A stretch of 64,000 bases of DNA from Treponema brennaborense. Lineage in GTDB: Bacteria > Spirochaetota > Spirochaetia > Treponematales > Treponemataceae. Positions within the stretch are counted from its first letter, which is position 1, and the number at the start of each line of letters is the position of its first letter. The stretch is from assembly GCA_023666275.1 (NCBI GenBank), contig JAMPCJ010000007.1, positions 62,001 through 126,000 of the forward strand, in the 5' to 3' direction. The position numbers and the translations under genes were made by a program. Below, piece by piece: positions 1 through 64,000 of the stretch. The notes below the pieces were generated by a model. The model had not been told where the DNA came from. It did no database searches and saw nothing but the letters and a program-made list of their open reading frames with translations.

Positions 1-249
1 GGATTCGCGCGACTGAAATACATATTCCGCATCGAAATTCCGTGCAACACGGTCAAAAAAACGTTCCCGAAAATCCTTTTCGATATCTTTTCTGATTACA
101 TATACCGCTTTTCCGAATCCGCTTTTTTTTGCGTCAAAAGCAGCATAATCCAGCAGACATTCATTGTGCCGTCCGACAGCATCGATTTGCTTTACGCCGC
201 CGTAACGGCTGCCCATGCCTGCGGCGAGAACAAGAAGTGTTGGTTTCAT
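1..249 (-). CDS. Nucleotidyltransferase (partial, C-terminus outside window)
   Basis: The reading frame opens at an ATG at 249 and runs off the left edge of the window, giving 83 N-terminal residues. The protein starts MKPTLLVLAAGMGSRYGG, which is the glycine-rich nucleotide-binding loop (LAAGxGxRxG) of the MobA/GlmU/glucose-1-phosphate nucleotidyltransferase fold, and continues with VKQIDAVG, where these enzymes place a metal and substrate loop. The substrate cannot be inferred from the fragment. Sugar-1-phosphate or choline-phosphate transferases are both possible. It is co-oriented with deoD upstream, 173 bases away. Confidence 0.75.
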   Translation of the reverse strand, partial: MKPTLLVLAAGMGSRYGGVKQIDAVGRHNECLLDYAAFDAKKSGFGKAVYVIRKDIEKDFRERFFDRVARNFDAEYVFQSRES

Positions 250-422
250 ATAAACTCCGATAAAAATATCCGGCGGCACCGACCGCAGCCGGAAAAGTAA
301 CGTATTGACGCGCATAAACGCGGATTGCCAAAAGCCGCGTTTAGTGCCATGTCTTTCGGGAAGCTGCCGCAGAAATTATGTCCGGCAGAAACGGGAAACA
401 GCTGCCCGAACAGTGCAATCCG

Positions 423-1136
423 CTAATCCGCACCTTGCTGCACAGCTGTTTCAAGCGCAATTTCTATCATCGCGTTGAATGTTTTGCGGCGTTCTTCCGC
501 GGACGTCGCTTCGCCGGTAACCATGTGATCGGAAACAGTCAGAATCGCAAGCGCCGGACGGCCGTATTTTGCCGCGAGTGTGTATAATTCGGCAGTTTCC
601 ATTTCCATGCCGAGCACGCCGAACTGCGCCCACAGCCGCCAGTTTTCATTTTCATCATAAAACATATCGGTAGATGCCACCGAACCGACAATATGGCGGA
701 CATTCAATGCTTCTGCCTGCATTTTTGCCGCACTCAGCAGACCGAAATCAGCTGTCGGCGCAAAATGCAGTGCTCCGAAGCGCTGATTCTGGCATGCGGA
801 ATCCGAACACGCACTTGAAGCAAGAATAATATCCCGAATTTTCGTTGACGGATGAATAGCGCCGCATGTCCCGATTCTGATAGCGCGGCGCACATCATAT
901 TCCGAAAACAATTCGTTCACATATATAGACAAAGACGGCATTCCCATGCCGGTTCCCTGCACCGACACTTTCTTTCCCTTATAAGTTCCGGTAAAACCGA
1001 ACATATTCCTGATTTCGGTATACATCACTGGATTTTCCAAAAACGATTCGGCTATATATTTAGCGCGAAGCGGATCTCCCGGCAGCAGCACGGTTTCCGC
1101 AATGTCGCCGGATTTTGCGGCAATATGAATACTCAT
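423..1136 (-). CDS. deoD: Purine-nucleoside phosphorylase, DeoD type
   Basis: A 237-aa protein of normal length for the hexameric bacterial PNP family. It cleaves purine (deoxy)ribonucleosides with phosphate to the free base and (deoxy)ribose-1-phosphate in cytoplasmic purine salvage. Visible family signatures are GDPLRAKYIA (phosphate loop, about residue 20), GTGMGMPS (about 62), GTCGAI (about 88), GMEMETAELY (sugar binding, about 177) and VSDH, whose Asp (about 203) acts on the purine. It lies alone on the minus strand, with the divergent NfeD gene starting 90 bases away. The short spacer is AT-rich and probably holds both promoters. Confidence 0.95.
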   Translation of the reverse strand: MSIHIAAKSGDIAETVLLPGDPLRAKYIAESFLENPVMYTEIRNMFGFTGTYKGKKVSVQGTGMGMPSLSIYVNELFSEYDVRRAIRIGTCGAIHPSTKIRDIILASSACSDSACQNQRFGALHFAPTADFGLLSAAKMQAEALNVRHIVGSVASTDMFYDENENWRLWAQFGVLGMEMETAELYTLAAKYGRPALAILTVSDHMVTGEATSAEERRKTFNAMIEIALETAVQQGAD

Positions 1137-1226
1137 TTTTTCTCCTAATATTGACAGTTATGTTTTCCGTAATTTCAATTTATAATATAGCATATCTGCC
1201 GGTTTTTAAGTATACTTTATAATAAC

Positions 1227-1670
1227 ATGGACATTATTATAGCACATCTTCAATGGTTCTGGTTGTGTTTATGCATAATTCTTCTCATAATCGAACTGGC
1301 AACCGCAGAACTGACAACTATCTGGTTCGCGGCGGGCGCGGCAGTCATGATGTTTATCTCTTTTTCCGGCATTCCGTTTCTGTGGCAGCTGCTGATATAC
1401 GTAATTATCTCTTCATCGCTCCTGCTGTGTGTGCGTCCGTCTGCGCTGAAAAAATTAAAATCCGGCCGCGAAAAAACAAACAGCGAACGCCTCATCGGTC
1501 AAAAAGTACGGCTTGCCGCTCCTGTTTCCGAAACCCAAAAAGGAACGGTAATAATAAACGATGTTGCCTGGTCCGCCCGTACCGATGACGGCGCAGCACT
1601 CCCTGCCGGACAAGAAGCGGTGATTGCGCGGATAGAAGGCGCGACACTGATTGTGGAGCCGCTGAAATAA
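1227..1670 (+). CDS. NfeD-family membrane protein
   Basis: A 147-aa protein with two or three hydrophobic segments (about residues 5-25, 28-45 and 50-68) followed by a soluble C-terminal domain (about 80-147). The C-terminal part (LIGQKVRLAAPVSETQKGTV, then EAVIARIEGATLIVEP) fits the small OB-fold domain of NfeD proteins. NfeD proteins work with SPFH/stomatin partners in membrane organisation or quality control. The next gene is an SPFH protein starting 62 bases downstream, the classical pairing. This is the short form without the ClpP-like protease domain. Confidence 0.85.
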   Translation: MDIIIAHLQWFWLCLCIILLIIELATAELTTIWFAAGAAVMMFISFSGIPFLWQLLIYVIISSSLLLCVRPSALKKLKSGREKTNSERLIGQKVRLAAPVSETQKGTVIINDVAWSARTDDGAALPAGQEAVIARIEGATLIVEPLK

Positions 1671-1732
1671 AGTCCCTTTGCATTTTGAGATTTTTTTTGT
1701 ATTTTATCTGTAACAAACAGGAGGAGTTTATT

Positions 1733-2614
1733 ATGCTGCCGATAATTATATTGGCTTTTGTTTTGCTGATTCTTATTTCCGCAAACATACGGATAGTTCC
1801 GCAGTCCCAGACATTTATTATCGAACGTTTAGGCGGCTATCTTTGTACCTGGCAGGTCGGACTGCATGTAAAAATGCCGGTCATTGACAGAATCGTGAAT
1901 AAAGTGTCCATCAAGGAACGCGTAATTGATTTCAAACCGCAGCCGGTTATCACCAAAGACAACGTAACCATGATGATTGACACGGTAATTTACTTTCAAA
2001 TAACGGATCCCAAACTTTTCACGTACGGCGTAGAAAATCCGATAAACGCGATTGAAAATCTTTCCGCTACAACGCTGCGCAATATAATCGGTGAATTGGA
2101 ATTGGACGGAACGCTCACCAGCAGAGATGTCATCAACACACGGATGCGCTCTATCCTCGACGAAGCGACCGATCCTTGGGGCATCAAAGTAAACCGCGTC
2201 GAAGTAAAAAACATTATTCCGCCGGCTTCGATTCAGGAAGCAATGGAAAAACAAATGCGGGCTGAACGCGAACGGCGCGAATCGATTCTTATCGCGGAAG
2301 GACACAAACAATCTGCCATTCTCGAAGCAGAGGGAAAGAAAGCCGCGCTGATTCTCGAAGCGGAAGCCGCAAAGGAAGCTGCTATCCGCAAAGCAGAGGG
2401 AGAAGCCGAAGCAATCCGCGAAGTGCAGAAAGCTACGGCAGAAGGACTGGCTTTGATAAAAGAAGCCGGCGCCGACAGCAGCGTTATAAAACTCAGAAGC
2501 CTTGAAGCATTTGAAAAAGCCGCAGACGGAAAAGCGACAAAAATCATTATTCCCGCAGATATTCAAAATTTGGCGGGAATCGTATCTGCTTTCACGGAAC
2601 TAACCGAACGTTAA
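1733..2614 (+). CDS. SPFH/Band 7 (stomatin-like, QmcA type) membrane protein
   Basis: A 293-aa protein with one N-terminal membrane anchor (about residues 1-18). The SPFH domain starts at RIVPQSQTFIIERLGG and contains KERVIDFKPQPVITKDNV. An Ala/Glu-rich coiled coil follows (about 170-250, repeated EAEGKKAALILEAEAAKEAA-like segments). It belongs to the QmcA/paraslipin group and forms large membrane oligomers. The start at 1733 is chosen over an upstream TTG at 1685 because a strong ribosome-binding site (AGGAGG at 1719-1724) precedes it. It is paired with the NfeD gene upstream. A terminator hairpin lies just beyond its stop, inside the 3' end of the converging gene. Confidence 0.92.
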   Translation: MLPIIILAFVLLILISANIRIVPQSQTFIIERLGGYLCTWQVGLHVKMPVIDRIVNKVSIKERVIDFKPQPVITKDNVTMMIDTVIYFQITDPKLFTYGVENPINAIENLSATTLRNIIGELELDGTLTSRDVINTRMRSILDEATDPWGIKVNRVEVKNIIPPASIQEAMEKQMRAERERRESILIAEGHKQSAILEAEGKKAALILEAEAAKEAAIRKAEGEAEAIREVQKATAEGLALIKEAGADSSVIKLRSLEAFEKAADGKATKIIIPADIQNLAGIVSAFTELTER

Positions 2615-2620
2615 TTCCGT

Positions 2621-3193
2621 TCAGAGAAATATCATACCGAAAATGCCTCCCAGCACGATCAGCGCAAGAGGAGGCATTTTTGTCCGTATAAGCAAAAATA
2701 ACGCGGCGCAAAAAAACAGCAGACGGGAAACATCCAATCCGTTTATTGCAGCTTCAAGCCGGCCGACAGTTCCCTGCCCCGCCGCAAAATCAATAACCGA
2801 AATCCTGAAAACCTGCCAGGCGGCGACAGCAATCAATCCGGAAGAAACCGGACGGATGCAGGAAAAAACAGTTTTTACCAGCGGCGTATCATGATACCGA
2901 TTAAAATATTTTGCGATAATCATAATAATAATCAGCGACGGCAGCACTGTGGCAGCCGTAGCGGCAATTCCGCCGAATACACCGTATAGTTCGCATCCGA
3001 CATACGTTGCCATATTGATGCCTATCGGACCGGGCGTTGATTCGGAAACAGCCACCATATTATAAAATTGGTCCGCGGACAAAAGTCCGCCCTCTACAAT
3101 CGGCTGATACATGAGCGTTATCGCAACTTGTCCGCCGCCAATCGTGAACAGCCCGATATAAAAGAAAGTCCAGGAAAGCTGCAAAAGCGTCAT
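2621..3193 (-). CDS. Chromate transporter half protein (C-terminal-type ChrA)
   Basis: A 190-aa membrane protein of the CHR family, encoded as a short half-protein. Signatures are FFYIGLFTIGGGQVAI near the N-terminus and SESTPGPIGINMATYVG at about residues 50-66, both typical of CHR domains. About five hydrophobic segments are visible. The start codon overlaps the stop of the preceding half gene by four bases (ATGA type), so the two are translationally coupled and should form a heterodimer. CHR pairs export chromate or related oxyanions. Substrate is not proven for spirochaete members. Confidence 0.85.
   Translation of the reverse strand: MTLLQLSWTFFYIGLFTIGGGQVAITLMYQPIVEGGLLSADQFYNMVAVSESTPGPIGINMATYVGCELYGVFGGIAATAATVLPSLIIIMIIAKYFNRYHDTPLVKTVFSCIRPVSSGLIAVAAWQVFRISVIDFAAGQGTVGRLEAAINGLDVSRLLFFCAALFLLIRTKMPPLALIVLGGIFGMIFL
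2640..2681 (+). terminator. Rho-independent terminator for the NfeD-SPFH unit
   Basis: An 11-bp stem, AAAATGCCTCC at 2640-2650 and GGAGGCATTTT at 2670-2680, is followed by a T run. It lies 26 bases past the SPFH stop codon. It sits entirely inside the 3' coding end of the convergent chromate-transporter gene, so the coding sequence there does double duty. Confidence 0.65.
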
Positions 3194-3798
3194 CGAGAAT
3201 TCTCCTCGTCGGTGTTTTCATTCTGCTGCGATATTGATTTCCGTTTTTCGAAAACATATAAGCAGCATCCGATCAGCATAGCTGCGCAGATGACGATGAC
3301 AGTATTAACATGGAATACAACAATGGCGCAGAAAGCCGCGATACATAAAAGTACGGAAATTGCCGATTCTAAAATATTCTTGCGGAATCCCCACAATATT
3401 TTGCATAAAAGCGCGCTGACGGCAACGTTTATTCCGCAGAGCGCTTTTTCAACCAGTACGATGTCATTGAATCCCGACAAAAACAACGCAATAAAAGAAA
3501 TGACAATCACAGACGGTGCAACAACGCCGCATGTCGCAACGCAGCCGCCCAAAATTCCGGCATGGTTATAGCCGAGAAACGTAGCGACATTCACGGCAAT
3601 AATGCCGGGCGTTGCCTGTCCGATTGCAAAATAATCAAGCAGATTTTCTTTTGTGGTCCAAGCACGCTTTTCGACCAAATCCCGTTCCAAAATCGGAAGC
3701 ATAGCAAGTCCGCCGCCGAATGTTACTGCGCCGATTTTAAAAAACGCCCAGAATAATTCCATAAGATCATGTATTTTTTTGCTGCGAAAAAAGCTCAT
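3190..3798 (-). CDS. Chromate transporter half protein (N-terminal-type ChrA)
   Basis: A CHR-domain half protein of about 202 aa, the first of a coupled pair. Motifs are FFKIGAVTFGGGLAML and AIGQATPGIIAVNVATFLG, the counterparts of those in the downstream half. Start choice is uncertain. The frame opens with a TTG at 3834, but a good -35/-10 pair covers 3806-3834, so translation should begin at ATG 3798 (near-leaderless) or ATG 3762 (MELFWAFFKIG). Neither ATG has a clear ribosome-binding site. CHR family assignment is firm; physiological substrate is unknown. Confidence 0.82.
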   Translation of the reverse strand: MSFFRSKKIHDLMELFWAFFKIGAVTFGGGLAMLPILERDLVEKRAWTTKENLLDYFAIGQATPGIIAVNVATFLGYNHAGILGGCVATCGVVAPSVIVISFIALFLSGFNDIVLVEKALCGINVAVSALLCKILWGFRKNILESAISVLLCIAAFCAIVVFHVNTVIVICAAMLIGCCLYVFEKRKSISQQNENTDEENSR

Positions 3799-3805
3799 GG
3801 CATCA

Positions 3806-3834
3806 AGTATATAAAATCGGCTTACATGACACAA
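3806..3834 (-). promoter_or_regulatory. Sigma-70-type promoter of the split chrA pair
   Basis: On the minus strand TTGTGT (3829-3834) and TATACT (3806-3811) are separated by 17 bases. The predicted transcription start, about 3799, lies next to ATG 3798, which would make the message leaderless. Confidence 0.5.
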
Positions 3835-3955
3835 GCTGAAGCAAACCGTTTTCCGCCGGCAAAAACGCGCTTTCTAAACGCCGAAAGCGCAGCGGCGCAG
3901 GCACTGTCGATTTTCGAAGATGACGGAATTCTCTGCGCGGCAGAACATTTTCATT

Positions 3956-4582
3956 TTACGGAATAAAAAAGAATCCGGCGGCGTACAATAAAAACAGCGC
4001 AGTCCATATCCAGCCGGCACAGCCGATAAACCAGAGCGTCTCGGCAACAGCCGGCATCACAAGTGCGGCAATTCCCGCCAAAACATAAAAAACAACAGCT
4101 TTGCCGCGCGCTCGGAAAACCGCAGGAAACAAACCTCGTATATATTGTATCATCGACACAATAAGCAGCGGTTTGCAGAACAGATAAAAATTCGCCGGAA
4201 AAAAATTGCGGCTTACCGCGGCAAACGGTACGTAAACTGCATAAAAACCGTATAAAACAGACGGCAGCTGTTCAAGTTTTAAATCAATGCTTCCTCTGAA
4301 TAAAAGAAAAAATACAAAAGCGCATCCGCATATAGGAATCAGCGAATCGGAAACAAAAAAATAAAGCCAATTTTTCCAAAAAGAAAACGGCGCGGAATGA
4401 TAAATAAACGTCGAGAAGCTCAGCACCGATAAAAACAAGACAGCGGCTGCAAGTCCGAAAAAAAACGCAAACAATGAAGATCCGGACAAGCGGAATTTAT
4501 TTTCCATGCCGTACGTCTGAAAAAACCAAGCAATCGGCAGCGATACAATCGTAAACAACACCATAACAGCAAAATACCACAA
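3956..4582 (-). CDS. Hypothetical polytopic membrane protein
   Basis: A 208-aa protein with about six hydrophobic segments (near residues 1-20, 35-60, 70-95, 105-130, 140-155 and 165-205) and an aromatic-rich composition (many Phe and Trp). I recognise no family motif. It is co-oriented with the chromate transporter genes 120 bases downstream and faces away from infC. It ends in the run FFFIP. Codon use resembles the neighbours, so it looks like a resident gene. Function unknown. Confidence 0.6.
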   Translation of the reverse strand: MWYFAVMVLFTIVSLPIAWFFQTYGMENKFRLSGSSLFAFFFGLAAAVLFLSVLSFSTFIYHSAPFSFWKNWLYFFVSDSLIPICGCAFVFFLLFRGSIDLKLEQLPSVLYGFYAVYVPFAAVSRNFFPANFYLFCKPLLIVSMIQYIRGLFPAVFRARGKAVVFYVLAGIAALVMPAVAETLWFIGCAGWIWTALFLLYAAGFFFIP

Positions 4583-4617
4583 AATGCGGAAGATTTACAA
4601 GTATCGATTCAAACCAC

Positions 4618-4647
4618 TAGACATTTTATGATTGAATTTGATATTAT
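4618..4647 (+). promoter_or_regulatory. Probable promoter of the infC operon
   Basis: TAGACA (4618-4623) and TATTAT (4642-4647) are 18 bases apart in an AT-rich stretch. The start codon of infC lies about 60 bases downstream of the expected transcription start. Confidence 0.45.
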
Positions 4648-4712
4648 AAGAAAAATGCTTTACTTGAAAGGTATTTTATCTACACAGGATTCAAAAATAC
4701 GAAGGAGGATCG

Positions 4713-5228
4713 TTGGCGGACAATAAAGGGTTGCGGATAAATGAACAAATCCGCGCACGGGAAGTCAGGCTTATAGACGGCGAAGGACAGCAGAAAATTT
4801 TAACTATCGACGCGCTCAGACTCGCCAGAGAACGGGAACTCGACCTTGTCGAGGTTGCACCGCAAGCGAACCCGCCTGTATGTAAAATACTTGATTACGG
4901 CAAATATCGATTTGAACAGGAGAAAAGACTCCGTGATTCCAAAAAAAATCAAAAACAGCTGAAATTAAAAGAAATCCGAATGCAGCCTAAAATCGGATCG
5001 GGCGATCTTGATTTTAAATCAAAGCATATAAAAGAATTTCTTGACGAAGGAAGCAAAGTCAAGGTAACGGTTCGTTTCAGGGGGCGCGAACTTGCCCATA
5101 CAGAACTGGGTCTTGATGTTCTCAATGCAGTATTACAACGGCTTGGAGATGAATACGTTATCGATAAACCTGCCGCAATGGAAGGAAGATTTATGTCGAT
5201 GACGCTTAGTCCGAAAGTCAAAAAATGA
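4713..5228 (+). CDS. infC: Translation initiation factor IF-3
   Basis: A 171-aa IF-3 of normal length. The N-domain ([16 protein letters not shown]) is followed by a Lys/Arg-rich linker (about residues 75-95) and the C-domain ([20 protein letters not shown], then [18 protein letters not shown]). It binds the 30S subunit and discriminates initiator tRNA and start codons. The start is a TTG at 4713, preceded by GGAGG at 4704-4708. No in-frame ATG fits. Rare starts on infC are linked elsewhere to autoregulation by IF-3 itself. It heads the classical infC-rpmI-rplT order. Confidence 0.97.
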
Positions 5229-5241
5229 CGAGGTAACAGAA

Positions 5242-5442
5242 ATGCCAAAATTAAAAACCAAACGTGCCGCAGCGAAACGTTTTTCACTGACAGGCAGCGG
5301 AAAAGTCAAGTATAAGAAGATGAATCTTCGGCATATCTTGACGAAAAAAGCCGCAAAACGAAAAAGACAGCTCCGCAAAAGCGGAATACTGAGTGAATCG
5401 GACGCAGCGAAAATTCGAAAACAACTTCTGCCGTACGGCTGA
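5242..5442 (+). CDS. rpmI: 50S ribosomal protein L35
   Basis: A 66-aa basic protein beginning [20 protein letters not shown], the L35 signature, with the usual Lys/Arg-rich body and the RHILTKK motif. It sits 13 bases after infC and 15 bases before rplT in the standard order. Confidence 0.97.
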
Positions 5443-5457
5443 TAGAGGAGAAATAAA

Positions 5458-5817
5458 ATGTCAAGAGCAATTGACGGGACAAAACGGAAAAACCGCCGAA
5501 AAAAAATTCTGAAACTGGCAAAAGGTTTCCGCGGAAGACGCGGCACAAACTATAAAGCGGCGAAAGATGCCGTCGTGCAGGCTTTATCGGATGCTTATGT
5601 TGCGCGCAGGGATAAAAAAGGCGATATGCGTTCCTTGTGGATCAGCCGTTTGAATGCTGCCGTGCGAACGGAAGGATTGTCGTATTCGGTATTTATTAAC
5701 GGTCTTGCAAAAGCCGGCATTATTATTAACAGAAAAGCATTGTCAAATATGGCAATCGAAGATCCGGCAGCTTTCAAAGTTGTTGTAGCAGAAGCAAAAA
5801 AAGCAGCCGGAGCATAA
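5458..5817 (+). CDS. rplT: 50S ribosomal protein L20
   Basis: A 119-aa protein with L20 features: a basic N-terminal helix ([20 protein letters not shown]), then [10 protein letters not shown]-type and [11 protein letters not shown] motifs. L20 is an early 23S rRNA assembly protein and in several bacteria represses its own operon. I did not see a clear pseudoknot operator. GGAG at 5446-5449 precedes the ATG. Confidence 0.97.
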
Positions 5818-5820
5818 CCG

Positions 5821-6297
5821 ATGATAACTCTTGATCAAATTCGTCTCTTGGAACAAAAAGTAGAAAGCGCAGTAAAAAAAATTGCGGCACTTGAGCAGGA
5901 AAACGAACAATTGTCGGCAAAATGCGGACTGCTTGAAAAAACGAACGAAGAACTTACAAAACGTTATTCTTCTCTCGAATCTGACCAGGAAAGAATTGAG
6001 CAAGGGATTCTCCGTGCATTGGATCGGCTGAATGACATGGAAAACACTGTTCTGTCAGCCGGTTCGAATGCCGCGGCTAATGAACCGATCAAAAATCCCG
6101 AAGAACAAAACAATCAACGCAATGAAATTGCCGCAAATACAGAACCAAACACTACGGCGGCACCGGACAGCTTCCTGCATCAGGCGGCAGAAGAAAATGA
6201 TGCGTCCGTATTTGATTTTGATATGGAATCTGCAAGCGATACGCCGATTCCCGAAGAAAAACCGCAGCAGCAAATCGGACAGCACGATATTTTTTAA
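5821..6297 (+). CDS. Coiled-coil protein next to zapA (ZapB-like position, unproven)
   Basis: A 158-aa acidic protein. The first 80 residues are a continuous heptad-type coiled coil (LLEQKVESAVKKIAALEQEN, LLEKTNEELTKRYSSLESDQ). The rest is low complexity, rich in Asn, Glu and Pro, and probably disordered. It begins 3 bases after rplT and is followed 3 bases later by zapA. The coiled coil plus the zapA neighbour suggests a partner in Z-ring organisation, but sequence alone cannot separate this from an unrelated coiled coil. Confidence 0.6.
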   Translation: MITLDQIRLLEQKVESAVKKIAALEQENEQLSAKCGLLEKTNEELTKRYSSLESDQERIEQGILRALDRLNDMENTVLSAGSNAAANEPIKNPEEQNNQRNEIAANTEPNTTAAPDSFLHQAAEENDASVFDFDMESASDTPIPEEKPQQQIGQHDIF

Positions 6298-6300
6298 TTT

Positions 6301-6600
6301 ATGGGAATGCTGCAGATAGATGTGCTCGGCACGTCATTCACTATTCAGGCAAAAGAAGATTCTCAGTATCTTGAATCGCTGCTTGATTATTATAAGCGCA
6401 TTATAGCAAAAGTTGAAAACAGCGGAATACAGGATTCTCTGCGGCTGTCGATTATCGCAGGCATTTTGCTTTGCGATGAATTATACACGGAAAAAACAAA
6501 AAATATCGAAATTTCACAGAATAAATCGGAAACAGATCTTGCGGAAGCGGAAAAAATCACTTTAAAAATGATTGACAATATCGACAGGGCGCTTTCTTGA
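6301..6600 (+). CDS. zapA: Cell division protein ZapA family
   Basis: A 99-aa protein with ZapA architecture. A short beta-rich N-terminus (MLQIDVLGTSFTIQAKED) is followed by a helical dimerisation part (YLESLLDYYKRIIAKVE, SLRLSIIAGILLCDELY) and a coiled-coil tail. ZapA bundles FtsZ protofilaments at the division site. Its stop overlaps the TTG start of the next gene. Downstream position in the IF-3 operon couples it to the translation genes. Confidence 0.8.
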   Translation: MGMLQIDVLGTSFTIQAKEDSQYLESLLDYYKRIIAKVENSGIQDSLRLSIIAGILLCDELYTEKTKNIEISQNKSETDLAEAEKITLKMIDNIDRALS

Positions 6601-7079
6601 GTTATCCGTTTCTTTTATGGGTTGACGCGGATTCATGTCCGGTGCAAGTAAGAGATTTGATTATCCGGTTTTCAAACCGTCTTCAGGTGCAAACTGTTTT
6701 TGTCGCAAACAGATTGATTCCCTTGAAAAAAAATGCGCTTGCGCAAATGGTTATAACAAGCAGCGCAAAAGATTCCGCGGATGACTATATAGCAGAACAC
6801 GCCGAAAAAAAAGATATTGTCGTAACACGCGATATTCCGCTCGCCGCACGGCTTGTCGAAAAACAAATAACCGTATTAAACGACAGAGGCATTATTTTTA
6901 CGCCTGAAAATATCAAAGAACGTTTGTCTATGAGAAATTTCAGCTTAATGCTTATTGAACAGGGAATTACGCCGCAAAAAACATCAACTTTAAGCAAAAA
7001 AGAAATCAACGCATTTGCGAACTGTCTCGACAGAGAATTGCAGAAACGAATCAAAAAACATACAAACGGTTCCCCGTAA
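6597..7079 (+). CDS. YaiI/YqxD (DUF188, UPF0178) family protein
   Basis: A 160-aa protein starting at a TTG that overlaps the zapA stop (TTGA). Family signatures: LLWVDADSCPVQVRDLI near the start, a central DSADDYIAEHA, and DIVVTRDIPLAARLVEK (about residues 74-90). The fold is related to PIN/NYN nucleases, with conserved acidic residues (D10, D12, the DSADD cluster and D80 region) in place. The cellular role is not established. The gene ends two bases before the convergent HD-GYP gene. Confidence 0.88.
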   Translation: MSYPFLLWVDADSCPVQVRDLIIRFSNRLQVQTVFVANRLIPLKKNALAQMVITSSAKDSADDYIAEHAEKKDIVVTRDIPLAARLVEKQITVLNDRGIIFTPENIKERLSMRNFSLMLIEQGITPQKTSTLSKKEINAFANCLDRELQKRIKKHTNGSP

Positions 7080-7080
7080 T

Positions 7081-8334
7081 TTATATATGATCCGGCAGAG
7101 ACATTTGAATATCTCTGATACGCGGCAGCACATCCATAAACGCCTCGACGACCTCCGGATCGAACTGTTTTCCCGACTGAGATCCGATTTCATTTATGAC
7201 ATCATCCGGTTTCCAGGCAGGCTTGTATACGCGTACGGAAGAAAGCGCGTCAAACACATCCGCAAGCGCAACAATCCGTGCAGAAAGCGGAATCTCCTCC
7301 CCTGCTAGTCCCGGAACGGTACAGCAGGAAACATCGCTGCCGACGGAAACGCGCTCCATGCTTACATATCCCGGATATCCGGTTCCGTCCCATCTTTCAT
7401 GATGACGGAGCGCTACATCAAGCGACATTTGATCAATTTCGGATTCGATATTACTGAAAAGCACAGCACCGATATACGTATGCGCTTTTATTATATCGTA
7501 TTCTTCCGGAGTAAAGCGCCCTGTTTTTTTGAGAATCACATCCGAGATGCCGACTTTTCCCACATCATGCAGCATAGCGGCAATACTGAGCGCATCGCGG
7601 AATTTGTGGGCTTCCTTTTCGGGGACGCTGTGTTTATATGCCCAGCGATCATAGATTTCAACAGAATAGCGCGCGACACGGGCAACATGGGTGCCGGTTT
7701 CTTTCGGATCTCTGAATTCAGCCATGTGAATCATGCGCATGACCAGCGCGCGGGTCAAATACGTGCGTTCGAGCGCCTGTGTCGCACTGCCCGCAAAATG
7801 TTCCAGATACAGTTCCGCGTCGTCGTCAAACGGAATTACGTTTCCATTGGCATCATGAGCATTTATTATTTGCAGCACGCCGAAATTGCGCGCGGAATTT
7901 TTCAACGGAACGGTAAGCATCGAGGTTGTTTTGTAGCCGGTAAGCTCATCTGTTTTGCGGTTGAATTTATACGGCTTGTCGGCGGGAATGTTATACGCAT
8001 CGGGAACATTCAGCATTTTTCCCGACAACAACGTATATCCCGATATAGAAGATTCGTCGACGGGAACGGAAAAAGACGTAAACGGCATCTTTTGACCGGG
8101 CGCAAGTTTTTTCTGCTGAGTATCATTCTGCGCATATTTTATCTGCAATTTCTGTTCGCCGGCTTTGTCGCCGTCAATTAAAACATAAATCGATCCGGCA
8201 TCCGCATGAACTATATCTCTTGATTCTGTCAGAATACGTTCCAGCAAAACATCGACATCGCGTATTCCGTTCAGAATACTTTCCATTTCGATTATCCGCT
8301 GTAGTTTTCGCTCTTTGGAAACGGCTGCATTCAT
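7081..8334 (-). CDS. GAF - HD-GYP domain protein, predicted c-di-GMP phosphodiesterase
   Basis: A 417-aa soluble protein. Residues about 15-195 form a GAF sensor domain (DAGSIYVLIDG, then LTVPLKNSARNFGVLQIINA). Residues about 205-415 form an HD-GYP domain with all its marks: ETGTHVARVARYS, the metal pair HDVGKVGISD, the HH of RHHERWDGTGYPG, and ALADVFDALSS. HD-GYP enzymes hydrolyse c-di-GMP, so this is likely an intracellular signal-sensing phosphodiesterase acting on motility or surface traits. It is last in the minus-strand run that begins with tatT. Confidence 0.92.
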   Translation of the reverse strand: MNAAVSKERKLQRIIEMESILNGIRDVDVLLERILTESRDIVHADAGSIYVLIDGDKAGEQKLQIKYAQNDTQQKKLAPGQKMPFTSFSVPVDESSISGYTLLSGKMLNVPDAYNIPADKPYKFNRKTDELTGYKTTSMLTVPLKNSARNFGVLQIINAHDANGNVIPFDDDAELYLEHFAGSATQALERTYLTRALVMRMIHMAEFRDPKETGTHVARVARYSVEIYDRWAYKHSVPEKEAHKFRDALSIAAMLHDVGKVGISDVILKKTGRFTPEEYDIIKAHTYIGAVLFSNIESEIDQMSLDVALRHHERWDGTGYPGYVSMERVSVGSDVSCCTVPGLAGEEIPLSARIVALADVFDALSSVRVYKPAWKPDDVINEIGSQSGKQFDPEVVEAFMDVLPRIRDIQMSLPDHI

Positions 8335-8412
8335 AAAGAAATTCTTCCTCTAATAAATGTAATTTTATATCAAATACGTGCATTAGTCCATAGAAGTGCG
8401 TATCCGCGGCGG

Positions 8413-9264
8413 CTATTCGCCGTTTTCTCCAGATGCCGGCATTTTTCGTATCAAGGAAAAATATAAAGGTCCCGCCCCGCCGCATACATCAGGCATAACA
8501 TGAAAGCCGAATTTTGTTTTTTCCGGAACAGGAAGCGGTTTATACGGCGAAGCTTCAATGACAGAAGAAATATCCGGAAAAACAATCTGCGCATTCCGGT
8601 ATTTTTTAATCAGCTTTGCAATGATTTTATCGTTTTCGTCGTCGGTGAGCGCACAGGTGCTGTACAAAATATATCCGCCGGCTTTCGTCATCAAAAAAGC
8701 AGAAGACAAAAGTGCCCACTGTGCAAACGTCAGGTTCTTTATACGTGCCGGAGTCCAGCGGGCAAGATGTTCTTCCGAGCAAATAATATGCCGTTCGGAT
8801 GAACAGGGCGCATCCAGCAAGACAGCATCGTAGCAGCATTGGTTTTTCCGGCATAAAAGCGAAGCGTCGCGCGATGTAACGGAAACACGAGAACGAATAT
8901 TCGGAGGGAGCCGAGTATTCAGCACTGCCGACAGACGGGCGCTTCGCGGTGCGGAACGATCGTTGCAGCACAACAGCGCAGACGGCGGCATTCGGGAAGC
9001 AAGAATCAAACTTTTCCCGCCGGGAGCAGCGCACATATCGAGAATGTTTTCGGCATGTTCCAGCGGCAGCACAGATGCGGCAAGCACGCTTCCGGCATCC
9101 AAAAAATACGGATCGGCAGTGCTGTCCGCAGAAAAAAACGCAAGGCTCGAATTCTCCTTTTCCGAAAGCAGCGCTCGGCGAAGTTCCTGCCAGCGCCGGC
9201 CGTACAAGGCAGAATAATAATTTTCAAACGCTTCGGCGCCGTGTTTTTGGTTTTTCAAAGACAT
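8413..9264 (-). CDS. RsmB/NOP2/NSUN-family RNA (cytosine-5) methyltransferase
   Basis: A 283-aa protein with the Rossmann methyltransferase core of the m5C family. SAM loop: LDMCAAPGGKSLILA (about residues 95-109). Motif IV: LLDAPCSSERH, with the base-releasing Cys. Motif VI: YSTCAL, with the covalent catalytic Cys. There is no N-terminal NusB-like domain, so it is shorter than RsmB and nearer in layout to compact NSUN4-like enzymes. The target is probably rRNA; the exact cytosine cannot be inferred. It starts 9 bases after the RluA-family gene, suggesting a small RNA-modification sub-operon. Confidence 0.88.
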   Translation of the reverse strand: MSLKNQKHGAEAFENYYSALYGRRWQELRRALLSEKENSSLAFFSADSTADPYFLDAGSVLAASVLPLEHAENILDMCAAPGGKSLILASRMPPSALLCCNDRSAPRSARLSAVLNTRLPPNIRSRVSVTSRDASLLCRKNQCCYDAVLLDAPCSSERHIICSEEHLARWTPARIKNLTFAQWALLSSAFLMTKAGGYILYSTCALTDDENDKIIAKLIKKYRNAQIVFPDISSVIEASPYKPLPVPEKTKFGFHVMPDVCGGAGPLYFSLIRKMPASGENGE

Positions 9265-9272
9265 CAGGTATA

Positions 9273-10022
9273 TCAGTTCCCTTTTTCAGCCGTTATATTT
9301 TTATACGCCGAAAAACAATCATTCCAAAGTGCATCGGCATGCATAATCGGCGCGGTAATTTTCAGCGGTTTTCCGGAAACAGGATGCTCGAACGCGGCAG
9401 ATACGGCGTGAAGCCTGATTCCGGGGATTGTGTCGGTTCGTTTCGCTCCGTATTTTACATCGCCTTTTATGTGCATTCCGATTGCCGCAAGCTGGGCGCG
9501 GATTTGATGCGTGCGTCCGGTTTGCGGCTGCACCATAATATAACTGTACCGTTTGCCCGTGCCGATGCATCGCCATAAAAGTTCCGCGTGTTTTGTTCCC
9601 GTCTTTTTCGTATCAAAGATACGGGCTTTTTGATGCTTCGTGTCAAAGCACAGAAAAACGTTTTCCTGCTTCCATGAATCGGAAACAGCCTGTATCCCTT
9701 CCGCAACAGCAAGATACGTTTTTGACGCAAGGCGGGAAGAAAAAATCGCGGAAAGCTTTCCCGCGGCGGCAGCGTTCAAAGCCAGAACGGCAATACCCGA
9801 TACAGGACGGTCGATTCTATGGGGACAAAATATTTCGGCGGTTCTGCACCGAAGCATTCGGCAAATTTCCGCATAAAATATGTTCGGCAGCAGAAAGGGT
9901 TTATCCGCATCGGAAGAACAAAAAGACTGACATATTTCGCCGGGGAGTTTATTTACGATGCAAATATCGTTGTCCGCATACAATATTCTATCCGCTGCCG
10001 GAATCGGTTCTGTATCCGCCAT
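9273..10022 (-). CDS. RluA-family pseudouridine synthase
   Basis: With the start at ATG 10022 the protein is about 249 aa. An open frame extends upstream, but that part overlaps the preceding gene and is unlikely. The catalytic segment is HRIDRPVSGIAVLA (usual family form HRLDRxTSG), in which the Asp is the nucleophile. Other marks are KTYLAVAEG and QPQTGRTHQIRAQLAAIGM. No S4 domain is present. It isomerises uridine to pseudouridine in rRNA or tRNA; the site is unknown. The gene begins 5 bases after the GH3 gene. Confidence 0.88.
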   Translation of the reverse strand: MADTEPIPAADRILYADNDICIVNKLPGEICQSFCSSDADKPFLLPNIFYAEICRMLRCRTAEIFCPHRIDRPVSGIAVLALNAAAAGKLSAIFSSRLASKTYLAVAEGIQAVSDSWKQENVFLCFDTKHQKARIFDTKKTGTKHAELLWRCIGTGKRYSYIMVQPQTGRTHQIRAQLAAIGMHIKGDVKYGAKRTDTIPGIRLHAVSAAFEHPVSGKPLKITAPIMHADALWNDCFSAYKNITAEKGN

Positions 10023-10026
10023 GACT

Positions 10027-11319
10027 TTATTCCGTGTAGTTATTCGAACGCAGCTGCACAGCCGACGCTTTTTCGCAGGCATCCGCAAAAACAGCAAGCC
10101 GCTCCGCAGTACTTTCGTTCGGCGCGGTTTCCGGCAATAACCCCAAAAGCGCTTTTTGGTAACAAATACGGAAAACCGCATTATCGATGCGGTTTTTCAA
10201 TTCAGGCATTTCCGATGCAATATCTGCCGCATAACGCACAATATCCGCATAATACGGATCGGAAGACATGATAATATCAACACCCGCAAGGATCGCTTTT
10301 ACAAAAAGCTTTTTCGGGCTGTCTTCGCCGGCGGAAAGCGCACTCATGCAAATATCGTCAGAAAATACAAGACCTTCAAAGCAGGCGCTTTTCCGCAGCA
10401 CAGAAGCAATCATCTTTTCGGAAAGGCACGAAGAAACATCATCGATGCAGGGAACGACAACATGCGAAAGCAAAACAGCGGAATTCCCTGCGGCGAACAA
10501 TTCCTTAAACGGACGCACAAATAATTCATGCAATTCATTTTCCGAAACATTGAGCCGAGGAAGCCCCGCATGAGGATCATCGTTTGTGTTGCCCGGAAAA
10601 TGTTTCAGCACGGGAAGAATTCCGGCATTTGCATACGCGCGGACTGCCTGCGCACCGTACGAAAGCACGGCATCCATTGTACCGTAACTGCGTGAAGCGA
10701 GGAAATCCGCATTATCCGCTGTTTTCACTTCGGCAATCGGCGCAAGATTTACGGAAAAACCAAGCGCTTTCAGCTGCATCCCTGTGCAAAAATACAACGC
10801 ATACGCATCCGCCGGAGAAAAAAGCTGCGGAATTTGCTCCGCAGACGGCAAAGGCGATGTTACGCCGCGCAGCCGATTTACAAAACCGCCTTCGTGATCC
10901 ACCGCAAGCAGCGGCAGCGGCCCCGTTTCAAAAGCTTTCAGTATGGAATCCGTGTAGCCGATTATTTCCTGCGGCGAATCCGCGATATTCCGCGAAAACA
11001 AAATGAATCCGCCCGGAAAATACCCTTTTTTAAAATCGGGAGCAGGCATGAATTTGCGGGTGCCGTCCGCAGATACCAAAAGCATCTGCGATATTTTCTG
11101 TTCCAGCGGCAAAGATTCCGCATACAGGCGCGCAAGCCGTGCACAGTACGACTCGCGCACCGACGCGGCGATGTTTTTTCGGAACTGTTCGCCTGATTTT
11201 CCGGCTGTGCGGGATAAATCGAAATTATATTTATGATTTTCGGCGGCATTTGAAAAAGCGGCATTGTTCGAAACAGCAAACAGTGCCGCAAAAATCAGCA
11301 GCAATTTACGCGCAGTCAT
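10027..11319 (-). CDS. Glycoside hydrolase family 3 protein (NagZ-like), exported
   Basis: A 430-aa protein with an N-terminal signal peptide (about residues 1-25, ending near FSNAA). The GH3 catalytic domain is clear: LLAVDHEGGFVNRL, LKHFPGNTNDDPHAGLP and the nucleophile motif GLVFSDDICM. In typical NagZ the loop reads KHFPGHGxxxxDSH. Here the first His is Asn and Ser is Pro, but the Asp-x-His dyad survives. The predicted activity is beta-N-acetylhexosaminidase, possibly on peptidoglycan fragments. It starts 1 base after the TRAP permease stop, so it is part of the transporter operon. Periplasmic location is inferred from the signal sequence. Confidence 0.85.
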   Translation of the reverse strand: MTARKLLLIFAALFAVSNNAAFSNAAENHKYNFDLSRTAGKSGEQFRKNIAASVRESYCARLARLYAESLPLEQKISQMLLVSADGTRKFMPAPDFKKGYFPGGFILFSRNIADSPQEIIGYTDSILKAFETGPLPLLAVDHEGGFVNRLRGVTSPLPSAEQIPQLFSPADAYALYFCTGMQLKALGFSVNLAPIAEVKTADNADFLASRSYGTMDAVLSYGAQAVRAYANAGILPVLKHFPGNTNDDPHAGLPRLNVSENELHELFVRPFKELFAAGNSAVLLSHVVVPCIDDVSSCLSEKMIASVLRKSACFEGLVFSDDICMSALSAGEDSPKKLFVKAILAGVDIIMSSDPYYADIVRYAADIASEMPELKNRIDNAVFRICYQKALLGLLPETAPNESTAERLAVFADACEKASAVQLRSNNYTE

Positions 11320-11320
11320 C

Positions 11321-13183
11321 CTACAGCAGCACTTCCGTAAACCAAGGAATATACGTTACAAGCAAAAGCACGGCTGCCTGCACAAGCAGAAACGGCACGA
11401 TGTTTTTGACAATTTTCATGACGGGCGTGCCGAATGTGTATGAAGCAATGAATAAATCCATGCCGACAGGCGGCGTTAAAAAACCAAGCTGCATATTCAT
11501 CAAAAATACCACAGCCGTATGTACCGGATGAATTCCGAACGATTCCGCGACAGGCATAAGCAGCGGGGATATTATCAAAATCGCAGAATAAATATCCATA
11601 ACACAGCCGGCAGCTATGAGAAAAATATTCATTAACAAAAGAAACAAATATTTTGAATGAATAAACGTGCTGACAAAATCCGTAAAATACTGCGGCACAT
11701 TTGCATCGACAAGATAAGACGAAAGCCCTCTGGCAGACGCAAGGATAAACAAAACTCCGCCGGTAACAGGCACTGCTTCCGCAATCACTTTAAATGCCTG
11801 CTTTACGGAAAAATCGCGGCGAACAAATGTTTCGAGAATATACGCATACACAAAAGCAAATGCCGCCGTTTCCATAAGCGAAAATGCGCCGTTAAAATAA
11901 AACAGCATAATCAGAGCCGGCATCAGCAATTCAAAAAAACCGCCCCGCACCGACAAGGCAATTTGCTTCGGCGAAAAAGACGGACGCTCGGAAAGCTTGT
12001 CCCGAACAACGCCGAGTATAATCATTGAAAGCGCAAGAAGCGTGCCGGGGATAACGGCTCCTTTGAAAACATCGAATATATCAACGGAAAAATAATTCGT
12101 TGTTCCGAACATTATTATCGCAACACTCGGAGGGAACAGCAAGCCGAGCGCACCGGAGGCGGTAATAAGGGACTCCGCATTTTCCTGCTTGTATCCCGAT
12201 CCGCTCAATGCCGCCGTCAGCAATGTTCCCAGCGCAAGAATCGTTACGCCGGAAACGCCGGTAAATGTCGTGAAAAAAGTTACGACAACAACAGCGGCAA
12301 TGACGGTACCGCCGCGGAACCATCCGAACAGCGAACGGAACACGGCGACAAGCCGCTCTCCGGCGCTTCCCCGCGATAAAATAAATCCGGCGACGGTAAA
12401 CAGCGGTATGGCGGCAATACTCTTGTCGGTGAGGATTGTGTATGATTCCAAAGGCACCATTTCGACATATCCGCCGCCCTGAGAAAACGCGGCATACGCA
12501 ATGCCGCCGATTGCAATAAACAAAGGAACACCGAGCAGAGCCAAAAAAATCAGCAGAACGATAAGCGGAACAAAGGCAGCTTCGGAAAGCGACAGCCAGC
12601 AGTTATTTACGGCATTCAACCATGGAATATTTTCCCAGCCGGCGCTGTAAAACAGCACGCCGATAATGGGACCGGCGGAAATAAAAAGTCCCGCAGCAAG
12701 GCCGACGCAGGAAGCAATAATATGTTCGGAATGTTTTACGGCGCGGAAAAGCATCGAAAAATAAGCGAGCGGAAGACATGCAAACACGAACCGCAGAGGG
12801 ATTCCCCATATTTTTTGATCCGGCATAAAAGCGGAAAATGATTCGGAAAACGCGGCAAAAAACAATGCCGTAAGAATTGCGGGTACGGCAGCCGCACGAA
12901 TCCGCAGAACCGGCAGACGCGATTTTTCATTCAGCTTATCCGTGAGCGAAGCAAGACTGATATGCTGATCGCTTCTCCAGGTTACCGCGCCGGCGATGCA
13001 GGCAAATACAAACACCAAATTCATTTGCGCGCCGTCGGAATTTATTACAGGTATATGCAATGCCGAGAGCAGCTTCAATACAAGCGGCAGCAGCGCCAGC
13101 AGAAAAATGCAGACGCAGCCCGCAATATCTTCGATAACGGAAAAACGCACCGGACAGGAATGTTTTTGTAGCTGATTCATCAC
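11321..13183 (-). CDS. Fused TRAP transporter permease (DctQ-DctM, TatQM type)
   Basis: A 620-aa polytopic membrane protein. The first about 190 residues form the small-subunit (DctQ) part with four or so membrane spans. From about 195 on it is DctM: FLALLGVPLFIAIGG, IPLFTVAGFIL, TGVSGVTILALGTLL, ASGALGLLFPPSVAIIMFG and GCVMDIYSAILIISPLLMP. TRAP transporters import organic acids or hydrophobic ligands with a Na+ gradient and a binding protein. The fused Q-M form matches the treponemal TatQ-M layout. Its ATG overlaps the tatP stop by four bases. Confidence 0.93.
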   Translation of the reverse strand: MMNQLQKHSCPVRFSVIEDIAGCVCIFLLALLPLVLKLLSALHIPVINSDGAQMNLVFVFACIAGAVTWRSDQHISLASLTDKLNEKSRLPVLRIRAAAVPAILTALFFAAFSESFSAFMPDQKIWGIPLRFVFACLPLAYFSMLFRAVKHSEHIIASCVGLAAGLFISAGPIIGVLFYSAGWENIPWLNAVNNCWLSLSEAAFVPLIVLLIFLALLGVPLFIAIGGIAYAAFSQGGGYVEMVPLESYTILTDKSIAAIPLFTVAGFILSRGSAGERLVAVFRSLFGWFRGGTVIAAVVVVTFFTTFTGVSGVTILALGTLLTAALSGSGYKQENAESLITASGALGLLFPPSVAIIMFGTTNYFSVDIFDVFKGAVIPGTLLALSMIILGVVRDKLSERPSFSPKQIALSVRGGFFELLMPALIMLFYFNGAFSLMETAAFAFVYAYILETFVRRDFSVKQAFKVIAEAVPVTGGVLFILASARGLSSYLVDANVPQYFTDFVSTFIHSKYLFLLLMNIFLIAAGCVMDIYSAILIISPLLMPVAESFGIHPVHTAVVFLMNMQLGFLTPPVGMDLFIASYTFGTPVMKIVKNIVPFLLVQAAVLLLVTYIPWFTEVLL

Positions 13184-14229
13184 TGAGCTGCTCTGATTCT
13201 ATTCAATTCCGAAGATATTTTTTTGAAAAAATCAAAATCAATGCAGGAAACTGACGGATCCGCCGCCATGGCTCGGACATCCTGTGTAAGAACGTCTTCC
13301 CAGCGTTTTTTTTCGTCCGCCGTCAGTTCAACGCGAACTGCGTTTTCGCTTTCCATCATTTTCATGTATTTTTCGTCGTTTTCCATTTGAACGCCGACGA
13401 ATTTATCTTCGGTGCGTTTTACGGCGGCAAGCAGTTCCGGCTTAAACTGCGCGGGAATCGCATTCCAGGTTTTTTCGGAAATAACAAACGCCGCCATAAC
13501 AGGGCACAGCGGAGTTTCGATGATATACGGCAGCGCTTTGTGATACTGCGCGGCATACGCATACATCGGAATGGAATACAGTCCTTTTATGCCGTTCGCG
13601 CTCCGTGCGCTTGTCATCAATTTTTCGGAGGGAATATCTTCCGTCGTATATCCGGCAAGCTTGAACGCGCGGCCGAGCGCAGGACTGGTGAATCCGCCGA
13701 CACTGAGTTTTATGGATTTCAAATGTTCCGGCGAGCGGACTTCTTCTTTCGTCATAAAATTCGCCCAGCCGACAATGAACCAGCCGAGCAGCACAAATCC
13801 CTGTTCTTTTATCGCGGCGCCGATATCCGCATCGCAGAACGAAAGAATATGCGAAACTTCATCCTGCGAACGGAACAAAAACGGCACGCACAATGTCAGG
13901 ATATTCGATTTCGGAGCAAGCTCATACGCGCCGATATTCGTAAAAACCGCGCCGTCGATAGGACTCGCACTGCCGGGACGCACGGAACGCATCTTGCGGA
14001 TAACGCCGCTTTCGCCGCCTTGGGCATTCATGTCATAAAACTGAAGCGTTACCTGTCCGCCGGTAATTTTCGTCCATTCAAGCGCCATGTTTTTTTGCTC
14101 TATATCCCAGGGAGAACGCGCCGGCGCAATCGATGCTATTTTTACCGTTATTTTCTGCGCAAAAATCATCTGCACAGCGCCGAAAAAAAGAAAAAAACAA
14201 ACAGCTTTTCCGAATTTTTTAATTATCAC
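13180..14229 (-). CDS. tatP: TRAP transporter substrate-binding protein (TatP-like, DctP family)
   Basis: A 349-aa periplasmic protein with a cleavable signal peptide (about residues 1-25, ending in FAQ). DctP hallmarks follow: VKIASIAPARSPWDIEQKNM, GGQVTLQFYDMNAQGGESGV, then GFVLLGWFIVGWANFMTKEEVRSPEHLKSIKL (given here as two overlapping family segments around residues 140-172). It binds the transported ligand and delivers it to the Q-M permease encoded next. In Treponema pallidum the equivalent protein works with the TPR lipoprotein TatT, also encoded upstream here. The ligand is unknown. Confidence 0.92.
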   Translation of the reverse strand: MIIKKFGKAVCFFLFFGAVQMIFAQKITVKIASIAPARSPWDIEQKNMALEWTKITGGQVTLQFYDMNAQGGESGVIRKMRSVRPGSASPIDGAVFTNIGAYELAPKSNILTLCVPFLFRSQDEVSHILSFCDADIGAAIKEQGFVLLGWFIVGWANFMTKEEVRSPEHLKSIKLSVGGFTSPALGRAFKLAGYTTEDIPSEKLMTSARSANGIKGLYSIPMYAYAAQYHKALPYIIETPLCPVMAAFVISEKTWNAIPAQFKPELLAAVKRTEDKFVGVQMENDEKYMKMMESENAVRVELTADEKKRWEDVLTQDVRAMAADPSVSCIDFDFFKKISSELNRIRAAQ

Positions 14230-14305
14230 ATTGAACTCCTACACATATCTTCTATAAAAATATTGAACGCACGGCGTTCGGCGGTTTATCAAAAAAAGTT
14301 AATCG

Positions 14306-15295
14306 TCAGTCCCATACAAGGAAAAAATCATCCCGATGCGCTTTCAGATACTGCGCTTTTTTCTGTGCAAGAATAACCGCAAGACGATTCGCCGGATCCG
14401 CATTCGGATCGATTGCCAGGGCGCTGTCCAGTGCGGCATCGAAACCGGCTGCATCCTGCGCCGGTATGCAGAAAGACTGCGCATACGTGATGTACGGTCC
14501 CGGCGTTTTTCCGCCGGATATTTCCAAACACTGTTCATACGCATAGCGGGCACGCTCGCTGTTCCCGCCGAAATCAGCCGGAGCTGCGGCATAAAACGCA
14601 CATAATATTTCCCAAATAGCGCCGTTATTGAAATCACTCTGCAAAGCGGCGGCTTTTTCGAGCAAGGCGACGGCGCCGGAAACGGTAGAAAGTATCTTTA
14701 CGTCCAGCGGATCCACACTGAACGCACCGAGCCAGCCTGCCCCGCACCAATACGCATTTGAAACATCGGACAGTTTTAAATTCGCGAGTGCTTTTTCGAT
14801 TCTGCCGGAATCTCCGCTTTGTATGTCGGCGGAAAAACCGTGATAGCGCAGTTCAAAAGCCTGCAGCGCATAATCCCGTCCGCGCAGATAATGCATTTTC
14901 GCACGCACTATTTCCTGCTGCTGAAGCTCGAACTGTTCCAGCGGCAGCTGATCCGCGGGCTGCTGAACAAACACATTTGCATACATGACATACAAAGACG
15001 CCGTCATCGCAGCCAATCCCTGATGGGCGGGATTTTTCGCCGACAGTATTTCATATAATTTCAAGGCAGTGGGGAAAAAATCCGCCATCAGTACCGGATC
15101 CGACTCGCCGGTAAGCGGAATCATCATGTCGTCCGCCGATTCTCCCGCAGCAACGGGAACGCCTTTTTTATCTATGCCCGCAAGCTGTGTAGACAGCGAA
15201 TTCATCACGGCATTTTTCGTTGCCGCGCATGATGAAAAAAACAAAGCGGCGCAAAAAAAACAAAAACGCACAACAATACGTCTGGAAAAAAACAT
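14306..15295 (-). CDS. tatT: TRAP-associated TPR lipoprotein (TatT-like)
   Basis: Start chosen at ATG 15295, giving about 329 aa that begin MFFSRRIVVRFCFFCAALFF followed by a lipobox ending SSC (lipidated Cys about residue 23). An upstream frame extension to 15355 lacks a signal peptide. The body is helical with TPR-like repeats (about residues 60-320, e.g. ALKLYEILSAKNPAHQGLAA). TatT is a periplasmic lipoprotein that forms a trimer with TatP and may carry hydrophobic ligands. First gene of the TRAP operon; 76 bases separate it from tatP. Confidence 0.88.
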   Translation of the reverse strand: MFFSRRIVVRFCFFCAALFFSSCAATKNAVMNSLSTQLAGIDKKGVPVAAGESADDMMIPLTGESDPVLMADFFPTALKLYEILSAKNPAHQGLAAMTASLYVMYANVFVQQPADQLPLEQFELQQQEIVRAKMHYLRGRDYALQAFELRYHGFSADIQSGDSGRIEKALANLKLSDVSNAYWCGAGWLGAFSVDPLDVKILSTVSGAVALLEKAAALQSDFNNGAIWEILCAFYAAAPADFGGNSERARYAYEQCLEISGGKTPGPYITYAQSFCIPAQDAAGFDAALDSALAIDPNADPANRLAVILAQKKAQYLKAHRDDFFLVWD

Positions 15296-15391
15296 AATAT
15301 TGCAATTATATGAAAGAAAAATAAAAAAAACAAGCCGGCAGCTGCATTTCCGCACAATGCGAAATCAGCCGAAAAACAGCACTCGGATGCT

Positions 15392-15566
15392 TTGTCAGCT
15401 CCGTTAACGGAATGCCGCCGTTACGGGAGCTGACAGAATGCGCTGTTAATGAGGCTAACGGAAACGCGTCCGTTAATAGGACTAACGGAATGCCACCGTT
15501 AAGGACACTAACGGAAACATTCCGTTAGCGGTACTAACAGAACGCAGCCGTTAAGGACACTAACGG
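15392..15566. repeat. Tandem array of seven 19-bp palindromes, 26-bp period
   Basis: Units begin at 15392, 15418, 15443, 15470, 15496, 15522 and 15548. Each is an inverted repeat of the form YYGTYA-N7-TRACRG. The best copies are CCGTTA-N7-TAACGG (15470, 15496, 15548). Copies are separated by 6-8 base spacers that mostly start AA. Period is 26 for the last four units and 25-27 for the earlier ones. Units 1 and 2 also pair with each other as a 17-bp stem (15394-15434). The array lies between the divergent TRAP and mnmA units. Confidence 0.85.
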
Positions 15567-15570
15567 CTGT

Positions 15571-15660
15571 GATGAGAGACCTTTAAACATCACGATGACG
15601 AAGGACTCTCATCACGATGAAAGGCCTTTAAACATCACGGAGGTGAAGCATTCTCCGCAG
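15571..15660. repeat. 45-bp direct tandem duplication
   Basis: Two adjacent 45-base copies, 15571-15615 and 15616-15660, share the central stretch CCTTTAAACATCACG exactly and differ at about a quarter of positions. They fill the interval between the palindrome array and mnmA. A frame in phase with mnmA begins inside copy 1, so it is not excluded that part of this is translated. Confidence 0.7.
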
Positions 15661-15777
15661 CGGGAGCGCGTTCTCCCGGCTGAACAGGCGCGCTTCACAC
15701 GCTTTCTCCGCTTCAGCCGCACGCAGCCCGCAGAAATGACATTTACATTTTTCCGCAAAATCGGCATACTTTCGATT

Positions 15778-16959
15778 ATGATGTTTTTTTCTGATGCGGA
15801 ACTGCCGGCGCCCGGTCAGACGGTCGTCGTGGGAATGTCAGGCGGCGTGGATTCGACATTGACCGCTTTGCTGCTGAAAGACCGAGGATGCCGCGTTATC
15901 GGCGCGACAATGTCCGTCTGGAATAACGATTTGCCGCTGCCGGCTTCCGCAAATGCTATGCGGAATTCCTGTTACGATCCCCACGAACAAAAGGACATTG
16001 ACGCCTGCGCCGATTTCTGCGCGGAAAATTCCATTGAATATCAGGTAATTGACGTCCGCGAAGCATACAAGACAGAAGTCTTGGATTATTTCAAGGCGGA
16101 ATACCGAGCCGGACGCACGCCGAATCCCTGCATCAAATGCAATCCGTCGGTAAAATTCGGCGCGCTTTTAAAAGGCGTAAGAGAAAAAAACATCGACTTC
16201 GATTTTTTCTGCACCGGACATTACGCCCGTTTAGTCCGCCCGTCGTCAGGCATAGCAGCGGTGTATTATGACGGTCCTTTTTCCGCAGACGGCGCGGACT
16301 CAAAACCGCTTTTGATTGCTCCTGCGGAAGACAAGGCAAAAGACCAGACGTATTTTTTATACCGGATTCCTTCCGATGTGCTTGAAAAAGTCCGCTTCCC
16401 GCTGGGAATGCTGCGCAAAGAAGATGTTTTTTCCATGGCACGCAGCCGCGGTTTGACTGCGGCGGAACGCCCCGAAAGCCAGGATTTTATACCGAGTGAT
16501 TTTTTCGATGCTCTTTTCGCGGATAAACCGTCGGTGCCCGGCGACATTGTCGATTTGGACGGACACGTTATCGGCAGACACCGCGGCATCGAGCATTATA
16601 CAATCGGACAGCGCCGCGGTCTCGGCGTCAGCGCGCCGTATCCGCTGTATGTATACGGGATAGATGCCGAACACAACACCGTTATACTCGCCCGCGACGA
16701 CGATCTGCTGTGCCGCGGGCTGGATGCGGAACAATGCGTTTGGGCGGGCAATTATACGCCCGAAAGAGCATTCCGCGCGGAAGTAAAAATCCGCCTTGCC
16801 GCAAAACCCGTGCCGGCACTTATTTCGCCGAAACCTGACGGTTCATGCAGCATGACATTCGACACGCCGCAGCGGGCAGTTGCCCCCGGACAGTCCGCGG
16901 TAGTATATTTGAAAGGAATACAAGCAGGAGGCGGGATAATTTCCCGTGCAATAAAATGA
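15778..16959 (+). CDS. mnmA: tRNA-specific 2-thiouridylase MnmA (variant active site)
   Basis: About 393 aa from ATG 15778. The frame opens at 15595 but its first 60 residues do not resemble the family. No good ribosome-binding site marks the start. N-type ATP-pyrophosphatase loop: VVGMSGGVDSTLTALLL. Nucleophile region: GRTPNPCIKCNPSVKFGAL, with the catalytic Cys in KCN. FCTGHYARL follows. The usual second cysteine motif, SQDICFV or SxGICFI, appears here as PESQDFIPSDF, with no Cys. MnmA thiolates U34 of Lys/Glu/Gln tRNAs using sulfur relayed from a cysteine desulfurase, and that enzyme is encoded next. Confidence 0.88.
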   Translation: MMFFSDAELPAPGQTVVVGMSGGVDSTLTALLLKDRGCRVIGATMSVWNNDLPLPASANAMRNSCYDPHEQKDIDACADFCAENSIEYQVIDVREAYKTEVLDYFKAEYRAGRTPNPCIKCNPSVKFGALLKGVREKNIDFDFFCTGHYARLVRPSSGIAAVYYDGPFSADGADSKPLLIAPAEDKAKDQTYFLYRIPSDVLEKVRFPLGMLRKEDVFSMARSRGLTAAERPESQDFIPSDFFDALFADKPSVPGDIVDLDGHVIGRHRGIEHYTIGQRRGLGVSAPYPLYVYGIDAEHNTVILARDDDLLCRGLDAEQCVWAGNYTPERAFRAEVKIRLAAKPVPALISPKPDGSCSMTFDTPQRAVAPGQSAVVYLKGIQAGGGIISRAIK

Positions 16960-18110
16960 AACGTATATACCTTGATTACAACGCGACAACGCCGCTCAGC
17001 GAAGAAGTCAAACAATTTTACATTGCCGCGCTTGAAAAATACGCGAACGGTTCCAGCCTGCATGAAGAAGGCAGAACTGTCGCAAAATCCATTGAATGCG
17101 CCCGCAGACAAGTTGCTTTGCTTGCCGGTGCGGATTCCGAAGAAATTATTTTCAATTCAGGCGGTTCGGAATCGAATAACACCGTCATGAATACCATGAT
17201 CAACGAATCGAAAATCCGCGGACGCAGCGTCATCGTTACGACGGCAGTCGAACATCCGTGCGTACTGGAAGCCTCGAAGCGGCTGTCTTCATTCGGTCTT
17301 GAAGTTATTTATCTTCCGGTTGACGAATTCGGCACGGTAAAGACTGATGCATATCAGGCGGTGCTCGAAAAAAAACCGCTGCTTGTTTCCGTCATGACGG
17401 CGAACAATGAAATCGGCACAATTCAGGATATTCCGCTTCTTGCAAAGGCAGCGCATGAAGCCGGAAGCTTGTTCCATACCGACGCGGTGCAGGCTGCGGG
17501 AAAAATTCCCGTCAATGTTCACGACTGGAATGTCGATTACGCCACGTTTTCCGCGCATAAAATTTACGGTCCGAAAGGCGTCGGCGCGCTGTTTGTGAAA
17601 AAAGGCGCCCCGCTCGAATCGTTTGTCCGCGGCGGACATCAGGAACACGGAATGCGCGCCGGAACATACAACGGTCCCGCAATTGCCGCATTCGGTCTTG
17701 CGGCGGAGCTGGCGAAAAACGAAACAAGCGAATACGGACTGCGCATGCGGAAACTGCGGAATATGCTCAAAGACGGACTGCTTGAAAATATTCCGGACAT
17801 ACGGATAAACGGTCATCCGGAAAACGTGCTGCCGAATACGCTTGACGTATCGTTTCCAGGCGCGGAAGGGGAAGCAATCCTTCTGCACCTTGACTTATTG
17901 GGCATCGATGTTTCCACCGGTTCGGCATGCGCATCGGGCAGCCTTGAACCCTCGCATGTCCTGACGGCGACGGGCATGGGACCAGAACTCGCGCACGGCT
18001 CAATCAGATTCAGCTTCGGCAAATATAATACGGAAGAAGACGTAGCATATATACTTTCCGTTTTTCCGCAGGTAATTGCGGATTTACGAAAAATGTCCAC
18101 CGTGCGCTGA
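16956..18110 (+). CDS. nifS: Cysteine desulfurase (NifS/IscS family)
   Basis: Start at ATG 16956, overlapping the mnmA stop by four bases (ATGA), gives 384 aa beginning MKRIYLDYNATTPLSEEV. PLP lysine: TFSAHKIYGPKGVGALF. Cofactor His in FHTDAVQAAGK. Catalytic Cys loop: STGSACASGSLEPSHVL, a long loop typical of the IscS/NifS class. It releases sulfur from cysteine as an enzyme persulfide. With MnmA upstream and a NifU scaffold downstream it probably supplies both tRNA thiolation and Fe-S cluster assembly. Confidence 0.95.
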   Translation: MKRIYLDYNATTPLSEEVKQFYIAALEKYANGSSLHEEGRTVAKSIECARRQVALLAGADSEEIIFNSGGSESNNTVMNTMINESKIRGRSVIVTTAVEHPCVLEASKRLSSFGLEVIYLPVDEFGTVKTDAYQAVLEKKPLLVSVMTANNEIGTIQDIPLLAKAAHEAGSLFHTDAVQAAGKIPVNVHDWNVDYATFSAHKIYGPKGVGALFVKKGAPLESFVRGGHQEHGMRAGTYNGPAIAAFGLAAELAKNETSEYGLRMRKLRNMLKDGLLENIPDIRINGHPENVLPNTLDVSFPGAEGEAILLHLDLLGIDVSTGSACASGSLEPSHVLTATGMGPELAHGSIRFSFGKYNTEEDVAYILSVFPQVIADLRKMSTVR

Positions 18111-18213
18111 CCGGGGACAAAAAAACGCGGCTGCTGTTGAATGCATCGGTCTTTGAGCGCGGCTGCCTAGGCAGGATTCATTTTTTCGGCGTCCGCACAA
18201 GAGAGGTACTATT

Positions 18214-18810
18214 ATGGGAGACTGGTTATATTCCGATGTGGTAAAAGACCACTTCATGAATCCTAAAAACGTTCTTATGGACGATGAATCGGCATGGCCG
18301 TGCGACGGACGCGGAATTGTCGGAAATATCAAATGCGGCGATCAGATGCTTATTCTGCTGCGCATAACGGACGACGTGATAACCGATATCCGCTGGAAAA
18401 CATACGGCTGCGCAAGCGCCATTGCTTCCACATCCATTTTATCGGAAGCGGTAAAAGGCATGAAAATCGAAGACGCGTATAAACTCCGCCCCGATGACAT
18501 CGTTGCAAAACTGGGCGGTCTGCCTTCCAATAAAATACACTGTTCCGTTTTGGGCGATAAAGCGCTCCGCGCCGCAATCGACGATTATCTTGCAAAACAA
18601 GGGCGCGCGTCGCTTGCAGGGCAGGAACAAACAGAAGTTATTTGTCATTGCCTGAACGTTACGGACAAAGATCTCGAAGAAGCCTACAAAGCAGGCGACC
18701 GCACCTGGGATGATATTCAGGCGCGGACCAAAATAGGCACTTCCTGCGGAACATGCAAAGAGCGCGCAATGGCAAAAATGCACGAATTCGAACATTTGTA
18801 CGGGGCATAA
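18214..18810 (+). CDS. nifU: NifU-type Fe-S scaffold fused to a Bfd-like [2Fe-2S] domain
   Basis: A 198-aa two-domain protein. Residues about 1-130 are the IscU/NifU scaffold, with the three ligand cysteines in IKCGDQML, YGCASAIAST and IHCSVLGDKA. Residues about 140-198 are a Bfd-type [2Fe-2S] domain (VICHCLNVTDKDLEEA, then IGTSCGTCKERA, ligands CxC and CxxC). The C-terminal Nfu domain of full-length NifU is absent. It builds and hands on Fe-S clusters using sulfur from the NifS encoded 103 bases upstream. Its own ribosome-binding site is GAGAGG at 18200-18205. Confidence 0.93.
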   Translation: MGDWLYSDVVKDHFMNPKNVLMDDESAWPCDGRGIVGNIKCGDQMLILLRITDDVITDIRWKTYGCASAIASTSILSEAVKGMKIEDAYKLRPDDIVAKLGGLPSNKIHCSVLGDKALRAAIDDYLAKQGRASLAGQEQTEVICHCLNVTDKDLEEAYKAGDRTWDDIQARTKIGTSCGTCKERAMAKMHEFEHLYGA

Positions 18811-18822
18811 CCGCACGGCAAA

Positions 18823-19854
18823 TTACGGCAATTTCATTTCCGCGAAAGTTTCCGATAATTCCGCGACAAGGTTCCACTGACGCTTCATGTGATTCACGGC
18901 TGCCGCGGTTTTATCCGCATACGCGGCGTGCGTTTTATTTTTATCCGCAAACTGCTCCGACACCGCGCACGCCGCCGCAAAACCGCTTTCCATTGCGGCG
19001 GAAATTCCCTCACCCATAGGATTGAGAAAGAGCGCCGTTTCGCCGGCAAACAGCACTCTGCCCGTGCCCAATTCGACAGTGCAGCCGGGGCGAATATGAG
19101 GCATAAGCCATTTTTCCGCTTCCAATTGTTTTGCGATGCGCAGTCCGCACGAAGTTTTCATGTAAGAAATAAAACGTTCGTAAAAAAGCCGGACATTGCG
19201 CGGATTTTTCACCGCCACCCCGAAAATCAAATACCCGTCTTTCACATTAAACCAGGCATCATACTCGGAAAGCTCCGGCTGCAAGTACGCATAAAAATAA
19301 TGCGGATCGAGATCGATGCTGCCTGTATTAAATGTCTGGAACGTTGTAACAAGCGGCGGCGCTGCACCCGTTATTTTCCGTTTCAAAGAACCGATAACGC
19401 CTTCGCAGTCAATCAAATAGCGCGCGGATTCCGAAAAGCATTTTTCGCCCTTAAAGCCGACCGTTACGCACTCTTCGCTTTCCGTGCATGAAACAGCAGC
19501 CGTGCCGTCCGCAATTTCGGTTCCGCATGCCGCCGCCTGTTCCGCAAGCCAATTGTCGAAAACGCTGCGCCATACATTGAGTCCGCGCTGGCAGAACGCA
19601 TGCGCGGTGCCGCGGGCATCGGTAAAAATCATCCCGTTATTTTCCGCCGGCGCGCAGGAACAGCTGCTCGGAACCGGTTTTCCGAAATATTGCTCGGCAA
19701 GATCCAGCGTTTTTTTTATCAATATGCCGGAACAGGATTTACGGCGGGGCAGCTTCATTTTTTCAGCCAAAAAAACACGGAAGCCTCTTTCCGATAATAT
19801 TTTTGCCGCCGTGCAGCCCGCAGGTCCCGCACCCGCAACAATCACATCGTACAT
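18823..19854 (-). CDS. FAD-dependent oxidoreductase, geranylgeranyl-reductase-like
   Basis: Start at ATG 19854 (ribosome-binding site GGAG 10 bases upstream on the minus strand) gives about 343 aa. The N-terminal dinucleotide motif is MYDVIVAGAGPAGCTAAKIL. Other marks are LPRRKSCSGILIKKTL (about residue 40) and GRVLFAGETALFLNPMGEGI (about 280), the second FAD-contacting motif. The family includes geranylgeranyl reductases and halogenase-like monooxygenases. A lipid or isoprenoid substrate is a guess. It converges on nifU and diverges from the downstream PPIase gene. Confidence 0.75.
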   Translation of the reverse strand: MYDVIVAGAGPAGCTAAKILSERGFRVFLAEKMKLPRRKSCSGILIKKTLDLAEQYFGKPVPSSCSCAPAENNGMIFTDARGTAHAFCQRGLNVWRSVFDNWLAEQAAACGTEIADGTAAVSCTESEECVTVGFKGEKCFSESARYLIDCEGVIGSLKRKITGAAPPLVTTFQTFNTGSIDLDPHYFYAYLQPELSEYDAWFNVKDGYLIFGVAVKNPRNVRLFYERFISYMKTSCGLRIAKQLEAEKWLMPHIRPGCTVELGTGRVLFAGETALFLNPMGEGISAAMESGFAAACAVSEQFADKNKTHAAYADKTAAAVNHMKRQWNLVAELSETFAEMKLP

Positions 19855-19984
19855 ACCGTTATCTCCGAAGCACATTATGAAATAAACGCCGGACATCTGC
19901 CATTGACACAGACAATCGGCAATGATAAGATTTTATTATATCATACCATTATATGGAACAATCAAACAAGGATTTACGGAAATA

Positions 19985-21508
19985 ATGAAAGACAGAAAAA
20001 ATCCCCGCATCGAGCAGCAAAAGCAAAAAACTTCTGCAAAAAAAAATAAAATACTGACAGCCGGTTCTATTATAATTCTTATTTTTTCGGCAATTACATT
20101 TATTTTTATTCCGGCAATGACGGATTCGCTGAAAAAACAGCTGCCGCCGTTCGGGAAATATAACGGAAAACCGATTAAATACGAGAGCGGTTCGGAATTC
20201 GCGCAAATGGTCGAATATTACGAACAGCAGGAAAAAAACAGAGGCAGACAGCTCGACGAAAGCGCGTATTTTCAGATATTCAGCAATGCATTCTCGACAA
20301 CCGCAATCAATATGGCTTTTGCCGACGAAGTAAAAAAAAGCGGCTACATTCCGTCCGACAAACTAATCGACAGAACGATGCTGCCGTATTTTTATGATTC
20401 CGAAAATAAATTTTCCGCGCGCATTTACAGAGATACCCCCGACGCAAAAAAGATCGAATTGCGGCAGCAAATTACGCAGAGCCTGATAACGCAAAAATAT
20501 GCCCGCGATATATTCGGAAGCGGCGGCGCACAAAGCAATGAGCCCGCCTACGGCATAAAATCGTCCGAAGCGGAACAAGCGTTTATCCGCAGCATGCAGA
20601 GAAAAGAACGCGCATTCCGTATGGCGGTTTTTTCCAAAGACGCATTTCCCGCATCCGAGGCAGCTGCGTTCGGGCGGGAACATCCGGAATTGTTTCAAAA
20701 ACTGAATCTTTCCGTTGTAACCGTCGAAACGGAAAGCGAAGCAAAAAAAATATCCGCGCAGCTGAAACGGAATGAAATTACGTTTGACGATGCCGCAAAA
20801 GAATTTTCGAACAAAGCACACAGCGATGAAGACGGCGTGCTGACCGAAAATTTTGCGTATCAAATTAAAAATATTCTTACCGGCGAAAATGATCTTAACC
20901 GGCTTTGTGCGCTCGCGGAAAATGAAACAAGCGATGTTATTCAAACAAAAGAGGGATATTCGCTGTTCCGCTGTTTTGCCGCTCCGGAAGACGCGGATTT
21001 TTCAAACGCCGAAATGCAGAGTGCCGTTGATTCATATATGAAATTGTATGAAGCAGGACGCATAGAAGATTTTATTATCGCGCAGGCAAAAGATTTTGCG
21101 GCGGCTGCGGTAAACAGCGGTTTTGCGGATGCCGGAAAAAAATTCGGCATAGAAGTTGTCAGCGTGCCGCCGTTTTCAATGAATTACGGCAACAATCCGC
21201 TGCTCAGTTTTATCGACACGGCGGCGGCTCCGGCATTGCAGAACGCCGAAACGAACGAACACTTTCTTAAAACCGCATTTTCATTAAAGGAGCGGGAAAT
21301 ATCCGAGCCGCTTGTTCTCGGATCGAATGTCATTGTGCTGCAGCTTTCCGAGGAAACCGAAAAAGCAGATGATGCAGACTCTTTTGCGTATATTTTTCCC
21401 TACTATGTATCGCAGTTTGATCAGTCCGCCGTGCAGCAGTTTTTCATGACAAGCAAAAAACTGGAAAATAATTTTATTTCCGTGTATTTTTCGAATTTCA
21501 TGAACTGA
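19985..21508 (+). CDS. Membrane-anchored SurA/PpiD-like peptidyl-prolyl isomerase family protein
   Basis: Start at ATG 19985 gives about 507 aa. A basic N-terminus is followed by one membrane segment (about residues 20-45: ILTAGSIIILIFSAITFIFI), and the remainder is periplasmic. Helical chaperone-like arms surround a parvulin-like region (about 235-330: FQKLNLSVVTVETESEAKK, FDDAAKEFSNKAHSDEDG, SDVIQTKEGYSLFRCF). The layout resembles PpiD/SurA-type folding factors of the envelope. The rotamase core is divergent, so activity may be chaperone-only. Followed 8 bases later by the DUF115 gene. Confidence 0.75.
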   Translation: MKDRKNPRIEQQKQKTSAKKNKILTAGSIIILIFSAITFIFIPAMTDSLKKQLPPFGKYNGKPIKYESGSEFAQMVEYYEQQEKNRGRQLDESAYFQIFSNAFSTTAINMAFADEVKKSGYIPSDKLIDRTMLPYFYDSENKFSARIYRDTPDAKKIELRQQITQSLITQKYARDIFGSGGAQSNEPAYGIKSSEAEQAFIRSMQRKERAFRMAVFSKDAFPASEAAAFGREHPELFQKLNLSVVTVETESEAKKISAQLKRNEITFDDAAKEFSNKAHSDEDGVLTENFAYQIKNILTGENDLNRLCALAENETSDVIQTKEGYSLFRCFAAPEDADFSNAEMQSAVDSYMKLYEAGRIEDFIIAQAKDFAAAAVNSGFADAGKKFGIEVVSVPPFSMNYGNNPLLSFIDTAAAPALQNAETNEHFLKTAFSLKEREISEPLVLGSNVIVLQLSEETEKADDADSFAYIFPYYVSQFDQSAVQQFFMTSKKLENNFISVYFSNFMN

Positions 21509-21516
21509 TTGCCTGT

Positions 21517-23190
21517 ATGAACGGAACGGAAAAGCCCTGCCTTGTTGAAACACCGCAGGGTTTTTCTGTCTTATATAAAAATCAATATTTATATTCACGG
21601 CATGATCCCGCAAAAACAATACGGAATTATATTTCCGCTTTAGAAATGCAGCAGGGAACATTGTTCCTCTGCATTTCGCCGGCGTTCGGCTACGGATTGC
21701 AGGAACTCTTCGAGCGGCTGCCGGAACATTGCTTCGTACTTGCCGTTGAACACGAACGTGCCTTGTACGATTTTTCCGCACAGTATTTGAAAAAATATTC
21801 CGCAAGAACGGATTTTGCATCGATATATATTCCCGACGAACATTTTTTCTGTTCGTTGTTTTTGTCCGATAAACAGGATAATCCGCTGCCGCCGACAGGC
21901 ATTTTCAAACGCTGCATTTCCATCGATTTTTCCGCCGGAATTCGGCTGCACAAAGATTTGTACAACAGAATCGTAACATACGCAAACGATTTTATTTCGC
22001 AATTTTGGAAAAACAGACTGACGCTCATAAAAATGGGCAGATTATACGCAAGGAATTTATTCCGCAATCTCGCATCGGTTCCGTTCGCAAAAATATTGCA
22101 GCCGCAAAGCATATCAAAACCAATCATCGTTTTAGGCGCCGGCTGTTCGATTGACGCAATTCTGCCGATGCTGAAAAACCACGCTTCCGAATTTTTTATT
22201 CTGGCGGTGGACAGCGCGCTTAACGCGCTGTTATGCAGCGGAATACATCCGGATGCGGCGGTCGCCGTCGAATGCCAGCTTGCAAATGAAAAAGCATTTA
22301 TCGGCACAAAAAAAAATAAAATTCCGCTGATAGCAGATATTACTTCAAGACCGAACATCACAAGACTATCCGAAGGCAATACCTATTTTTTTATGTCGGA
22401 ATACGCCCGTTCGTTTTTTCTCGATCGGCTGCAGGCTGAAAAATTGATACAGCCGGTATTTCCTCCGTTGGGTTCCGTGGGATTGGCTGCCATGGAAATT
22501 GCTCTTTATTTGCGGATGCCGGATATTCCTGTTTTTTTTGCGGGACTTGATTTTTGTTTTCCTGCGGGAAGCACGCACTGCAAAGAAGCTCCCGCTTCGA
22601 AATATGCTCTTAATACTGCAACACGAATAGCTCCGGCAGGACAGCCGGATTCGGCATTCAAAACCGGTGCGGCGAAAATAGTATGCAAAAACGGCACCGT
22701 GCAGTTCACGGATAATGCACTCGCCAATTATGCGGCACTGTTTTCCGCCCGCTATTCATCACAACATAATATTTTCGATATTGCCGAAGCCGGCACCGAT
22801 TTGCATTTGCGCCGCTGCTCTCCGCAAAACATGCTGCAATTTGCGGAAGCTTTTCGCCGCACGGAAATTCAGCCGCGCAAAAACACCGACGCTGCTTTAA
22901 CGGAACAAAAAAAATTAACGGATAAAATCATTTCTTTTTATGAACAGGAATTATCTGCACTGCAAAGAATCCGCTTGATTCTCAGCGGCGCTGCAAAAGC
23001 AGACGGCTCTTTCATCGATACAAAAAACGAATTGGAGAAGCTTCTTTCGGAACGGGAATATCTTTATCTGCATTTTCCGGATGCCGCCGCAGGTTTAAAA
23101 ACGGAAACAAGTTTTTTTAAACGGATCAGGGCGGAAATAGATTTTTTCATCAAAGACATAAATGTCGGGATATCGGCTTTGCGCGGATAA
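21517..23190 (+). CDS. DUF115 / MptE-like, Maf-type motility-accessory glycosyltransferase family
   Basis: A 557-aa protein with the DUF115 core at about residues 205-330: KPIIVLGAGCSIDAILPML, FFILAVDSALNALLCSGIHP, DAAVAVECQLANEKAF, then VFPPLGSVGLAAMEIAL. Members include archaeal 6-hydroxymethylpterin kinase MptE and the flagellar Maf proteins that decorate flagellins. In spirochaetes a Maf-like role is more likely, but this is inference. It follows the PPIase gene closely and converges on lepA, with only 4 bases between their stops. Confidence 0.8.
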   Translation: MNGTEKPCLVETPQGFSVLYKNQYLYSRHDPAKTIRNYISALEMQQGTLFLCISPAFGYGLQELFERLPEHCFVLAVEHERALYDFSAQYLKKYSARTDFASIYIPDEHFFCSLFLSDKQDNPLPPTGIFKRCISIDFSAGIRLHKDLYNRIVTYANDFISQFWKNRLTLIKMGRLYARNLFRNLASVPFAKILQPQSISKPIIVLGAGCSIDAILPMLKNHASEFFILAVDSALNALLCSGIHPDAAVAVECQLANEKAFIGTKKNKIPLIADITSRPNITRLSEGNTYFFMSEYARSFFLDRLQAEKLIQPVFPPLGSVGLAAMEIALYLRMPDIPVFFAGLDFCFPAGSTHCKEAPASKYALNTATRIAPAGQPDSAFKTGAAKIVCKNGTVQFTDNALANYAALFSARYSSQHNIFDIAEAGTDLHLRRCSPQNMLQFAEAFRRTEIQPRKNTDAALTEQKKLTDKIISFYEQELSALQRIRLILSGAAKADGSFIDTKNELEKLLSEREYLYLHFPDAAAGLKTETSFFKRIRAEIDFFIKDINVGISALRG

Positions 23191-23194
23191 ACTA

Positions 23195-25000
23195 TTACGC
23201 CTCTTTTGTTTTCAGCACAGCAAGAAATGCCGACTGGGGAAGCTCGACATCTCCCACCATTTTCATGCGCTTCTTGCCTTCTTTTTGTTTTTCCAGAAGT
23301 TTTCGTTTCCGCGTTATATCGCCGCCGTAACATTTTGCGAGAACATCTTTTCTGACAGGATTAACCGTTTCTCTGGCAATAATCTGGCTGCCGATAGCAC
23401 CTTGTATGGCAATTTTGAATTGGTGGCGGCTTATTTCATCTTTGAGCATTTCGCAGACATGCCGCGCTTTTTCAACCGCATTTCCTTTAAATGAAAGCTG
23501 CGAAAGCGCGTCAACGTTTTTGCCGTTTATCAAAATATCGATTTTTACCAATTCGGTTTCTCTGTAGCCGATAACTTCATAATCAAAAGACGCGTATCCG
23601 CGGCTGTAGCTTTTTAAGCGGTCATAAAAATCAAAAAGCACCTCAGCCAGCGGCATTTCGTACGTAATTTCGACACGCTTTTCATCAAGGTACTGCATAT
23701 TAGTCTGCACGCCGCGTTTTTCGGTACACAAAGACATTATATTGCCTAAATATGCTGCCAGCGTAATAATCGAAGCTTTTATGTACGGTTCATACGCGGC
23801 TTTTATGCAGTTTTGTTCGGGATAATCGGCAGGATTATCAATATATTTTTCTTCTCCCGAAGGAAGCGTTATCCGGTAACGAACCGACGGCGCCGTAAAA
23901 ATAACTGCCTGATTAAAATCGCGCTCCAAACGTTCCTGAACGACTTCGAGATGCAAAAGTCCCAGAAATCCGCAGCGAAAGCCGTGTCCCAGTGCAAGAG
24001 AAGAATCGTTTTCATACACAAGACTTGCGTCATTCAGTTTCAATTTTTCCATGCTGTCTTTTAATTCTTCGTAATCATTCGAATCGACAGGATAGATGGA
24101 AGAAAAAACAACAGGCTTGACATCTTTGAATCCGGGCAGCGCTTCGGCGGCAGGATCGTCGGCGAGAGTTACGGTATCTCCGACAGAAATGTCCGAAACG
24201 GTTTTTATTCCGGCGATAATATATCCGACATCGCCTTCGGTGAGCGCGGATTTTTCTTCAAGCTTTATGCGGAAAATACCGACTTGCTCCACTTTGTAAT
24301 CGGCATTGCCTGCCATAAAGCGGATCGTTTGTCCTGGCTCAATTTTTCCGCCGAACATGCGCACATGAACAATCACGCCGCGGTACACATCGTAATGACA
24401 ATCGAAAACAAGCGCGCGGGTTTTTCCCGTTTCATCATGCACGGGAGAAGGAATTTTTGCCACAATCGCTTCGAACAATTCATCGATGCCGGTACCTTGT
24501 TTTGCGGAAACAAGCACCGCATCATCGGGATCAAGTCCTAAATCATGCGCGATTTGTTTTTTTGCGGCAGGAATATCCGCAGACGGCAAATCGATTTTAT
24601 TTATGACGGGAATTATTTCAAGGTCATGTTCCATTGCAAGATACATGTTGGAAAGCGTTTGGGATTCCACACCCTGCGCGGCATCGATAAGCAAAAGCGC
24701 GCCTTCGCAGGAAGCAATAGCTCTTGAAACTTCGTAGGAAAAATCAACATGGCCGGGAGTATCGACAAAATTCAATTCGTATTGAACACCGTCCGGCGCA
24801 GTATACGGAATAGTAACCGCCTGACTTTTAATTGTAATGCCGCGTTCCCGCTCTATATCCATATTGTCGAGAATTTGATTCTGGAACTGCCTGTCATCGA
24901 TGATTTTCGCTTTCTGGATAAGCCTGTCCGCCAGCGTCGATTTTCCGTGATCAATATGGGCGACAATACAAAAATTTCTGATGCGGGATAATTCTGCCAT
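23195..25000 (-). CDS. lepA: Elongation factor 4 (LepA)
   Basis: A 601-aa translational GTPase of the usual LepA length. G1 loop: VAHIDHGKSTLADRL. G2 region: RERGITIKSQAV. G3: VDTPGHVDFSYEVSRA. G4: NKIDLPSAD. The C-terminal LepA-specific domain shows SYDYEVIGYR-like and KLLEKQKEGKKRMK segments. It acts on stalled or misaligned ribosomes. It starts 14 bases after the htrA-like gene and is likely cotranscribed with it. Confidence 0.97.
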   Translation of the reverse strand: MAELSRIRNFCIVAHIDHGKSTLADRLIQKAKIIDDRQFQNQILDNMDIERERGITIKSQAVTIPYTAPDGVQYELNFVDTPGHVDFSYEVSRAIASCEGALLLIDAAQGVESQTLSNMYLAMEHDLEIIPVINKIDLPSADIPAAKKQIAHDLGLDPDDAVLVSAKQGTGIDELFEAIVAKIPSPVHDETGKTRALVFDCHYDVYRGVIVHVRMFGGKIEPGQTIRFMAGNADYKVEQVGIFRIKLEEKSALTEGDVGYIIAGIKTVSDISVGDTVTLADDPAAEALPGFKDVKPVVFSSIYPVDSNDYEELKDSMEKLKLNDASLVYENDSSLALGHGFRCGFLGLLHLEVVQERLERDFNQAVIFTAPSVRYRITLPSGEEKYIDNPADYPEQNCIKAAYEPYIKASIITLAAYLGNIMSLCTEKRGVQTNMQYLDEKRVEITYEMPLAEVLFDFYDRLKSYSRGYASFDYEVIGYRETELVKIDILINGKNVDALSQLSFKGNAVEKARHVCEMLKDEISRHQFKIAIQGAIGSQIIARETVNPVRKDVLAKCYGGDITRKRKLLEKQKEGKKRMKMVGDVELPQSAFLAVLKTKEA

Positions 25001-25014
25001 GATGTGCCATTCTA

Positions 25015-26706
25015 TTAAAAAAAGTACGGACTGTCCAGAGGAGCAATCATCGCGACATTGATATCGAGATACCCGCTTTTGCGTTTCTTTGTATATAATT
25101 CGGCGTAAAACAGGTTTTCATCTTCGAGAATTTTTGTCCGTCCGAGCGTAACAGGGTCGTTTTCCGAAAAGCCGGATTCATCCGCGATGCTTCCGTTTAC
25201 GACAGCGGCAACGGCGAATTTTTTGCGGTTTTCCGAAACGGAATTCAACTTCATGCCGAATAACGGCAAACATGCGTTTGCAGCTGTTTCATGGCGGTAA
25301 AATGTTTTGCCGGGCGCATCGGGACGGGCATCCAGATATACAATGCGCGTAGTTTTTTCTCCGGATGCGCCGACACATTCAATCGGAACAAGCATTCCCG
25401 GACTGACAGACAGCAAAGCATTCTGCATTTGCTCCAGTGTTTTTATTTGCGTATTTGCAATAGAAACTATTGTATCGCCGGGCATAATGCCGGCATACCA
25501 GGCAGAACCGCTTGTCATGGTATACAGAATTTCAACGCCGGCATCTTCTCTTTGTCCTGATTGATCCGCATCGCCTTTTTTCGTCCGTCCGTAAGCTCCG
25601 ATCCAAGAGTGTTCGACTTTGCCGCCGCGGTACAAAGCGGCAAGATTTCTTTTCAAGTATTCCACGGGAATTGCAAAATTCAGCCCGTCCGCGCGAAGCA
25701 TTCCCGCAAAAACAACTGCCTGGACATTTCCCATCTGATCGATAATCGGACCGCCGGAATTGCCGGCATTTATTGCGGCATCTATTTGCATGACGGACGC
25801 CACGGAAAGCAGTTTTCTGTCGATTGCGGAAACAATTCCCGATGTCAGCGTTCGTTCCAAACCAGCAGGGGATCCTATCGCGTATATCCGCTCTCCTATG
25901 TTCAGCGAATTTGAAGAACCCAACGCAAACACATAGGGCGCGTCAATTTCCGTTTTTATCAGTGCAAGATCAAGCGTCGGATCCCAGCCGATTACCTTTG
26001 CGGGAATTCTGGTATCGGAATCTTCTGCCAGCTTGATATACAGCCGCGAAAAGCCTTTGTATGTCGGATCAACTAAATGCTGAATCACATGATGATTTGT
26101 TACAATGTATCCGCGCGGATCGATGAAAAAGCCGGAACCGATAACACGTTCGGGGTATCCCATGCCTTTTTCCACCTTCAGCCCTAAATCGACCCAAACG
26201 GTAACGGTTCCCGCAATGTATTGAAAAATCTTTCCCGATGTTTCGTTTTCAGGCTGCTTCAATTCGGAAAGAAGCGGCAGCATTGCCCGCGCATACAAAT
26301 CTTCCGCGGAATAAGCAGCATCCTGCACATATTGAGTTCCGGCAAATGACAAAGATTCATACAGCTGCCATGCGCGGAAAATATTTTCCTGTTCCGCAGA
26401 CAAAGATTCGGCAAGGCATTTTTTTACCGCCTGCGCACAAAAATCCGTGATTTCCTGCGCCGCGTTATCGTTCGGCACATTTTCCCGAAGCAGCATTGCA
26501 CGGAACAGCGCATACACGGGGTTATTCGGAACGATTTTTTCTATTTCTTTTATTTCCGATTCCAAGCTCTGGCGGCTGCCGTACTCATCCGGAGACAAAA
26601 CCGCTTGTTTTTCGGATGCGCAGCTTCCGCAGAAAAATATGAAGCATAAAATAAACGGAGCAAAAAGCATATAATGCCGGCGAATTCCGTTCCCGCTATA
26701 AATCAT
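25015..26706 (-). CDS. HtrA-like serine protease lipoprotein with PDZ domain
   Basis: Start taken at ATG 26706 (GGAG about 11 bases upstream), giving 563 aa and an 11-base overlap with the preceding gene. A lipobox FFCGSC places the lipidated Cys near residue 29. A helical N-terminal part follows, then a trypsin-like domain with the full triad: VTNHHVI (His about 206), DLALIK (Asp about 247) and INAGNSGGP (Ser about 317). A PDZ domain covers about 370-460 (SAWYAGIMPGDTIVSIANTQ). It is probably a periplasmic envelope-stress protease. The lipidated form with a helical N-terminal extension is unusual compared with DegP. Confidence 0.9.
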   Translation of the reverse strand: MIYSGNGIRRHYMLFAPFILCFIFFCGSCASEKQAVLSPDEYGSRQSLESEIKEIEKIVPNNPVYALFRAMLLRENVPNDNAAQEITDFCAQAVKKCLAESLSAEQENIFRAWQLYESLSFAGTQYVQDAAYSAEDLYARAMLPLLSELKQPENETSGKIFQYIAGTVTVWVDLGLKVEKGMGYPERVIGSGFFIDPRGYIVTNHHVIQHLVDPTYKGFSRLYIKLAEDSDTRIPAKVIGWDPTLDLALIKTEIDAPYVFALGSSNSLNIGERIYAIGSPAGLERTLTSGIVSAIDRKLLSVASVMQIDAAINAGNSGGPIIDQMGNVQAVVFAGMLRADGLNFAIPVEYLKRNLAALYRGGKVEHSWIGAYGRTKKGDADQSGQREDAGVEILYTMTSGSAWYAGIMPGDTIVSIANTQIKTLEQMQNALLSVSPGMLVPIECVGASGEKTTRIVYLDARPDAPGKTFYRHETAANACLPLFGMKLNSVSENRKKFAVAAVVNGSIADESGFSENDPVTLGRTKILEDENLFYAELYTKKRKSGYLDINVAMIAPLDSPYFF

Positions 26707-28798
26707 AGTCTGTTTTCTCCATATCAAAAATTTCGGCAAAACAAAAACGATCGAACTTTACCGCGTATATTTTTTTCGGTTCGGAAGATTCTTCGATATC
26801 AATATAAACACCGGAAGCATCGGCGCGGTTAATTTCCCGCAGTACAGTTTCCGCCGCTTTTGAAGAGCAAGCGCTTCCTATCCAATATATATCTGCGGAC
26901 GGTTCTTTTATTACCGGAAGCGACACGCCGTCCGTTTCGACCGAAAAAGGATGTCCGCCGCGAAAATGAACCGAGACTTTCTTTCCCGTAACATGATTGG
27001 TAAACCAAACCGAAATATACTCGGACGCATCGGCAGCGGCAGACGGCATCGTTTCACAGCCGCAGTCAAAAACGCCGGAATAAGCGGAATCCCAGCGCTG
27101 AACACAAATTCCGCCGGAATGATATTCGATTTCATAATCCGTTTTTGAATCGCGGTTTAAATCTCCGGAAATTTTGCGGCAATATATGCCGTCTTTCGCG
27201 GGAAAAATACCGAAAATCCGTGCATACAGCGCGGATTTTTCATTTGCATCATGCGGGGAATACCGAAATTCCGGATCGAATGCATAGCGCTCATTCAGTT
27301 CGAAAAAACCGTCTTTGTCCGCATCGACAGAACAAACCGAAGGCAAACCTGCTTCATACTGCATTTTTGCGTATATTTTGCCGTTTTCCGAAAATTCGGC
27401 GTACAGCGGAACCGCATCGGAAAAAGACATTGTATTTCTGCATTGCTTTGTTCCGGAAACGGGCTGATCCAGTTCGGAAACAACTTGCCAAAAATTTTCC
27501 CGAGGGAATGCGGCGGCGTCCGCCGGCAGCCGAGGGATTTGAAATGCACTGTCCGGCAAGAAATCCGGGCTCGAAAATAATACGGGCGTCCAAAACACCG
27601 TATCAGGGAAAAAAAACGCAGCTGTATCGATATCCCTGAAAAAACATGAGCGCACTGCCGGAAAAACGCCGTAGCGCATATCGGCACCGCCGGCTAATTC
27701 AATTGCCTGCGGCATGCCGTCGGCACAGATAAGTTTCCAGGTATCGACATCATCCTGCAGACGGCTGTAGCTGACAGCCGTTAATTTTCCGGCAGCATAT
27801 TCCGCGTTCAAATTTTTCAAACCGCTACCGTTTGTATCAAACCATATTGAGCCCGAAAAATTCAGCAGGAAATCTTCTATCGCGGAAACAGCTTCATCTT
27901 CGCCGCTGCCGGAATACGCATGCAGCAAATTTTCAAGCGCTCGGAACGGAATTGTTCCGTATGAAGCCGCACAGTCTGCAAACAATCCGGCAGCCGTCAT
28001 GGCGTCGGCAAGTCCCGTTCTGTATGCTTCAAGCGGGTAATAAATGCTGCGCTGCCGCGGCTCCGTATTTTCCGCGTACATATCAAGCAATATCCGTCCG
28101 TTATCGGAAAACGGCACGGCTGCCAAAATGCACTCCGGATCTGTCTGCGCAAAGACGGATATATCCGCAAGAATTTTTTCTGCGAGCGAAGCAAACTCTT
28201 CATCACCGTCCGCAGACATATTCACTGCATCGGGATTTTCATACGCAAAAAAAATCTTTCTGAAGCGCGAATCTTCCGGAAAACGCTTCACGGCTTCTGC
28301 CGTGAATTTTCTCGCGGCACTGATATCGTGTATTCGGTACAAAGATTTTATCTTGATAAATAATATTTCGGCGGTATCTGCGCCGGAAATTTCCGCAAGG
28401 ACTTCAAGCGCCTGCTGTTCCAGGCAGATTTCAGAGAGCAAATCCGCGTAAAACAATTTCGCGTTTTCTTCAATATTGTTTACCCAGCTGTCAAGTGCAA
28501 ATGCTTTTTCCAGAAAAATCCGCTGCCGAGCTTTCGGAATCCCCGTAAATGCGCCGGCAGCACTTTTGACATACCACAAATCGGAAATATCATCGCTGTA
28601 GGAAAGCCCCGTTTTCGCCGAAAAAAAAGCATCGCTGTACCGCCCCGCCGCGAAATGCGCAACAGCTGCTTCGGCATATTTTTCCGCAGAAATACGCCAC
28701 TGTTTTTCCGTGCCGAAACCAGCTGCATCAGGATAAACGGCCTGAATAAAAATAAGCGTCAGATAAGTCTGTATGAGTAAAAATTTCCTCGCTGCCAT
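26696..28798 (-). CDS. Large exported protein of unknown function (TPR-like N-terminus)
   Basis: A 700-aa protein with an N-terminal hydrophobic signal (about residues 3-25). Residues about 35-200 are helical with TPR-like pairs (YAEAAVAHFAAGRYSDAFFS). The middle is rich in Phe, Asp and Ser. Around residues 500-570 there are two EF-hand/dockerin-like loops, DADKDGFFELNE and DLNRDSKTDYEIEY, each with spaced Asp/Asn that could bind calcium. I do not recognise a named family. It precedes and overlaps htrA, so it may be a substrate or partner in envelope maintenance. Function unknown. Confidence 0.6.
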   Translation of the reverse strand: MAARKFLLIQTYLTLIFIQAVYPDAAGFGTEKQWRISAEKYAEAAVAHFAAGRYSDAFFSAKTGLSYSDDISDLWYVKSAAGAFTGIPKARQRIFLEKAFALDSWVNNIEENAKLFYADLLSEICLEQQALEVLAEISGADTAEILFIKIKSLYRIHDISAARKFTAEAVKRFPEDSRFRKIFFAYENPDAVNMSADGDEEFASLAEKILADISVFAQTDPECILAAVPFSDNGRILLDMYAENTEPRQRSIYYPLEAYRTGLADAMTAAGLFADCAASYGTIPFRALENLLHAYSGSGEDEAVSAIEDFLLNFSGSIWFDTNGSGLKNLNAEYAAGKLTAVSYSRLQDDVDTWKLICADGMPQAIELAGGADMRYGVFPAVRSCFFRDIDTAAFFFPDTVFWTPVLFSSPDFLPDSAFQIPRLPADAAAFPRENFWQVVSELDQPVSGTKQCRNTMSFSDAVPLYAEFSENGKIYAKMQYEAGLPSVCSVDADKDGFFELNERYAFDPEFRYSPHDANEKSALYARIFGIFPAKDGIYCRKISGDLNRDSKTDYEIEYHSGGICVQRWDSAYSGVFDCGCETMPSAAADASEYISVWFTNHVTGKKVSVHFRGGHPFSVETDGVSLPVIKEPSADIYWIGSACSSKAAETVLREINRADASGVYIDIEESSEPKKIYAVKFDRFCFAEIFDMEKTDYDL

Positions 28799-28956
28799 TT
28801 CAGTTTCCTTTAAGCGGCACCGCCTCAGCCGACAAAGCGCAGGCTCTTCTGTTTTCGGAATATCATTTCCTGCTCAAAAACGAAAATCTATGCGGAAAAC
28901 AACAGCTCCGCAAAAAAAACATCTCCATTTATTTTCGTCCGGTATCCGCACCGAAT

Positions 28957-30228
28957 TTAATATCCGCCGCAATTTGTCGCGTCAATAAAACGAACCCATG
29001 CCGTAACGCATTCTTCGGTATTCTGTCCGATCTGATACGTTTTTACCGATCCGTTTGCAACACAAACCGCAGCAGGCAGTTTGATCGGTCCTTCCCATAA
29101 TGCATCAGGCGCACGGCTGCATAACCGAACGGAAAGTTCCCCGTCCGGCAATTTATACATTCCGCATTTTTCGATTATACCAAAATACTTGTTATTAGTC
29201 CTGTTTTTGCTTGCATTGTTTATGAAAATTCGGTTTTTATCCGCCGTAAAAGTAAACCCGCAGGAACAAATGGTCAGATTTCCTTTCGCATGCATCACTT
29301 TTTTCATTACGGCATACGGAATTCGTTCATTGCAGCCGCACTCAAGCAGTCCCCGGCACAAAAGCCGCAGCCGAACCGCCGCAGGCTGCTCAAAAAACTT
29401 TTTCCTGTCCATATAAATACCGCCGGAATCCGCGCAGGCTGCGCCTTTTTTCGGCGCATCAAGCCGGCAGCGCTGCCATTCGGCAGCATCGGCGGCAGCA
29501 TCGACAACCGCGGCGGCATCTGCGGATTTTTCCATACCGTGAAGAACAGCCGTCTGCCAGCCGGGAACATATTCATCCAATACGGGAATGATTTTACTGC
29601 GGATTCTGTTGCGGAAATATTTGTCATCGAAATTCGTTTTATCGGTGCGAAAAGAAACATTCAGCGCCGCCAAATACGCGGTAATCTCGCTTCGGGAAAA
29701 AGAAAGCATCGGCCGAAAAAAAATGCCGCGCCTTTTCGGAATTCCCTGAGAAAGCCCGAAATTTCCGCCCTGAAAAAAATGCTGCAATATTGTTTCCAGC
29801 ATATCATTGCGGGTATGCGCCAAACAAACCAGTGCGGCATTCGTTTTTTCGGCTTCGGCGGCAAACAATTTGTATCTGGCAAACCGCGCAGCTTCTTCTA
29901 TTCCCCGCTTTCGCTGCCGAGCCAAGCGCGCAATGAAGCCGCACGGAAGCGTTTCCGCCGTACACGGAATATTTTCGATGCCTTTGCAGTATTCCGCGAC
30001 ATACAGAGCGTCCGCCGCACTCTCCTGCTCCGGACGAATGTTATGATTTACGGTAATCACACGCACGGAACAGCCGAGTTTTCCGCTGATGCGCACAAGC
30101 GCTGTCAGCATTGCCATGGAATCGGCACCTCCGGACACAGCGGCAAGAACAGTCTGCCCCCGCACCAAGCCGGATACTTCCGAGAAAGCTTTTTCCAATT
30201 TTTTTTCGAAAGAAAAAATCAAATCCAT
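28957..30228 (-). CDS. tilS: tRNA(Ile)-lysidine synthase
   Basis: A 423-aa protein with the PP-loop ATP-binding motif AAVSGGADSMAMLTAL near residue 32 and the TilS-specific segments HTRNDMLETILQHFFQGG and RPMLSFSRSEI. It converts C34 of the CAU-anticodon tRNA-Ile to lysidine so it reads AUA. The C-terminal substrate-binding part is present but divergent (about residues 250-423). Length matches the family. The 158-base gap to the next gene downstream shows no other gene. Confidence 0.93.
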   Translation of the reverse strand: MDLIFSFEKKLEKAFSEVSGLVRGQTVLAAVSGGADSMAMLTALVRISGKLGCSVRVITVNHNIRPEQESAADALYVAEYCKGIENIPCTAETLPCGFIARLARQRKRGIEEAARFARYKLFAAEAEKTNAALVCLAHTRNDMLETILQHFFQGGNFGLSQGIPKRRGIFFRPMLSFSRSEITAYLAALNVSFRTDKTNFDDKYFRNRIRSKIIPVLDEYVPGWQTAVLHGMEKSADAAAVVDAAADAAEWQRCRLDAPKKGAACADSGGIYMDRKKFFEQPAAVRLRLLCRGLLECGCNERIPYAVMKKVMHAKGNLTICSCGFTFTADKNRIFINNASKNRTNNKYFGIIEKCGMYKLPDGELSVRLCSRAPDALWEGPIKLPAAVCVANGSVKTYQIGQNTEECVTAWVRFIDATNCGGY

Positions 30229-30271
30229 TAAAATTTTATGTCAAAGCGGCGGATTTTTTTAACAAGCACTG

Positions 30272-30327
30272 ATAAAAAAATAAAGCTGATCCGAACAAAC
30301 GTACTTTCCGCGGTTCGTATCAGCTTT
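30272..30327 (-). terminator. Rho-independent terminator after rplY
   Basis: Arms AAAGCTGAT (30282-30290) and ATCAGCTTT (30319-30327) form the stem, with GAAC/GTTC pairing inside. Read on the minus strand it is followed by a run of seven T (30274-30280). It lies between rplY and tilS and should separate them. Confidence 0.75.
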
Positions 30328-30386
30328 TCGCAAAGATTTTATTTACTATTCAAAAACAAAAAAACACTAAACGATAATTTCCGCAA

Positions 30387-30932
30387 TCAGCGTACAGCGG
30401 CAACAATCGCTTCCGAATCGCTTAATATTTCGACCCCTTTTGCCATCGGAATATCTTTTACTTTCAAAGCAGCTCCGATTGCCAATCCGCTTACATCCGC
30501 AACAATCCGAACAGGCAAGTCGGCAGGCAAACTGCGGATTGTGATATTCTGAACACCTTTTACGAAAGTGCCGCCTTCGCGAACCCCGACGGGAGTACCG
30601 GAAACCTGCATTTTCATAGTCACTTTCATCGGTTTGTTTTCGTCAACGACATGAAAATCGGCATGCAGATCCTTATTGCTGATAATATCGTACTCAACAT
30701 CTTTGATGAAAGACATATTCTTTGATGTGCCGTCAACAATAAGCTGCACTAAAGTAGTTGCGGTTGCAACTTTTCTTATTTTCGAAAATTCCGCCTCATC
30801 AATATCGAGCATTACCGATTCGCCTTTTGAATTATACATCACCGCCGGCAAACGTCCGTTCTGACGAAGTTTTTTTGCAGCTACTTTACCCGTGACAGTC
30901 CGTGTATTAGCATTGATAACCAACTGATCCAT
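30387..30932 (-). CDS. rplY: 50S ribosomal protein L25 (CTC form)
   Basis: A 181-aa protein, so the long L25/CTC form with the extra C-terminal TL5 domain, not the short E. coli type. The N-terminus (VTGKVAAKKLRQNGRLPAVM) binds 5S rRNA. Later marks are DLHADFHVVDENKPMKVT and VGVREGGTFVKGVQN. It follows the tRNA-Gln gene in the ispE-spoVG-tRNA-rplY order and ends before a clear terminator. Confidence 0.95.
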   Translation of the reverse strand: MDQLVINANTRTVTGKVAAKKLRQNGRLPAVMYNSKGESVMLDIDEAEFSKIRKVATATTLVQLIVDGTSKNMSFIKDVEYDIISNKDLHADFHVVDENKPMKVTMKMQVSGTPVGVREGGTFVKGVQNITIRSLPADLPVRIVADVSGLAIGAALKVKDIPMAKGVEILSDSEAIVAAVR

Positions 30933-30994
30933 TTCGGAAAACTCCTTTTAAGCGCAAAAGTCTGTCTGAAAACACAAACTCTGTTAAAATATCG

Positions 30995-31067
30995 CTGGGA
31001 CGGCTGGATTCGAACCAGCGGAATACCGGCACCAAAAACCGGTGGCTTACCACTTGCCGACGTCCCA
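30995..31067 (-). tRNA. tRNA-Gln (anticodon TTG)
   Basis: Read on the minus strand, acceptor arms TGGGACG and CGTCCCA pair perfectly over 7 bp. The T arm is CTGGTTCGAATCCAG. The anticodon region CCGGTTTTTGGTGCCGG closely parallels bacterial tRNA-Gln, with anticodon TTG. The discriminator base is G and CCA is not encoded. The product is 73 nt without CCA. The GatCAB amidotransferase encoded at 40.6-44.1 kb would be needed if this tRNA is charged first with glutamate. Confidence 0.93.
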
Positions 31068-31159
31068 AATATATGAATACCGATACCCGCTCCGCACTAT
31101 GCATTCAACTGCGGAATCAATATCGGCATTTCATTCAATACAGCCGCGGACAAGGCAGA

Positions 31160-31447
31160 CTATTCGTCATCATCCTGTCCGTCGCTTTCTTCCGCGTGCC
31201 CCGCCTCAAATTCGGCGAGAATCCGCTCCTGAAGGCTTGCCCTGAACTCCGGACTTATCGGATGCGCGACATCCTTATAATCTCCGGTACTTGTTTTTCG
31301 GCTCGGCATTGCAATAAACAATCCCGTTTTGCCTTCGATAATTTTCACATTATGCACGACAAAACAATTATCAAATGTAACTGTTACATACGCTTTCAGC
31401 TTACCTTCTGCTGCCACTTTGCGAATACGAATTTCCGTAATTTGCAT
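31160..31447 (-). CDS. spoVG: SpoVG family RNA/DNA-binding regulator
   Basis: A 95-aa protein beginning [20 protein letters not shown] with the strongly conserved core [20 protein letters not shown] and [16 protein letters not shown]. The tail is acidic. SpoVG proteins bind RNA and DNA and tune gene expression; in Borrelia they are known nucleic-acid binders. Ribosome-binding site GGAGGATAAT precedes the ATG. It sits between ispE and tRNA-Gln. Confidence 0.96.
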
Positions 31448-31462
31448 AGATTATCCTCCATA

Positions 31463-31490
31463 ACTATAGCACATGCGAAAAATATGTAAC
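31463..31490 (-). promoter_or_regulatory. Candidate promoter of spoVG
   Basis: On the minus strand GTTACA (31485-31490) and TATAGT (31463-31468) are 16 bases apart, ending about 15 bases before the spoVG start codon. Confidence 0.35.
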
Positions 31491-31503
31491 AGCATTCGGA
31501 CAA

Positions 31504-32352
31504 TCAAAGCACGTCAACGACATAACAATGCTCCCATTTTTGTCCCAGCCGTGTATAAGCCATTTTTACATTCTCTTCCAATTCAAAAATACCGAATACC
31601 GCAGAACCGCTGCCCGTCATTTGAACAAATGACGCTCCGCTTTGTTCCACATCCGCAATTGCCTGCGCAATTACCGGATACCGTTTTGTTACAGGCACAG
31701 TAAACGAATTGATAAAGCGCCAGTCCTTAACCGGATATCGATACATTCGTTCAAGTTCCGCAAACGGCAGAAAGACATCTTCAGTATTCCATTCCGCATC
31801 AAAAAGCGCATAAGCTTCCGCTGTAGAGCTATGCACATCCGGACACACAAGCAGGCAATACAAATCATGCCGCGCCGCCAAGGGAAGCACTTCATCGCCG
31901 CGCCCGGATACAAGCGCGCAGGTCCCCGCAAGAAAAAACGCAACATCGCTCCCGACAGAAAGCGCAATCGCTTTGCGCCGGCTCGGCGACAAATTTGTAC
32001 CGAACAATGCATCAAGCGCGCAAATAAACGCAGCGGCATCGGAAGATCCGCCGCCGAGCCCTGCGCCGGACGGAATCCGCTTTACAAGCCGGACATGCAC
32101 CCCGCAGTCGATTCCCGTTTCGGCAGCATAGCCGTCGTATGCCATAGAAAGCGTATTGCGCGGCGGCAAAACCATCCCTTCGCATGAAACAGTACAGCCT
32201 TTTGTCTCCGCCGCAGACACATCAAGAGAATCATACAGCGACACCTGCTGAAAAATGCTCTCAATGTCATGATAGCCGTCCGAGCGTTTCGCCCCAACTT
32301 TCAAAGAAAGATTTATTTTCGCAGGCGCCTCAACATGTACACTTTCGAGCAT
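31504..32352 (-). CDS. ispE: 4-diphosphocytidyl-2-C-methyl-D-erythritol kinase
   Basis: A 282-aa GHMP kinase. Motifs: VEAPAKINLSLKVGAKRSDG at the N-terminus and the ATP loop RIPSGAGLGGGSSDAAAFI (about residue 90). TGSGSAVFGIF is the C-terminal GHMP motif. It phosphorylates CDP-ME in the non-mevalonate (MEP) isoprenoid pathway, indicating that this organism uses that route. It has its own good promoter upstream and precedes spoVG. Confidence 0.95.
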   Translation of the reverse strand: MLESVHVEAPAKINLSLKVGAKRSDGYHDIESIFQQVSLYDSLDVSAAETKGCTVSCEGMVLPPRNTLSMAYDGYAAETGIDCGVHVRLVKRIPSGAGLGGGSSDAAAFICALDALFGTNLSPSRRKAIALSVGSDVAFFLAGTCALVSGRGDEVLPLAARHDLYCLLVCPDVHSSTAEAYALFDAEWNTEDVFLPFAELERMYRYPVKDWRFINSFTVPVTKRYPVIAQAIADVEQSGASFVQMTGSGSAVFGIFELEENVKMAYTRLGQKWEHCYVVDVL

Positions 32353-32363
32353 AAGCAGTATAT

Positions 32364-32392
32364 TTTATACATAAAAACAGAAAGTTTGTCAA
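32364..32392 (-). promoter_or_regulatory. Sigma-70-type promoter of ispE
   Basis: On the minus strand a perfect TTGACA (32387-32392) and TATAAA (32364-32369) have a 17-base spacer. The ispE start codon follows within about 15 bases of the -10 element. Confidence 0.65.
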
Positions 32393-32562
32393 ATACCTCT
32401 GCGCATTCCATGTAATAACTGATAAAAATAATATTTTTATGCTATATTTTGTTTATTTATGAAATAAATAGAATAATTTGCGCTATCGTGCATGTTTTTG
32501 TGTTCTATGCTAAAATTTCGCATATTTTTTACAAAAAGAACTGTTTTTTATATATTACCTAG

Positions 32563-32592
32563 TTGACACACAGATACTCTCTCATCTATGTT
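32563..32592 (+). promoter_or_regulatory. Candidate promoter of the Asp-rich protein gene
   Basis: TTGACA (32563-32568) and TATGTT (32587-32592) are 18 bases apart. The rest of the 32353-32627 interval is very AT-rich and contains no gene that I can see. Confidence 0.5.
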
Positions 32593-32627
32593 TTTATATA
32601 TTGACCTGATTAAGGAAGTAAACTCTT

Positions 32628-32867
32628 ATGTTCAGTGAAATAGAATTGTTAGATGAATCATTAACCGGCGGTCTGAATATCACCAATGCATACAACGACG
32701 ATTATGATGACGATTTCGATGAAGACGATGCTATGGACGATTTCGAGGACGATGAATTTCTGGATGATGATTTTGAAGATGATTTAGCGGATTACGACGA
32801 CGACGAATTCGACTACGGCGATGACGACGACGACAGTTTTAATTACGACGACGCATTCGAAGACTAA
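32628..32867 (+). CDS. Very acidic Asp-rich small protein
   Basis: A 79-aa protein. After a normal first 20 residues (MFSEIELLDESLTGGLNITN) the rest is almost only Asp and Glu punctuated by aromatic residues (DDYDDDFDEDD, DDEFLDDDFEDD, GDDDDDSF). Ribosome-binding site AAGGAAG lies just upstream, a promoter-like pair sits before it and a terminator after it. It therefore looks like a complete monocistronic gene, not random low-complexity sequence. Homologues would be expected to bind cations or basic proteins, but I do not recognise a family. Confidence 0.7.
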   Translation: MFSEIELLDESLTGGLNITNAYNDDYDDDFDEDDAMDDFEDDEFLDDDFEDDLADYDDDEFDYGDDDDDSFNYDDAFED

Positions 32868-32881
32868 TATGCATACCCCAT

Positions 32882-32915
32882 AAAAAACGGAACTCGGCAG
32901 CGGGTTCCGTTTTTT
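32882..32915. terminator. Bidirectional Rho-independent terminator
   Basis: The stem ACGGAACTCG / CGGGTTCCGT around a GCAG loop is flanked by six A on the left and six T on the right. It can terminate both the Asp-rich gene (+) and the rplU-obg-rsfS series (-), since it lies between their converging ends. Confidence 0.85.
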
Positions 32916-32924
32916 ATGGACGAT

Positions 32925-33269
32925 TCACCGAAGTTTTTCGCCGTTATGCCATAGTTTTTCAAGATCGTAAAATTCGCGGGCTTCTTTCGACATAAGATGC
33001 ACGACGACGGGACCGATATCTATTAAATTCCAGTCGTCTCCGTCCGGCTGTTTGCGGTTGGCAACATGGATTTCCATATCGTTTTCACGGACATAGTCTT
33101 TTACATGTTTGTACAAACCTTTCCAATGCGCGGAACTATTCACTGTTGTAATGACAAAGTAATCCGTCCAGCTGTTCAGCTGCGATACATCCAAAACAGC
33201 GGTGCTTTCTCCTTTGTAATTTTCCAGTATATCCGCAATTTCAAGAGCTTTTTCTTTATTTGACTTCAT
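32925..33269 (-). CDS. rsfS: Ribosomal silencing factor RsfS
   Basis: Start at ATG 33269 (GAGAGG just upstream) gives 114 aa. A GTG at 33281 overlapping the previous stop is an alternative. Signature: LDVSQLNSWTDYFVITTVNS and WNLIDIGPVVVHLMSKEAREFYDLEKLWH. RsfS binds L14 and blocks 50S-30S joining in starvation. It ends the obg-nadD-yqeK-LCP-rsfS run. Confidence 0.93.
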   Translation of the reverse strand: MKSNKEKALEIADILENYKGESTAVLDVSQLNSWTDYFVITTVNSSAHWKGLYKHVKDYVRENDMEIHVANRKQPDGDDWNLIDIGPVVVHLMSKEAREFYDLEKLWHNGEKLR

Positions 33270-33277
33270 ATAACCTC

Positions 33278-34477
33278 TCACTTTCGGACATAGCGCCCGT
33301 CAAAATCTTTGCCGAGAATGACAGTAAAATCGATAAGAACATCATTTCTCAAGTCATCATCCATGGAAATAATTTCACTGCTTGCAGCGATGTTTGTGCA
33401 GTGAATAAAATCGCCTAAATTTTTTGCCTGTTCGGCATTTCCCAAATGGTCTATGATTACCGTATTTTCAATATCCTGCGTATCGGCGTTTACCATGTTC
33501 AGAACATCGTATCCGGCACCCTGCAAAAGAATGCCGGTATTTCGGGCAAGTCCCTGCACATTGGTACCGTTTTGAATCTCCAGGACATACGTGCGGCCGA
33601 ATGCAACTTCCGACGAAGAGATTATCGAATTTATCGTCTGCTTGCAAATATCTTTTATAAGCTGGCCGTCAAAATACGGAAACAACAGCATTTCTCCGTC
33701 TACTTCGCGCAAAGAACCGGTAATGCGCTGCGGCACAAGGCGTTCCGCGTCTATCGCCGAAATTTCCGAAATCAAATGACGCAGCCCTTTGCTGTCAAGT
33801 TCTGTTCGGAACTGCGCCGCGTATCGTGGATAGTGTTTTTTGGACAGCACTTGCGCCGTATTTTCGCTCAATGCAGTAAATAACGCAAGAAGTGCATTCT
33901 GAGTGCGCTCATGGATATTTGCATCCGTTTCATCCGGCAAAGAATATTCCAAATACGTCCGTATTTTATCGCCGTCAAGCAGAATGGATCCGGACGGCAG
34001 CAGAAAATACCTGCCGTTATCGGAATAATCGACCGGCGCAGGTATCAGTACCCGCAGGCCGCCGAGCAAATCCGTCAAAACAGAAAATTGTTCCATTGTA
34101 AAAACCAATGAAAACGGAATATTTATGCCGAGTATTTTCTCGATTTCCGTTCGGTACGCATTCAAACCATTTTCTTCATATATTTCATCAATTCTGTCAA
34201 CGCGGTTGAGGCTTGTGTAAATAGCGCCGGTATTTCCCGGAATGTCAAATATTGCCGCGCGGCGGAACGGCGGATAATACAGCAGCACATTTGTTGCCTG
34301 CGCTTTGCCTTCATTTTCCAGAACGATAAGCACCTGCAGTATTTGATTATTTTTTATAATCTGCTCCACAGAATCTGTCCGCAGCGCAAAAAAAAGAAAG
34401 ACGGATGTTGCAGTCATAATGAGGACAATTAAAACAAGGAATAAGACACCTTTTTTTTCTTTCTCGAAAAATTTCAA
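33278..34477 (-). CDS. LytR-CpsA-Psr family protein with LytR C-terminal domain
   Basis: A 399-aa protein with one N-terminal membrane segment (about residues 9-31). The LCP domain (about 55-230) contains NVLLYYPPFRRAAIFDIPGN and SLVFTMEQFSVLTDLLGGL. A LytR_C domain follows (about 300-395: VLEIQNGTNVQGLARNTGI). LCP proteins ligate glycopolymers to the cell wall or lipids in Gram-positives. In a diderm spirochaete the acceptor is unclear. The key Arg residues of the phosphotransferase core look only partly conserved. Overlaps yqeK by four bases. Confidence 0.82.
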   Translation of the reverse strand: MKFFEKEKKGVLFLVLIVLIMTATSVFLFFALRTDSVEQIIKNNQILQVLIVLENEGKAQATNVLLYYPPFRRAAIFDIPGNTGAIYTSLNRVDRIDEIYEENGLNAYRTEIEKILGINIPFSLVFTMEQFSVLTDLLGGLRVLIPAPVDYSDNGRYFLLPSGSILLDGDKIRTYLEYSLPDETDANIHERTQNALLALFTALSENTAQVLSKKHYPRYAAQFRTELDSKGLRHLISEISAIDAERLVPQRITGSLREVDGEMLLFPYFDGQLIKDICKQTINSIISSSEVAFGRTYVLEIQNGTNVQGLARNTGILLQGAGYDVLNMVNADTQDIENTVIIDHLGNAEQAKNLGDFIHCTNIAASSEIISMDDDLRNDVLIDFTVILGKDFDGRYVRK

Positions 34478-35061
34478 TTATGCACTCCTTTTAAAAGTTC
34501 CGACTGAAGAGCCAGCGAATTGGCGAACGGTTTTAATCCTTTTTTTCGGGAATATTCGATATTTTCCGACAGGACTGTCAATGCCGCAGCGTCAAGCGGC
34601 AGGGAAAATATTTTTTTTCGGTACGCTGCGGTGGAATGCGCCCTGCCGGGCTCGGTTTTGTCGGCGATAAATATAATTTTTGCAAGGCTCCCCATGCCGG
34701 GGAAGCCGGACTGATGCCATCTGACAGCTTCAAGAACAGCCGCATCCTGCACACCGAAACGTTTATTCAGGAACACGGCGGCAGCCCTCCCGTGCAAAAA
34801 GCGGCCTTTGCTTTGTTCCTCTTCCGAAATACAAAGCCCGTCTAATTTTGCGAGCACTAAAATCTCGTCGTCGGATAAATTTTTGCACATATCGTGCGAT
34901 AATCCCGCAAAATAGCCGAGTTCCCGATTTTCGCCGTATGCGGCGCACAAGAAATCCGCTGTTTCCGCAACGCGGACAGAATGCTCATAGCGCTCGGAAG
35001 AAACCAAAGCTTTGAGCACGATGCGGATTCTTTCCGTCAGTTCAGCAATGCTTAAATCCAT
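34474..35061 (-). CDS. yqeK: YqeK-type HD hydrolase (predicted Ap4A hydrolase)
   Basis: A 195-aa HD-domain protein. Motifs: RYEHSVRVAETADFL, FAGLSHDMCKN with the HD pair, HGRAAAVFL, and AVRWHQSGFPGM followed by IIFIADKTEPGR. YqeK enzymes hydrolyse diadenosine tetraphosphate symmetrically. The canonical nadD-yqeK-rsfS neighbourhood is intact here, with an LCP gene inserted before rsfS. Starts inside the 3' end of nadD (20-base overlap). Confidence 0.9.
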   Translation of the reverse strand: MDLSIAELTERIRIVLKALVSSERYEHSVRVAETADFLCAAYGENRELGYFAGLSHDMCKNLSDDEILVLAKLDGLCISEEEQSKGRFLHGRAAAVFLNKRFGVQDAAVLEAVRWHQSGFPGMGSLAKIIFIADKTEPGRAHSTAAYRKKIFSLPLDAAALTVLSENIEYSRKKGLKPFANSLALQSELLKGVHN

Positions 35062-35647
35062 ATAAATTCCTTTCTATGATATACCGAAATACATCAGGCG
35101 GAACAAGATTTTTCCATAAATCTACAGAAGAATCGCCAAGCGCGATTAGTTTTCTGATTTCCGATGAAGACACCGGAAAAACCTCGTTGCCTAATTCGGT
35201 ATATCGAAAGCGATAATTTGTCCGTTCGCCGCTTTGCGGTGATTTTCCGCGTATTCGGCTGCCGACGATTATATCGGCAAGTTCAAGGATTTTTTCCGCA
35301 TCTTTCCATAAAAGAAAATCATGCAGCAAATCATCGCCCACAATCAATGATATTCGGCTGCCGTATTTTTGTTCCAAATACCGCACCGTATCTATCGTGT
35401 ATGATACACCGCCGCGCTCCAATTCGCAAATTTCAAGCCGAAAACGCGGATATTTTTCGATTGCAAGCCGAATCATGTTCGTTCTGTCGCTGTCCGCGGC
35501 GCACTGCCGGCGGTTTTTAAAAGGCGACTGATACGTCGGAACAAACAAAACGGAATCGCAGCCGGTTTTATCCAATGCGGCGGACGCCAGCATCAGATGC
35601 CCGTTGTGCACAGGATTAAAACTGCCTCCAAACATCGCTATTTTCAT
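35042..35647 (-). CDS. nadD: Nicotinate-nucleotide adenylyltransferase
   Basis: A 201-aa nucleotidyltransferase. MKIAMFGGSFNPVHNGHLML carries the GxFxPxHxGH active-site motif. ISLIVGDDLLHDFLLWKDAE and PVSSSEIRKLIALGDSS (the SxTxxR-like motif) complete the family. It makes deamido-NAD from nicotinate mononucleotide and ATP. It lies 12 bases after obg. Confidence 0.95.
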   Translation of the reverse strand: MKIAMFGGSFNPVHNGHLMLASAALDKTGCDSVLFVPTYQSPFKNRRQCAADSDRTNMIRLAIEKYPRFRLEICELERGGVSYTIDTVRYLEQKYGSRISLIVGDDLLHDFLLWKDAEKILELADIIVGSRIRGKSPQSGERTNYRFRYTELGNEVFPVSSSEIRKLIALGDSSVDLWKNLVPPDVFRYIIERNLYGFKHC

Positions 35648-35659
35648 CGGGATGCCTGT

Positions 35660-36805
35660 TCATTTCCGTATTCGGGCGCCGTAATACAGATCTGCCGGAT
35701 GCAGCCGCTCGCTTCCCGGATACTGAACATTTTCGTCGGAACAGACGGCACGGCTTTCCATAAATGCGCTCTTGGTTTTCCGCGCGGAAGAACCGTTTCC
35801 GCCGGATTTTTCCAAGCGGCCGGCAAGCGAAATTATTTCAGCGCGGACATTGTCGAGTCCTTCTCCGGAATACAGCGACATAGGTATCACTGTTTCGTCA
35901 GGCAGCAGTTTTGCAAGATATGCCGCATTTTCCGCCGCGCCGTCGGCATCGATTTTATTGCACAAAACAATCCGCGGTTTTTCGGAAAGTGCACGGTTGA
36001 AATTACGAAGTTCACACAGCAGTTTTTCAAAAGCCTGATCGAATGCGCTGTCCGAACAATCGATGATAAACACCAGTCCCGCCGTCCGCGAAATGTGCTT
36101 CAAAAAGCGAATGCCTAAACCGGCGCCGCCGGACGCGCCTTCGATAATTCCCGGTATATCGGCAATGATAATATCGGATTCGTCGCCGCAGCGCAGCACG
36201 CCGAGATTCGGGATTTTTGTCGTGAACGGATACGGCGCAATTTTAGGCCGTGCATTGGTAAAAAAATCAAGCAGCGAAGATTTGCCCGCATTCGGAAAGC
36301 CGACAAGCCCGATATCCGCCATAATGCTGAGTTCGATTTTAAGCATGCGCTCTTCGCCGGGCTTTCCTTCATGCGCATAGCGGGGTGCCTGATTTGACGG
36401 CGATTTAAAATGAACGTTTCCCCAGCCGCCTTTGCCGCCGGTCAAAAAAACAAACGTTTCATCTTCCGCTTCCGTAGTAAATTCGCAAATGAGTTCTCCG
36501 CTTTGCGCGTCGCGCACGGCAGTTCCCGGCGGCAGCGGAATTACAACGTCTTCACCGTCCCTGCCGTATCTGTTATGCCCCTCGCCGTCCCCGCCGTTTT
36601 TCGCACGGAAAACTTGTTTATGCCGAAGATGCGCAAGCGTTCGCATGTTTTTCCGCACGCAAAAAACCACATCGCCGCCGCGCCCGCCGTCGCCGCCGGC
36701 AGGTCCGCCTTTCGGAATGTATTTTTCACGGCGGAACGCGATACAGCCGTTTCCGCCTTTTCCCGAACAAACTTTTATCAGCGCTTCATCCGCAAAATGT
36801 ATCAT
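35660..36805 (-). CDS. obg: GTPase Obg/CgtA
   Basis: Start at ATG 36805 (AGGAAA upstream) gives 381 aa. An upstream open extension to 36886 crosses a terminator and is rejected. The N-terminal Obg glycine-rich domain reads KVCSGKGGNGCIAFRREKYI and GGPAGGDGGRGGDV. The G domain has GFPNAGKSSLLDFF (G1), DIPGIIEGAS (G3) and LCNKIDADG (G4). The C-terminal tail is short and lacks an obvious OCT domain. Essential 50S-assembly and stress GTPase. Confidence 0.95.
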   Translation of the reverse strand: MIHFADEALIKVCSGKGGNGCIAFRREKYIPKGGPAGGDGGRGGDVVFCVRKNMRTLAHLRHKQVFRAKNGGDGEGHNRYGRDGEDVVIPLPPGTAVRDAQSGELICEFTTEAEDETFVFLTGGKGGWGNVHFKSPSNQAPRYAHEGKPGEERMLKIELSIMADIGLVGFPNAGKSSLLDFFTNARPKIAPYPFTTKIPNLGVLRCGDESDIIIADIPGIIEGASGGAGLGIRFLKHISRTAGLVFIIDCSDSAFDQAFEKLLCELRNFNRALSEKPRIVLCNKIDADGAAENAAYLAKLLPDETVIPMSLYSGEGLDNVRAEIISLAGRLEKSGGNGSSARKTKSAFMESRAVCSDENVQYPGSERLHPADLYYGARIRK

Positions 36806-36852
36806 GATAATTTCCTGCCCGAACAAACGCCGGCACACCAGCCCTTTTATAT

Positions 36853-36898
36853 AAAAAAACCCGAAGCCGATATACCGGTACGGCATACTGCTTCGGGT
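36853..36898 (-). terminator. Terminator between rpmA and obg
   Basis: On the minus strand the arms ACCCGAAGC and GCTTCGGGT enclose a further paired region and are followed by seven T (36853-36859). It should reduce read-through from the ribosomal genes into obg. Confidence 0.7.
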
Positions 36899-36919
36899 CT
36901 TGCAGAAAACACATTCCGA

Positions 36920-37177
36920 TTATGCCTGGACAGGCGTAACCGAAGCAAGTTTTCTGCCTTTGCGCTCGTGAAACACCACATTGCCCGTTGTTAAGGCGAA
37001 CAACGTGTCATCTCTTCCTCTGCCGACGTTTGCGCCGGGATGAATTTTTGTTCCGCGCTGGCGGACAATTATCGAACCTGCCGTAACCAATTCTCCGCCG
37101 TACGCTTTAACTCCCAAATATTTAGGATTCGAATCGCGGCCGTTTTTTGCGCCGCTTCCGCCCTTTTTCCGTCCCAT
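36920..37177 (-). CDS. rpmA: 50S ribosomal protein L27
   Basis: An 85-aa L27 with the core [35 protein letters not shown] and [15 protein letters not shown]. The N-terminus is [16 protein letters not shown], equivalent to the mature E. coli form. There is no N-terminal cleavable extension: in frame upstream a TAG comes five codons before the ATG. This matters because the Prp protease gene is adjacent. Confidence 0.97.
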
Positions 37178-37178
37178 T

Positions 37179-37511
37179 TTATGCCTCCGCTAAATTTACA
37201 AATTCAGGATACTCTTCCTGCAGCGCCGAAAAACCCGCGGCAAGAAAATCCGCTGCATATTTCAAAACACCGCCGCACTTGCAGAGCCCGGATTCCGTTA
37301 CATGAAATTCGAGTTTTCCGCGTTCGGATTGTCCGCCGAATTCAAGAACGATGCCCGGCTGTTTTTCAAGCACCGCAAGTGTTGTCCGCATCAGCGTACT
37401 TACGCCGGCACACACAACATCGGACCCGCGGACTGAATATCCGGCATGTCCAGAAGCAGTGCAGGCACGCAGCTTTCCGTCTGTTCCGCGCATAAGACGC
37501 ACATGAACCAT
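37179..37511 (-). CDS. prp: Prp-family cysteine protease (ribosomal-processing protease)
   Basis: A 110-aa protein between rplU and rpmA, the usual prp position. The catalytic His lies in [13 protein letters not shown] and the catalytic Cys in [13 protein letters not shown]. In Firmicutes and relatives Prp removes an N-terminal extension from L27. Here both active-site residues are kept, yet L27 lacks that extension. The in vivo substrate is therefore uncertain. The rpmA start follows the prp stop after one base. Confidence 0.88.
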
Positions 37512-37518
37512 GACGCAC

Positions 37519-37833
37519 CTATGCTACAACAATCTCCGATACACGAATATTCGTATACTGCTGACGATGACCGATTGTCCGATGATAATCTTTCTTGCTT
37601 TTATATTTAAATACAATAACTTTTTTGTCTTTGACAGAATCTTCAACGACAGCTTTTACAACCGCACCTTTTACATACGGAGCGCCGACACTGACATTGC
37701 CGTTGTCGCTAACCAAAAGAACTGTATCAATATCAACAGTCTGTCCTTTTTCAAGATCGATTTTATCGACGCGGATGAGAGCATCTTTTTCAGCTTTATA
37801 CTGTTTGCCTTTGAATTCTATCAGTGCGTACAT
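37519..37833 (-). CDS. rplU: 50S ribosomal protein L21
   Basis: A 104-aa L21: MYALIEFKGKQYKAEKDALI, VDIDTVLLVSDNGNVSVGAP, then VIVFKYKSKKDYHRTIGHRQ. First gene of the rplU-prp-rpmA unit, preceded by a good promoter. Confidence 0.97.
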   Translation of the reverse strand: MYALIEFKGKQYKAEKDALIRVDKIDLEKGQTVDIDTVLLVSDNGNVSVGAPYVKGAVVKAVVEDSVKDKKVIVFKYKSKKDYHRTIGHRQQYTNIRVSEIVVA

Positions 37834-37897
37834 ATATTACCTCTGTTACGATATTTGCGTCGTCCGGCACAAAACAGAATACCGAACACAATGCGCA

Positions 37898-37927
37898 AGT
37901 ATATATTTTTTTCAGGCAAAAAGTCAA
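37898..37927 (-). promoter_or_regulatory. Promoter of rplU-prp-rpmA
   Basis: On the minus strand TTGACT (37922-37927) and TATACT (37898-37903) are separated by 18 bases. The expected transcript has a leader of about 57 bases before the rplU ATG. Confidence 0.65.
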
Positions 37928-37993
37928 TATATTACGAAAGAACAGCGCGATAATCTCGATTTTCCGCAGGCAAACGAGTCTTTATCGGATAAA

Positions 37994-39424
37994 TCAGACA
38001 TAAACATCGCTGTCATCCGATAAGCGGAGCGTACCGGATTCCCAAGCGCGGCGCAGGTCGCCGAAAAAAGCGGCTGCGGCGGCATCGCAGTCTTTTCGGG
38101 GGAATGGTTTTTTCAGCTGTTCTTCTTCAAGCACCGCCGCGCCGCGGCTTTTGGATATATTGGAAATAATTTTCCGGCGGAAGTCATCGTTCTGATCCGC
38201 AATCAGCAAAACAATATCGGCATCGGTCATCGTCCGCAGTTTTTTCTGGATAAATAAATCGTCGGCTTTCAGAATATCTTCAGCCGTAAACAATCTTTCG
38301 CGCAGCTCATGTTCCAAGTCCGGATCCGATCCGGCAAGGGAAGAAAGGATATTTTTTTCGGCATCCGGCGTCATGCGGCGCAGAATTTCGGCAAGCGCGC
38401 CGCGTCCGTCGATTGAATCGGCAGCCTGCGCGCGGACGGCCTGCGTTTTTTCGTACATGGCATGGTCAATCCTGCGGATAATATCGGCAGGCATTTTTTC
38501 GAGGCGGGCAAGACGGCGGACAACGGCGCTTTTTTCTTCCGCAGTGAAATTATTTATAACGCCGGCAGCCGTTTTCGGCGGCAGATAGGACAAAACAAGC
38601 GCACGGACCGGCGTATTTTCATCTTTCAAAAGCTGAAAAACGCGCTCGCCGTCCATTTCTTTCATATATTCGAACGGTTTGCCGTCCGGAAAGGGCACGG
38701 ATTTTCGGAGCATTTCGCCGGCACGATCCGCGCCGAATGCTTTTTCCAAAATTTCGCGGGCAGTATCAACGCCGCCGGAAGAACGCGCTTTTTCCGCAAG
38801 ATTTTGAAACTGCGCCAAAATAACCGCCGCTTCGTCCGCATCGACGCTCCGTATAGACGCGATTTCGGGAATAATGCGTTCCGTCTGCTCCTGCGTAAGA
38901 TGCGGCAGGATTTTCGCGGCTTCGTCAACGCCGATAATCAGCAGGAATTTCGCGACGCGCCGGTAAACCGAATCTTTGGGAGATGCGTCCGAAGAGGTTA
39001 CCTTTATCATGCCGTGCCGTTCCATAAGCTCGCCGATCGGAGGGGCGGGATTCGGCGGCGGAGCGGACGGTTCCGCAAAGCTGCTTTCGGAATGCGGAAA
39101 TTCGGAGCGCTCCTGTGCAAAAGCATTCTTGCCGCCGTTTTTCCGCCGCGGATCGACGCCGGCACCGCCGTTTTCGGCGGCATCAAAAGCGGAATGCAGC
39201 TGCGGCTTCGGCGGGTTCACGGCTTTCTTCGAAAGCTTCGGCGTGAGCGCAATATCGGCAAGAGTTTGCGGCTTAAAAGAAAACTGCGTTTCCTGTTCCG
39301 ATAAATTATCCGGCTGCATTTTTTCATCGGAGGCGGCAGGCGCAGAAGCCTGCGTATCTATATGCCGCGGAGCAAACGCCGCAATTTTCTTATATAAGTT
39401 TGTTCTGAAATCGTCATTTTCCAT
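37994..39424 (-). CDS. FliG-family protein (divergent spirochaete FliG paralogue, FliG1-like)
   Basis: Start at ATG 39424 (AAGGTG upstream) gives 476 aa, far longer than the about 340 aa of a normal FliG. The first about 150 residues are low-complexity and Pro/Ala-rich (SAPPPNPAPPIGELME). The FliG-like part begins near RRVAKFLLIIGVDEAAKILP, then HLTQEQTERIIPEIASI, and DENTPVRALVLSYLPPKTAA in the position of the EHPQ segment. The EHPQ motif is not conserved. Spirochaetes carry two FliGs; this resembles the accessory one. Last gene of the gatCAB run. Confidence 0.8.
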   Translation of the reverse strand: MENDDFRTNLYKKIAAFAPRHIDTQASAPAASDEKMQPDNLSEQETQFSFKPQTLADIALTPKLSKKAVNPPKPQLHSAFDAAENGGAGVDPRRKNGGKNAFAQERSEFPHSESSFAEPSAPPPNPAPPIGELMERHGMIKVTSSDASPKDSVYRRVAKFLLIIGVDEAAKILPHLTQEQTERIIPEIASIRSVDADEAAVILAQFQNLAEKARSSGGVDTAREILEKAFGADRAGEMLRKSVPFPDGKPFEYMKEMDGERVFQLLKDENTPVRALVLSYLPPKTAAGVINNFTAEEKSAVVRRLARLEKMPADIIRRIDHAMYEKTQAVRAQAADSIDGRGALAEILRRMTPDAEKNILSSLAGSDPDLEHELRERLFTAEDILKADDLFIQKKLRTMTDADIVLLIADQNDDFRRKIISNISKSRGAAVLEEEQLKKPFPRKDCDAAAAAFFGDLRRAWESGTLRLSDDSDVYV

Positions 39425-39450
39425 GCGCACACCTTTTCCGAAAACCGATG

Positions 39451-39741
39451 TCAATTTTTAAAAAGCATGCAGATGCATGCCGCTATGCATAACAGGGGCG
39501 GAACGACAGAAAACAGCAAAGGGATAACAGCGAATCCGCCGATTTTCAGTGCAGAAAGCAGCACGAAACCCATTTTTTCCAATAATTCGTATACCCTGCC
39601 TGCATACGAGAGCATGATGCCGCAGGCAAGCAGCGCCCAGGCGGCTTCGCGGAGTTTCGACCACACCAGAATCGAAAAAAATGCGGCGCCGCCGCTGAGA
39701 ATGAGTTTTATTATGAACAAAGCTGTTTCAAAGCGGCTCAT
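39451..39741 (-). CDS. Small membrane protein of unknown function
   Basis: A 96-aa protein with three hydrophobic segments (about residues 7-25, 33-48 and 62-94: ALKIGGFAVIPLLFSVVPPL). No motif recognised. It overlaps the preceding aminotransferase-like gene by 14 bases and precedes the FliG-like gene by 26 bases, so all three are likely coexpressed. It could anchor or assist the FliG-like protein at the membrane; that is only a positional guess. Confidence 0.6.
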   Translation of the reverse strand: MSRFETALFIIKLILSGGAAFFSILVWSKLREAAWALLACGIMLSYAGRVYELLEKMGFVLLSALKIGGFAVIPLLFSVVPPLLCIAACICMLFKN

Positions 39742-40618
39742 ATTTTTTCATCCGTTTTAAATCGCCGTGGTTTGCGCCGAACGGAACAACAGACGGAACA
39801 TCATAATCCGGCGATATAACAATGCCGTTGTCAAGACAATGCAGAAAAAAAGAACGGTACGATTCTTTCGGAACGGAAGGAAACAGCCAGCAGCCTTTTC
39901 TGTGAAAAAACGAAGTCAGTACCGAATCGAAAAGCGCAAACGAAGATTCTTCCCTGTTCAAAACGGCATGGCGCAAATCCGCAAAAGCCCTTGCCATTCC
40001 CGCAGCAAGCGGAGCAGGCAGCGTATCCGAGTGAGGAATGCGCGCCGCATCATTTTCGGAAGGGCGCAGAAACGCATAAATGTCGGGAGCTCCCGTCCAG
40101 GGGAAAGGCGGCGTCAGGCGGATTACGGGCGGGAAATCGGTTTCGGGAAGCGATAGCGCCGGTACGCGGTTCTGTCCGTTCCGCTGCGGCGGCAATTCCG
40201 CTTTTGCCGCACCGGCGGCGCTGTCCTGTGCTTCGGCATTCCGCGCGGCGGTAATTTCCAGCCAGGGACGCCAGTGCACAGCACGCGTCAAATTACATTG
40301 TTCCGCCATGTCATCCGCGGAGGCTTTTGACCACCAGCGGACAAGCGAATATTCTGCCGGAAGCAGCTGCCTGACGGCGGATTCCAGCCGTTTAGACATG
40401 CCGCTGTCATAACAGCCGGTAATGCCGCGCTCAAGCGTGTTTTTGAAAACAGTCCTCGCTTTGCCTGCATCCCAGCCGAGAATCGCGCGACCGCCGTCGA
40501 GATACAAATCCGTAAGACGGACGCCTTTTTCCGTGTACAGGTAGCATCCGCGCGCACGGCGAACAAAGCCGCAGCGGCTGCGTATTTCGGACACAAGCAA
40601 TGCAGCGCTGCCGTTCAT
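39728..40618 (-). CDS. Class III aminotransferase-like protein, probably non-catalytic
   Basis: A 296-aa protein. The N-terminal half resembles the start of class III PLP aminotransferases: RGCYLYTEKGVRLTDLYLDG, RAILGWDAGKARTVFKNTLE and GCYDSGMSKRLESAVRQLLP correspond to the dimer and small-domain elements. The expected PLP-binding central domain with its Lys is missing; residues 125-180 are instead low-complexity. A C-terminal part (SFFHRKGCWLFPSVPKESYR, LDNGIVISPDYDVPSVVP) again fits the small domain. It overlaps gatB by four bases. A structural or regulatory role is likelier than catalysis. Confidence 0.55.
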   Translation of the reverse strand: MNGSAALLVSEIRSRCGFVRRARGCYLYTEKGVRLTDLYLDGGRAILGWDAGKARTVFKNTLERGITGCYDSGMSKRLESAVRQLLPAEYSLVRWWSKASADDMAEQCNLTRAVHWRPWLEITAARNAEAQDSAAGAAKAELPPQRNGQNRVPALSLPETDFPPVIRLTPPFPWTGAPDIYAFLRPSENDAARIPHSDTLPAPLAAGMARAFADLRHAVLNREESSFALFDSVLTSFFHRKGCWLFPSVPKESYRSFFLHCLDNGIVISPDYDVPSVVPFGANHGDLKRMKKYEPL

Positions 40619-42156
40619 TGTGTTTCCAGGTCAAGCGCGTTTTTCAGCAGCTGCGATGCGGACTTCGGGTTTGCTTTGCCGCCGGATTTTTTCATGACCT
40701 GCCCCATAAGCCAGCCGAGCACATTCGTTTTGCCCTTTTTGTAATCGGCAACGGCGGCGGCGTTTTCGGCGATAACCTGCGTTATATACGAGCTTATCAT
40801 GTCTTCATCGGAAACGACTTCCATTCCTTTTTCGCTGATAATGGATTCCGGCGTTTTTCCGCTCGCAATCATTTCCGCAAAAACGTCTTTCGCCTGTTTT
40901 CCGGTTATTTTTCCGTCGACAACGGCATTTACCAGCGCGGAAATATGTTCCGGCGCAACAGGCAGCTCGCCGACGGAAATTTCTTTTTCGTTTACAACGG
41001 CAAGAACTTCCGCAAGAATCCAGTTCGCCGTTTTTTTCACATCCTTGGAAGCGGCGGCGGCCTTTTCAAACCATAACGCAAGCTCCCTGCTCGACGTAAG
41101 CGTTTCCGCATCGAAATCGGATAAACCGTACTGCTTTTTGAAGCGCTGCCGCTTTGCTTCGGGAAGTTCGCCGACTTTCGATGCCGCGTCGGCAATGAAT
41201 TTCTCGCTGAGCGAAAACGGTTTTATATCCGGCTCGACAACGAAACGGTAATCGACAAACGAATTTTTCGTGCGCTGAATAACGGTTTTTCCCACGGCTT
41301 CGTCCCAGCCCATGGTATTTTTAAATCCGGGGTCAAACGGCTGTCGATTCGTTTTGAATTCCTCAAGCTGGCGCTGCGTTTCATACGCGCAAGCTTCTTT
41401 TATCGAACGGAATGAATTAAGGTTTTTTATTTCGGAAATCGGCGTATGGTATTCCGTGCCGTTTTCCGTGATGCTCAAATTGATATTGGCATCGCAGCGC
41501 ATATTGCCTTCTTCGAGATTGCCGTTGGTAACGCCCACATAGCGCAGTATTTCCTGCACCGTTTCCATGAAAAGCGCCGCCTCTTCGGGGCTGTTCATAT
41601 CCGGCTTCGTAACGATTTCTATCAGCGGCGTACCGCAGCGGTTGTAATCGATATAGCTGTAACGCCCCTCAAGATGCAGGCTTTTCCCGACATCTTCTTC
41701 GAGATGAATGCGCTCGACGCGTATCCGCTTGTATGCGCCGTCAATATCATTGTTTTCGCCGTCGAAAGAAAGCGCATAATGCTTTTCTCCGCCCGGACGG
41801 ACAGTTTCCGGCAGTTTTATATACGGCAAATCGACATATCCGCTGCTGCACAGCGGAATATCGTACTGCGTAATTTGGAAACCCTTTGCAAGATCGGGAT
41901 AAAAATAATGCTTGCGGTCGAATTTCGCAAAGCGGGAAATGGCGCAGTTCAGCGCAGTGCCGGCAGTAACGCCCATTTCGACATAGCCTTTGCTGATGCG
42001 CGGCAGCGCGCCCGGAAGCCCAAGGCAGACGGGACACACGCGCGTATCGGGCATGCCGCCGTAGCGGTTTTCGCACGCACAAAAGGCTTTTGTTTTCGTT
42101 GTAAGCTGACAGTGTATTTCACAGCCGATAACAACGCGGATATTTTCGATACTCAT
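40615..42156 (-). CDS. gatB: Asp/Glu-tRNA amidotransferase subunit B
   Basis: Start at ATG 42156, overlapping the gatA stop by four bases, gives 513 aa. Signatures: VVIGCEIHCQLTTKTKAFCA, CPVCLGLPGALPRIS, KHYFYPDLAKGFQITQYDIP, NRCGTPLIEIVTKPDM. The C-terminal Yqey-like domain ends GWLMGQVMKKSGGKANP. GatB recognises and activates Glu-tRNA-Gln (and Asp-tRNA-Asn). The window carries a tRNA-Gln gene that would be a substrate. Confidence 0.97.
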   Translation of the reverse strand: MSIENIRVVIGCEIHCQLTTKTKAFCACENRYGGMPDTRVCPVCLGLPGALPRISKGYVEMGVTAGTALNCAISRFAKFDRKHYFYPDLAKGFQITQYDIPLCSSGYVDLPYIKLPETVRPGGEKHYALSFDGENNDIDGAYKRIRVERIHLEEDVGKSLHLEGRYSYIDYNRCGTPLIEIVTKPDMNSPEEAALFMETVQEILRYVGVTNGNLEEGNMRCDANINLSITENGTEYHTPISEIKNLNSFRSIKEACAYETQRQLEEFKTNRQPFDPGFKNTMGWDEAVGKTVIQRTKNSFVDYRFVVEPDIKPFSLSEKFIADAASKVGELPEAKRQRFKKQYGLSDFDAETLTSSRELALWFEKAAAASKDVKKTANWILAEVLAVVNEKEISVGELPVAPEHISALVNAVVDGKITGKQAKDVFAEMIASGKTPESIISEKGMEVVSDEDMISSYITQVIAENAAAVADYKKGKTNVLGWLMGQVMKKSGGKANPKSASQLLKNALDLETQ

Positions 42157-43748
42157 TTTGCGCCGCCTTTGCTGTTTATTTGTTTGATGCGCTGCGCCGC
42201 GGAAAAAGCATCCGATCCGGCAACGGGAACACCGCATCCGGGATGATCGCATTCCCACGCCTGCGCGATGCGAAGAATTTTTTCTTCGCCGAACATAGCG
42301 CCCGCAAACTGCACGCCGATAGGAAGCCGCACGCCGTTTTCGTCGGGCGACGTATATCCGGCAGGCACCGAAAGCGACGGAATGCGCGCCAAATTGACAA
42401 ACGTAGTGAACAAATCGGAAAGATACATTTCCAGCGGATCATCGACTTTTTGTCCGAGGCGGAACGCCGCCGTCGGGCACGTGGGACAGAGAATCAAATC
42501 GAACGAATCGAAAAGCTGCGATATTTCCCGCTGAATGCGGGCGCGGACTGCCATGCCTTTTTTGTAGCAGTCGCCGGAAAATTGTTCGGAAAGCACATAA
42601 TTTCCGATAACGATGCGCCGCTTTACTTCCGGCCCGAAGCCGGAACTGCGCGTTTGTATATATAATTCGTCATAGCCCTCGCCCGTGTCCAGGCGTTTTC
42701 CGTAGCGGATTCCGTCAAAGCGGGATAAATTGCTCGCGGCTTCGCTGAGCGCAATAACGTAATAACTCGCGATTGCCGCATTCAGTACCGGAATATCCAC
42801 GACTTCGACGGACGCGCCTTTTTCGGTAAACCAGTTTTTCGTATATTCAAAAACGGCGGCAACTTCCGCGTCCAGCCCTTCGGATTCGAGAAACTGTTTC
42901 GGAACAGCTATTTTCAGCTGTGCCAAAGAATCGGCACTTGCAGGAGCAAAAGCGCCGTATTCGCCGCGGATTGTCTCGGCGCCGGGAAGATCTGCCGACG
43001 TATCGTCGTAAAAATCGGCGCCCGCCATGACAGACAGCGGCAGCGCAATATCCGCAGGCGTATGTCCGATAATGCCCACTTGATCGAGCGAACTGCCGTA
43101 GGCAACGACGCCCCAGCGGCTCAAAACGCCGTAAGTGGGCTTCAATCCGTACACGCCGCAGTACGACGCCGGAAGCCGCACCGAACCGCCTGTTTCCGTG
43201 CCGAGCGCGAACAGCGCCTGGTTGGAAGCGACCGCGGCGGCACTGCCCCCCGAAGACCCGCCGGAAACATACGCGCGGTCTATCGGATTGCGCGTCGGAC
43301 CGTAAATCGAATATTCGGTAGAAGAACCCATGGCAAACTCATCCTGATTGCAGCGGCCGATCGGTATCGCACCGGCAGCTTTCAGCCGCGCAATAACCGT
43401 TGCGTCGTAAGGAGCGGTATATCCTTCGAGTATTTTGCTGGAACAGGTTGCGCGCTTTCCTTTTACGGAAATATTATCCTTGACCGCAAACGGAATGCCG
43501 ATAAGCGGCTTCTGCGCAAACAGGCTGTCAAGCGTTCCCGCGCGCAATGCCGCGGTAATTTCTTCGTCGGCAGCCTGCGCGGCGGCAAGCGCATCGTCAT
43601 ATATTTCCAAAAACGCGTTAAGCGGAACGCCGCTTGATTGATCGGCGGCAAAGGTTTCGGCGGCGAAGCGGACAAGCTGCTCGGCGGAACAGGAACCGCT
43701 GCGGAACGCGTTTTTGATGTCTGCAATGGAAAACAGCTCTGAATCCAT
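42153..43748 (-). CDS. gatA: Asp/Glu-tRNA amidotransferase subunit A
   Basis: A 531-aa amidase-signature enzyme. The catalytic Lys is in GIPFAVKDNISVKG and the Ser residues in YVSGGSSGGSAAAVASNQ, followed by GTETGGSVRLPASYCG. It generates ammonia from glutamine for transamidation. Between gatC (1 base) and gatB (4-base overlap). Confidence 0.97.
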   Translation of the reverse strand: MDSELFSIADIKNAFRSGSCSAEQLVRFAAETFAADQSSGVPLNAFLEIYDDALAAAQAADEEITAALRAGTLDSLFAQKPLIGIPFAVKDNISVKGKRATCSSKILEGYTAPYDATVIARLKAAGAIPIGRCNQDEFAMGSSTEYSIYGPTRNPIDRAYVSGGSSGGSAAAVASNQALFALGTETGGSVRLPASYCGVYGLKPTYGVLSRWGVVAYGSSLDQVGIIGHTPADIALPLSVMAGADFYDDTSADLPGAETIRGEYGAFAPASADSLAQLKIAVPKQFLESEGLDAEVAAVFEYTKNWFTEKGASVEVVDIPVLNAAIASYYVIALSEAASNLSRFDGIRYGKRLDTGEGYDELYIQTRSSGFGPEVKRRIVIGNYVLSEQFSGDCYKKGMAVRARIQREISQLFDSFDLILCPTCPTAAFRLGQKVDDPLEMYLSDLFTTFVNLARIPSLSVPAGYTSPDENGVRLPIGVQFAGAMFGEEKILRIAQAWECDHPGCGVPVAGSDAFSAAQRIKQINSKGGAK

Positions 43749-43749
43749 A

Positions 43750-44061
43750 TTACGCTCCCTCGCCGAGCACTTTCGGCACGCGGAAATATCCGTCGAGGAA
43801 TTCGCTCGTCATCTTTTTCAAGTCGGGAATTTCGAGCCCTTTTACCACCGTATCGCCGCGAAGCTGTTCCACTTCGGTTGTCGGATACGCGTCATAGGGA
43901 TTTTCGCTGTCATCGTATTCCGAAAGAATATCGAAATAGCCGACAATCTGCTCGACCTGCGCGCGGAGCGTTTCGATATCGGCAGCTTCCGGCGAAAGCC
44001 GCGACAAATACAGGAGCGCGTCAAGCGTCTGCTCATCTATTTTTTTCATCTGAGTGCTCAT
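43750..44061 (-). CDS. gatC: Asp/Glu-tRNA amidotransferase subunit C
   Basis: A 103-aa GatC: LDALLYLSRLSPEAADIETL, VEQIVGYFDILSEYD, then LRGDTVVKGLEIPDLKKMTS. An internal Met at residue 5 (44049) is an alternative start. It stabilises the GatAB complex and heads the operon. Confidence 0.92.
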   Translation of the reverse strand: MSTQMKKIDEQTLDALLYLSRLSPEAADIETLRAQVEQIVGYFDILSEYDDSENPYDAYPTTEVEQLRGDTVVKGLEIPDLKKMTSEFLDGYFRVPKVLGEGA

Positions 44062-44176
44062 AATGAAAGTATACTAGCGGATTTTCTGCGTTTATTCAAC
44101 GCATAGCGGAAGATGCCGCCGCGGCAGGAAGCGGAAAAAATCCGTCCTGCCGGCAGGCGGCGCGGTTTTGACGAAC

Positions 44177-44326
44177 AAACCGTCTTTGCGAGACCGCTTG
44201 CGGTCGAAGCAATACGGCTGCCGCCGTTTTGCGCAAGGAAATTTATTTAACATCATCGCTCTCGCGATGCGGCAATCCACTTGCAATTGGATTGCCGCGC
44301 TCCCGCCGGTCGCTCGCGATGACGAC
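44177..44326. repeat. Palindromic intergenic repeat cluster
   Basis: The gatC-LRR interval holds nested inverted repeats. CGGCAATCCA (44270-44279) and TGGATTGCCG (44288-44297) pair perfectly. They are flanked by CTCGCGATG-type arms (44261-44269) and CGCTCGCGATGACG (44311-44324). At 44189-44214 the GACCGCTTGCGGTC palindrome is followed by GAAGCAAT. The wording TCATCGCGAG...GAAGCAAT resembles a dispersed repeat common in many bacterial genomes. A related fragment is at 46363-46401. Confidence 0.6.
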
Positions 44327-44334
44327 GTATGCGG

Positions 44335-46182
44335 TTAGTTGGAATACGTTATCGTACCGTCGGTGCAGATTATTTGCGTACCGGCGGGCAAGATCTCATC
44401 TCCCTTGTTAATCGCATTCCACTGTGCTTGCGTGCCGTCGTAGTGTATCGTTACGGCGGTGCAGTTCTTGAACGCAGCCTTAACTATTTCCGTTACACTC
44501 GCAGGGATTGTTACACTCGTCAAATTACGGCAATCATAGAACGCACCTTTCCCGATTTCCGTTACGCCGTCGGGAATCGTTACGCTTGTCAAAGCGGGGC
44601 AATCACGGAACGCGTACCTATAGATTGATTTTATGGTATCGGATATCTTCACAGTTTCTTTCGCAGACGGATACGCAATCAATTCTGTTTTGTCTTTATT
44701 GTACAAAATACCGTTTTCGGCAGAATACTTGGAATTGCCCGTTACTACCGTGATGTTTGAAAGATTCGTGCAGCCACTGAATACGCCGTAGTTGATTTTT
44801 TCCACCGTATCGGGAATTGTTACGCTCGTCAAAGCGCTACAGTTATGGAACACGAACTTGTAGATTGAGTTTATGGTATTGGGTATCTCCACAGTTTCTT
44901 TTGCGGACGGATAAGCAATCAACTCCGTTTTGTCTTTATTGTACAGAATACCGTTTTCGGCGGAAAAGTTTTGATTGGCAGGGTCAACCGTAATACTTGT
45001 AAGTTTCGTACAGCCCCCGAATGGATTCCATTCTATAGTTGTTACACTCGCAGGTATCGTTACGCTTGTCAGGTTCCGGCATTTTCCGAACACGCCAGCG
45101 TTGATGCTCGTTACTTCGACGGGGATTATTATGCTTTCTGCGGAATTGTTATTCCAGCCGGTCAGCACGCAGTTGCTGCTGATTGCCGCGCCGGCTGCCA
45201 CAGCTTCGTCATACTCTTTGGAAGTACGTTTGAATTTATATGAGTCGGTTACACTTTTGATTGTATCGAGGGTAAGCAAGCTGATTATTTCTTGTACTTG
45301 CGGAGTTACCGTGTCGTTGTACTTCAACCAAGTTCCGCTCAAGCCGTTTATCTTGGTAAGTTGGGCGCAGTTTTTGAATACACTTCTTTCGATCAATTCC
45401 ACAGAATCGGGAATCGTTACACTTGTCAGTTCGGCGCAGTCGAGGAACGCGAGGGTGCCGATTCCCTTTATGTATTCGGGTATCGTAATATCTCCCGATA
45501 CCGACGGCCACGCGTACAGTTTATTCCTGTCTTTTTCAAAAAATATTTTCCCGTCATCGCTGACGGCATATTTGGTATTGCCCTCTGCCACCGAAAATCT
45601 TGTGAGACTGACGCAGCCGGGAAATGGATTGCCGTCGTGATTCACCGCACTTGCGGGAATCGCGATACTTGTCAAAGCAGTACAGTTCTGGAACGCATAT
45701 TGACCGATTTTCGTTACGCCCTCGGGGATTGTTACAGCGGTCAAGTCGGTGCAGCCGCAGAACGCGTATTTGCCGATTGTTTTTACCGTGGAAGCCATTT
45801 TTTCGCCGAGGTTGATGTTTCCCGACGCGGAAGGATAGGCAATCAATTCCGTTTTGTCTTTATTGTACAAAATGCCGTTTTCGGCGGAATAGTGGGAATT
45901 GCCCTCGGCTACCGTGATGCTTGAGAGGTTTGTGCAGCCGATAAACGGATTGTATTCTATTTTCGTTACACTCGCGGGAATCGTAATGCTTGTCATTTCC
46001 GTGCGGTCTTTGTATGCCCCGCTTGCGATGCTCGTTGTGCCGTCGGGTATCGTTACCTCGGCGCGTTCTTTTTCCGGAATTACTTCTTCCGGCTCGTTAC
46101 TGCATGAGGTGAAGACTATCCCCCCCCACGAAGTCAGCAATAAGGCGGCAAGTACCGCCGAAAGTTTTTTGCATTTTTTCAT
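44335..46182 (-). CDS. BspA/TpLRR-type leucine-rich-repeat lipoprotein, in frame (phase ON)
   Basis: A 615-aa surface protein. Signal peptide MKKCKKLSAVLAALLLTSW continues through Gly-Gly to lipobox VFTSC (lipidated Cys about residue 27). The rest is tandem TpLRR repeats of about 23 residues with the pattern LTSVTIPxSVTxIxxxAFxxC, interrupted by YNKDKTELIAYPSA blocks. The C-terminus ends in an AQWNAINKG segment typical of such proteins. These bind host or bacterial surfaces in oral treponemes and Bacteroidetes. A run of eight G (46120-46127) codes for Trp-Gly-Gly in the signal peptide and keeps the frame. Ribosome-binding site AGGAGG precedes the ATG. Confidence 0.92.
   Translation of the reverse strand: MKKCKKLSAVLAALLLTSWGGIVFTSCSNEPEEVIPEKERAEVTIPDGTTSIASGAYKDRTEMTSITIPASVTKIEYNPFIGCTNLSSITVAEGNSHYSAENGILYNKDKTELIAYPSASGNINLGEKMASTVKTIGKYAFCGCTDLTAVTIPEGVTKIGQYAFQNCTALTSIAIPASAVNHDGNPFPGCVSLTRFSVAEGNTKYAVSDDGKIFFEKDRNKLYAWPSVSGDITIPEYIKGIGTLAFLDCAELTSVTIPDSVELIERSVFKNCAQLTKINGLSGTWLKYNDTVTPQVQEIISLLTLDTIKSVTDSYKFKRTSKEYDEAVAAGAAISSNCVLTGWNNNSAESIIIPVEVTSINAGVFGKCRNLTSVTIPASVTTIEWNPFGGCTKLTSITVDPANQNFSAENGILYNKDKTELIAYPSAKETVEIPNTINSIYKFVFHNCSALTSVTIPDTVEKINYGVFSGCTNLSNITVVTGNSKYSAENGILYNKDKTELIAYPSAKETVKISDTIKSIYRYAFRDCPALTSVTIPDGVTEIGKGAFYDCRNLTSVTIPASVTEIVKAAFKNCTAVTIHYDGTQAQWNAINKGDEILPAGTQIICTDGTITYSN
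46120..46127 (-). repeat. Poly-G tract (G8) in the signal peptide of LRR gene 1
   Basis: Eight G on the coding strand (C on the plus strand) lie within the codons for Trp-Gly-Gly. With eight G the frame continues into the lipobox. Gain or loss of one base would stop expression. Confidence 0.85.
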
Positions 46183-46207
46183 AATATCCTCCTGAAATTT
46201 ATCTTTT

Positions 46208-46251
46208 GGAGGGAAGCCCCCCTACTTGCGAGGCGCGGTTTTCTTCCCTCC
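46208..46251 (-). promoter_or_regulatory. Leader hairpin upstream of LRR gene 1
   Basis: Perfect 9-bp arms GGAGGGAAG (46208-46216) and CTTCCCTCC (46243-46251) enclose a loop with TTGCGAGGCGCGG. The arms resemble a Shine-Dalgarno and anti-Shine-Dalgarno pair. Homologous hairpins precede the DUF4469 gene and LRR gene 2. Confidence 0.7.
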
Positions 46252-46310
46252 AAGCCACCTATCTTTCCGGCACGCTTTTTTTTGCTTTGCATGCTCCGTT
46301 AACTTAAATC

Positions 46311-46358
46311 GGCGGCGCATTCAGTTATCGCAATTCATACGCTTTCTGCGGCGCCGTT
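46311..46358 (-). repeat. 48-bp palindromic element, copy A
   Basis: Minus-strand orientation. Ends AACGGCGCC and GCGCCGCC, with the family core ATGAATTGCG and TGAATGCGC at fixed positions. It lies between the DUF4469 gene and the LRR gene 1 leader. Confidence 0.75.
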
Positions 46359-46438
46359 ATCGGATCGCTTCGTCGTGCCTGCGCCATTTCTCGCGATGAC
46401 AGCGCATTCGGCGCATGGAGCGCGGCAGTGTTGCGCGA

Positions 46439-46573
46439 GCGCTTCATTACGCTTTAAGCAGTCTGCACGACTATGCTTGAGCAGACTGCTCCATTATGCT
46501 TTAGCGGTTTGCTCGACTACGCTGCAGCACATTGCTCCATTATGCTTTAGCAGTCCGCTCGATTATGCTTGAG
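46439..46573. repeat. 23-bp tandem minisatellite (about six copies)
   Basis: Alternating units of the form CTCCATTATGCTTTAGCNG and CTCGACTATGCTTGAGCAG, each about 23 bases, repeat from about 46439 to 46573 (paired units start CATTA at 46445, 46492 and 46538). The last unit overlaps the 3' end of the DUF4469 gene and encodes its final residues. Confidence 0.75.
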
Positions 46574-47282
46574 CGGCAATCTCCAGCGCTTTGGAAAACC
46601 GTCCTGTTTTCAGCGTCTTTCCTGCCTGCCGATTTCCCAGCAGCTTGGTGCGGACTTCCGCGTAATAGGTTCCCGCCGCAATGTCTGCGGGCACCATTAC
46701 CATAACGCGGGCGGGTTTGTTTTCCGCGGCTGTGCCGCAGCGCACCGTTTCTCCGCCGTCTTCCGGCACCAGAAACACTCCCTGCGCGCTATCCTGCGCA
46801 TCAAACTTGAGCCGCGCTCCCGTCAGCCGCAGGATTCCTCCCGCACTCACTGCCGAATTGACCGCGCCTGTAACAATGTCCGCCGCTTCCGCGATGTACG
46901 GGCCGGTGTTCGCGGCTTCGGTTTTTTCCGTCTTTACCGATTTTGCCGCTTCCCGAAGCTGTGCTCCCGCGCTGACATTCACGTTTACCGTGTGGCGCGC
47001 CTTGTTAAAGCTGTCGCCCGCGCCGTCGAACACGCCCGAAATCCCGAACGATGTATTGAAAAGCGGCGTAGTAAGCGCGCAGCCTTCCGCCGTCAGCGAC
47101 GCGCAGACTTCCGTGTACACTTGCAGCACCGCCGCCGCGTCTGCCTTTGTCAGCGTACTGCCGCGTTTCAGCATCAGTTCGATAATTTCGTCCTGCGAAT
47201 ATGAGCGCACGTCCTGTGTCTGCGCCATATAGTCGTTCGGCTCCGCCGTCAGCAGGTTTTCTCTCAGCGAATACTTCAGCAT
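46563..47282 (-). CDS. HU-like DNA-binding domain + DUF4469-type protein
   Basis: A 239-aa protein. Residues about 25-115 form an HU/IHF-like fold: IELMLKRGSTLTKADAAAVL, then GCALTTPLFNTSFGISGVF. Residues about 140-235 form a beta-rich domain (GGILRLTGARLKFDAQDSAQ, RVMVMVPADIAAGTYYAEVR) that matches DUF4469/Ig-like modules known from Bacteroidetes. A nucleoid or surface role cannot be distinguished here. Its gene has the same leader hairpin as the LRR lipoproteins. The extreme C-terminus (about IAAQA) is encoded by a minisatellite repeat, so its length may vary. Confidence 0.75.
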   Translation of the reverse strand: MLKYSLRENLLTAEPNDYMAQTQDVRSYSQDEIIELMLKRGSTLTKADAAAVLQVYTEVCASLTAEGCALTTPLFNTSFGISGVFDGAGDSFNKARHTVNVNVSAGAQLREAAKSVKTEKTEAANTGPYIAEAADIVTGAVNSAVSAGGILRLTGARLKFDAQDSAQGVFLVPEDGGETVRCGTAAENKPARVMVMVPADIAAGTYYAEVRTKLLGNRQAGKTLKTGRFSKALEIAAQA

Positions 47283-47310
47283 ATATCCCCTCCCAAAAAT
47301 TTATTTTATT

Positions 47311-47356
47311 GGAGGGAAGAAAACCCCTTCTTGCGAGGCGCGGCTTTCTTCCCTCC
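47311..47356 (-). promoter_or_regulatory. Leader hairpin upstream of the DUF4469 gene
   Basis: Arms GGAGGGAAG (47311-47319) and CTTCCCTCC (47348-47356) around CCCCTTCTTGCGAGGCGCGG. Nearly the same sequence and spacing as the LRR gene 1 leader. A GGGAGGGG ribosome-binding site follows nearer the start codon. Confidence 0.7.
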
Positions 47357-47371
47357 AAATCTCCTGTTTTC

Positions 47372-47419
47372 AACGGCGCATTCACTTATTGCAATTCATA
47401 AGTTTTATGCTGCGCCGTC
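47372..47419 (-). repeat. 48-bp palindromic element, copy B
   Basis: Minus orientation, 20 bases after the stop of LRR gene 2. Ends GACGGCGC and GCGCCGTT with internal ATGAATTGCA and TGAATGCGC. Confidence 0.8.
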
Positions 47420-47438
47420 GGCTGCGTTTAGCATGTCA

Positions 47439-47971
47439 CTATTCGGCGTTGTAATATATGGTGCAACTAGGAAAAGACAAAGATTCCTTGGCAATACCGT
47501 TCCACTGTGTCTTAGTGCCGAGATACTTGACTGTCTTCAAGTTTCCGCATTCATAGAATGCATACTGTTCGATTGTCGTTACGCTTGCAGGAATCGTTAC
47601 GGATGTAAGTCCGGAGCAGTATTCGAACGCACCAGTCCCGATGTACCATACACCGGACGGGATTGTTACGCTCGTAAGTCCGCTGCACCTAGAGAACGCT
47701 TCTGTATCAATTTTCGTTACGCTGTCGGGTATCGTTACGCTTGTAATTCCGCCGCGTTTAAAGAATGCCCGATAGCCGATTGTCTTTACTCTGCTTGGAA
47801 TATCAATATGCCCCGTTGCATCAGAGTCGCACGATACCAGCACGCCGTCCTCGATTGTCAGCCGCTTATCGGCGGCTTCAACTTCGCTGCATGAAGTTAA
47901 GAATATACCCCCCCCCACGCAGTCAGCCATACGGCGGCAAGTACCGCCGAAATTTTTCCGCATTGTTTCAT
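47439..47971 (-). CDS. BspA/TpLRR lipoprotein gene interrupted by a poly-G frameshift (phase OFF)
   Basis: The natural start is ATG 47971 with ribosome-binding site AGGAGG. The first frame reads MKQCGKISAVLAAVWLTAW plus Gly-Gly, then meets a stop at 47897-47899. The rest of the gene continues in another frame: IFLTSC lipobox, then four TpLRR repeats (GITSVTIPDSVTKIDTEAF, SGLTSVTIPSGVWYIGTGAF, SGLTSVTIPASVTTIEQYAF), ending CTIYYNAE. The break lies in a run of nine G (47908-47916). Seven or ten G would restore a full lipoprotein of about 175 aa. The downstream frame is intact, so this looks like a switched-off contingency gene, not a decayed pseudogene. Confidence 0.85.
47908..47916 (-). repeat. 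Poly-G tract (G9) in the signal peptide of LRR gene 2
   Basis: Nine G on the coding strand at the same codons as the G8 tract in LRR gene 1. Nine places the lipobox out of frame. Confidence 0.88.
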
Positions 47972-47998
47972 AATGCCTCCTAAAAAAATATATTTTTC

Positions 47999-48038
47999 GG
48001 AGGAAAGCCCCTGCCTGTGAGGCACGGTTTCTTTCCTC
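47999..48038 (-). promoter_or_regulatory. Leader hairpin upstream of LRR gene 2
   Basis: Arms GAGGAAAG (48000-48007) and CTTTCCTC (48031-48038) with loop CCCCTGCCTGTGAGGCACGG. It is a compensated variant of the other two leaders: both arms changed together, which supports selection on the structure. Confidence 0.7.
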
Positions 48039-48097
48039 AGAATCTCATGTTTTAACGGCGCAGCAAGCGAACGTACTGTTCCCTCGGATATCGATTT

Positions 48098-48178
48098 GCA
48101 TCGAATGCGCACTTTATGTGCATTCGAGCCAACGGCGCCGCAACCAATATTTGTACCGCAAGAAATGAACGCGCCGTT
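48098..48178 (+). repeat. 48-bp palindromic element, copy C, with 5' hairpin
   Basis: Core 48131-48178 in plus orientation (AACGGCGCC ... GCGCCGTT, with TTGTACCGCA and TGAACGCGC inside). It is preceded by the hairpin GCATCGAATGCGCAC / GTGCATTCGA at 48098-48127. A degenerate element end in the opposite orientation starts at 48054. Confidence 0.78.
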
Positions 48179-48183
48179 ATGCA

Positions 48184-48229
48184 TAAAAAAAGGACGTCTG
48201 CGGAACGGTTGTGTTCCGTCGGACGTCCT
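48184..48229 (-). terminator. Rho-independent terminator between the vapC side and LRR gene 2
   Basis: Arms AGGACGTC (48191-48198) and GACGTCCT (48222-48229), with CGGAAC/GTTCCG inside, are followed on the minus strand by seven T (48184-48190). It isolates LRR gene 2 from upstream transcription. No convincing gene ends just before it. Confidence 0.75.
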
Positions 48230-48322
48230 GTGTATACCTGTTGTGATTGTCTGTGATACGGCTGCGAAAACTACAAAATGCGGTGCGTCAGCGTGTGTGC
48301 GGCTGCCGAGGTTCGGGAAGCG

Positions 48323-48332
48323 CCCCCCCCCC
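48323..48332 (-). repeat. Poly-G tract (G10) without a recognised gene
   Basis: Ten G on the minus strand. A short frame from ATG 48370 crosses it but lacks a signal peptide or LRR motif. The interval 48230-48416 otherwise contains nothing I can assign. Confidence 0.6.
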
Positions 48333-48416
48333 GCACTTTTCGCGGCGGCGATCTGGTTTACTGTCGTCATATTATTGTTTTCTGCTGTTCTCACGCGGCA
48401 AATATAGCAGTATCTC

Positions 48417-48442
48417 GGAGGAAAGACAACCCCTTGTTGCAA
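48417..48442 (-). promoter_or_regulatory. Vestigial fourth leader
   Basis: GGAGGAAAG (48417-48425) and CCCCTTGTTGCAAGGCG match the 3' half of the other leader hairpins. The opposite arm is missing, apparently deleted between it and element D. Confidence 0.5.
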
Positions 48443-48448
48443 GGCGTT

Positions 48449-48525
48449 GACGGCGCATTCATTTTTTGCGCTTCAAGTACCGGTCGGGGCGCCGTCGGCT
48501 CGAATGCGCACTTTGCGTGCATTCG
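48449..48525 (-). repeat. 48-bp palindromic element, copy D, with hairpin
   Basis: Core 48449-48496, minus orientation. The associated hairpin CGAATGCGCAC / GCGTGCATTCG occupies 48501-48525. Confidence 0.8.
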
Positions 48526-48544
48526 ATGCGTTTGGGGTACCCGT

Positions 48545-48622
48545 AACGGCGCAATCAGTTTCTGCGCTTCAAGTACCGGTCAGGGCGCCGTCGGCTCGAA
48601 GCCGCTGCGCAGCTTCGATGCA
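48545..48622 (-). repeat. 48-bp palindromic element, copy E, with hairpin
   Basis: Core 48545-48592, minus orientation; shares long identical stretches with copy D (GCGCTTCAAGTACCGGTC). Hairpin TCGAAGC / GCTTCGA at 48596-48618. Confidence 0.8.
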
Positions 48623-48636
48623 ATTTGCTGTCCGCC

Positions 48637-48664
48637 GGCAGCGCAATCATTTACTGCAATTCAT
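48637..48664 (-). repeat. 48-bp palindromic element, partial copy F, overlapping the vapC stop
   Basis: The 28 bases match the distal half of copies A and B (ATGAATTGCAGTAA ... GCGC). The stop codon and last residues of the toxin gene (His-Glu-Leu-Gln) are encoded inside the element. Confidence 0.65.
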
Positions 48665-49034
48665 GCGCTTTTGCTCTCTCGATATAATTTTGCAATTTTT
48701 TATCGAACGTGCGAACATCGTCGCCTGCGACAACGGCTTGAGATGCCAAAATGCAGTCAACAAAGTCGAACGTGCGCAGGGCGTACAGCGCGAGGGCGTT
48801 TTGCATGACGGCTTTGTTTTCCGCAAGAAGTTTTTTCAGGCACTCGTCCAACGCCGTCTTGATTTCGCTGCGCTCAATTCCGTACACCTTGTTCAAGACA
48901 TAGACGACTTCCGCGAGCACTTCGTTTTTGGCAATGCAATTTCCGCCGTAAATCAATTTGCGGGCGGATTCGGCTTGCTCTTCATTGTCGCACAGGATAT
49001 AGCGAAGGATGACGTTAGCGTCCAAGTAAACCAT
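48651..49034 (-). CDS. PIN-domain toxin (VapC-like RNase)
   Basis: A 127-aa PIN-domain protein. The acidic active site is visible: Asp5 in MVYLDANVIL, Glu42 in NEVLAEVVYVL, Asp93 in FDFVDCILA and Asp111 in VRTFDKKL. VapC toxins are Mg-dependent RNases that cut tRNA or rRNA. The start overlaps the antitoxin gene by 20 bases. Its 3' end lies in a copy of the 48-bp element, so the C-terminus may have been supplied by the repeat. Confidence 0.88.
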   Translation of the reverse strand: MVYLDANVILRYILCDNEEQAESARKLIYGGNCIAKNEVLAEVVYVLNKVYGIERSEIKTALDECLKKLLAENKAVMQNALALYALRTFDFVDCILASQAVVAGDDVRTFDKKLQNYIERAKAHELQ

Positions 49035-49245
49035 GTTTTTCTTCTGCCGCCGTCTGCCAAGCGGATTTTTCTTTTTCGCGTAAATCGGGATTGGCGTATT
49101 TTTTCAGAGAACCAAAGCCGTAGGTTTCATTTTCGCCGCAAGACGATTTTTCGTTTTGTTCATAAAAAGAGAGAATGAAATCATAGACTTGTTTTTGCTG
49201 GTCTTCACTCAAAGCATCATACATTTTCGTCAAAGCAGCACTCAT
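49015..49245 (-). CDS. Antitoxin partner of the PIN toxin
   Basis: A 76-aa protein. The N-terminal helical part reads MYDALSEDQQKQVYDFILSF. The C-terminal part (FGSLKKYANPDLREKEKSAW) resembles the toxin-neutralising tail of DUF2281/VapB-like antitoxins. Strong ribosome-binding site AAGGAGGAG upstream. It overlaps the toxin gene, as in typical type II modules. No DNA-binding domain is obvious. Confidence 0.75.
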   Translation of the reverse strand: MSAALTKMYDALSEDQQKQVYDFILSFYEQNEKSSCGENETYGFGSLKKYANPDLREKEKSAWQTAAEEKHGLLGR

Positions 49246-49354
49246 ACGCTCCTCCTTGAATTTATTTTATCACAGTCCCGCATTTTTTCCAACGGACGGC
49301 ACACGACCGGCGCGTAAGCCAGCCGCAAACGCCGATGCAGCGCGGCTTCGAGCC

Positions 49355-49403
49355 AACGGCGCCTCATTCGGTACGCGGAGTGCAAGAACTGAACGCGCCC
49401 GTT
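49355..49403 (+). repeat. 48-bp palindromic element, copy G
   Basis: Plus orientation, 49 bases because of one extra C near the right end. A GCATCGAA-like arm and CTTCGAGCC precede it at 49332-49354. Confidence 0.75.
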
Positions 49404-49421
49404 ACGGAAACCCCAAACGCA

Positions 49422-49496
49422 CCGAACGAGCGCATGCGAGTTCGGGCAAACGGCGCCGCGAACAGCATGCGAATTGCGACAAGTGAATGCGCCGTT
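49422..49496 (+). repeat. 48-bp palindromic element, copy H, with hairpin
   Basis: Core 49449-49496. Hairpin CCGAAC ... GTTCGG at 49422-49445. Confidence 0.8.
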
Positions 49497-49514
49497 ACCG
49501 GCAACCTAAGCACA

Positions 49515-49589
49515 CCGAACGAGCGCATGCGAGTTCGGGCAAACGGCGCCACAGCCAATACTTGGACTGCAAGCGATAAACGCGCCGTT
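49515..49589 (+). repeat. 48-bp palindromic element, copy I, with hairpin
   Basis: Core 49542-49589. The hairpin and left end are identical to copy H over 37 bases, so H and I are a recent tandem duplication with a period of about 93 bases. Copies G, H and I fill the whole 49246-49593 interval. Confidence 0.8.
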
Positions 49590-49593
49590 ACCG

Positions 49594-50838
49594 TTACGGG
49601 AGATGCGGCTGCGGCGGTTCGGGAAAGTAAAAATCATCGAGAATGCGCGAAAAAAGCGGGAGCATTATCCACTGTGCGCCGGGGATAGTATAATGCAGGC
49701 CGTCGCTGTCCATAACGCGGAGCGATCGTCCGTCTTCCAGCGTGATTTTTTCCGTATACGGAGCATCGGCGCCGGGGAAAATATCTCTGACGGACACGCG
49801 GACAACAACATCTTCGGGATACAGCCGCGCGACATCATCGTGAATGCCGTCTATGAACAGCAGATTTTCGTCATAAGCTTCGCTTCGCGGCAGGGGCATT
49901 TTCAGCCAGTACACGCGCGGCACGGCAGATGCGACAATGTCGAGCAGTTCGCGGCAGCGCGGTTCATACACGGAACGCCATTCTTCCGTGCGGCGCTGCA
50001 CGGTGCGGCCGCTTTTGGCAAACGGAATATTGTCGTTCATGCCGAGCATGAAAATTACCGCGTCGAATTGTTCTTTCGAAAACAAATCCGCAAGTTTTGC
50101 CTGCCAGTTGTAATAATCGTCCCTGATAAAGCCCGACGAAACAACGCTTATCGCGGCAACGCTGATTGCGGAGTGCGCGCCGACGATGCGTTCGAAGCCT
50201 GCGCCGATGCCGGTAATCTGCGAATCGCCGAAAATCAGCAGCTTCAGCGGATTATCGCGCGAAAAAAATTCGATTTTGTTCTCGGACAGGCAGCGCACGA
50301 GTTTTTCCGTTCCGTCCCGCAAACGCACGCGCATATACGAAGCGGCGGCAAGATGCGGCTTTGAGCGCGGCGGCAAAGCAGTGCGCGCGCCGTCCGCGTC
50401 CGTCAACGGCGCGATCCGATCCGCGGCGGATTCTTCGGCAGCCGGCGCATCGAGTGCATCGGACGAAAGCGGGTTTTCCGCGGCGGCGTTCCGAGTCTGT
50501 ATGCCGTAAAATCTCGTGTCCCATAATACGTTGTCGGACAGCCCTGCTGCGCGGATAAATTTTTCACGGATACTCGGCAGAATCGCATCCGTTCCGCACG
50601 CCGTCCCGATTGCGGAGAGCGCATCCGCCGCTTCTGTCACGACGCCGCGCGCTCGCGGCGCGGTTATTTTCGCCGCGTTTCCCTTCAGCGAGGAGCCCGC
50701 GAACAAAACAAACAAGGCGGCGGAGCACAGCACGCAGGCGCAGATTTGATTCGGACTGTACGGTTTTTCCTGTTTATTGGTAAAGCGGCAGACAATAAAA
50801 GCCGCAAGGCGGCGCAGTGTTATTCGCAGGTTATTCAT
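49594..50838 (-). CDS. SGNH-type hydrolase/acyltransferase partner of MBOAT
   Basis: A 414-aa protein with one N-terminal membrane segment (about residues 32-50). An Ala-rich linker follows, then an SGNH domain (about 190-405). Block I LLIFGDSQITGIGAG holds the Ser, block III is VIFMLGMNDN, and block V SDGLHYTIPG has the Asp and His. Proteins of this layout pass acyl groups to exopolysaccharides or other envelope glycans. The MBOAT gene immediately upstream in the operon is the expected donor partner. Confidence 0.8.
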   Translation of the reverse strand: MNNLRITLRRLAAFIVCRFTNKQEKPYSPNQICACVLCSAALFVLFAGSSLKGNAAKITAPRARGVVTEAADALSAIGTACGTDAILPSIREKFIRAAGLSDNVLWDTRFYGIQTRNAAAENPLSSDALDAPAAEESAADRIAPLTDADGARTALPPRSKPHLAAASYMRVRLRDGTEKLVRCLSENKIEFFSRDNPLKLLIFGDSQITGIGAGFERIVGAHSAISVAAISVVSSGFIRDDYYNWQAKLADLFSKEQFDAVIFMLGMNDNIPFAKSGRTVQRRTEEWRSVYEPRCRELLDIVASAVPRVYWLKMPLPRSEAYDENLLFIDGIHDDVARLYPEDVVVRVSVRDIFPGADAPYTEKITLEDGRSLRVMDSDGLHYTIPGAQWIMLPLFSRILDDFYFPEPPQPHLP

Positions 50839-50848
50839 GCATGCCGTC

Positions 50849-52336
50849 CTAAAAACTGAAATAAATAAACGGCGCCACGCCGGACATCGACACCGCAGAC
50901 AAAGCCAAAAAGAAACACGCGATGCACACGCTTTTCAGCACAAGCGGCACACGCCGCCACGCCGTCATGCAGTGCGAGCGGATAAAATCGGGAATAAAAT
51001 GGATGCCCAAGCCTGCCGCAAGCAATACGATGACGAGCCAGGTCAGCGGAGATTCCGCCGTTCTGCCTGCCGCAAGCACGTCTTTTGCCGTATTCGTCAG
51101 CGAGCAGAACCATTTTTGTGCGTCCGCAAGCGTTTCCGAGCGGAAAACCACCCAGCCTGCGGCGGTGAACAAAAACGTTCCGCCGGTGCGCAGAATAACG
51201 GCAGGCACGGAAGCGGGTCTGCTTTTTGCAAGTCCCGCACAGCGTTCGAAAATCATTGCCGCTCCCTGCATCGCGCCCCACAGCACAAAAACCCAGGACG
51301 CGCCGTGCCACAATCCGCTGACAAGCATCGTAATCATGAGCGCAGTCAGAGCGCGCGCAAAGCCCGCACGGGATCCGCCCAAAGCAAAGTACACGTATTT
51401 TTTCAGCCAGGAAGACAGTGTTATGTGCCAGCGGCGCCAGAATTCGCTCACGGAAAACGCACTGTACGGTCTGTCGAAATTTTTCGAGGTTTCAAAACCG
51501 AGCAGCAGCGCCGTGCCGGCTGCCATATCGCTGTATCCGGAAAAATCGCAGTAAATGACCGCCGCGTAAGCGATTCCCGCAAGAAAAACTTCCCAGCCGT
51601 AATATTTTGCGGGATCGGAAAACACCGCATCCACAAACAAAACGGAAAGAAAATTGGCAAAAATCATTTTTTTCAGCAAACCGGACATAATCAGCATCGA
51701 AGCGGTGCTGAAATCTATGCTGCGCCTTCCTGCCGTGCCGCCGGCGCCGACGGCTTTATCGATTTGCGGCAGGAACACGGAAGCATGTTCGATCGGTCCC
51801 GACGCAATTTGCGGAAAAAACGAAATATACAGCAGCGTGTCGGCAAGCGAAGGTTTTTCCGCCAGTTTTCCGGAGGAAACATCACACAGCAGGCTGATTG
51901 TCTTGAAAATGTAAAACGAAATGCCGACCGGAAGCGCAACGGAAATATACGGAAAATAAAAAATCTGCGGCGGAGACGATTCTTTCGCGGCGGTTCCGAA
52001 GCGGGCAAGATAACGGATAATGCCGTTCATGGAATCGGCGAAAAAATTATAATATTTGAAGTAGCATAACAGCAGCAAATTGAAAACAACCGCCACGGCT
52101 GTAAAGCGGCGCCCGTCCGGCGTGCTGCGGCTCGAATATACCAAAAGCAAAAAGCAGTAATTCGCCGCGCAGAAAACAGCGAGCAGAACGGCATAGCGGA
52201 TATCGAAGCAGGCGTAAAAAACAAAACTTGCGGCGATAAGGAATTTTTTCCGTTCACGGCTTCCGCGGAACACATACCAAAATCCGATAAAAACCGCGGC
52301 GAAAAAAAACAAAAATGAGTATGTCGGGAAAAGCAT
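50849..52336 (-). CDS. MBOAT-family membrane O-acyltransferase (AlgI/DltB type)
   Basis: A 495-aa protein with about ten or more membrane spans. Family motifs: YFPYISVALPVGISFYIFKT, FFPQIASGPIEH, CDFSGYSDMAAGTALLLGF, FWRRWHITLSSWLKKYVYF and the catalytic His in SGLWHGASWVFVLWG. It transfers acyl groups across or within the membrane to a polymer acceptor. Together with the SGNH gene 10 bases downstream it forms an O-acylation module. Acceptor unknown. Confidence 0.92.
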   Translation of the reverse strand: MLFPTYSFLFFFAAVFIGFWYVFRGSRERKKFLIAASFVFYACFDIRYAVLLAVFCAANYCFLLLVYSSRSTPDGRRFTAVAVVFNLLLLCYFKYYNFFADSMNGIIRYLARFGTAAKESSPPQIFYFPYISVALPVGISFYIFKTISLLCDVSSGKLAEKPSLADTLLYISFFPQIASGPIEHASVFLPQIDKAVGAGGTAGRRSIDFSTASMLIMSGLLKKMIFANFLSVLFVDAVFSDPAKYYGWEVFLAGIAYAAVIYCDFSGYSDMAAGTALLLGFETSKNFDRPYSAFSVSEFWRRWHITLSSWLKKYVYFALGGSRAGFARALTALMITMLVSGLWHGASWVFVLWGAMQGAAMIFERCAGLAKSRPASVPAVILRTGGTFLFTAAGWVVFRSETLADAQKWFCSLTNTAKDVLAAGRTAESPLTWLVIVLLAAGLGIHFIPDFIRSHCMTAWRRVPLVLKSVCIACFFLALSAVSMSGVAPFIYFSF

Positions 52337-52634
52337 GTAAACCTAACCTGCCGTTATAATCTGTGCGGAACGCGCATTCGCTTCATATCGTACCATAGAA
52401 ATTTTTTGAAAACAAGAATCTTCCGCCTGTCTGCCGGCCGCAAAGCGCGCAGACACGAAACACGATGCGGGCGTAAAACGGCGCCGTCAAGTACAGGGCA
52501 AGTGCGGAACGGCGGCGGAAGTTTCGATGCGCGGCGCTGCGAAAAAACCGATTCCGCGGATATTTTCGGCGCGGACTGTTTTTCAATCCCGATTATCCGT
52601 TCGGCAGTGCAGTTCGCAAAACGCAGGGCAATCG
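52337..52634. other. Intergenic interval with no assignable gene
   Basis: The 298 bases between the MBOAT gene and citrate synthase contain only short unlikely frames. A sequence starting AACGGCGCC at 52477 faintly recalls the left end of the 48-bp element but the rest does not align. Confidence 0.4.
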
Positions 52635-53993
52635 CTAGCCGCGTTCCTCAATTGGGACAAATGCCCGCTCCGGCTGCACATTCTTGTATGCGGGACGATA
52701 TATTCTTCCGCCCGCGACAATTTCTTCGATGCGGTGCGCCGACCAGCCGGCAATTCTGGAAATCGCAAAAATGGGCGTAAACAAATCCCGCGGAATATTC
52801 AGCATGGAGTACACCAAGCCCGAATAAAAATCCACGTTTGTGCATATTTTCTTTTGATCGCCTTTTTCCTCGCGGATAACATCCGGCGCAATTTTTTCCA
52901 CAAGGCGGTACAAGCCGTATTCTTCGAGGCAGCCTTTTTCCGCAGCAAGTTTTTCCGCTTTGTCGCGCAGAAGAACCGCGCGCGGATCCGATACGGTATA
53001 CACGGCATGTCCCTGTCCGTAAATCAGTCCGGTGCGGTTAAACGCTTCTTTGCGCACAATTTTGCGCAGATAATCTTTGATTTCGCGCTCGTTCGACCAA
53101 TCGCGGATATTCGCTTTTATATCGTCCATCATGCCCATAACTTGAATATTCGCCCCGCCGTGCCGCTTGCCTTTCAGCGAACCGACTGCGGCGGCAATCG
53201 CGGAATACGTATCGGTATCGGCCGACGAAATAACATGAACGGAAAGCGTCGAGTTGTTGCCGCCGCCGTGTTCGGCATGGAGAATAAGCGCCAAATCGAG
53301 GATTTCCGCTTCAAGCTTTGTGTAGGCTTTGTCATAGCGGATAAGCCGCAGGATATTTTCGGCGGTAGACAGTTCCGGCTTGGGATTATGAATGTACATG
53401 CTTTTCTTTTCGTAAAAACGCTGCTTTGCCTGATATGCATACGCCGTCAGTGTCGGGAAACGCGCTATCAATTCTATGCACTGCCGCAGATTATTTGCGG
53501 GACTCGTATCTTCGGGATTGCTGTCGTAAGAATAGCTGGCAAGCACGCCGCGCGCAAGCTTGTTCATAATATCGGAAGACGGAGCTTTCATAATCATGTC
53601 TTCGGTGAAATTTTCGGGCAGCATCCGCTTGCTTCCAAGAAAAGCGGAAAATTCTTCCAGCTGCGCCTGCGTGGGAAGTTCTCCGAACAGCAGCAGATAC
53701 ACGATTTGCTCGAAGCCGAACTGTTCATGTTTTTCCGAATCACGGATAATATCTTCTATATTGTAGCCGCGGTAAATCAGCTTTCCGGGGACGGCTTTTT
53801 TTTCGCCGTCAACCATTTCATAGCCGACTACATCGCCTATCTGAGTAAGGCCTATCAGAACGCCCCTGCCGTCCGCATAGCGCAAACCGCGGCGGACATC
53901 GTAGCGCTGATACAGGCAGGGATCAATGGGATCATTGTTTTCCGCAAGCAATGACAGTTTTTTCAAAAACGTGTTTTCGGCATAATCCGCCAC
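52635..53993 (-). CDS. Citrate synthase family protein
   Basis: A 452-aa protein. Marks: PGKLIYRGYNIEDIIRDSEK, LHAEHGGGNNSTLSVHVISS, GSLKGKRHGGANIQVMGMM, IYGQGHAVYTVSDPRA (substrate His) and NVDFYSGLVYSMLNIP (catalytic Asp). It condenses acetyl-CoA or propionyl-CoA with oxaloacetate. Citrate and 2-methylcitrate synthases cannot be told apart here. It lies in a minus-strand series with an acyl-CoA ligase and a 2-oxoacid:ferredoxin oxidoreductase, so citrate may feed a partial TCA route to 2-oxoglutarate. Confidence 0.93.
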   Translation of the reverse strand: MADYAENTFLKKLSLLAENNDPIDPCLYQRYDVRRGLRYADGRGVLIGLTQIGDVVGYEMVDGEKKAVPGKLIYRGYNIEDIIRDSEKHEQFGFEQIVYLLLFGELPTQAQLEEFSAFLGSKRMLPENFTEDMIMKAPSSDIMNKLARGVLASYSYDSNPEDTSPANNLRQCIELIARFPTLTAYAYQAKQRFYEKKSMYIHNPKPELSTAENILRLIRYDKAYTKLEAEILDLALILHAEHGGGNNSTLSVHVISSADTDTYSAIAAAVGSLKGKRHGGANIQVMGMMDDIKANIRDWSNEREIKDYLRKIVRKEAFNRTGLIYGQGHAVYTVSDPRAVLLRDKAEKLAAEKGCLEEYGLYRLVEKIAPDVIREEKGDQKKICTNVDFYSGLVYSMLNIPRDLFTPIFAISRIAGWSAHRIEEIVAGGRIYRPAYKNVQPERAFVPIEERG

Positions 53994-54226
53994 AAAACTC
54001 TCCCCCGATTTGCATATTTATGCAAACCGTTCAGGTAATAAGCAATAATTATACATTTTTAGGAAACAGCGTCAAGCGGAAGCAGGCGATGCTGCAGTTA
54101 TCGGAAGCCGATGCCGCGCTGCCGCCGCATTCGGCATGCCCGCCGTCCGCAGTTTACGGAACGAGAACAAATATTTTTCGGCAGGCGGCTTTGCTTCAAG
54201 CAGAGCCGCAAACGCAGACAAAAGCG
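53994..54226. other. Intergenic interval, small hairpin only
   Basis: No gene is visible. A short imperfect hairpin CGGCT...AGCCG lies near 54195-54217, after the ligase stop, without a T run. Confidence 0.35.
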
Positions 54227-55870
54227 TTATTCTATGCCGAGCACTTCTTTGCGATACTTGTCGCCGATTTCCGTCAGTTTGAACTTCTGGATTTTTCCGG
54301 AACCGGTCATCGGGAATTCGTCGAGGAACATGACCAGCTGCGGGAATTTATATTTGGCTATTTTCCCGCGGCAGAATTCGATGACATCTTGTTCGGTAAG
54401 CGTTTTGCCTTCATGCAGAATAATAAATGCGCCGGTAATTTCGCCGAGACGCTTATCGTGCACCGCCGCGACCTGCACGTCTTTGATTTCGGGCATCTGC
54501 GACAAGAACTCTTCGATTTCGCGCGGATAAATATTTTCACCGCCGCGGATAATCATGTCTTTGATGCGGCCGGTAATGCGGTAATAGCCGTTTTCGTCTT
54601 TTACGCCGAGATCGCCGGAATGCAGGAATCCGTCTTTATCGATAATTTCCGCCGTAGCTTCGGGCATTTTATAATACCCTTTCATGATATTGTAGCCGCG
54701 GCAGCACATTTCACCTTGAACGCCGACGGGGCATTCTTCACCTGTATCCGGATCGATGACGCGCACTTCGATATCAGGCAGCTCTTTGCCGACAGTCGTT
54801 GCGCGGATTTCCGGCGGATCGTCGGTGCGGCTCTGCGTCATGCCCGGCGATGTTTCCGTCAGTCCGTACACGCTGGTAATTTCTTTCATGTTCATTTTAT
54901 CCATGACCTGCTTCATCAATTCGACAGGACACAGAGAACCGGCCATGATGCCGGTACGCAGGCTTGACATATCGAACATGCTGAACATCGGGTGGTTGAG
55001 TTCCGCAATATACATGGTCGGAACGCCGTAAATGGCAGTGCATTTTTCTTTGTGGATTGATGCGAGCGCAACAAGCGGATCAAACGATTCCAGCAGAACA
55101 TGCGTGGCGCCGTGGCTGAGCACCGCCATAACGCCGAGAACAATTCCGAAGCAATGGAACAGCGGCACCGGCAGACATACCCGTTCCGCGCTCGTGTATT
55201 TCATACATTCGCCGATCGAAAAACCGTTGTTGATAATATTGCGGCTTGTAAGCATGACGCCTTTGGGAAATCCTGTTGTGCCGGACGTGTACTGCATGTT
55301 CACAACGTCATTGCAGTCGAGCGATTTTTCTATATCGTGAATAACACTGATATCGACATGCTGGCCGAGCAAAAGCAGTTCCGATGTCGAATACAGCCCG
55401 CGGTATTTTTCCGGTCCCATGTATACGACGTTCCGCAGACACGGGAATTTTTTGCTTTTAAGACAGCCGCGCTCATATTCATCGAGTTCGGGCACAAGTT
55501 CCCGTATCATGGCAACATAATTGCTGTCTTTCACGCCGTCTGTCAGACACAGCGTTGTCAGATCGGACTGCTTTACAAGATATTCCAGTTCATGCGATTT
55601 ATAACTGGTATTCACCGTTACGGCAACCGCACCGAGGCGCGCGCAGGCAAACATGTACGTAAGCCAGTCGGGCACATTCGTTGCCCATATTCCCAAATGA
55701 TCGCCTTTTTTCACACCGATGGCATACAAACCGCGCGCGAGATCATCGACGCGGCTGTCGAATTCCGCATACGTAAAACGCAGATCGCGGTCGGCATAAA
55801 CCATAAATTCGTGGTCGGGATCGCTTTTTGTTTTGTCGCGCAGCAGCTGATTCAGCGTTACTTCAATCAT
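54227..55870 (-). CDS. AMP-forming acyl-CoA ligase
   Basis: A 547-aa member of the adenylate-forming family. P-loop [73 protein letters not shown], and the C-terminal catalytic Lys in [11 protein letters not shown]. It activates a fatty or other carboxylic acid to its CoA thioester. The next genes upstream are an XRE-cupin regulator and a 2-oxoacid:ferredoxin oxidoreductase, so its substrate may be a short branched or aryl acid connected to amino-acid fermentation. Confidence 0.92.
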
Positions 55871-55918
55871 GATTACCTCTTATCTTTCGCATTCACGGCA
55901 TCGTATCCGCACGGCGCC

Positions 55919-56500
55919 TTACGCGGGCGTATACACGACGGCAAGAATTTTCGCGGCAGAAGAACCGTGGCCGTGCAAATGATGCGCAACGATAGAATCG
56001 TAATAAATACTGTCGCCGGCGCCCAGCACATACGTGTCTTTGCCGTACTGCACCTCAATTTCTCCGGAAAGAATATAGATGAATTCCTCGCCCTCGTGTG
56101 ACGATAATTTCACCTCTTCTTCCGACGTCGGATACACATCGATTATAAACGGATCCATGTGGCGATCCGCTTTATTGCGTGCAAGCGAATAATAATCGAG
56201 ATCGGAAGAAACCGCGTTTCCGCGTTCGGAAAACCGCGCGACGGCTTTTTTGTCTTTTTCGCCGCTGCGGAATACCGCCGGTCCCAAATTTTCCTGATCA
56301 TCCATGAATGTACCGAAGCGCACGCCGAGCACACGGGCTATTTTTATCAGCGGCGTAAGGCCGGGAATCAATTCGCCTTTTTCGATGCGGGCAATGCCGT
56401 CCGCGGCAAGATTCGTGCGTTCGGAAACGTCTTCAATAGAAAGTTTTCGGCTTTCGCGTATCAGGCGGATTTTTTTGCCGATTCTGTTTTTATCGCTCAT
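55919..56500 (-). CDS. XRE-family regulator with cupin sensor domain
   Basis: A 193-aa transcription factor. HTH at about residues 8-62 (IRLIRESRKLSIEDVSERTN, IARIEKGELIPGLTPLIKIA). A cupin domain (about 110-190) shows SSHEGEEFIYILSGEIEVQY and AGDSIYYDSIVAHHLHGHG, with the metal-type His/Glu pattern. Such proteins often control adjacent metabolic operons in response to an acid or CoA ester. It sits between the ferredoxin oxidoreductase and the ligase genes on the same strand. Confidence 0.9.
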   Translation of the reverse strand: MSDKNRIGKKIRLIRESRKLSIEDVSERTNLAADGIARIEKGELIPGLTPLIKIARVLGVRFGTFMDDQENLGPAVFRSGEKDKKAVARFSERGNAVSSDLDYYSLARNKADRHMDPFIIDVYPTSEEEVKLSSHEGEEFIYILSGEIEVQYGKDTYVLGAGDSIYYDSIVAHHLHGHGSSAAKILAVVYTPA

Positions 56501-56525
56501 ATTTTTTACCTCCCAGACAGCGCAT

Positions 56526-57080
56526 TCAGCCGACTATATCATACACACGGTTGAATGCAGCTTCGATGGTTGCTATGTTTATCGGATTGAATTTTTTGTT
56601 GCGCGCGGAAATCGCTTCATCAAGCGCAAATTCGAACGGCTTAACGCCGCTCACAATGCCGTTCACCGCTTTCGCAAGGCATCCGAGCGCGACCATATTG
56701 ACGCCGCGTTCGTTTTTGCATTCCGCGGCTATCGCATTGGCATCGAGCGCGATGGAACGAATATCGGTTCGGGACGGTTTTTCATCGATCAGCGACGAAT
56801 TGTAAATCAAAAGCCCGCCTTTTTTCAGCATCGGTTCGAATTTTGTCATGGAAGGCTTATTCAGCGCAACCACAACGTCGGGATGCTCGATGACAGGCGA
56901 GGCGACTTCCTCGTCGGAAACGATGACGGAACAGTTCGCCGTTCCGCCGCGCATTTCCGCACCGTACGACGGAATATGGGATACATATTTGTCTTCGCTC
57001 ATGCCGGCAAGCGCGAGGATTTTTCCGGCAAGGATAACGCCCTGCCCGCCGAATCCGGCAAAAATTACTTCTGTAGTCAT
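56526..57080 (-). CDS. 2-oxoacid:ferredoxin oxidoreductase, gamma subunit
   Basis: Start at ATG 57080 with GGAGG upstream and overlapping the previous stop (TAATG), giving 184 aa. Motifs: IFAGFGGQGVILAGKILALA, SYGAEMRGGTANCSVIVSDE and ALNKPSM. The gamma subunit helps bind CoA. With the alpha, beta and ferredoxin subunits it oxidises a 2-oxoacid to its acyl-CoA. Pyruvate, 2-oxoglutarate, 2-oxoisovalerate and arylpyruvate are all possible. Confidence 0.93.
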   Translation of the reverse strand: MTTEVIFAGFGGQGVILAGKILALAGMSEDKYVSHIPSYGAEMRGGTANCSVIVSDEEVASPVIEHPDVVVALNKPSMTKFEPMLKKGGLLIYNSSLIDEKPSRTDIRSIALDANAIAAECKNERGVNMVALGCLAKAVNGIVSGVKPFEFALDEAISARNKKFNPINIATIEAAFNRVYDIVG

Positions 57081-57877
57081 TACCGAGCCTCCCTGTTTAT
57101 TACGCCGCCTTTCGGCTGCGCCGCTTCGGGAATAATTCCCGCCGGAATATCGCGCAGCACGCCGAGCGGATAATATGGTTCCATTGCGTCGCGCACCCAG
57201 TCTGCGGCGACCAGCGGATCTACGCCCCAATTCGTCGGGCACATAGAAAGAATTTCCACAAAAGAATAGCCTTTCCCTTCTTTTTGATAGGTAAGCGCTT
57301 TTTTGATCGCCGCTTTTGTCTGATTGATATGCTTTACGTCATAAACGGCAGTGCGTTCGATATATTTCGGTTCGACAAGCGTATTAAGCAGTTCCGCGGC
57401 GCGGATCGGATAGCCAACATCGTCGGCATTGCGTCCGTACGGCGTTGTTTTTGTTACCTGTCCGACAAGCGACGTCGGCGCCATTTGACCGCCCGTCATG
57501 CCGTAAATCGCATTATTGATAAATATAACGGTGATATTTTCGCCGCGGTTCGCCGCATGAACGGTTTCCGCCGCACCGATTGCCAGCAAATCGCCGTCGC
57601 CTTGGTAGCAGATAACGGTTTTATCGGAATGCACGCGCTTCATGCCGGTGGAAACCGCCGGCGCACGTCCGTGAGCCGCTTCCACGGAATCGACATCGAG
57701 GTAATTGTATGCAAACACGGCACAGCCGACAGGAGCTACAAGCAATGTTTCCTGCTGAAGATTCAGTTCATCCAGCACCTGCGCGATAAGTTTGTGCACA
57801 ATGCCGTGACCGCATCCTGCACAATAATGCGTTTTTACATTTCTCATTGACTGCGGGAATGAATATATTTTAGACAT
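57080..57877 (-). CDS. 2-oxoacid:ferredoxin oxidoreductase, beta (thiamine-PP) subunit
   Basis: A 265-aa protein carrying the TPP-binding motif: YQGDGDLLAIGAAETVHAAN, then INNAIYGMTGGQMAPTSLVG. HYCAGCGHGIVHKLI near the N-terminus has the conserved Cys. It overlaps the alpha gene by eight bases. The short beta and separate alpha match the KorAB/VorAB class, not the large single-chain pyruvate oxidoreductase. Confidence 0.94.
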   Translation of the reverse strand: MSKIYSFPQSMRNVKTHYCAGCGHGIVHKLIAQVLDELNLQQETLLVAPVGCAVFAYNYLDVDSVEAAHGRAPAVSTGMKRVHSDKTVICYQGDGDLLAIGAAETVHAANRGENITVIFINNAIYGMTGGQMAPTSLVGQVTKTTPYGRNADDVGYPIRAAELLNTLVEPKYIERTAVYDVKHINQTKAAIKKALTYQKEGKGYSFVEILSMCPTNWGVDPLVAADWVRDAMEPYYPLGVLRDIPAGIIPEAAQPKGGVINREAR

Positions 57878-58928
57878 AGCTTTGCACCTTCTCTACAATA
57901 ACATCAAGTTTCGGAATGACGCCGCCCGGTTCGCCGTAAAAATCAACGGCGCCTTTTTTCATGCCGGAATACAGCCGCACATCCTGCACCAGCTGTCCCA
58001 TGCTCATTTCGACAACAAGCGTTTTTTTCGCATTTGCGCAGGCTTTTTCGATAGCGTCTTCGGGGAACGGCCAAAGCGTAATGGGGCGGAACAGTCCGGC
58101 TTTCACGCCTTTTTCGCGCAGTACTTTCACCGCTTTTTTGCATACGCGTGCCGATGTTCCGTAAGCGCACAAAACAACGTCCGCATCGGAGCACAAGTAA
58201 TCTTCATACATTGCTTCGTTTTTCGCGATGGCGGCATAATTTTCGGCGAGCGCCTTAACATGGCGGTTCAAATATGCGTCGTCTTTGCCGAGCTTGAGCG
58301 AAGCGATAATGCGGGCCTCACGATCCGCGGTTTTTCCGGTAAGCGCCCAGGGCTTTTCCGGCAGCGAAGAAATTTCTTCCGGAAGCACGCACGGCTCCGC
58401 CATTTGTCCGAGGTAGCCGTCGCCTAAAAGCATAACCACAACGCGGTATCGGTCGGCAATGTCAAACGCTTTCATCGTATAATCGGCAAGTTCCTGCACA
58501 GTGCCGGGCGCAATGACAACAACATGATAATCGCCGTTGCCGCCGCCGCGCGTCGCCTGAAAATAATCTCCCTGTGCGCCGGCAATATTGCCGAGCCCCG
58601 GACCGCCGCGCATCATATTCACGACGACAGCAGGCAGCTGCGCACCGGAAAGATACGATATGCCTTCCTGCTTCAAAGAAATCCCCGGAGATGATGACGA
58701 AGTCATCGCGCGAGCACCTGCGGCAGAAGCTCCCATTACCATATTTATGGCGGCAAGTTCGCTTTCTGCCTGAAGAAATGTTCCGCCGACCTGCGGCATC
58801 CGTTTTGCGAGATACGCCGGTATTTCGTTTTGCGGCGTTATCGGATACGCAAAATAGAATCGGCAGCCGGCACGGATTGCTGCTTCGCCGATTGCTTCGT
58901 TTCCTTTTATAAGTATTTTATTGCCCAT
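57870..58928 (-). CDS. 2-oxoacid:ferredoxin oxidoreductase, alpha subunit
   Basis: A 352-aa protein: GNEAIGEAAIRAGCRFYFAY, PITPQNEIPAYLAKRMPQVG, EGISYLSGAQLPAVVVNMMR, GGPGLGNIAGAQGDYFQATR. These are the alpha-chain signatures of the KorA/VorB class. A GGGAGC ribosome-binding site precedes it. A stem-loop (CCGG arms at 58950-58975) and a terminator lie between it and the ferredoxin gene. Confidence 0.94.
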   Translation of the reverse strand: MGNKILIKGNEAIGEAAIRAGCRFYFAYPITPQNEIPAYLAKRMPQVGGTFLQAESELAAINMVMGASAAGARAMTSSSSPGISLKQEGISYLSGAQLPAVVVNMMRGGPGLGNIAGAQGDYFQATRGGGNGDYHVVVIAPGTVQELADYTMKAFDIADRYRVVVMLLGDGYLGQMAEPCVLPEEISSLPEKPWALTGKTADREARIIASLKLGKDDAYLNRHVKALAENYAAIAKNEAMYEDYLCSDADVVLCAYGTSARVCKKAVKVLREKGVKAGLFRPITLWPFPEDAIEKACANAKKTLVVEMSMGQLVQDVRLYSGMKKGAVDFYGEPGGVIPKLDVIVEKVQSYV

Positions 58929-59067
58929 ACAAAGCTCCCTACAAAAAGCCGGCGGAAAATTTCGATTTCCGGCTTGGCTTTTCAGTTATTTCCCGAAAGC
59001 AGGAAAAACAATTGATAAAAGTTCGCGCGCGTCATGCAACGCAGGGCGCTGTACAAACTTTGCGGAT

Positions 59068-59100
59068 AAAAACTTTCCGCCGTTTCCGGGGAAAGTTTTT
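59068..59100. terminator. Hairpin terminator after the ferredoxin-subunit gene
   Basis: Arms AAAAACTTTCC (59068-59078) and GGAAAGTTTTT (59090-59100). It is symmetrical and can act on both strands. It lies between the ferredoxin (delta) gene and the alpha subunit gene and should partly uncouple them. Confidence 0.6.
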
Positions 59101-59111
59101 ATTTCACGCCT

Positions 59112-59330
59112 TCAGTTTTCATTCGATTCGATTTCAATTGCGACGTCCGGACACATTGTGGCGCAGAACGTACAAGCGATGCACAGCGTTTCGTCTGTGC
59201 ATTCAGGGTAGTGAACGCCCTGCCCGTTTGTTTTTTTTGACATCACAAGGATTTTTTTGGGACATGACCTGACGCAAAGCCCGCAACCCTTGCATTTTTC
59301 AACCGCAATAATAGGTTTACCTTTTGCCAC
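59112..59330 (-). CDS. 2-oxoacid:ferredoxin oxidoreductase, delta (2[4Fe-4S] ferredoxin) subunit
   Basis: A 72-aa protein with two clusters: EKCKGCGLCVRSCPKKI and ETLCIACTFCATMCPDVAIE. Start is GTG 59330 behind GGAGG. It passes electrons from the TPP subunit to free ferredoxin. First gene of the oxidoreductase set, with its own promoter. Confidence 0.92.
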   Translation of the reverse strand: MAKGKPIIAVEKCKGCGLCVRSCPKKILVMSKKTNGQGVHYPECTDETLCIACTFCATMCPDVAIEIESNEN

Positions 59331-59359
59331 GACAATACCTCCGATATCAGCCGCTATTG

Positions 59360-59388
59360 AGTATACTAAAATACGGTGTTTTATACAA
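59360..59388 (-). promoter_or_regulatory. Promoter of the 2-oxoacid:ferredoxin oxidoreductase genes
   Basis: On the minus strand TTGTAT (59383-59388) and TATACT (59360-59365) with a 17-base spacer, about 30 bases before the GTG start. Confidence 0.55.
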
Positions 59389-59535
59389 TGGAAAACAGCT
59401 CATTATCTGCATTTTTACTAAAAAATTTAAAGTATTTATGCAGATGCCAATATATGAGTTTTATGAAAAAATCCGGCGGCATATTCGGGATTTTGCAATT
59501 TTGCCGGACAAACAAAGCCGAACATAGGACTGATA

Positions 59536-59588
59536 AAAAACGCGCGCATTTCCTGCATAGCGGAATACGCGCGCGCCGTATTTTTTGC
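59536..59588. terminator. Hairpin terminator after argG
   Basis: GCGCGCATTTCC pairs with GGAATACGCGCGC. The stem is flanked by an A run on the left and a T run on the right, so it can act on both strands. It lies just beyond the argG stop. Confidence 0.65.
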
Positions 59589-59605
59589 GAAGCCGGCGTT
59601 CGGCG

Positions 59606-60871
59606 TTATTCCGTCGGACGCTTTTTCAGCTCGGCGCTGCCGCAAACCGCGCGCCCGCTGCCGGCATTTTGTTCCATCATCGCGCGCACTTTCAATGGCA
59701 GTCCGAACAGCGTAATAAAGCCCTGCGCGTCATGGTGATCGTATAAATCGCCGGTTGTAAAAGAAGCAATGCTTTCGTTATACAGGGAATACGGAGAATG
59801 AGAACCGGCGCCGCGGATAGATCCCTTATATAATTTCAGTTTTGCCCAGCCGGTAACGGTTTCTTCGGCTTTGTCCATGAATGCAATGCATGAATCCATG
59901 AGCGGCGTAAACCACTTGCCGTTGTAAATCAGTTCGCTCATTTTAAGGCTGACATGCTGTTTGAATGCGTATGTGTCGCGGTCAAGGCATAAATGATCGA
60001 GCATCTCATGCGCCGCATACAGCACTGCCCCGCCCGGCGTTTCGTATACGCCGCGGCTTTTCATGCCGACGCAGCGGTTTTCGCAAATATCCGCAAGTCC
60101 CACGCCGTTGCGTCCGCCGATTTTGTTCAGTTCAAGCATAATATCAAGCGGCGAAAGCTTTGCGCCGTTTACCGCGACGGGCACGCCTTTTTCGAATTCG
60201 ATTGTTACATATTCTCCCGAATCGGGCGCTTCTTCCGGAACAGTTGTAAGCTGAAGCATGTGCTTCCAGTTCGGTTCGTTTTCGGTTTCTTCAAGTTCAA
60301 GACCTTCATGGGAAAGATGCCAGATATTTTCGTCGCGGCTGTAAGACTGATCTTTTTTCATCGGAACGGGAATTCCGCGTTTTTCAAGAAATGCGATTTC
60401 TTCATCGCGGCTGTTCATATTCCATTTGGGATCGCGCCAGGCGGCAATCACGCGGAGATCCGGCGCGAATGCTTTTATCGCCAGCTCGAAGCGGATTTGG
60501 TCGTTGCCTTTTCCGGTTGCGCCGTGGCAAATCGCCGCCGCATTTTCCTGCCGCGCGTATTCCACGAGAATTTTTCCGATAAGCGGACGCGCGGTAGATG
60601 TTCCCAAAAAATACGCATCTTCATACACGCAGTTTCCTTTTAACGCCGGCCAGATATATTCCGATATGTATTCTTCGCGCGCGTCTACAACGTAGCAGGC
60701 TGCTGCGCCGGTATCAAGTGCGCGCTGCTTTATTTTCGGCCAGTCGTCGCTCTGTCCTACATCGACGCAGACCGCGATAACGTCATAATCATAATTTTCT
60801 TTGAGCCAGGGGATAATGACGGTAGTGTCAAGCCCGCCGGAATACGCAAGAATAACTTTGTCTTTTGCCAT
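59606..60871 (-). CDS. argG: Argininosuccinate synthase
   Basis: Start at ATG 60871 gives 421 aa (an extra ATG lies two codons upstream). ATP loop VILAYSGGLDTTVIIPWLKE, then GATGKGNDQIRFELAIKAF and VNGAKLSPLDIMLELN. It joins citrulline and aspartate with ATP. No argF or argH is in the window. Confidence 0.96.
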   Translation of the reverse strand: MAKDKVILAYSGGLDTTVIIPWLKENYDYDVIAVCVDVGQSDDWPKIKQRALDTGAAACYVVDAREEYISEYIWPALKGNCVYEDAYFLGTSTARPLIGKILVEYARQENAAAICHGATGKGNDQIRFELAIKAFAPDLRVIAAWRDPKWNMNSRDEEIAFLEKRGIPVPMKKDQSYSRDENIWHLSHEGLELEETENEPNWKHMLQLTTVPEEAPDSGEYVTIEFEKGVPVAVNGAKLSPLDIMLELNKIGGRNGVGLADICENRCVGMKSRGVYETPGGAVLYAAHEMLDHLCLDRDTYAFKQHVSLKMSELIYNGKWFTPLMDSCIAFMDKAEETVTGWAKLKLYKGSIRGAGSHSPYSLYNESIASFTTGDLYDHHDAQGFITLFGLPLKVRAMMEQNAGSGRAVCGSAELKKRPTE

Positions 60872-60955
60872 ATACACCTTCTTTTACGGCGCGCGTCGTT
60901 TTGTCTGCCGCCGAAATTTGCAATAAACGAATCATAAAAACAAAAAGATTATGCT

Positions 60956-60985
60956 ATAGTACAACTTCCGCCGCGTACATGTAAA
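60956..60985 (-). promoter_or_regulatory. Candidate promoter of argG
   Basis: TTTACA (60980-60985) and TACTAT (60956-60961) on the minus strand, spacer 18. Confidence 0.35.
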
Positions 60986-61036
60986 GCGTCTTTCGCACGA
61001 AGCGCGGTCAAACAGCAATATTCCGCGGAATGCAAT

Positions 61037-62674
61037 TTATTTTTCGGCGCGGACAGCGGATGCCGCGGCACTGCCGAGCAGTTTGTAATCGAAAGAATCG
61101 ACAAGCGCGAGCCATGAAGCTTCTATTATATCGCTGGAAACGCCGACTGTCGTCCAGGCGCTGTTTCCGTCGGTGCTTTCCACAAGTACGCGGACTTTTG
61201 CCGCCGACGCGCTTTTCGAATCGATGACGCGCACTTTAAAATCAATCAGGCGGACGGATTTTACAATCGGATAAAAACGCTCCAAAGCTTTGCGCAGCGC
61301 AGTGTCAAGCGCGTGAACGGGACCGTCGCCCTCGCCGGCAGTTACTTCTATTTTGCGGTCGACTTCTATTTTCAGCTGGGCGAACGAACAAATATATTCG
61401 TCAAGCCGCGGCAGTTCTCCGGTTGTTTTATAATAATGAAGACGGAAAAACGGTTTGTACTGTCCCAGAGATTTTCTGACAAGCAGCTCAAAACTCGCAT
61501 CGGCGCCTTCGTACTGATATCCGGCGAATTCCGCTTTTTTCAAGCTGTCAAGAACGCGCGTAATTTCCGCCGAATCTTTGCGTATGTCCGGCGCGAATTT
61601 TTTTATCTTTTCGAGAAGCATCGCGCGGCCGGAAACTTCGCTCAGCAAAAAAACGCGGTCATTTCCCACGGAAGCCGGCGAAATATGTTCGTATGAAGCA
61701 GGGTCTTTCAAAACCGCGTCGCCGTGCATTCCCGCTTTATGGGCAAACGCGTTTGCGCCGATGTACGGCTTTCCGTTTCCCGTTTTTATATTGCAAATTT
61801 CGGCGACGTGCCGGCAGATATGGGTTAAATGCGGCAGCTGTCCTTCGGGCAGGCAGCGGCGGTTCATTTTCAATTCCAAATTCGCTATCACTGCGGAAAG
61901 ATTCGCATTGCCGGTGCGTTCGCCGATGCCGAGCAGCGTGCCTTGTACGTGAACGGCACCCGCCTGCACCGCCGCAAGCGAATTTGCCACGGCAAGTCCG
62001 CAGTCGTTATGCGTGTGGATGCCGATTTCGATATCGGCGGCGCTGCCGGAACCTTGTCCGCCGTCAAGGGCGATTTCGCCGAATTTTTGTTTTGCCGCAC
62101 GCACGCCGCCGGCAATTTCATCGGGGAGAGAACCGCCTTTTGTGTCGCATAAACAGACAGCGTACGCGCCGCCGCGGACAGCGCATTCTATTGTTTTGAG
62201 CGCATACTCCGGATTCGCTTTTAATCCGTCAAAAAAATGCTCCGCATCGAATATGACACGCCGGCCGGCGCCGCAAAGATAGCGCACGGTTTCATAAATC
62301 ATCGAAATATTTTCATCGAGTTTTGCGCCGAGAATTTTTGTAACGTGAAAATCCCAGGACTTCCCGAAAATCACCACCGTATCCGTGGCGGCGGCAAGCA
62401 AACCTTGAATATTCACATCGTCGGCGCAGCTTATGTCTTTTCTGCGCGTCGCCCCGAACGCCGCCAGCCGCGCGTGCTTCAGCGGAATCTTCTGTGCTTC
62501 GCGGAAAAATTCCAAATCCTTGGGATTGGAACCGGGGTTGCCGGCTTCAATCAGCGGAATGCCCAATTCATCAAGCGCGCGCGCAATATGGATTTTATCC
62601 TGCACAGAAAAACTGATTCCCTCGCCTTGCGCGCCGTCGCGAAGCGTAGAATCGACAATCGTTACCGCTTTCAC
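61037..62674 (-). CDS. cimA: (R)-citramalate synthase
   Basis: A 545-aa member of the LeuA/CimA family. Motifs: IVDSTLRDGAQGEGISFSVQ, VCLCDTKGGSLPDEIAGGV, IGIHTHNDCGLAVANSLAAV and NAFAHKAGMHGDAVLKDPAS, followed by a LeuA-dimer regulatory domain (about 400-540). The DGAQGEG form and length fit CimA, which makes citramalate from pyruvate and acetyl-CoA for threonine-independent isoleucine synthesis. The neighbour ilvN supports a branched-chain role. Confidence 0.92.
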   Translation of the reverse strand: MKAVTIVDSTLRDGAQGEGISFSVQDKIHIARALDELGIPLIEAGNPGSNPKDLEFFREAQKIPLKHARLAAFGATRRKDISCADDVNIQGLLAAATDTVVIFGKSWDFHVTKILGAKLDENISMIYETVRYLCGAGRRVIFDAEHFFDGLKANPEYALKTIECAVRGGAYAVCLCDTKGGSLPDEIAGGVRAAKQKFGEIALDGGQGSGSAADIEIGIHTHNDCGLAVANSLAAVQAGAVHVQGTLLGIGERTGNANLSAVIANLELKMNRRCLPEGQLPHLTHICRHVAEICNIKTGNGKPYIGANAFAHKAGMHGDAVLKDPASYEHISPASVGNDRVFLLSEVSGRAMLLEKIKKFAPDIRKDSAEITRVLDSLKKAEFAGYQYEGADASFELLVRKSLGQYKPFFRLHYYKTTGELPRLDEYICSFAQLKIEVDRKIEVTAGEGDGPVHALDTALRKALERFYPIVKSVRLIDFKVRVIDSKSASAAKVRVLVESTDGNSAWTTVGVSSDIIEASWLALVDSFDYKLLGSAAASAVRAEK

Positions 62675-62683
62675 CGCCGCACC

Positions 62684-63178
62684 TCACTCGGACAGAACGC
62701 CGCCGCCGCGTTCCATGGCAGTAAGCCCCGTGCGCACCAGCTCTTTTATGCCGAACGGTTTCAGCAGCCGGATAAGGCTCGCAACTTTGTCTTCGCTGCC
62801 GGTTACTTCGATGATGACGGAATCGATACCCACATCGACAATGCGTGCGCGGAAAATACTTGCGGTTTCTATAACGCCTATGCGTTTTTCCGCCGGCGCA
62901 GACACTTTTATCAGCGCGATTTCACGCACGACAGTATTATCGAGATTGCAGTGCTGAATCGATATGACTTCTTCCAATTTCGCAAGCTGTTTTTTTATCT
63001 GTTCGAGAATCGCATCGTCGCCGCGCACGACAATCGTCATGCGGGACTGTTCGTCGTTGCAGGTTTCTCCGACCGTAAGACTGTCTATATTATATCCGCG
63101 GCGGCTGAATAGTCCGGAAACACGGCTCAGCACACCCGCGTGATTCTGCACAAGAACCGAAAGCACATATCTGTTCAT
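62684..63178 (-). CDS. ilvN: Acetolactate synthase small (regulatory) subunit
   Basis: A 164-aa ACT-domain protein: MNRYVLSVLVQNHAGVLSRV, GLFSRRGYNIDSLTVGE and a C-terminal IlvN domain (about 85-160). It gives valine sensitivity to IlvB. The catalytic ilvB gene is not in the window. Confidence 0.93.
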   Translation of the reverse strand: MNRYVLSVLVQNHAGVLSRVSGLFSRRGYNIDSLTVGETCNDEQSRMTIVVRGDDAILEQIKKQLAKLEEVISIQHCNLDNTVVREIALIKVSAPAEKRIGVIETASIFRARIVDVGIDSVIIEVTGSEDKVASLIRLLKPFGIKELVRTGLTAMERGGGVLSE

Positions 63179-63225
63179 TTATCCGCCTCCGCATACGGAA
63201 CGCAAGCTGTCTTCGCCGCGCACCG

Positions 63226-64000
63226 TCAATTTATTTCGCGGTACACGCCGAGAAGCCGCACATCGTCCGCAATTTGTTTCAGCAAAGATATTGCTTTGTA
63301 TATATCGCGCGACGCGGAAGAAAGCTCGACATCGGCATAAAACATGTACCGCCACGGCTGGCCGTGAATGGGACGCGATTCAAGGCGGGTCAAATTCAGC
63401 GATAAATGCTGGAAAATACCGAGGCATTCATACAGCGCGCCGGGATTGTTTTTTGTCGCGAAAGCGACCGTAGCCATATTCGCATTTGCATCCGCAGGGC
63501 ACGTATCATGCGAAGAAGTTTTTTTCGCCGCGGAAGGCGCCGTATTCGTTGCCGTAATTACAATAAAACGCGTGTAATTCCGCGGATCGTCTTCTATTCC
63601 CGTTTTCAGCACGGAAAGCCCCGAAACCGCGGCGGCCTTTTCCGACGCTATCGCCACATTTTCCGCGGAAGATTTTTGAAAAACGGCTGCCGCCGCCGCG
63701 GACGTGGACGTGCACTCGATTTGTTCCCATTCGGGATGCCCCGAAAGAAACGAAGAGCACTGAGCAAGTCCCTGCGGATGAGAATACACCGCTTTTACGG
63801 AATCGAGCGATGTTCCGGAAACACCGAGCAGCGCGTGTGCTATGCGCAGTTTAAGCGCGCCCGCAATGCGTATATCTTCAAAACGCAGCAAATTGTCATA
63901 ATTTTCGTACACCGAACCGGCAAGGCTGTTTTCCACCGGAATCATGCCGTATTCTGCTTTGCCGCTTACAACGGACTGAAAAACATCGCGGAAATTAGCG
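63226..64000 (-). CDS. pheA: Prephenate dehydratase (partial, N-terminus outside window)
   Basis: The frame is open to the right edge; an internal ATG at 63945 is not the true start. The visible part begins in the periplasmic-binding-like catalytic domain (KAEYGMIPVENSLAGSVYE). The catalytic Thr is in the TRF motif of RNYTRFIVI. An ACT domain follows (TKNNPGALYECLGIFQ, then the regulatory LESRPIHGQPWRYMFY). It turns prephenate into phenylpyruvate for phenylalanine synthesis. Confidence 0.93.
   Translation of the reverse strand, partial: ANFRDVFQSVVSGKAEYGMIPVENSLAGSVYENYDNLLRFEDIRIAGALKLRIAHALLGVSGTSLDSVKAVYSHPQGLAQCSSFLSGHPEWEQIECTSTSAAAAAVFQKSSAENVAIASEKAAAVSGLSVLKTGIEDDPRNYTRFIVITATNTAPSAAKKTSSHDTCPADANANMATVAFATKNNPGALYECLGIFQHLSLNLTRLESRPIHGQPWRYMFYADVELSSASRDIYKAISLLKQIADDVRLLGVYREIN

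Follow-up and report, generated by a model that had tools for sequence, protein, structure and literature searches.

The palindrome array between the TRAP transporter operon and mnmA in this Treponema brennaborense genome is probably one of eight copies of a composite binding-site element, whose home would be the control region of a defence-linked operon. The window analyzed here (64,000 nucleotides) corresponds to C16:62001-126000 of a 2.35 Mb genome in 18 contigs. All copies are described in a common orientation, from module B to module A, which places the window copy on the minus strand. The features of the window that bear on the array are the following:

15392..15566, minus strand: module A, seven YYGTTAR-N5-YTAACRG-type palindromes with a period of 26 (25-27)
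15567..15641, minus strand: module B, about three 23-bp GATGTTTAAAGGTCTCTCATC-type units (covariance-model R1 match 15549-15646, minus strand)
15305..15333, minus strand: promoter-like TTGTTT-N17-TATAAT on the A side, ahead of TAtT (consensus match only)
14306..15298, minus strand: TAtT, first gene of the TRAP operon (PF16811, E=3.9e-90)
15778..16959, plus strand: mnmA, on the B side (PF03054, E=2.5e-54; start codon inferred from sequence)

An earlier note on this DNA had described seven palindromes between divergent operons, and its positions proved correct to the base. On the plus strand the palindromes start at 15392, 15418, 15443, 15470, 15496, 15522, and 15548, giving successive spacings of 26, 25, 27, 26, 26, and 26. 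As that note also held, the last four units lie exactly 26 bases apart, three units (15470, 15496, and 15548) are exact CCGTTA-N7-TAACGG, and the array separates a TRAP operon from mnmA, nifS-like, and nifU-like genes; the former (TAtT-DctP-DctQM) runs on the minus strand and the latter on the plus strand. The pattern YYGTYA-N7-TRACRR had seven non-overlapping matches in the 64-kb window, all within the array, versus a mean of 0.18 and a maximum of 2 in dinucleotide shuffles, and a chance origin was therefore rejected. TRF recovered the same tandem array (15405-15566, period 26), and no Rfam covariance model matched the array at its gathering score. The earlier note omitted module B, which lies directly to the right of the array, as well as the seven other places in the genome where the composite occurs.

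Module B consists, in each copy, of approximately three 23-bp units (GATG-TTTAAAGG-TNTCT-CATC), which are joined at CATCRYGATG palindromes. It adjoins module A in 8/8 genome copies and is absent elsewhere in the genome; all matches to a search pattern that held no part of module A and allowed up to one mismatch fell at the eight arrays.

The eight arrays of the genome lie at C6:15254, C10:153365, C10:293594, C10:414867, C11:352799, C12:274171, C16:77392 (the window copy), and C17:98307, and the array is thus not private to the TRAP/mnmA gap. All eight are intergenic with a 26-bp period, and their number of A units varies from 3 to 7. Neighbors of the other copies include trpGD, tRNA-Pro, a ZIP transporter, secG, lipoproteins, and XRE-ImmA. 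The genes adjoining the dispersed copies share no common function, which counts against our preferred explanation. Solitary sites were not enriched, with loose-pattern singles outside the arrays about as frequent as matches to a reversed control pattern; single sites at background level are unusual for an ordinary regulon and likewise count against it. Three of the eight copies are found at the 3′ side of paralogous lipoprotein genes and have no strong promoter on the A side, a further point against it. The lipoproteins at L006 6457-7089, L007 6606-7217, and L011 6388-8151, with array copies at their 3′ side, have a common leader (KKTTRIAAL-AAAALIFG), and parts of the non-coding flank of the lipoprotein-linked copies (C6/C12) look duplicated along with the genes.

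Across the 38 units of the genome, the GTTA/TAAC half-sites had a mean pairwise identity of 0.887, the outer two bases of each arm 0.697, and the five central bases 0.314, versus 0.272 expected from composition. The same held for neighboring units within one array (half-sites 0.892 versus cores 0.333). GTTA and TAAC half-sites alternate, with an inner gap of 7 nt in every unit and, over all arrays, between-unit gaps of 6 nt (n = 3), 7 nt (n = 27), or 8 nt (n = 4). Because arrays were also reached through module B, the half-site constraint is not just an effect of the search pattern. With half-sites ~89% identical and cores near random (31% versus 27% expected), the array is therefore selected recognition DNA; the neutral satellite that the earlier note had kept as an alternative is rejected, and its observation that the arms are kept as the N7 varies, as in binding-site arrays, is borne out. 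Fixed spacing around a free center is the kind of trace that a dimeric DNA-binding protein would leave, and module A may well be a row of GTTAR-N5-YTAAC dimer sites placed every 26 bp.

Exact arrays were not found in 38 relatives from the family and order. When 274 family genomes were searched by pattern and by covariance model, strong arrays emerged in five more genomes, all of one other genus: two loci in G122 (a Treponema sp. MAG, contig record JAAVAM010000018.1), two in G267, two in G204, three in G176, and two, one of them weak, in G128. In all five the sequence of the copies has changed and the architecture is kept, which supplies the conservation in relatives on which the earlier note had made its binding-site reading depend. 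One copy is orthologous between G122 and G267; its B module differs from that of the window genome in stem sequence and has the same GTTTAAAG-N3-TCTC core. The weak covariance-model matches L129, L130, and L132 fall within or next to coding sequence and are probably due to chance. Among pattern-scan matches in contigs of other genomes, many were due to chance or were different palindromes (Streptomyces, Planococcus). In G276 and G270 (L032 1383-1490, L131 1740-1835), GTTAC-N5-GTAAC palindromes form rows at 22-26 bp that lack module B; the row in L032 is directly followed by TATAAT, and these rows may belong to a related class of operators.

In five species, one copy adjoins an XRE-ImmA/IrrE-DUF4469 operon or its remnant, and the control region of that operon is the apparent home of the composite block. 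The home copies with their genes are:

Own C11 copy: XRE, M78 (ImmA/IrrE), and HU/DUF4469 genes, with module A facing the XRE gene
G267 copy: gene order as in the own C11 copy, with a full HsdM opposite
G204 copy: modules B and A, then XRE, ImmA, and DUF4469
G122 copy: a DUF4469 gene alone, ~480 bases beyond module A
G128 copy: a DUF4469 fragment adjoining the array

On the other side of the C11 array lies an hsdM-like start with no family match, seen for 23 residues only because the contig ends there. The HU domain of the C11 protein falls below the Pfam cut-off (19.2 versus 30 bits), which counts against the preferred explanation. The DUF4469 subfamily or a fragment of it occurred in 6/6 strong-array genomes versus 19/274 overall (hypergeometric p ~5e-8, uncorrected for phylogeny), a count for which the limits of the subfamily were drawn with the list already in view and which includes G128 only through its fragment. 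G177, which carries a two-unit A array plus B without a DUF4469 match at E<=1e-12, counts against the preferred explanation. XRE types at the loci of this operon are unrelated (those of C11 and G267 do not align) and the DUF4469 proteins are conserved, at 44-60% identity to the C11 protein across loci, and because of this module B is more likely to be read by DUF4469 than by XRE. The subfamily profile matches a solved structure, 4FMR (E=5e-7), which is named only as an uncharacterised hypothetical protein. DUF4469 has no assigned function in Pfam, and a literature search for it found no paper mentioning it. HU-HIG proteins were reportedly predicted by Burroughs and colleagues in 2017 to act in biological conflicts. 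A phage or plasmid origin was considered and rejected: the A array had no match in viral contigs, where the DUF4469 query had no relative either, and the latter gave one weak match in plasmid records and one in phage records.

The window holds other repeats as well. A different palindrome array, of AGC-N5-GCT type with a period of 23, occupies 46441-46585. It overlaps a further HU-DNA_bdg + DUF4469 gene (46563-47282, minus strand) at that gene's 3′ end, precedes a BspA-like lipoprotein gene, and has a partial second copy at G000 C18:2696-2753. A 240-bp tandem repeat (44573-45071) lies within the BspA-like gene 44335-46182, and a 93-bp tandem repeat spans 49381-49593 (2.3 copies).

Where the operon is present and the A array absent, B-type repeats were found upstream of the operon, significantly so versus shuffles in G087, G287, G269, and G263, and by eye, not significantly by count, in G268, G168, and G247. 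Throughout the 960 kb examined, clustered B units occurred only at A/B elements or upstream of the XRE-ImmA-DUF4469 operon. Other palindromes take this place in some genomes: 22-bp arrays (GGATACGTTATCCATAAGCTAT) upstream of the operon in G005 and G042, and TCCAC..GTGGA palindromes on Treponema saccharophilum plasmid pTS1 (L210 3340-3500), between hsdR and an HTH/hypothetical/DUF4469 set. The DUF4469 home locus of G176 also has a different palindrome array (CACCATCRTGAYGGTGC), a finding that counts against the preferred explanation. In G287 (L133 1756-2225), several adjoining arrays of 22-23 bp (GATAATCCAAGCTACGTTAACA, GAAACGAAACGTTTCATGTATT, and ATCTGCGGTCTCTCCCCTCGCAC) have one GTTA-N7-TAAC unit between them. 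Individual cases of defence genes opposite or next to the operon include HsdM (G267), HsdR (T. saccharophilum), type III Mod + Res (G042), type III Mod (G284), GmrSD (G287), a Z1/MzaC-like gene (G247), and Vsr (G204), and in G005 the neighbor is a Fic protein modelled in PADLOC.

These observations suggest a mechanism in which the element belongs upstream of the operon for the XRE repressor, the protease of ImmA/IrrE type, and the HU-like DUF4469 protein. This operon often lies opposite restriction-modification (R-M) or other defence genes. Module B is a row of TGTTTAAAGGTNTCTC-type units at a 23-bp pitch. The operon's DNA-binding protein is predicted to bind the sites cooperatively and to control adjacent promoters, the candidate readers being DUF4469, most likely, for B, and DUF4469 or a repressor for A. 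Copies elsewhere, the window's included, would have arisen by duplication and would bring other promoters under the same protein, in the window most plausibly that of the TRAP operon.

The window copy itself has neither an XRE-ImmA-DUF4469 operon nor an R-M gene beside it. Promoter-like sequences with z >=3 (consensus matches only) were found on the A side at 7/18 loci and on the B side at 2/18, and the window's TTGTTT-N17-TATAAT starts 58 bases past the array end. Since A ends often face promoter-like sequence, and the window's does so before TAtT, regulation of the TRAP operon by this array is possible, and control of that operon in trans by the home operon's protein would be the most likely role of the window copy. 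From the earlier note's overall reading, a binding-site-type array stands, and specific regulation of the two flanking operons is not supported.

The most probable alternative, which we nonetheless regard as unlikely, is a BOX- or MITE-like dispersed repeat, spread by an unknown transposase and without a dedicated host reader, the home locus being an insertion hot spot of a defence island. The copies have the fixed-module-plus-tandem anatomy of such repeats, with 3-7 units, lie in intergenic positions next to unrelated genes, occur in few relatives, and resemble the boxA-(boxB)n-boxC arrangement (PMC3049150). However, half-site constraint around saturated cores is unexpected for a neutral repeat, and inspection and flank comparison of the copies revealed no terminal inverted repeats, target-site duplications, or, the lipoprotein duplicates excepted, shared flanks. 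B-type repeats also precede the same operon in genomes without A arrays. A genome search for a Y1_Tnp (RAYT) transposase found none, and RAYT/REP identity was rejected; REP/BIME elements are alike in their short alternating palindromes between genes and differ from the strict pitch seen here. The comparison with the BOX elements of Streptococcus pneumoniae was one of architecture, and the two share a dispersed intergenic fixed module with variable tandem units (PMC3049150), whereas the present element has 26-bp units, eight copies, no recognisable ends, randomised centers with kept arms, and a tie to one operon.

A chromosome-organisation or partition-type site, at which an HU-like protein nucleates and folds or anchors the chromosome as at parS or matS, would account for several dispersed multi-site arrays, the lack of regulon coherence, and the HU-like partner protein. 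Three copies look like segmental duplicates, however, and nearly all members of the family lack the element, whereas segregation sites are conserved; this reading is improbable.

A structured RNA read from B to A, in which a chain of hairpins serves as a leader or mRNA-stability element, is very doubtful. In its favor, the sequence folds much more stably than shuffles (z -8.8), the B-to-A strand of the A array is the better folding one across the eight copies of this genome, and there are 48 G.U pairs to 16 A.C pairs. Yet the GTTA/TAAC stem bases hardly ever change in a compensatory way, and covariation is absent at the closing pair 7/13 (A..C seen 3 times versus ~3.3 expected from column counts). 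The loop is fixed in length and free in sequence, the reverse of most RNA hairpins; promoter-like sites often follow the array; and the strand preference is absent in G122, G267, and module B. The G.U excess, and with it the strand asymmetry, may be a founder effect of the unit.

A dedicated operator for the TRAP and mnmA operons only, as the earlier note proposed, fits an array that lies between divergent operons and has promoter-like sites to its left and right, but is scarcely credible because the composite recurs at seven other sites beside unrelated genes, and, among those neighbors that were identified, the copies of other species had neither TRAP nor mnmA genes. Integron attC sites and CRISPR were dropped on anatomy, the pitch being too short and spacers or cassette ORFs lacking.

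Returning to the preferred reading of a composite binding-site element homed at a defence-linked operon, the closest analogy is with the controller boxes of R-M systems, and the array is best read as working in a similar way. Controller protein C.Csp231I reads CTAAG-N5-CTTAG, and its two sites need a fixed spacer length; these boxes and the units of module A are both 15-bp inverted repeats with 5-bp arms and a free 5-nt center (PMC4321490). In both, sites recur at a length-critical spacing and, at the home loci, precede an XRE-type gene that may lie beside R-M genes: palindromes lie upstream of a small XRE-type gene at the own C11, G267, and G204 copies and not at the window copy, and the candidate R-M genes by the array are HsdM, opposite in G267, and the 23-residue hsdM-like start at C11, with none at the window copy. 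Unlike R-M controller boxes, the arrays have up to seven sites at a 26-bp pitch, a second module with a 23-bp pitch, a different half-site sequence, and copies away from R-M genes, and the operon adds an ImmA-like protease and a DUF4469 protein. We do not class the array as a controller box because its reader is putative and the window copy lacks an R-M gene. ICEBs1-type ImmR-ImmA control likewise pairs adjacent genes for an XRE-type repressor and an ImmA-family protease (PMC6540685) but differs from the present operon, where the third gene is an HU-like DUF4469 and several neighbors are restriction genes; no integrase or conjugation genes were recognised near the own C11 copy.

The arrays give DUF4469 proteins candidate DNA targets of defined pitch and make the family directly testable. 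We tentatively raise the possibility, for which the odds are modest, of a new control system of spirochaetes. In it, precisely spaced palindromes would be read by an HU-like DUF4469 protein whose gene stands with those of an XRE repressor and an ImmA-type protease beside restriction systems, and rows of palindromes scattered over the chromosome would link housekeeping promoters to the cell's state of defence or stress. If true, a regulator tied to defence would have carried its binding arrays to ordinary promoters, an example of how a chromosomal regulon can be acquired by a selfish or defence operon.
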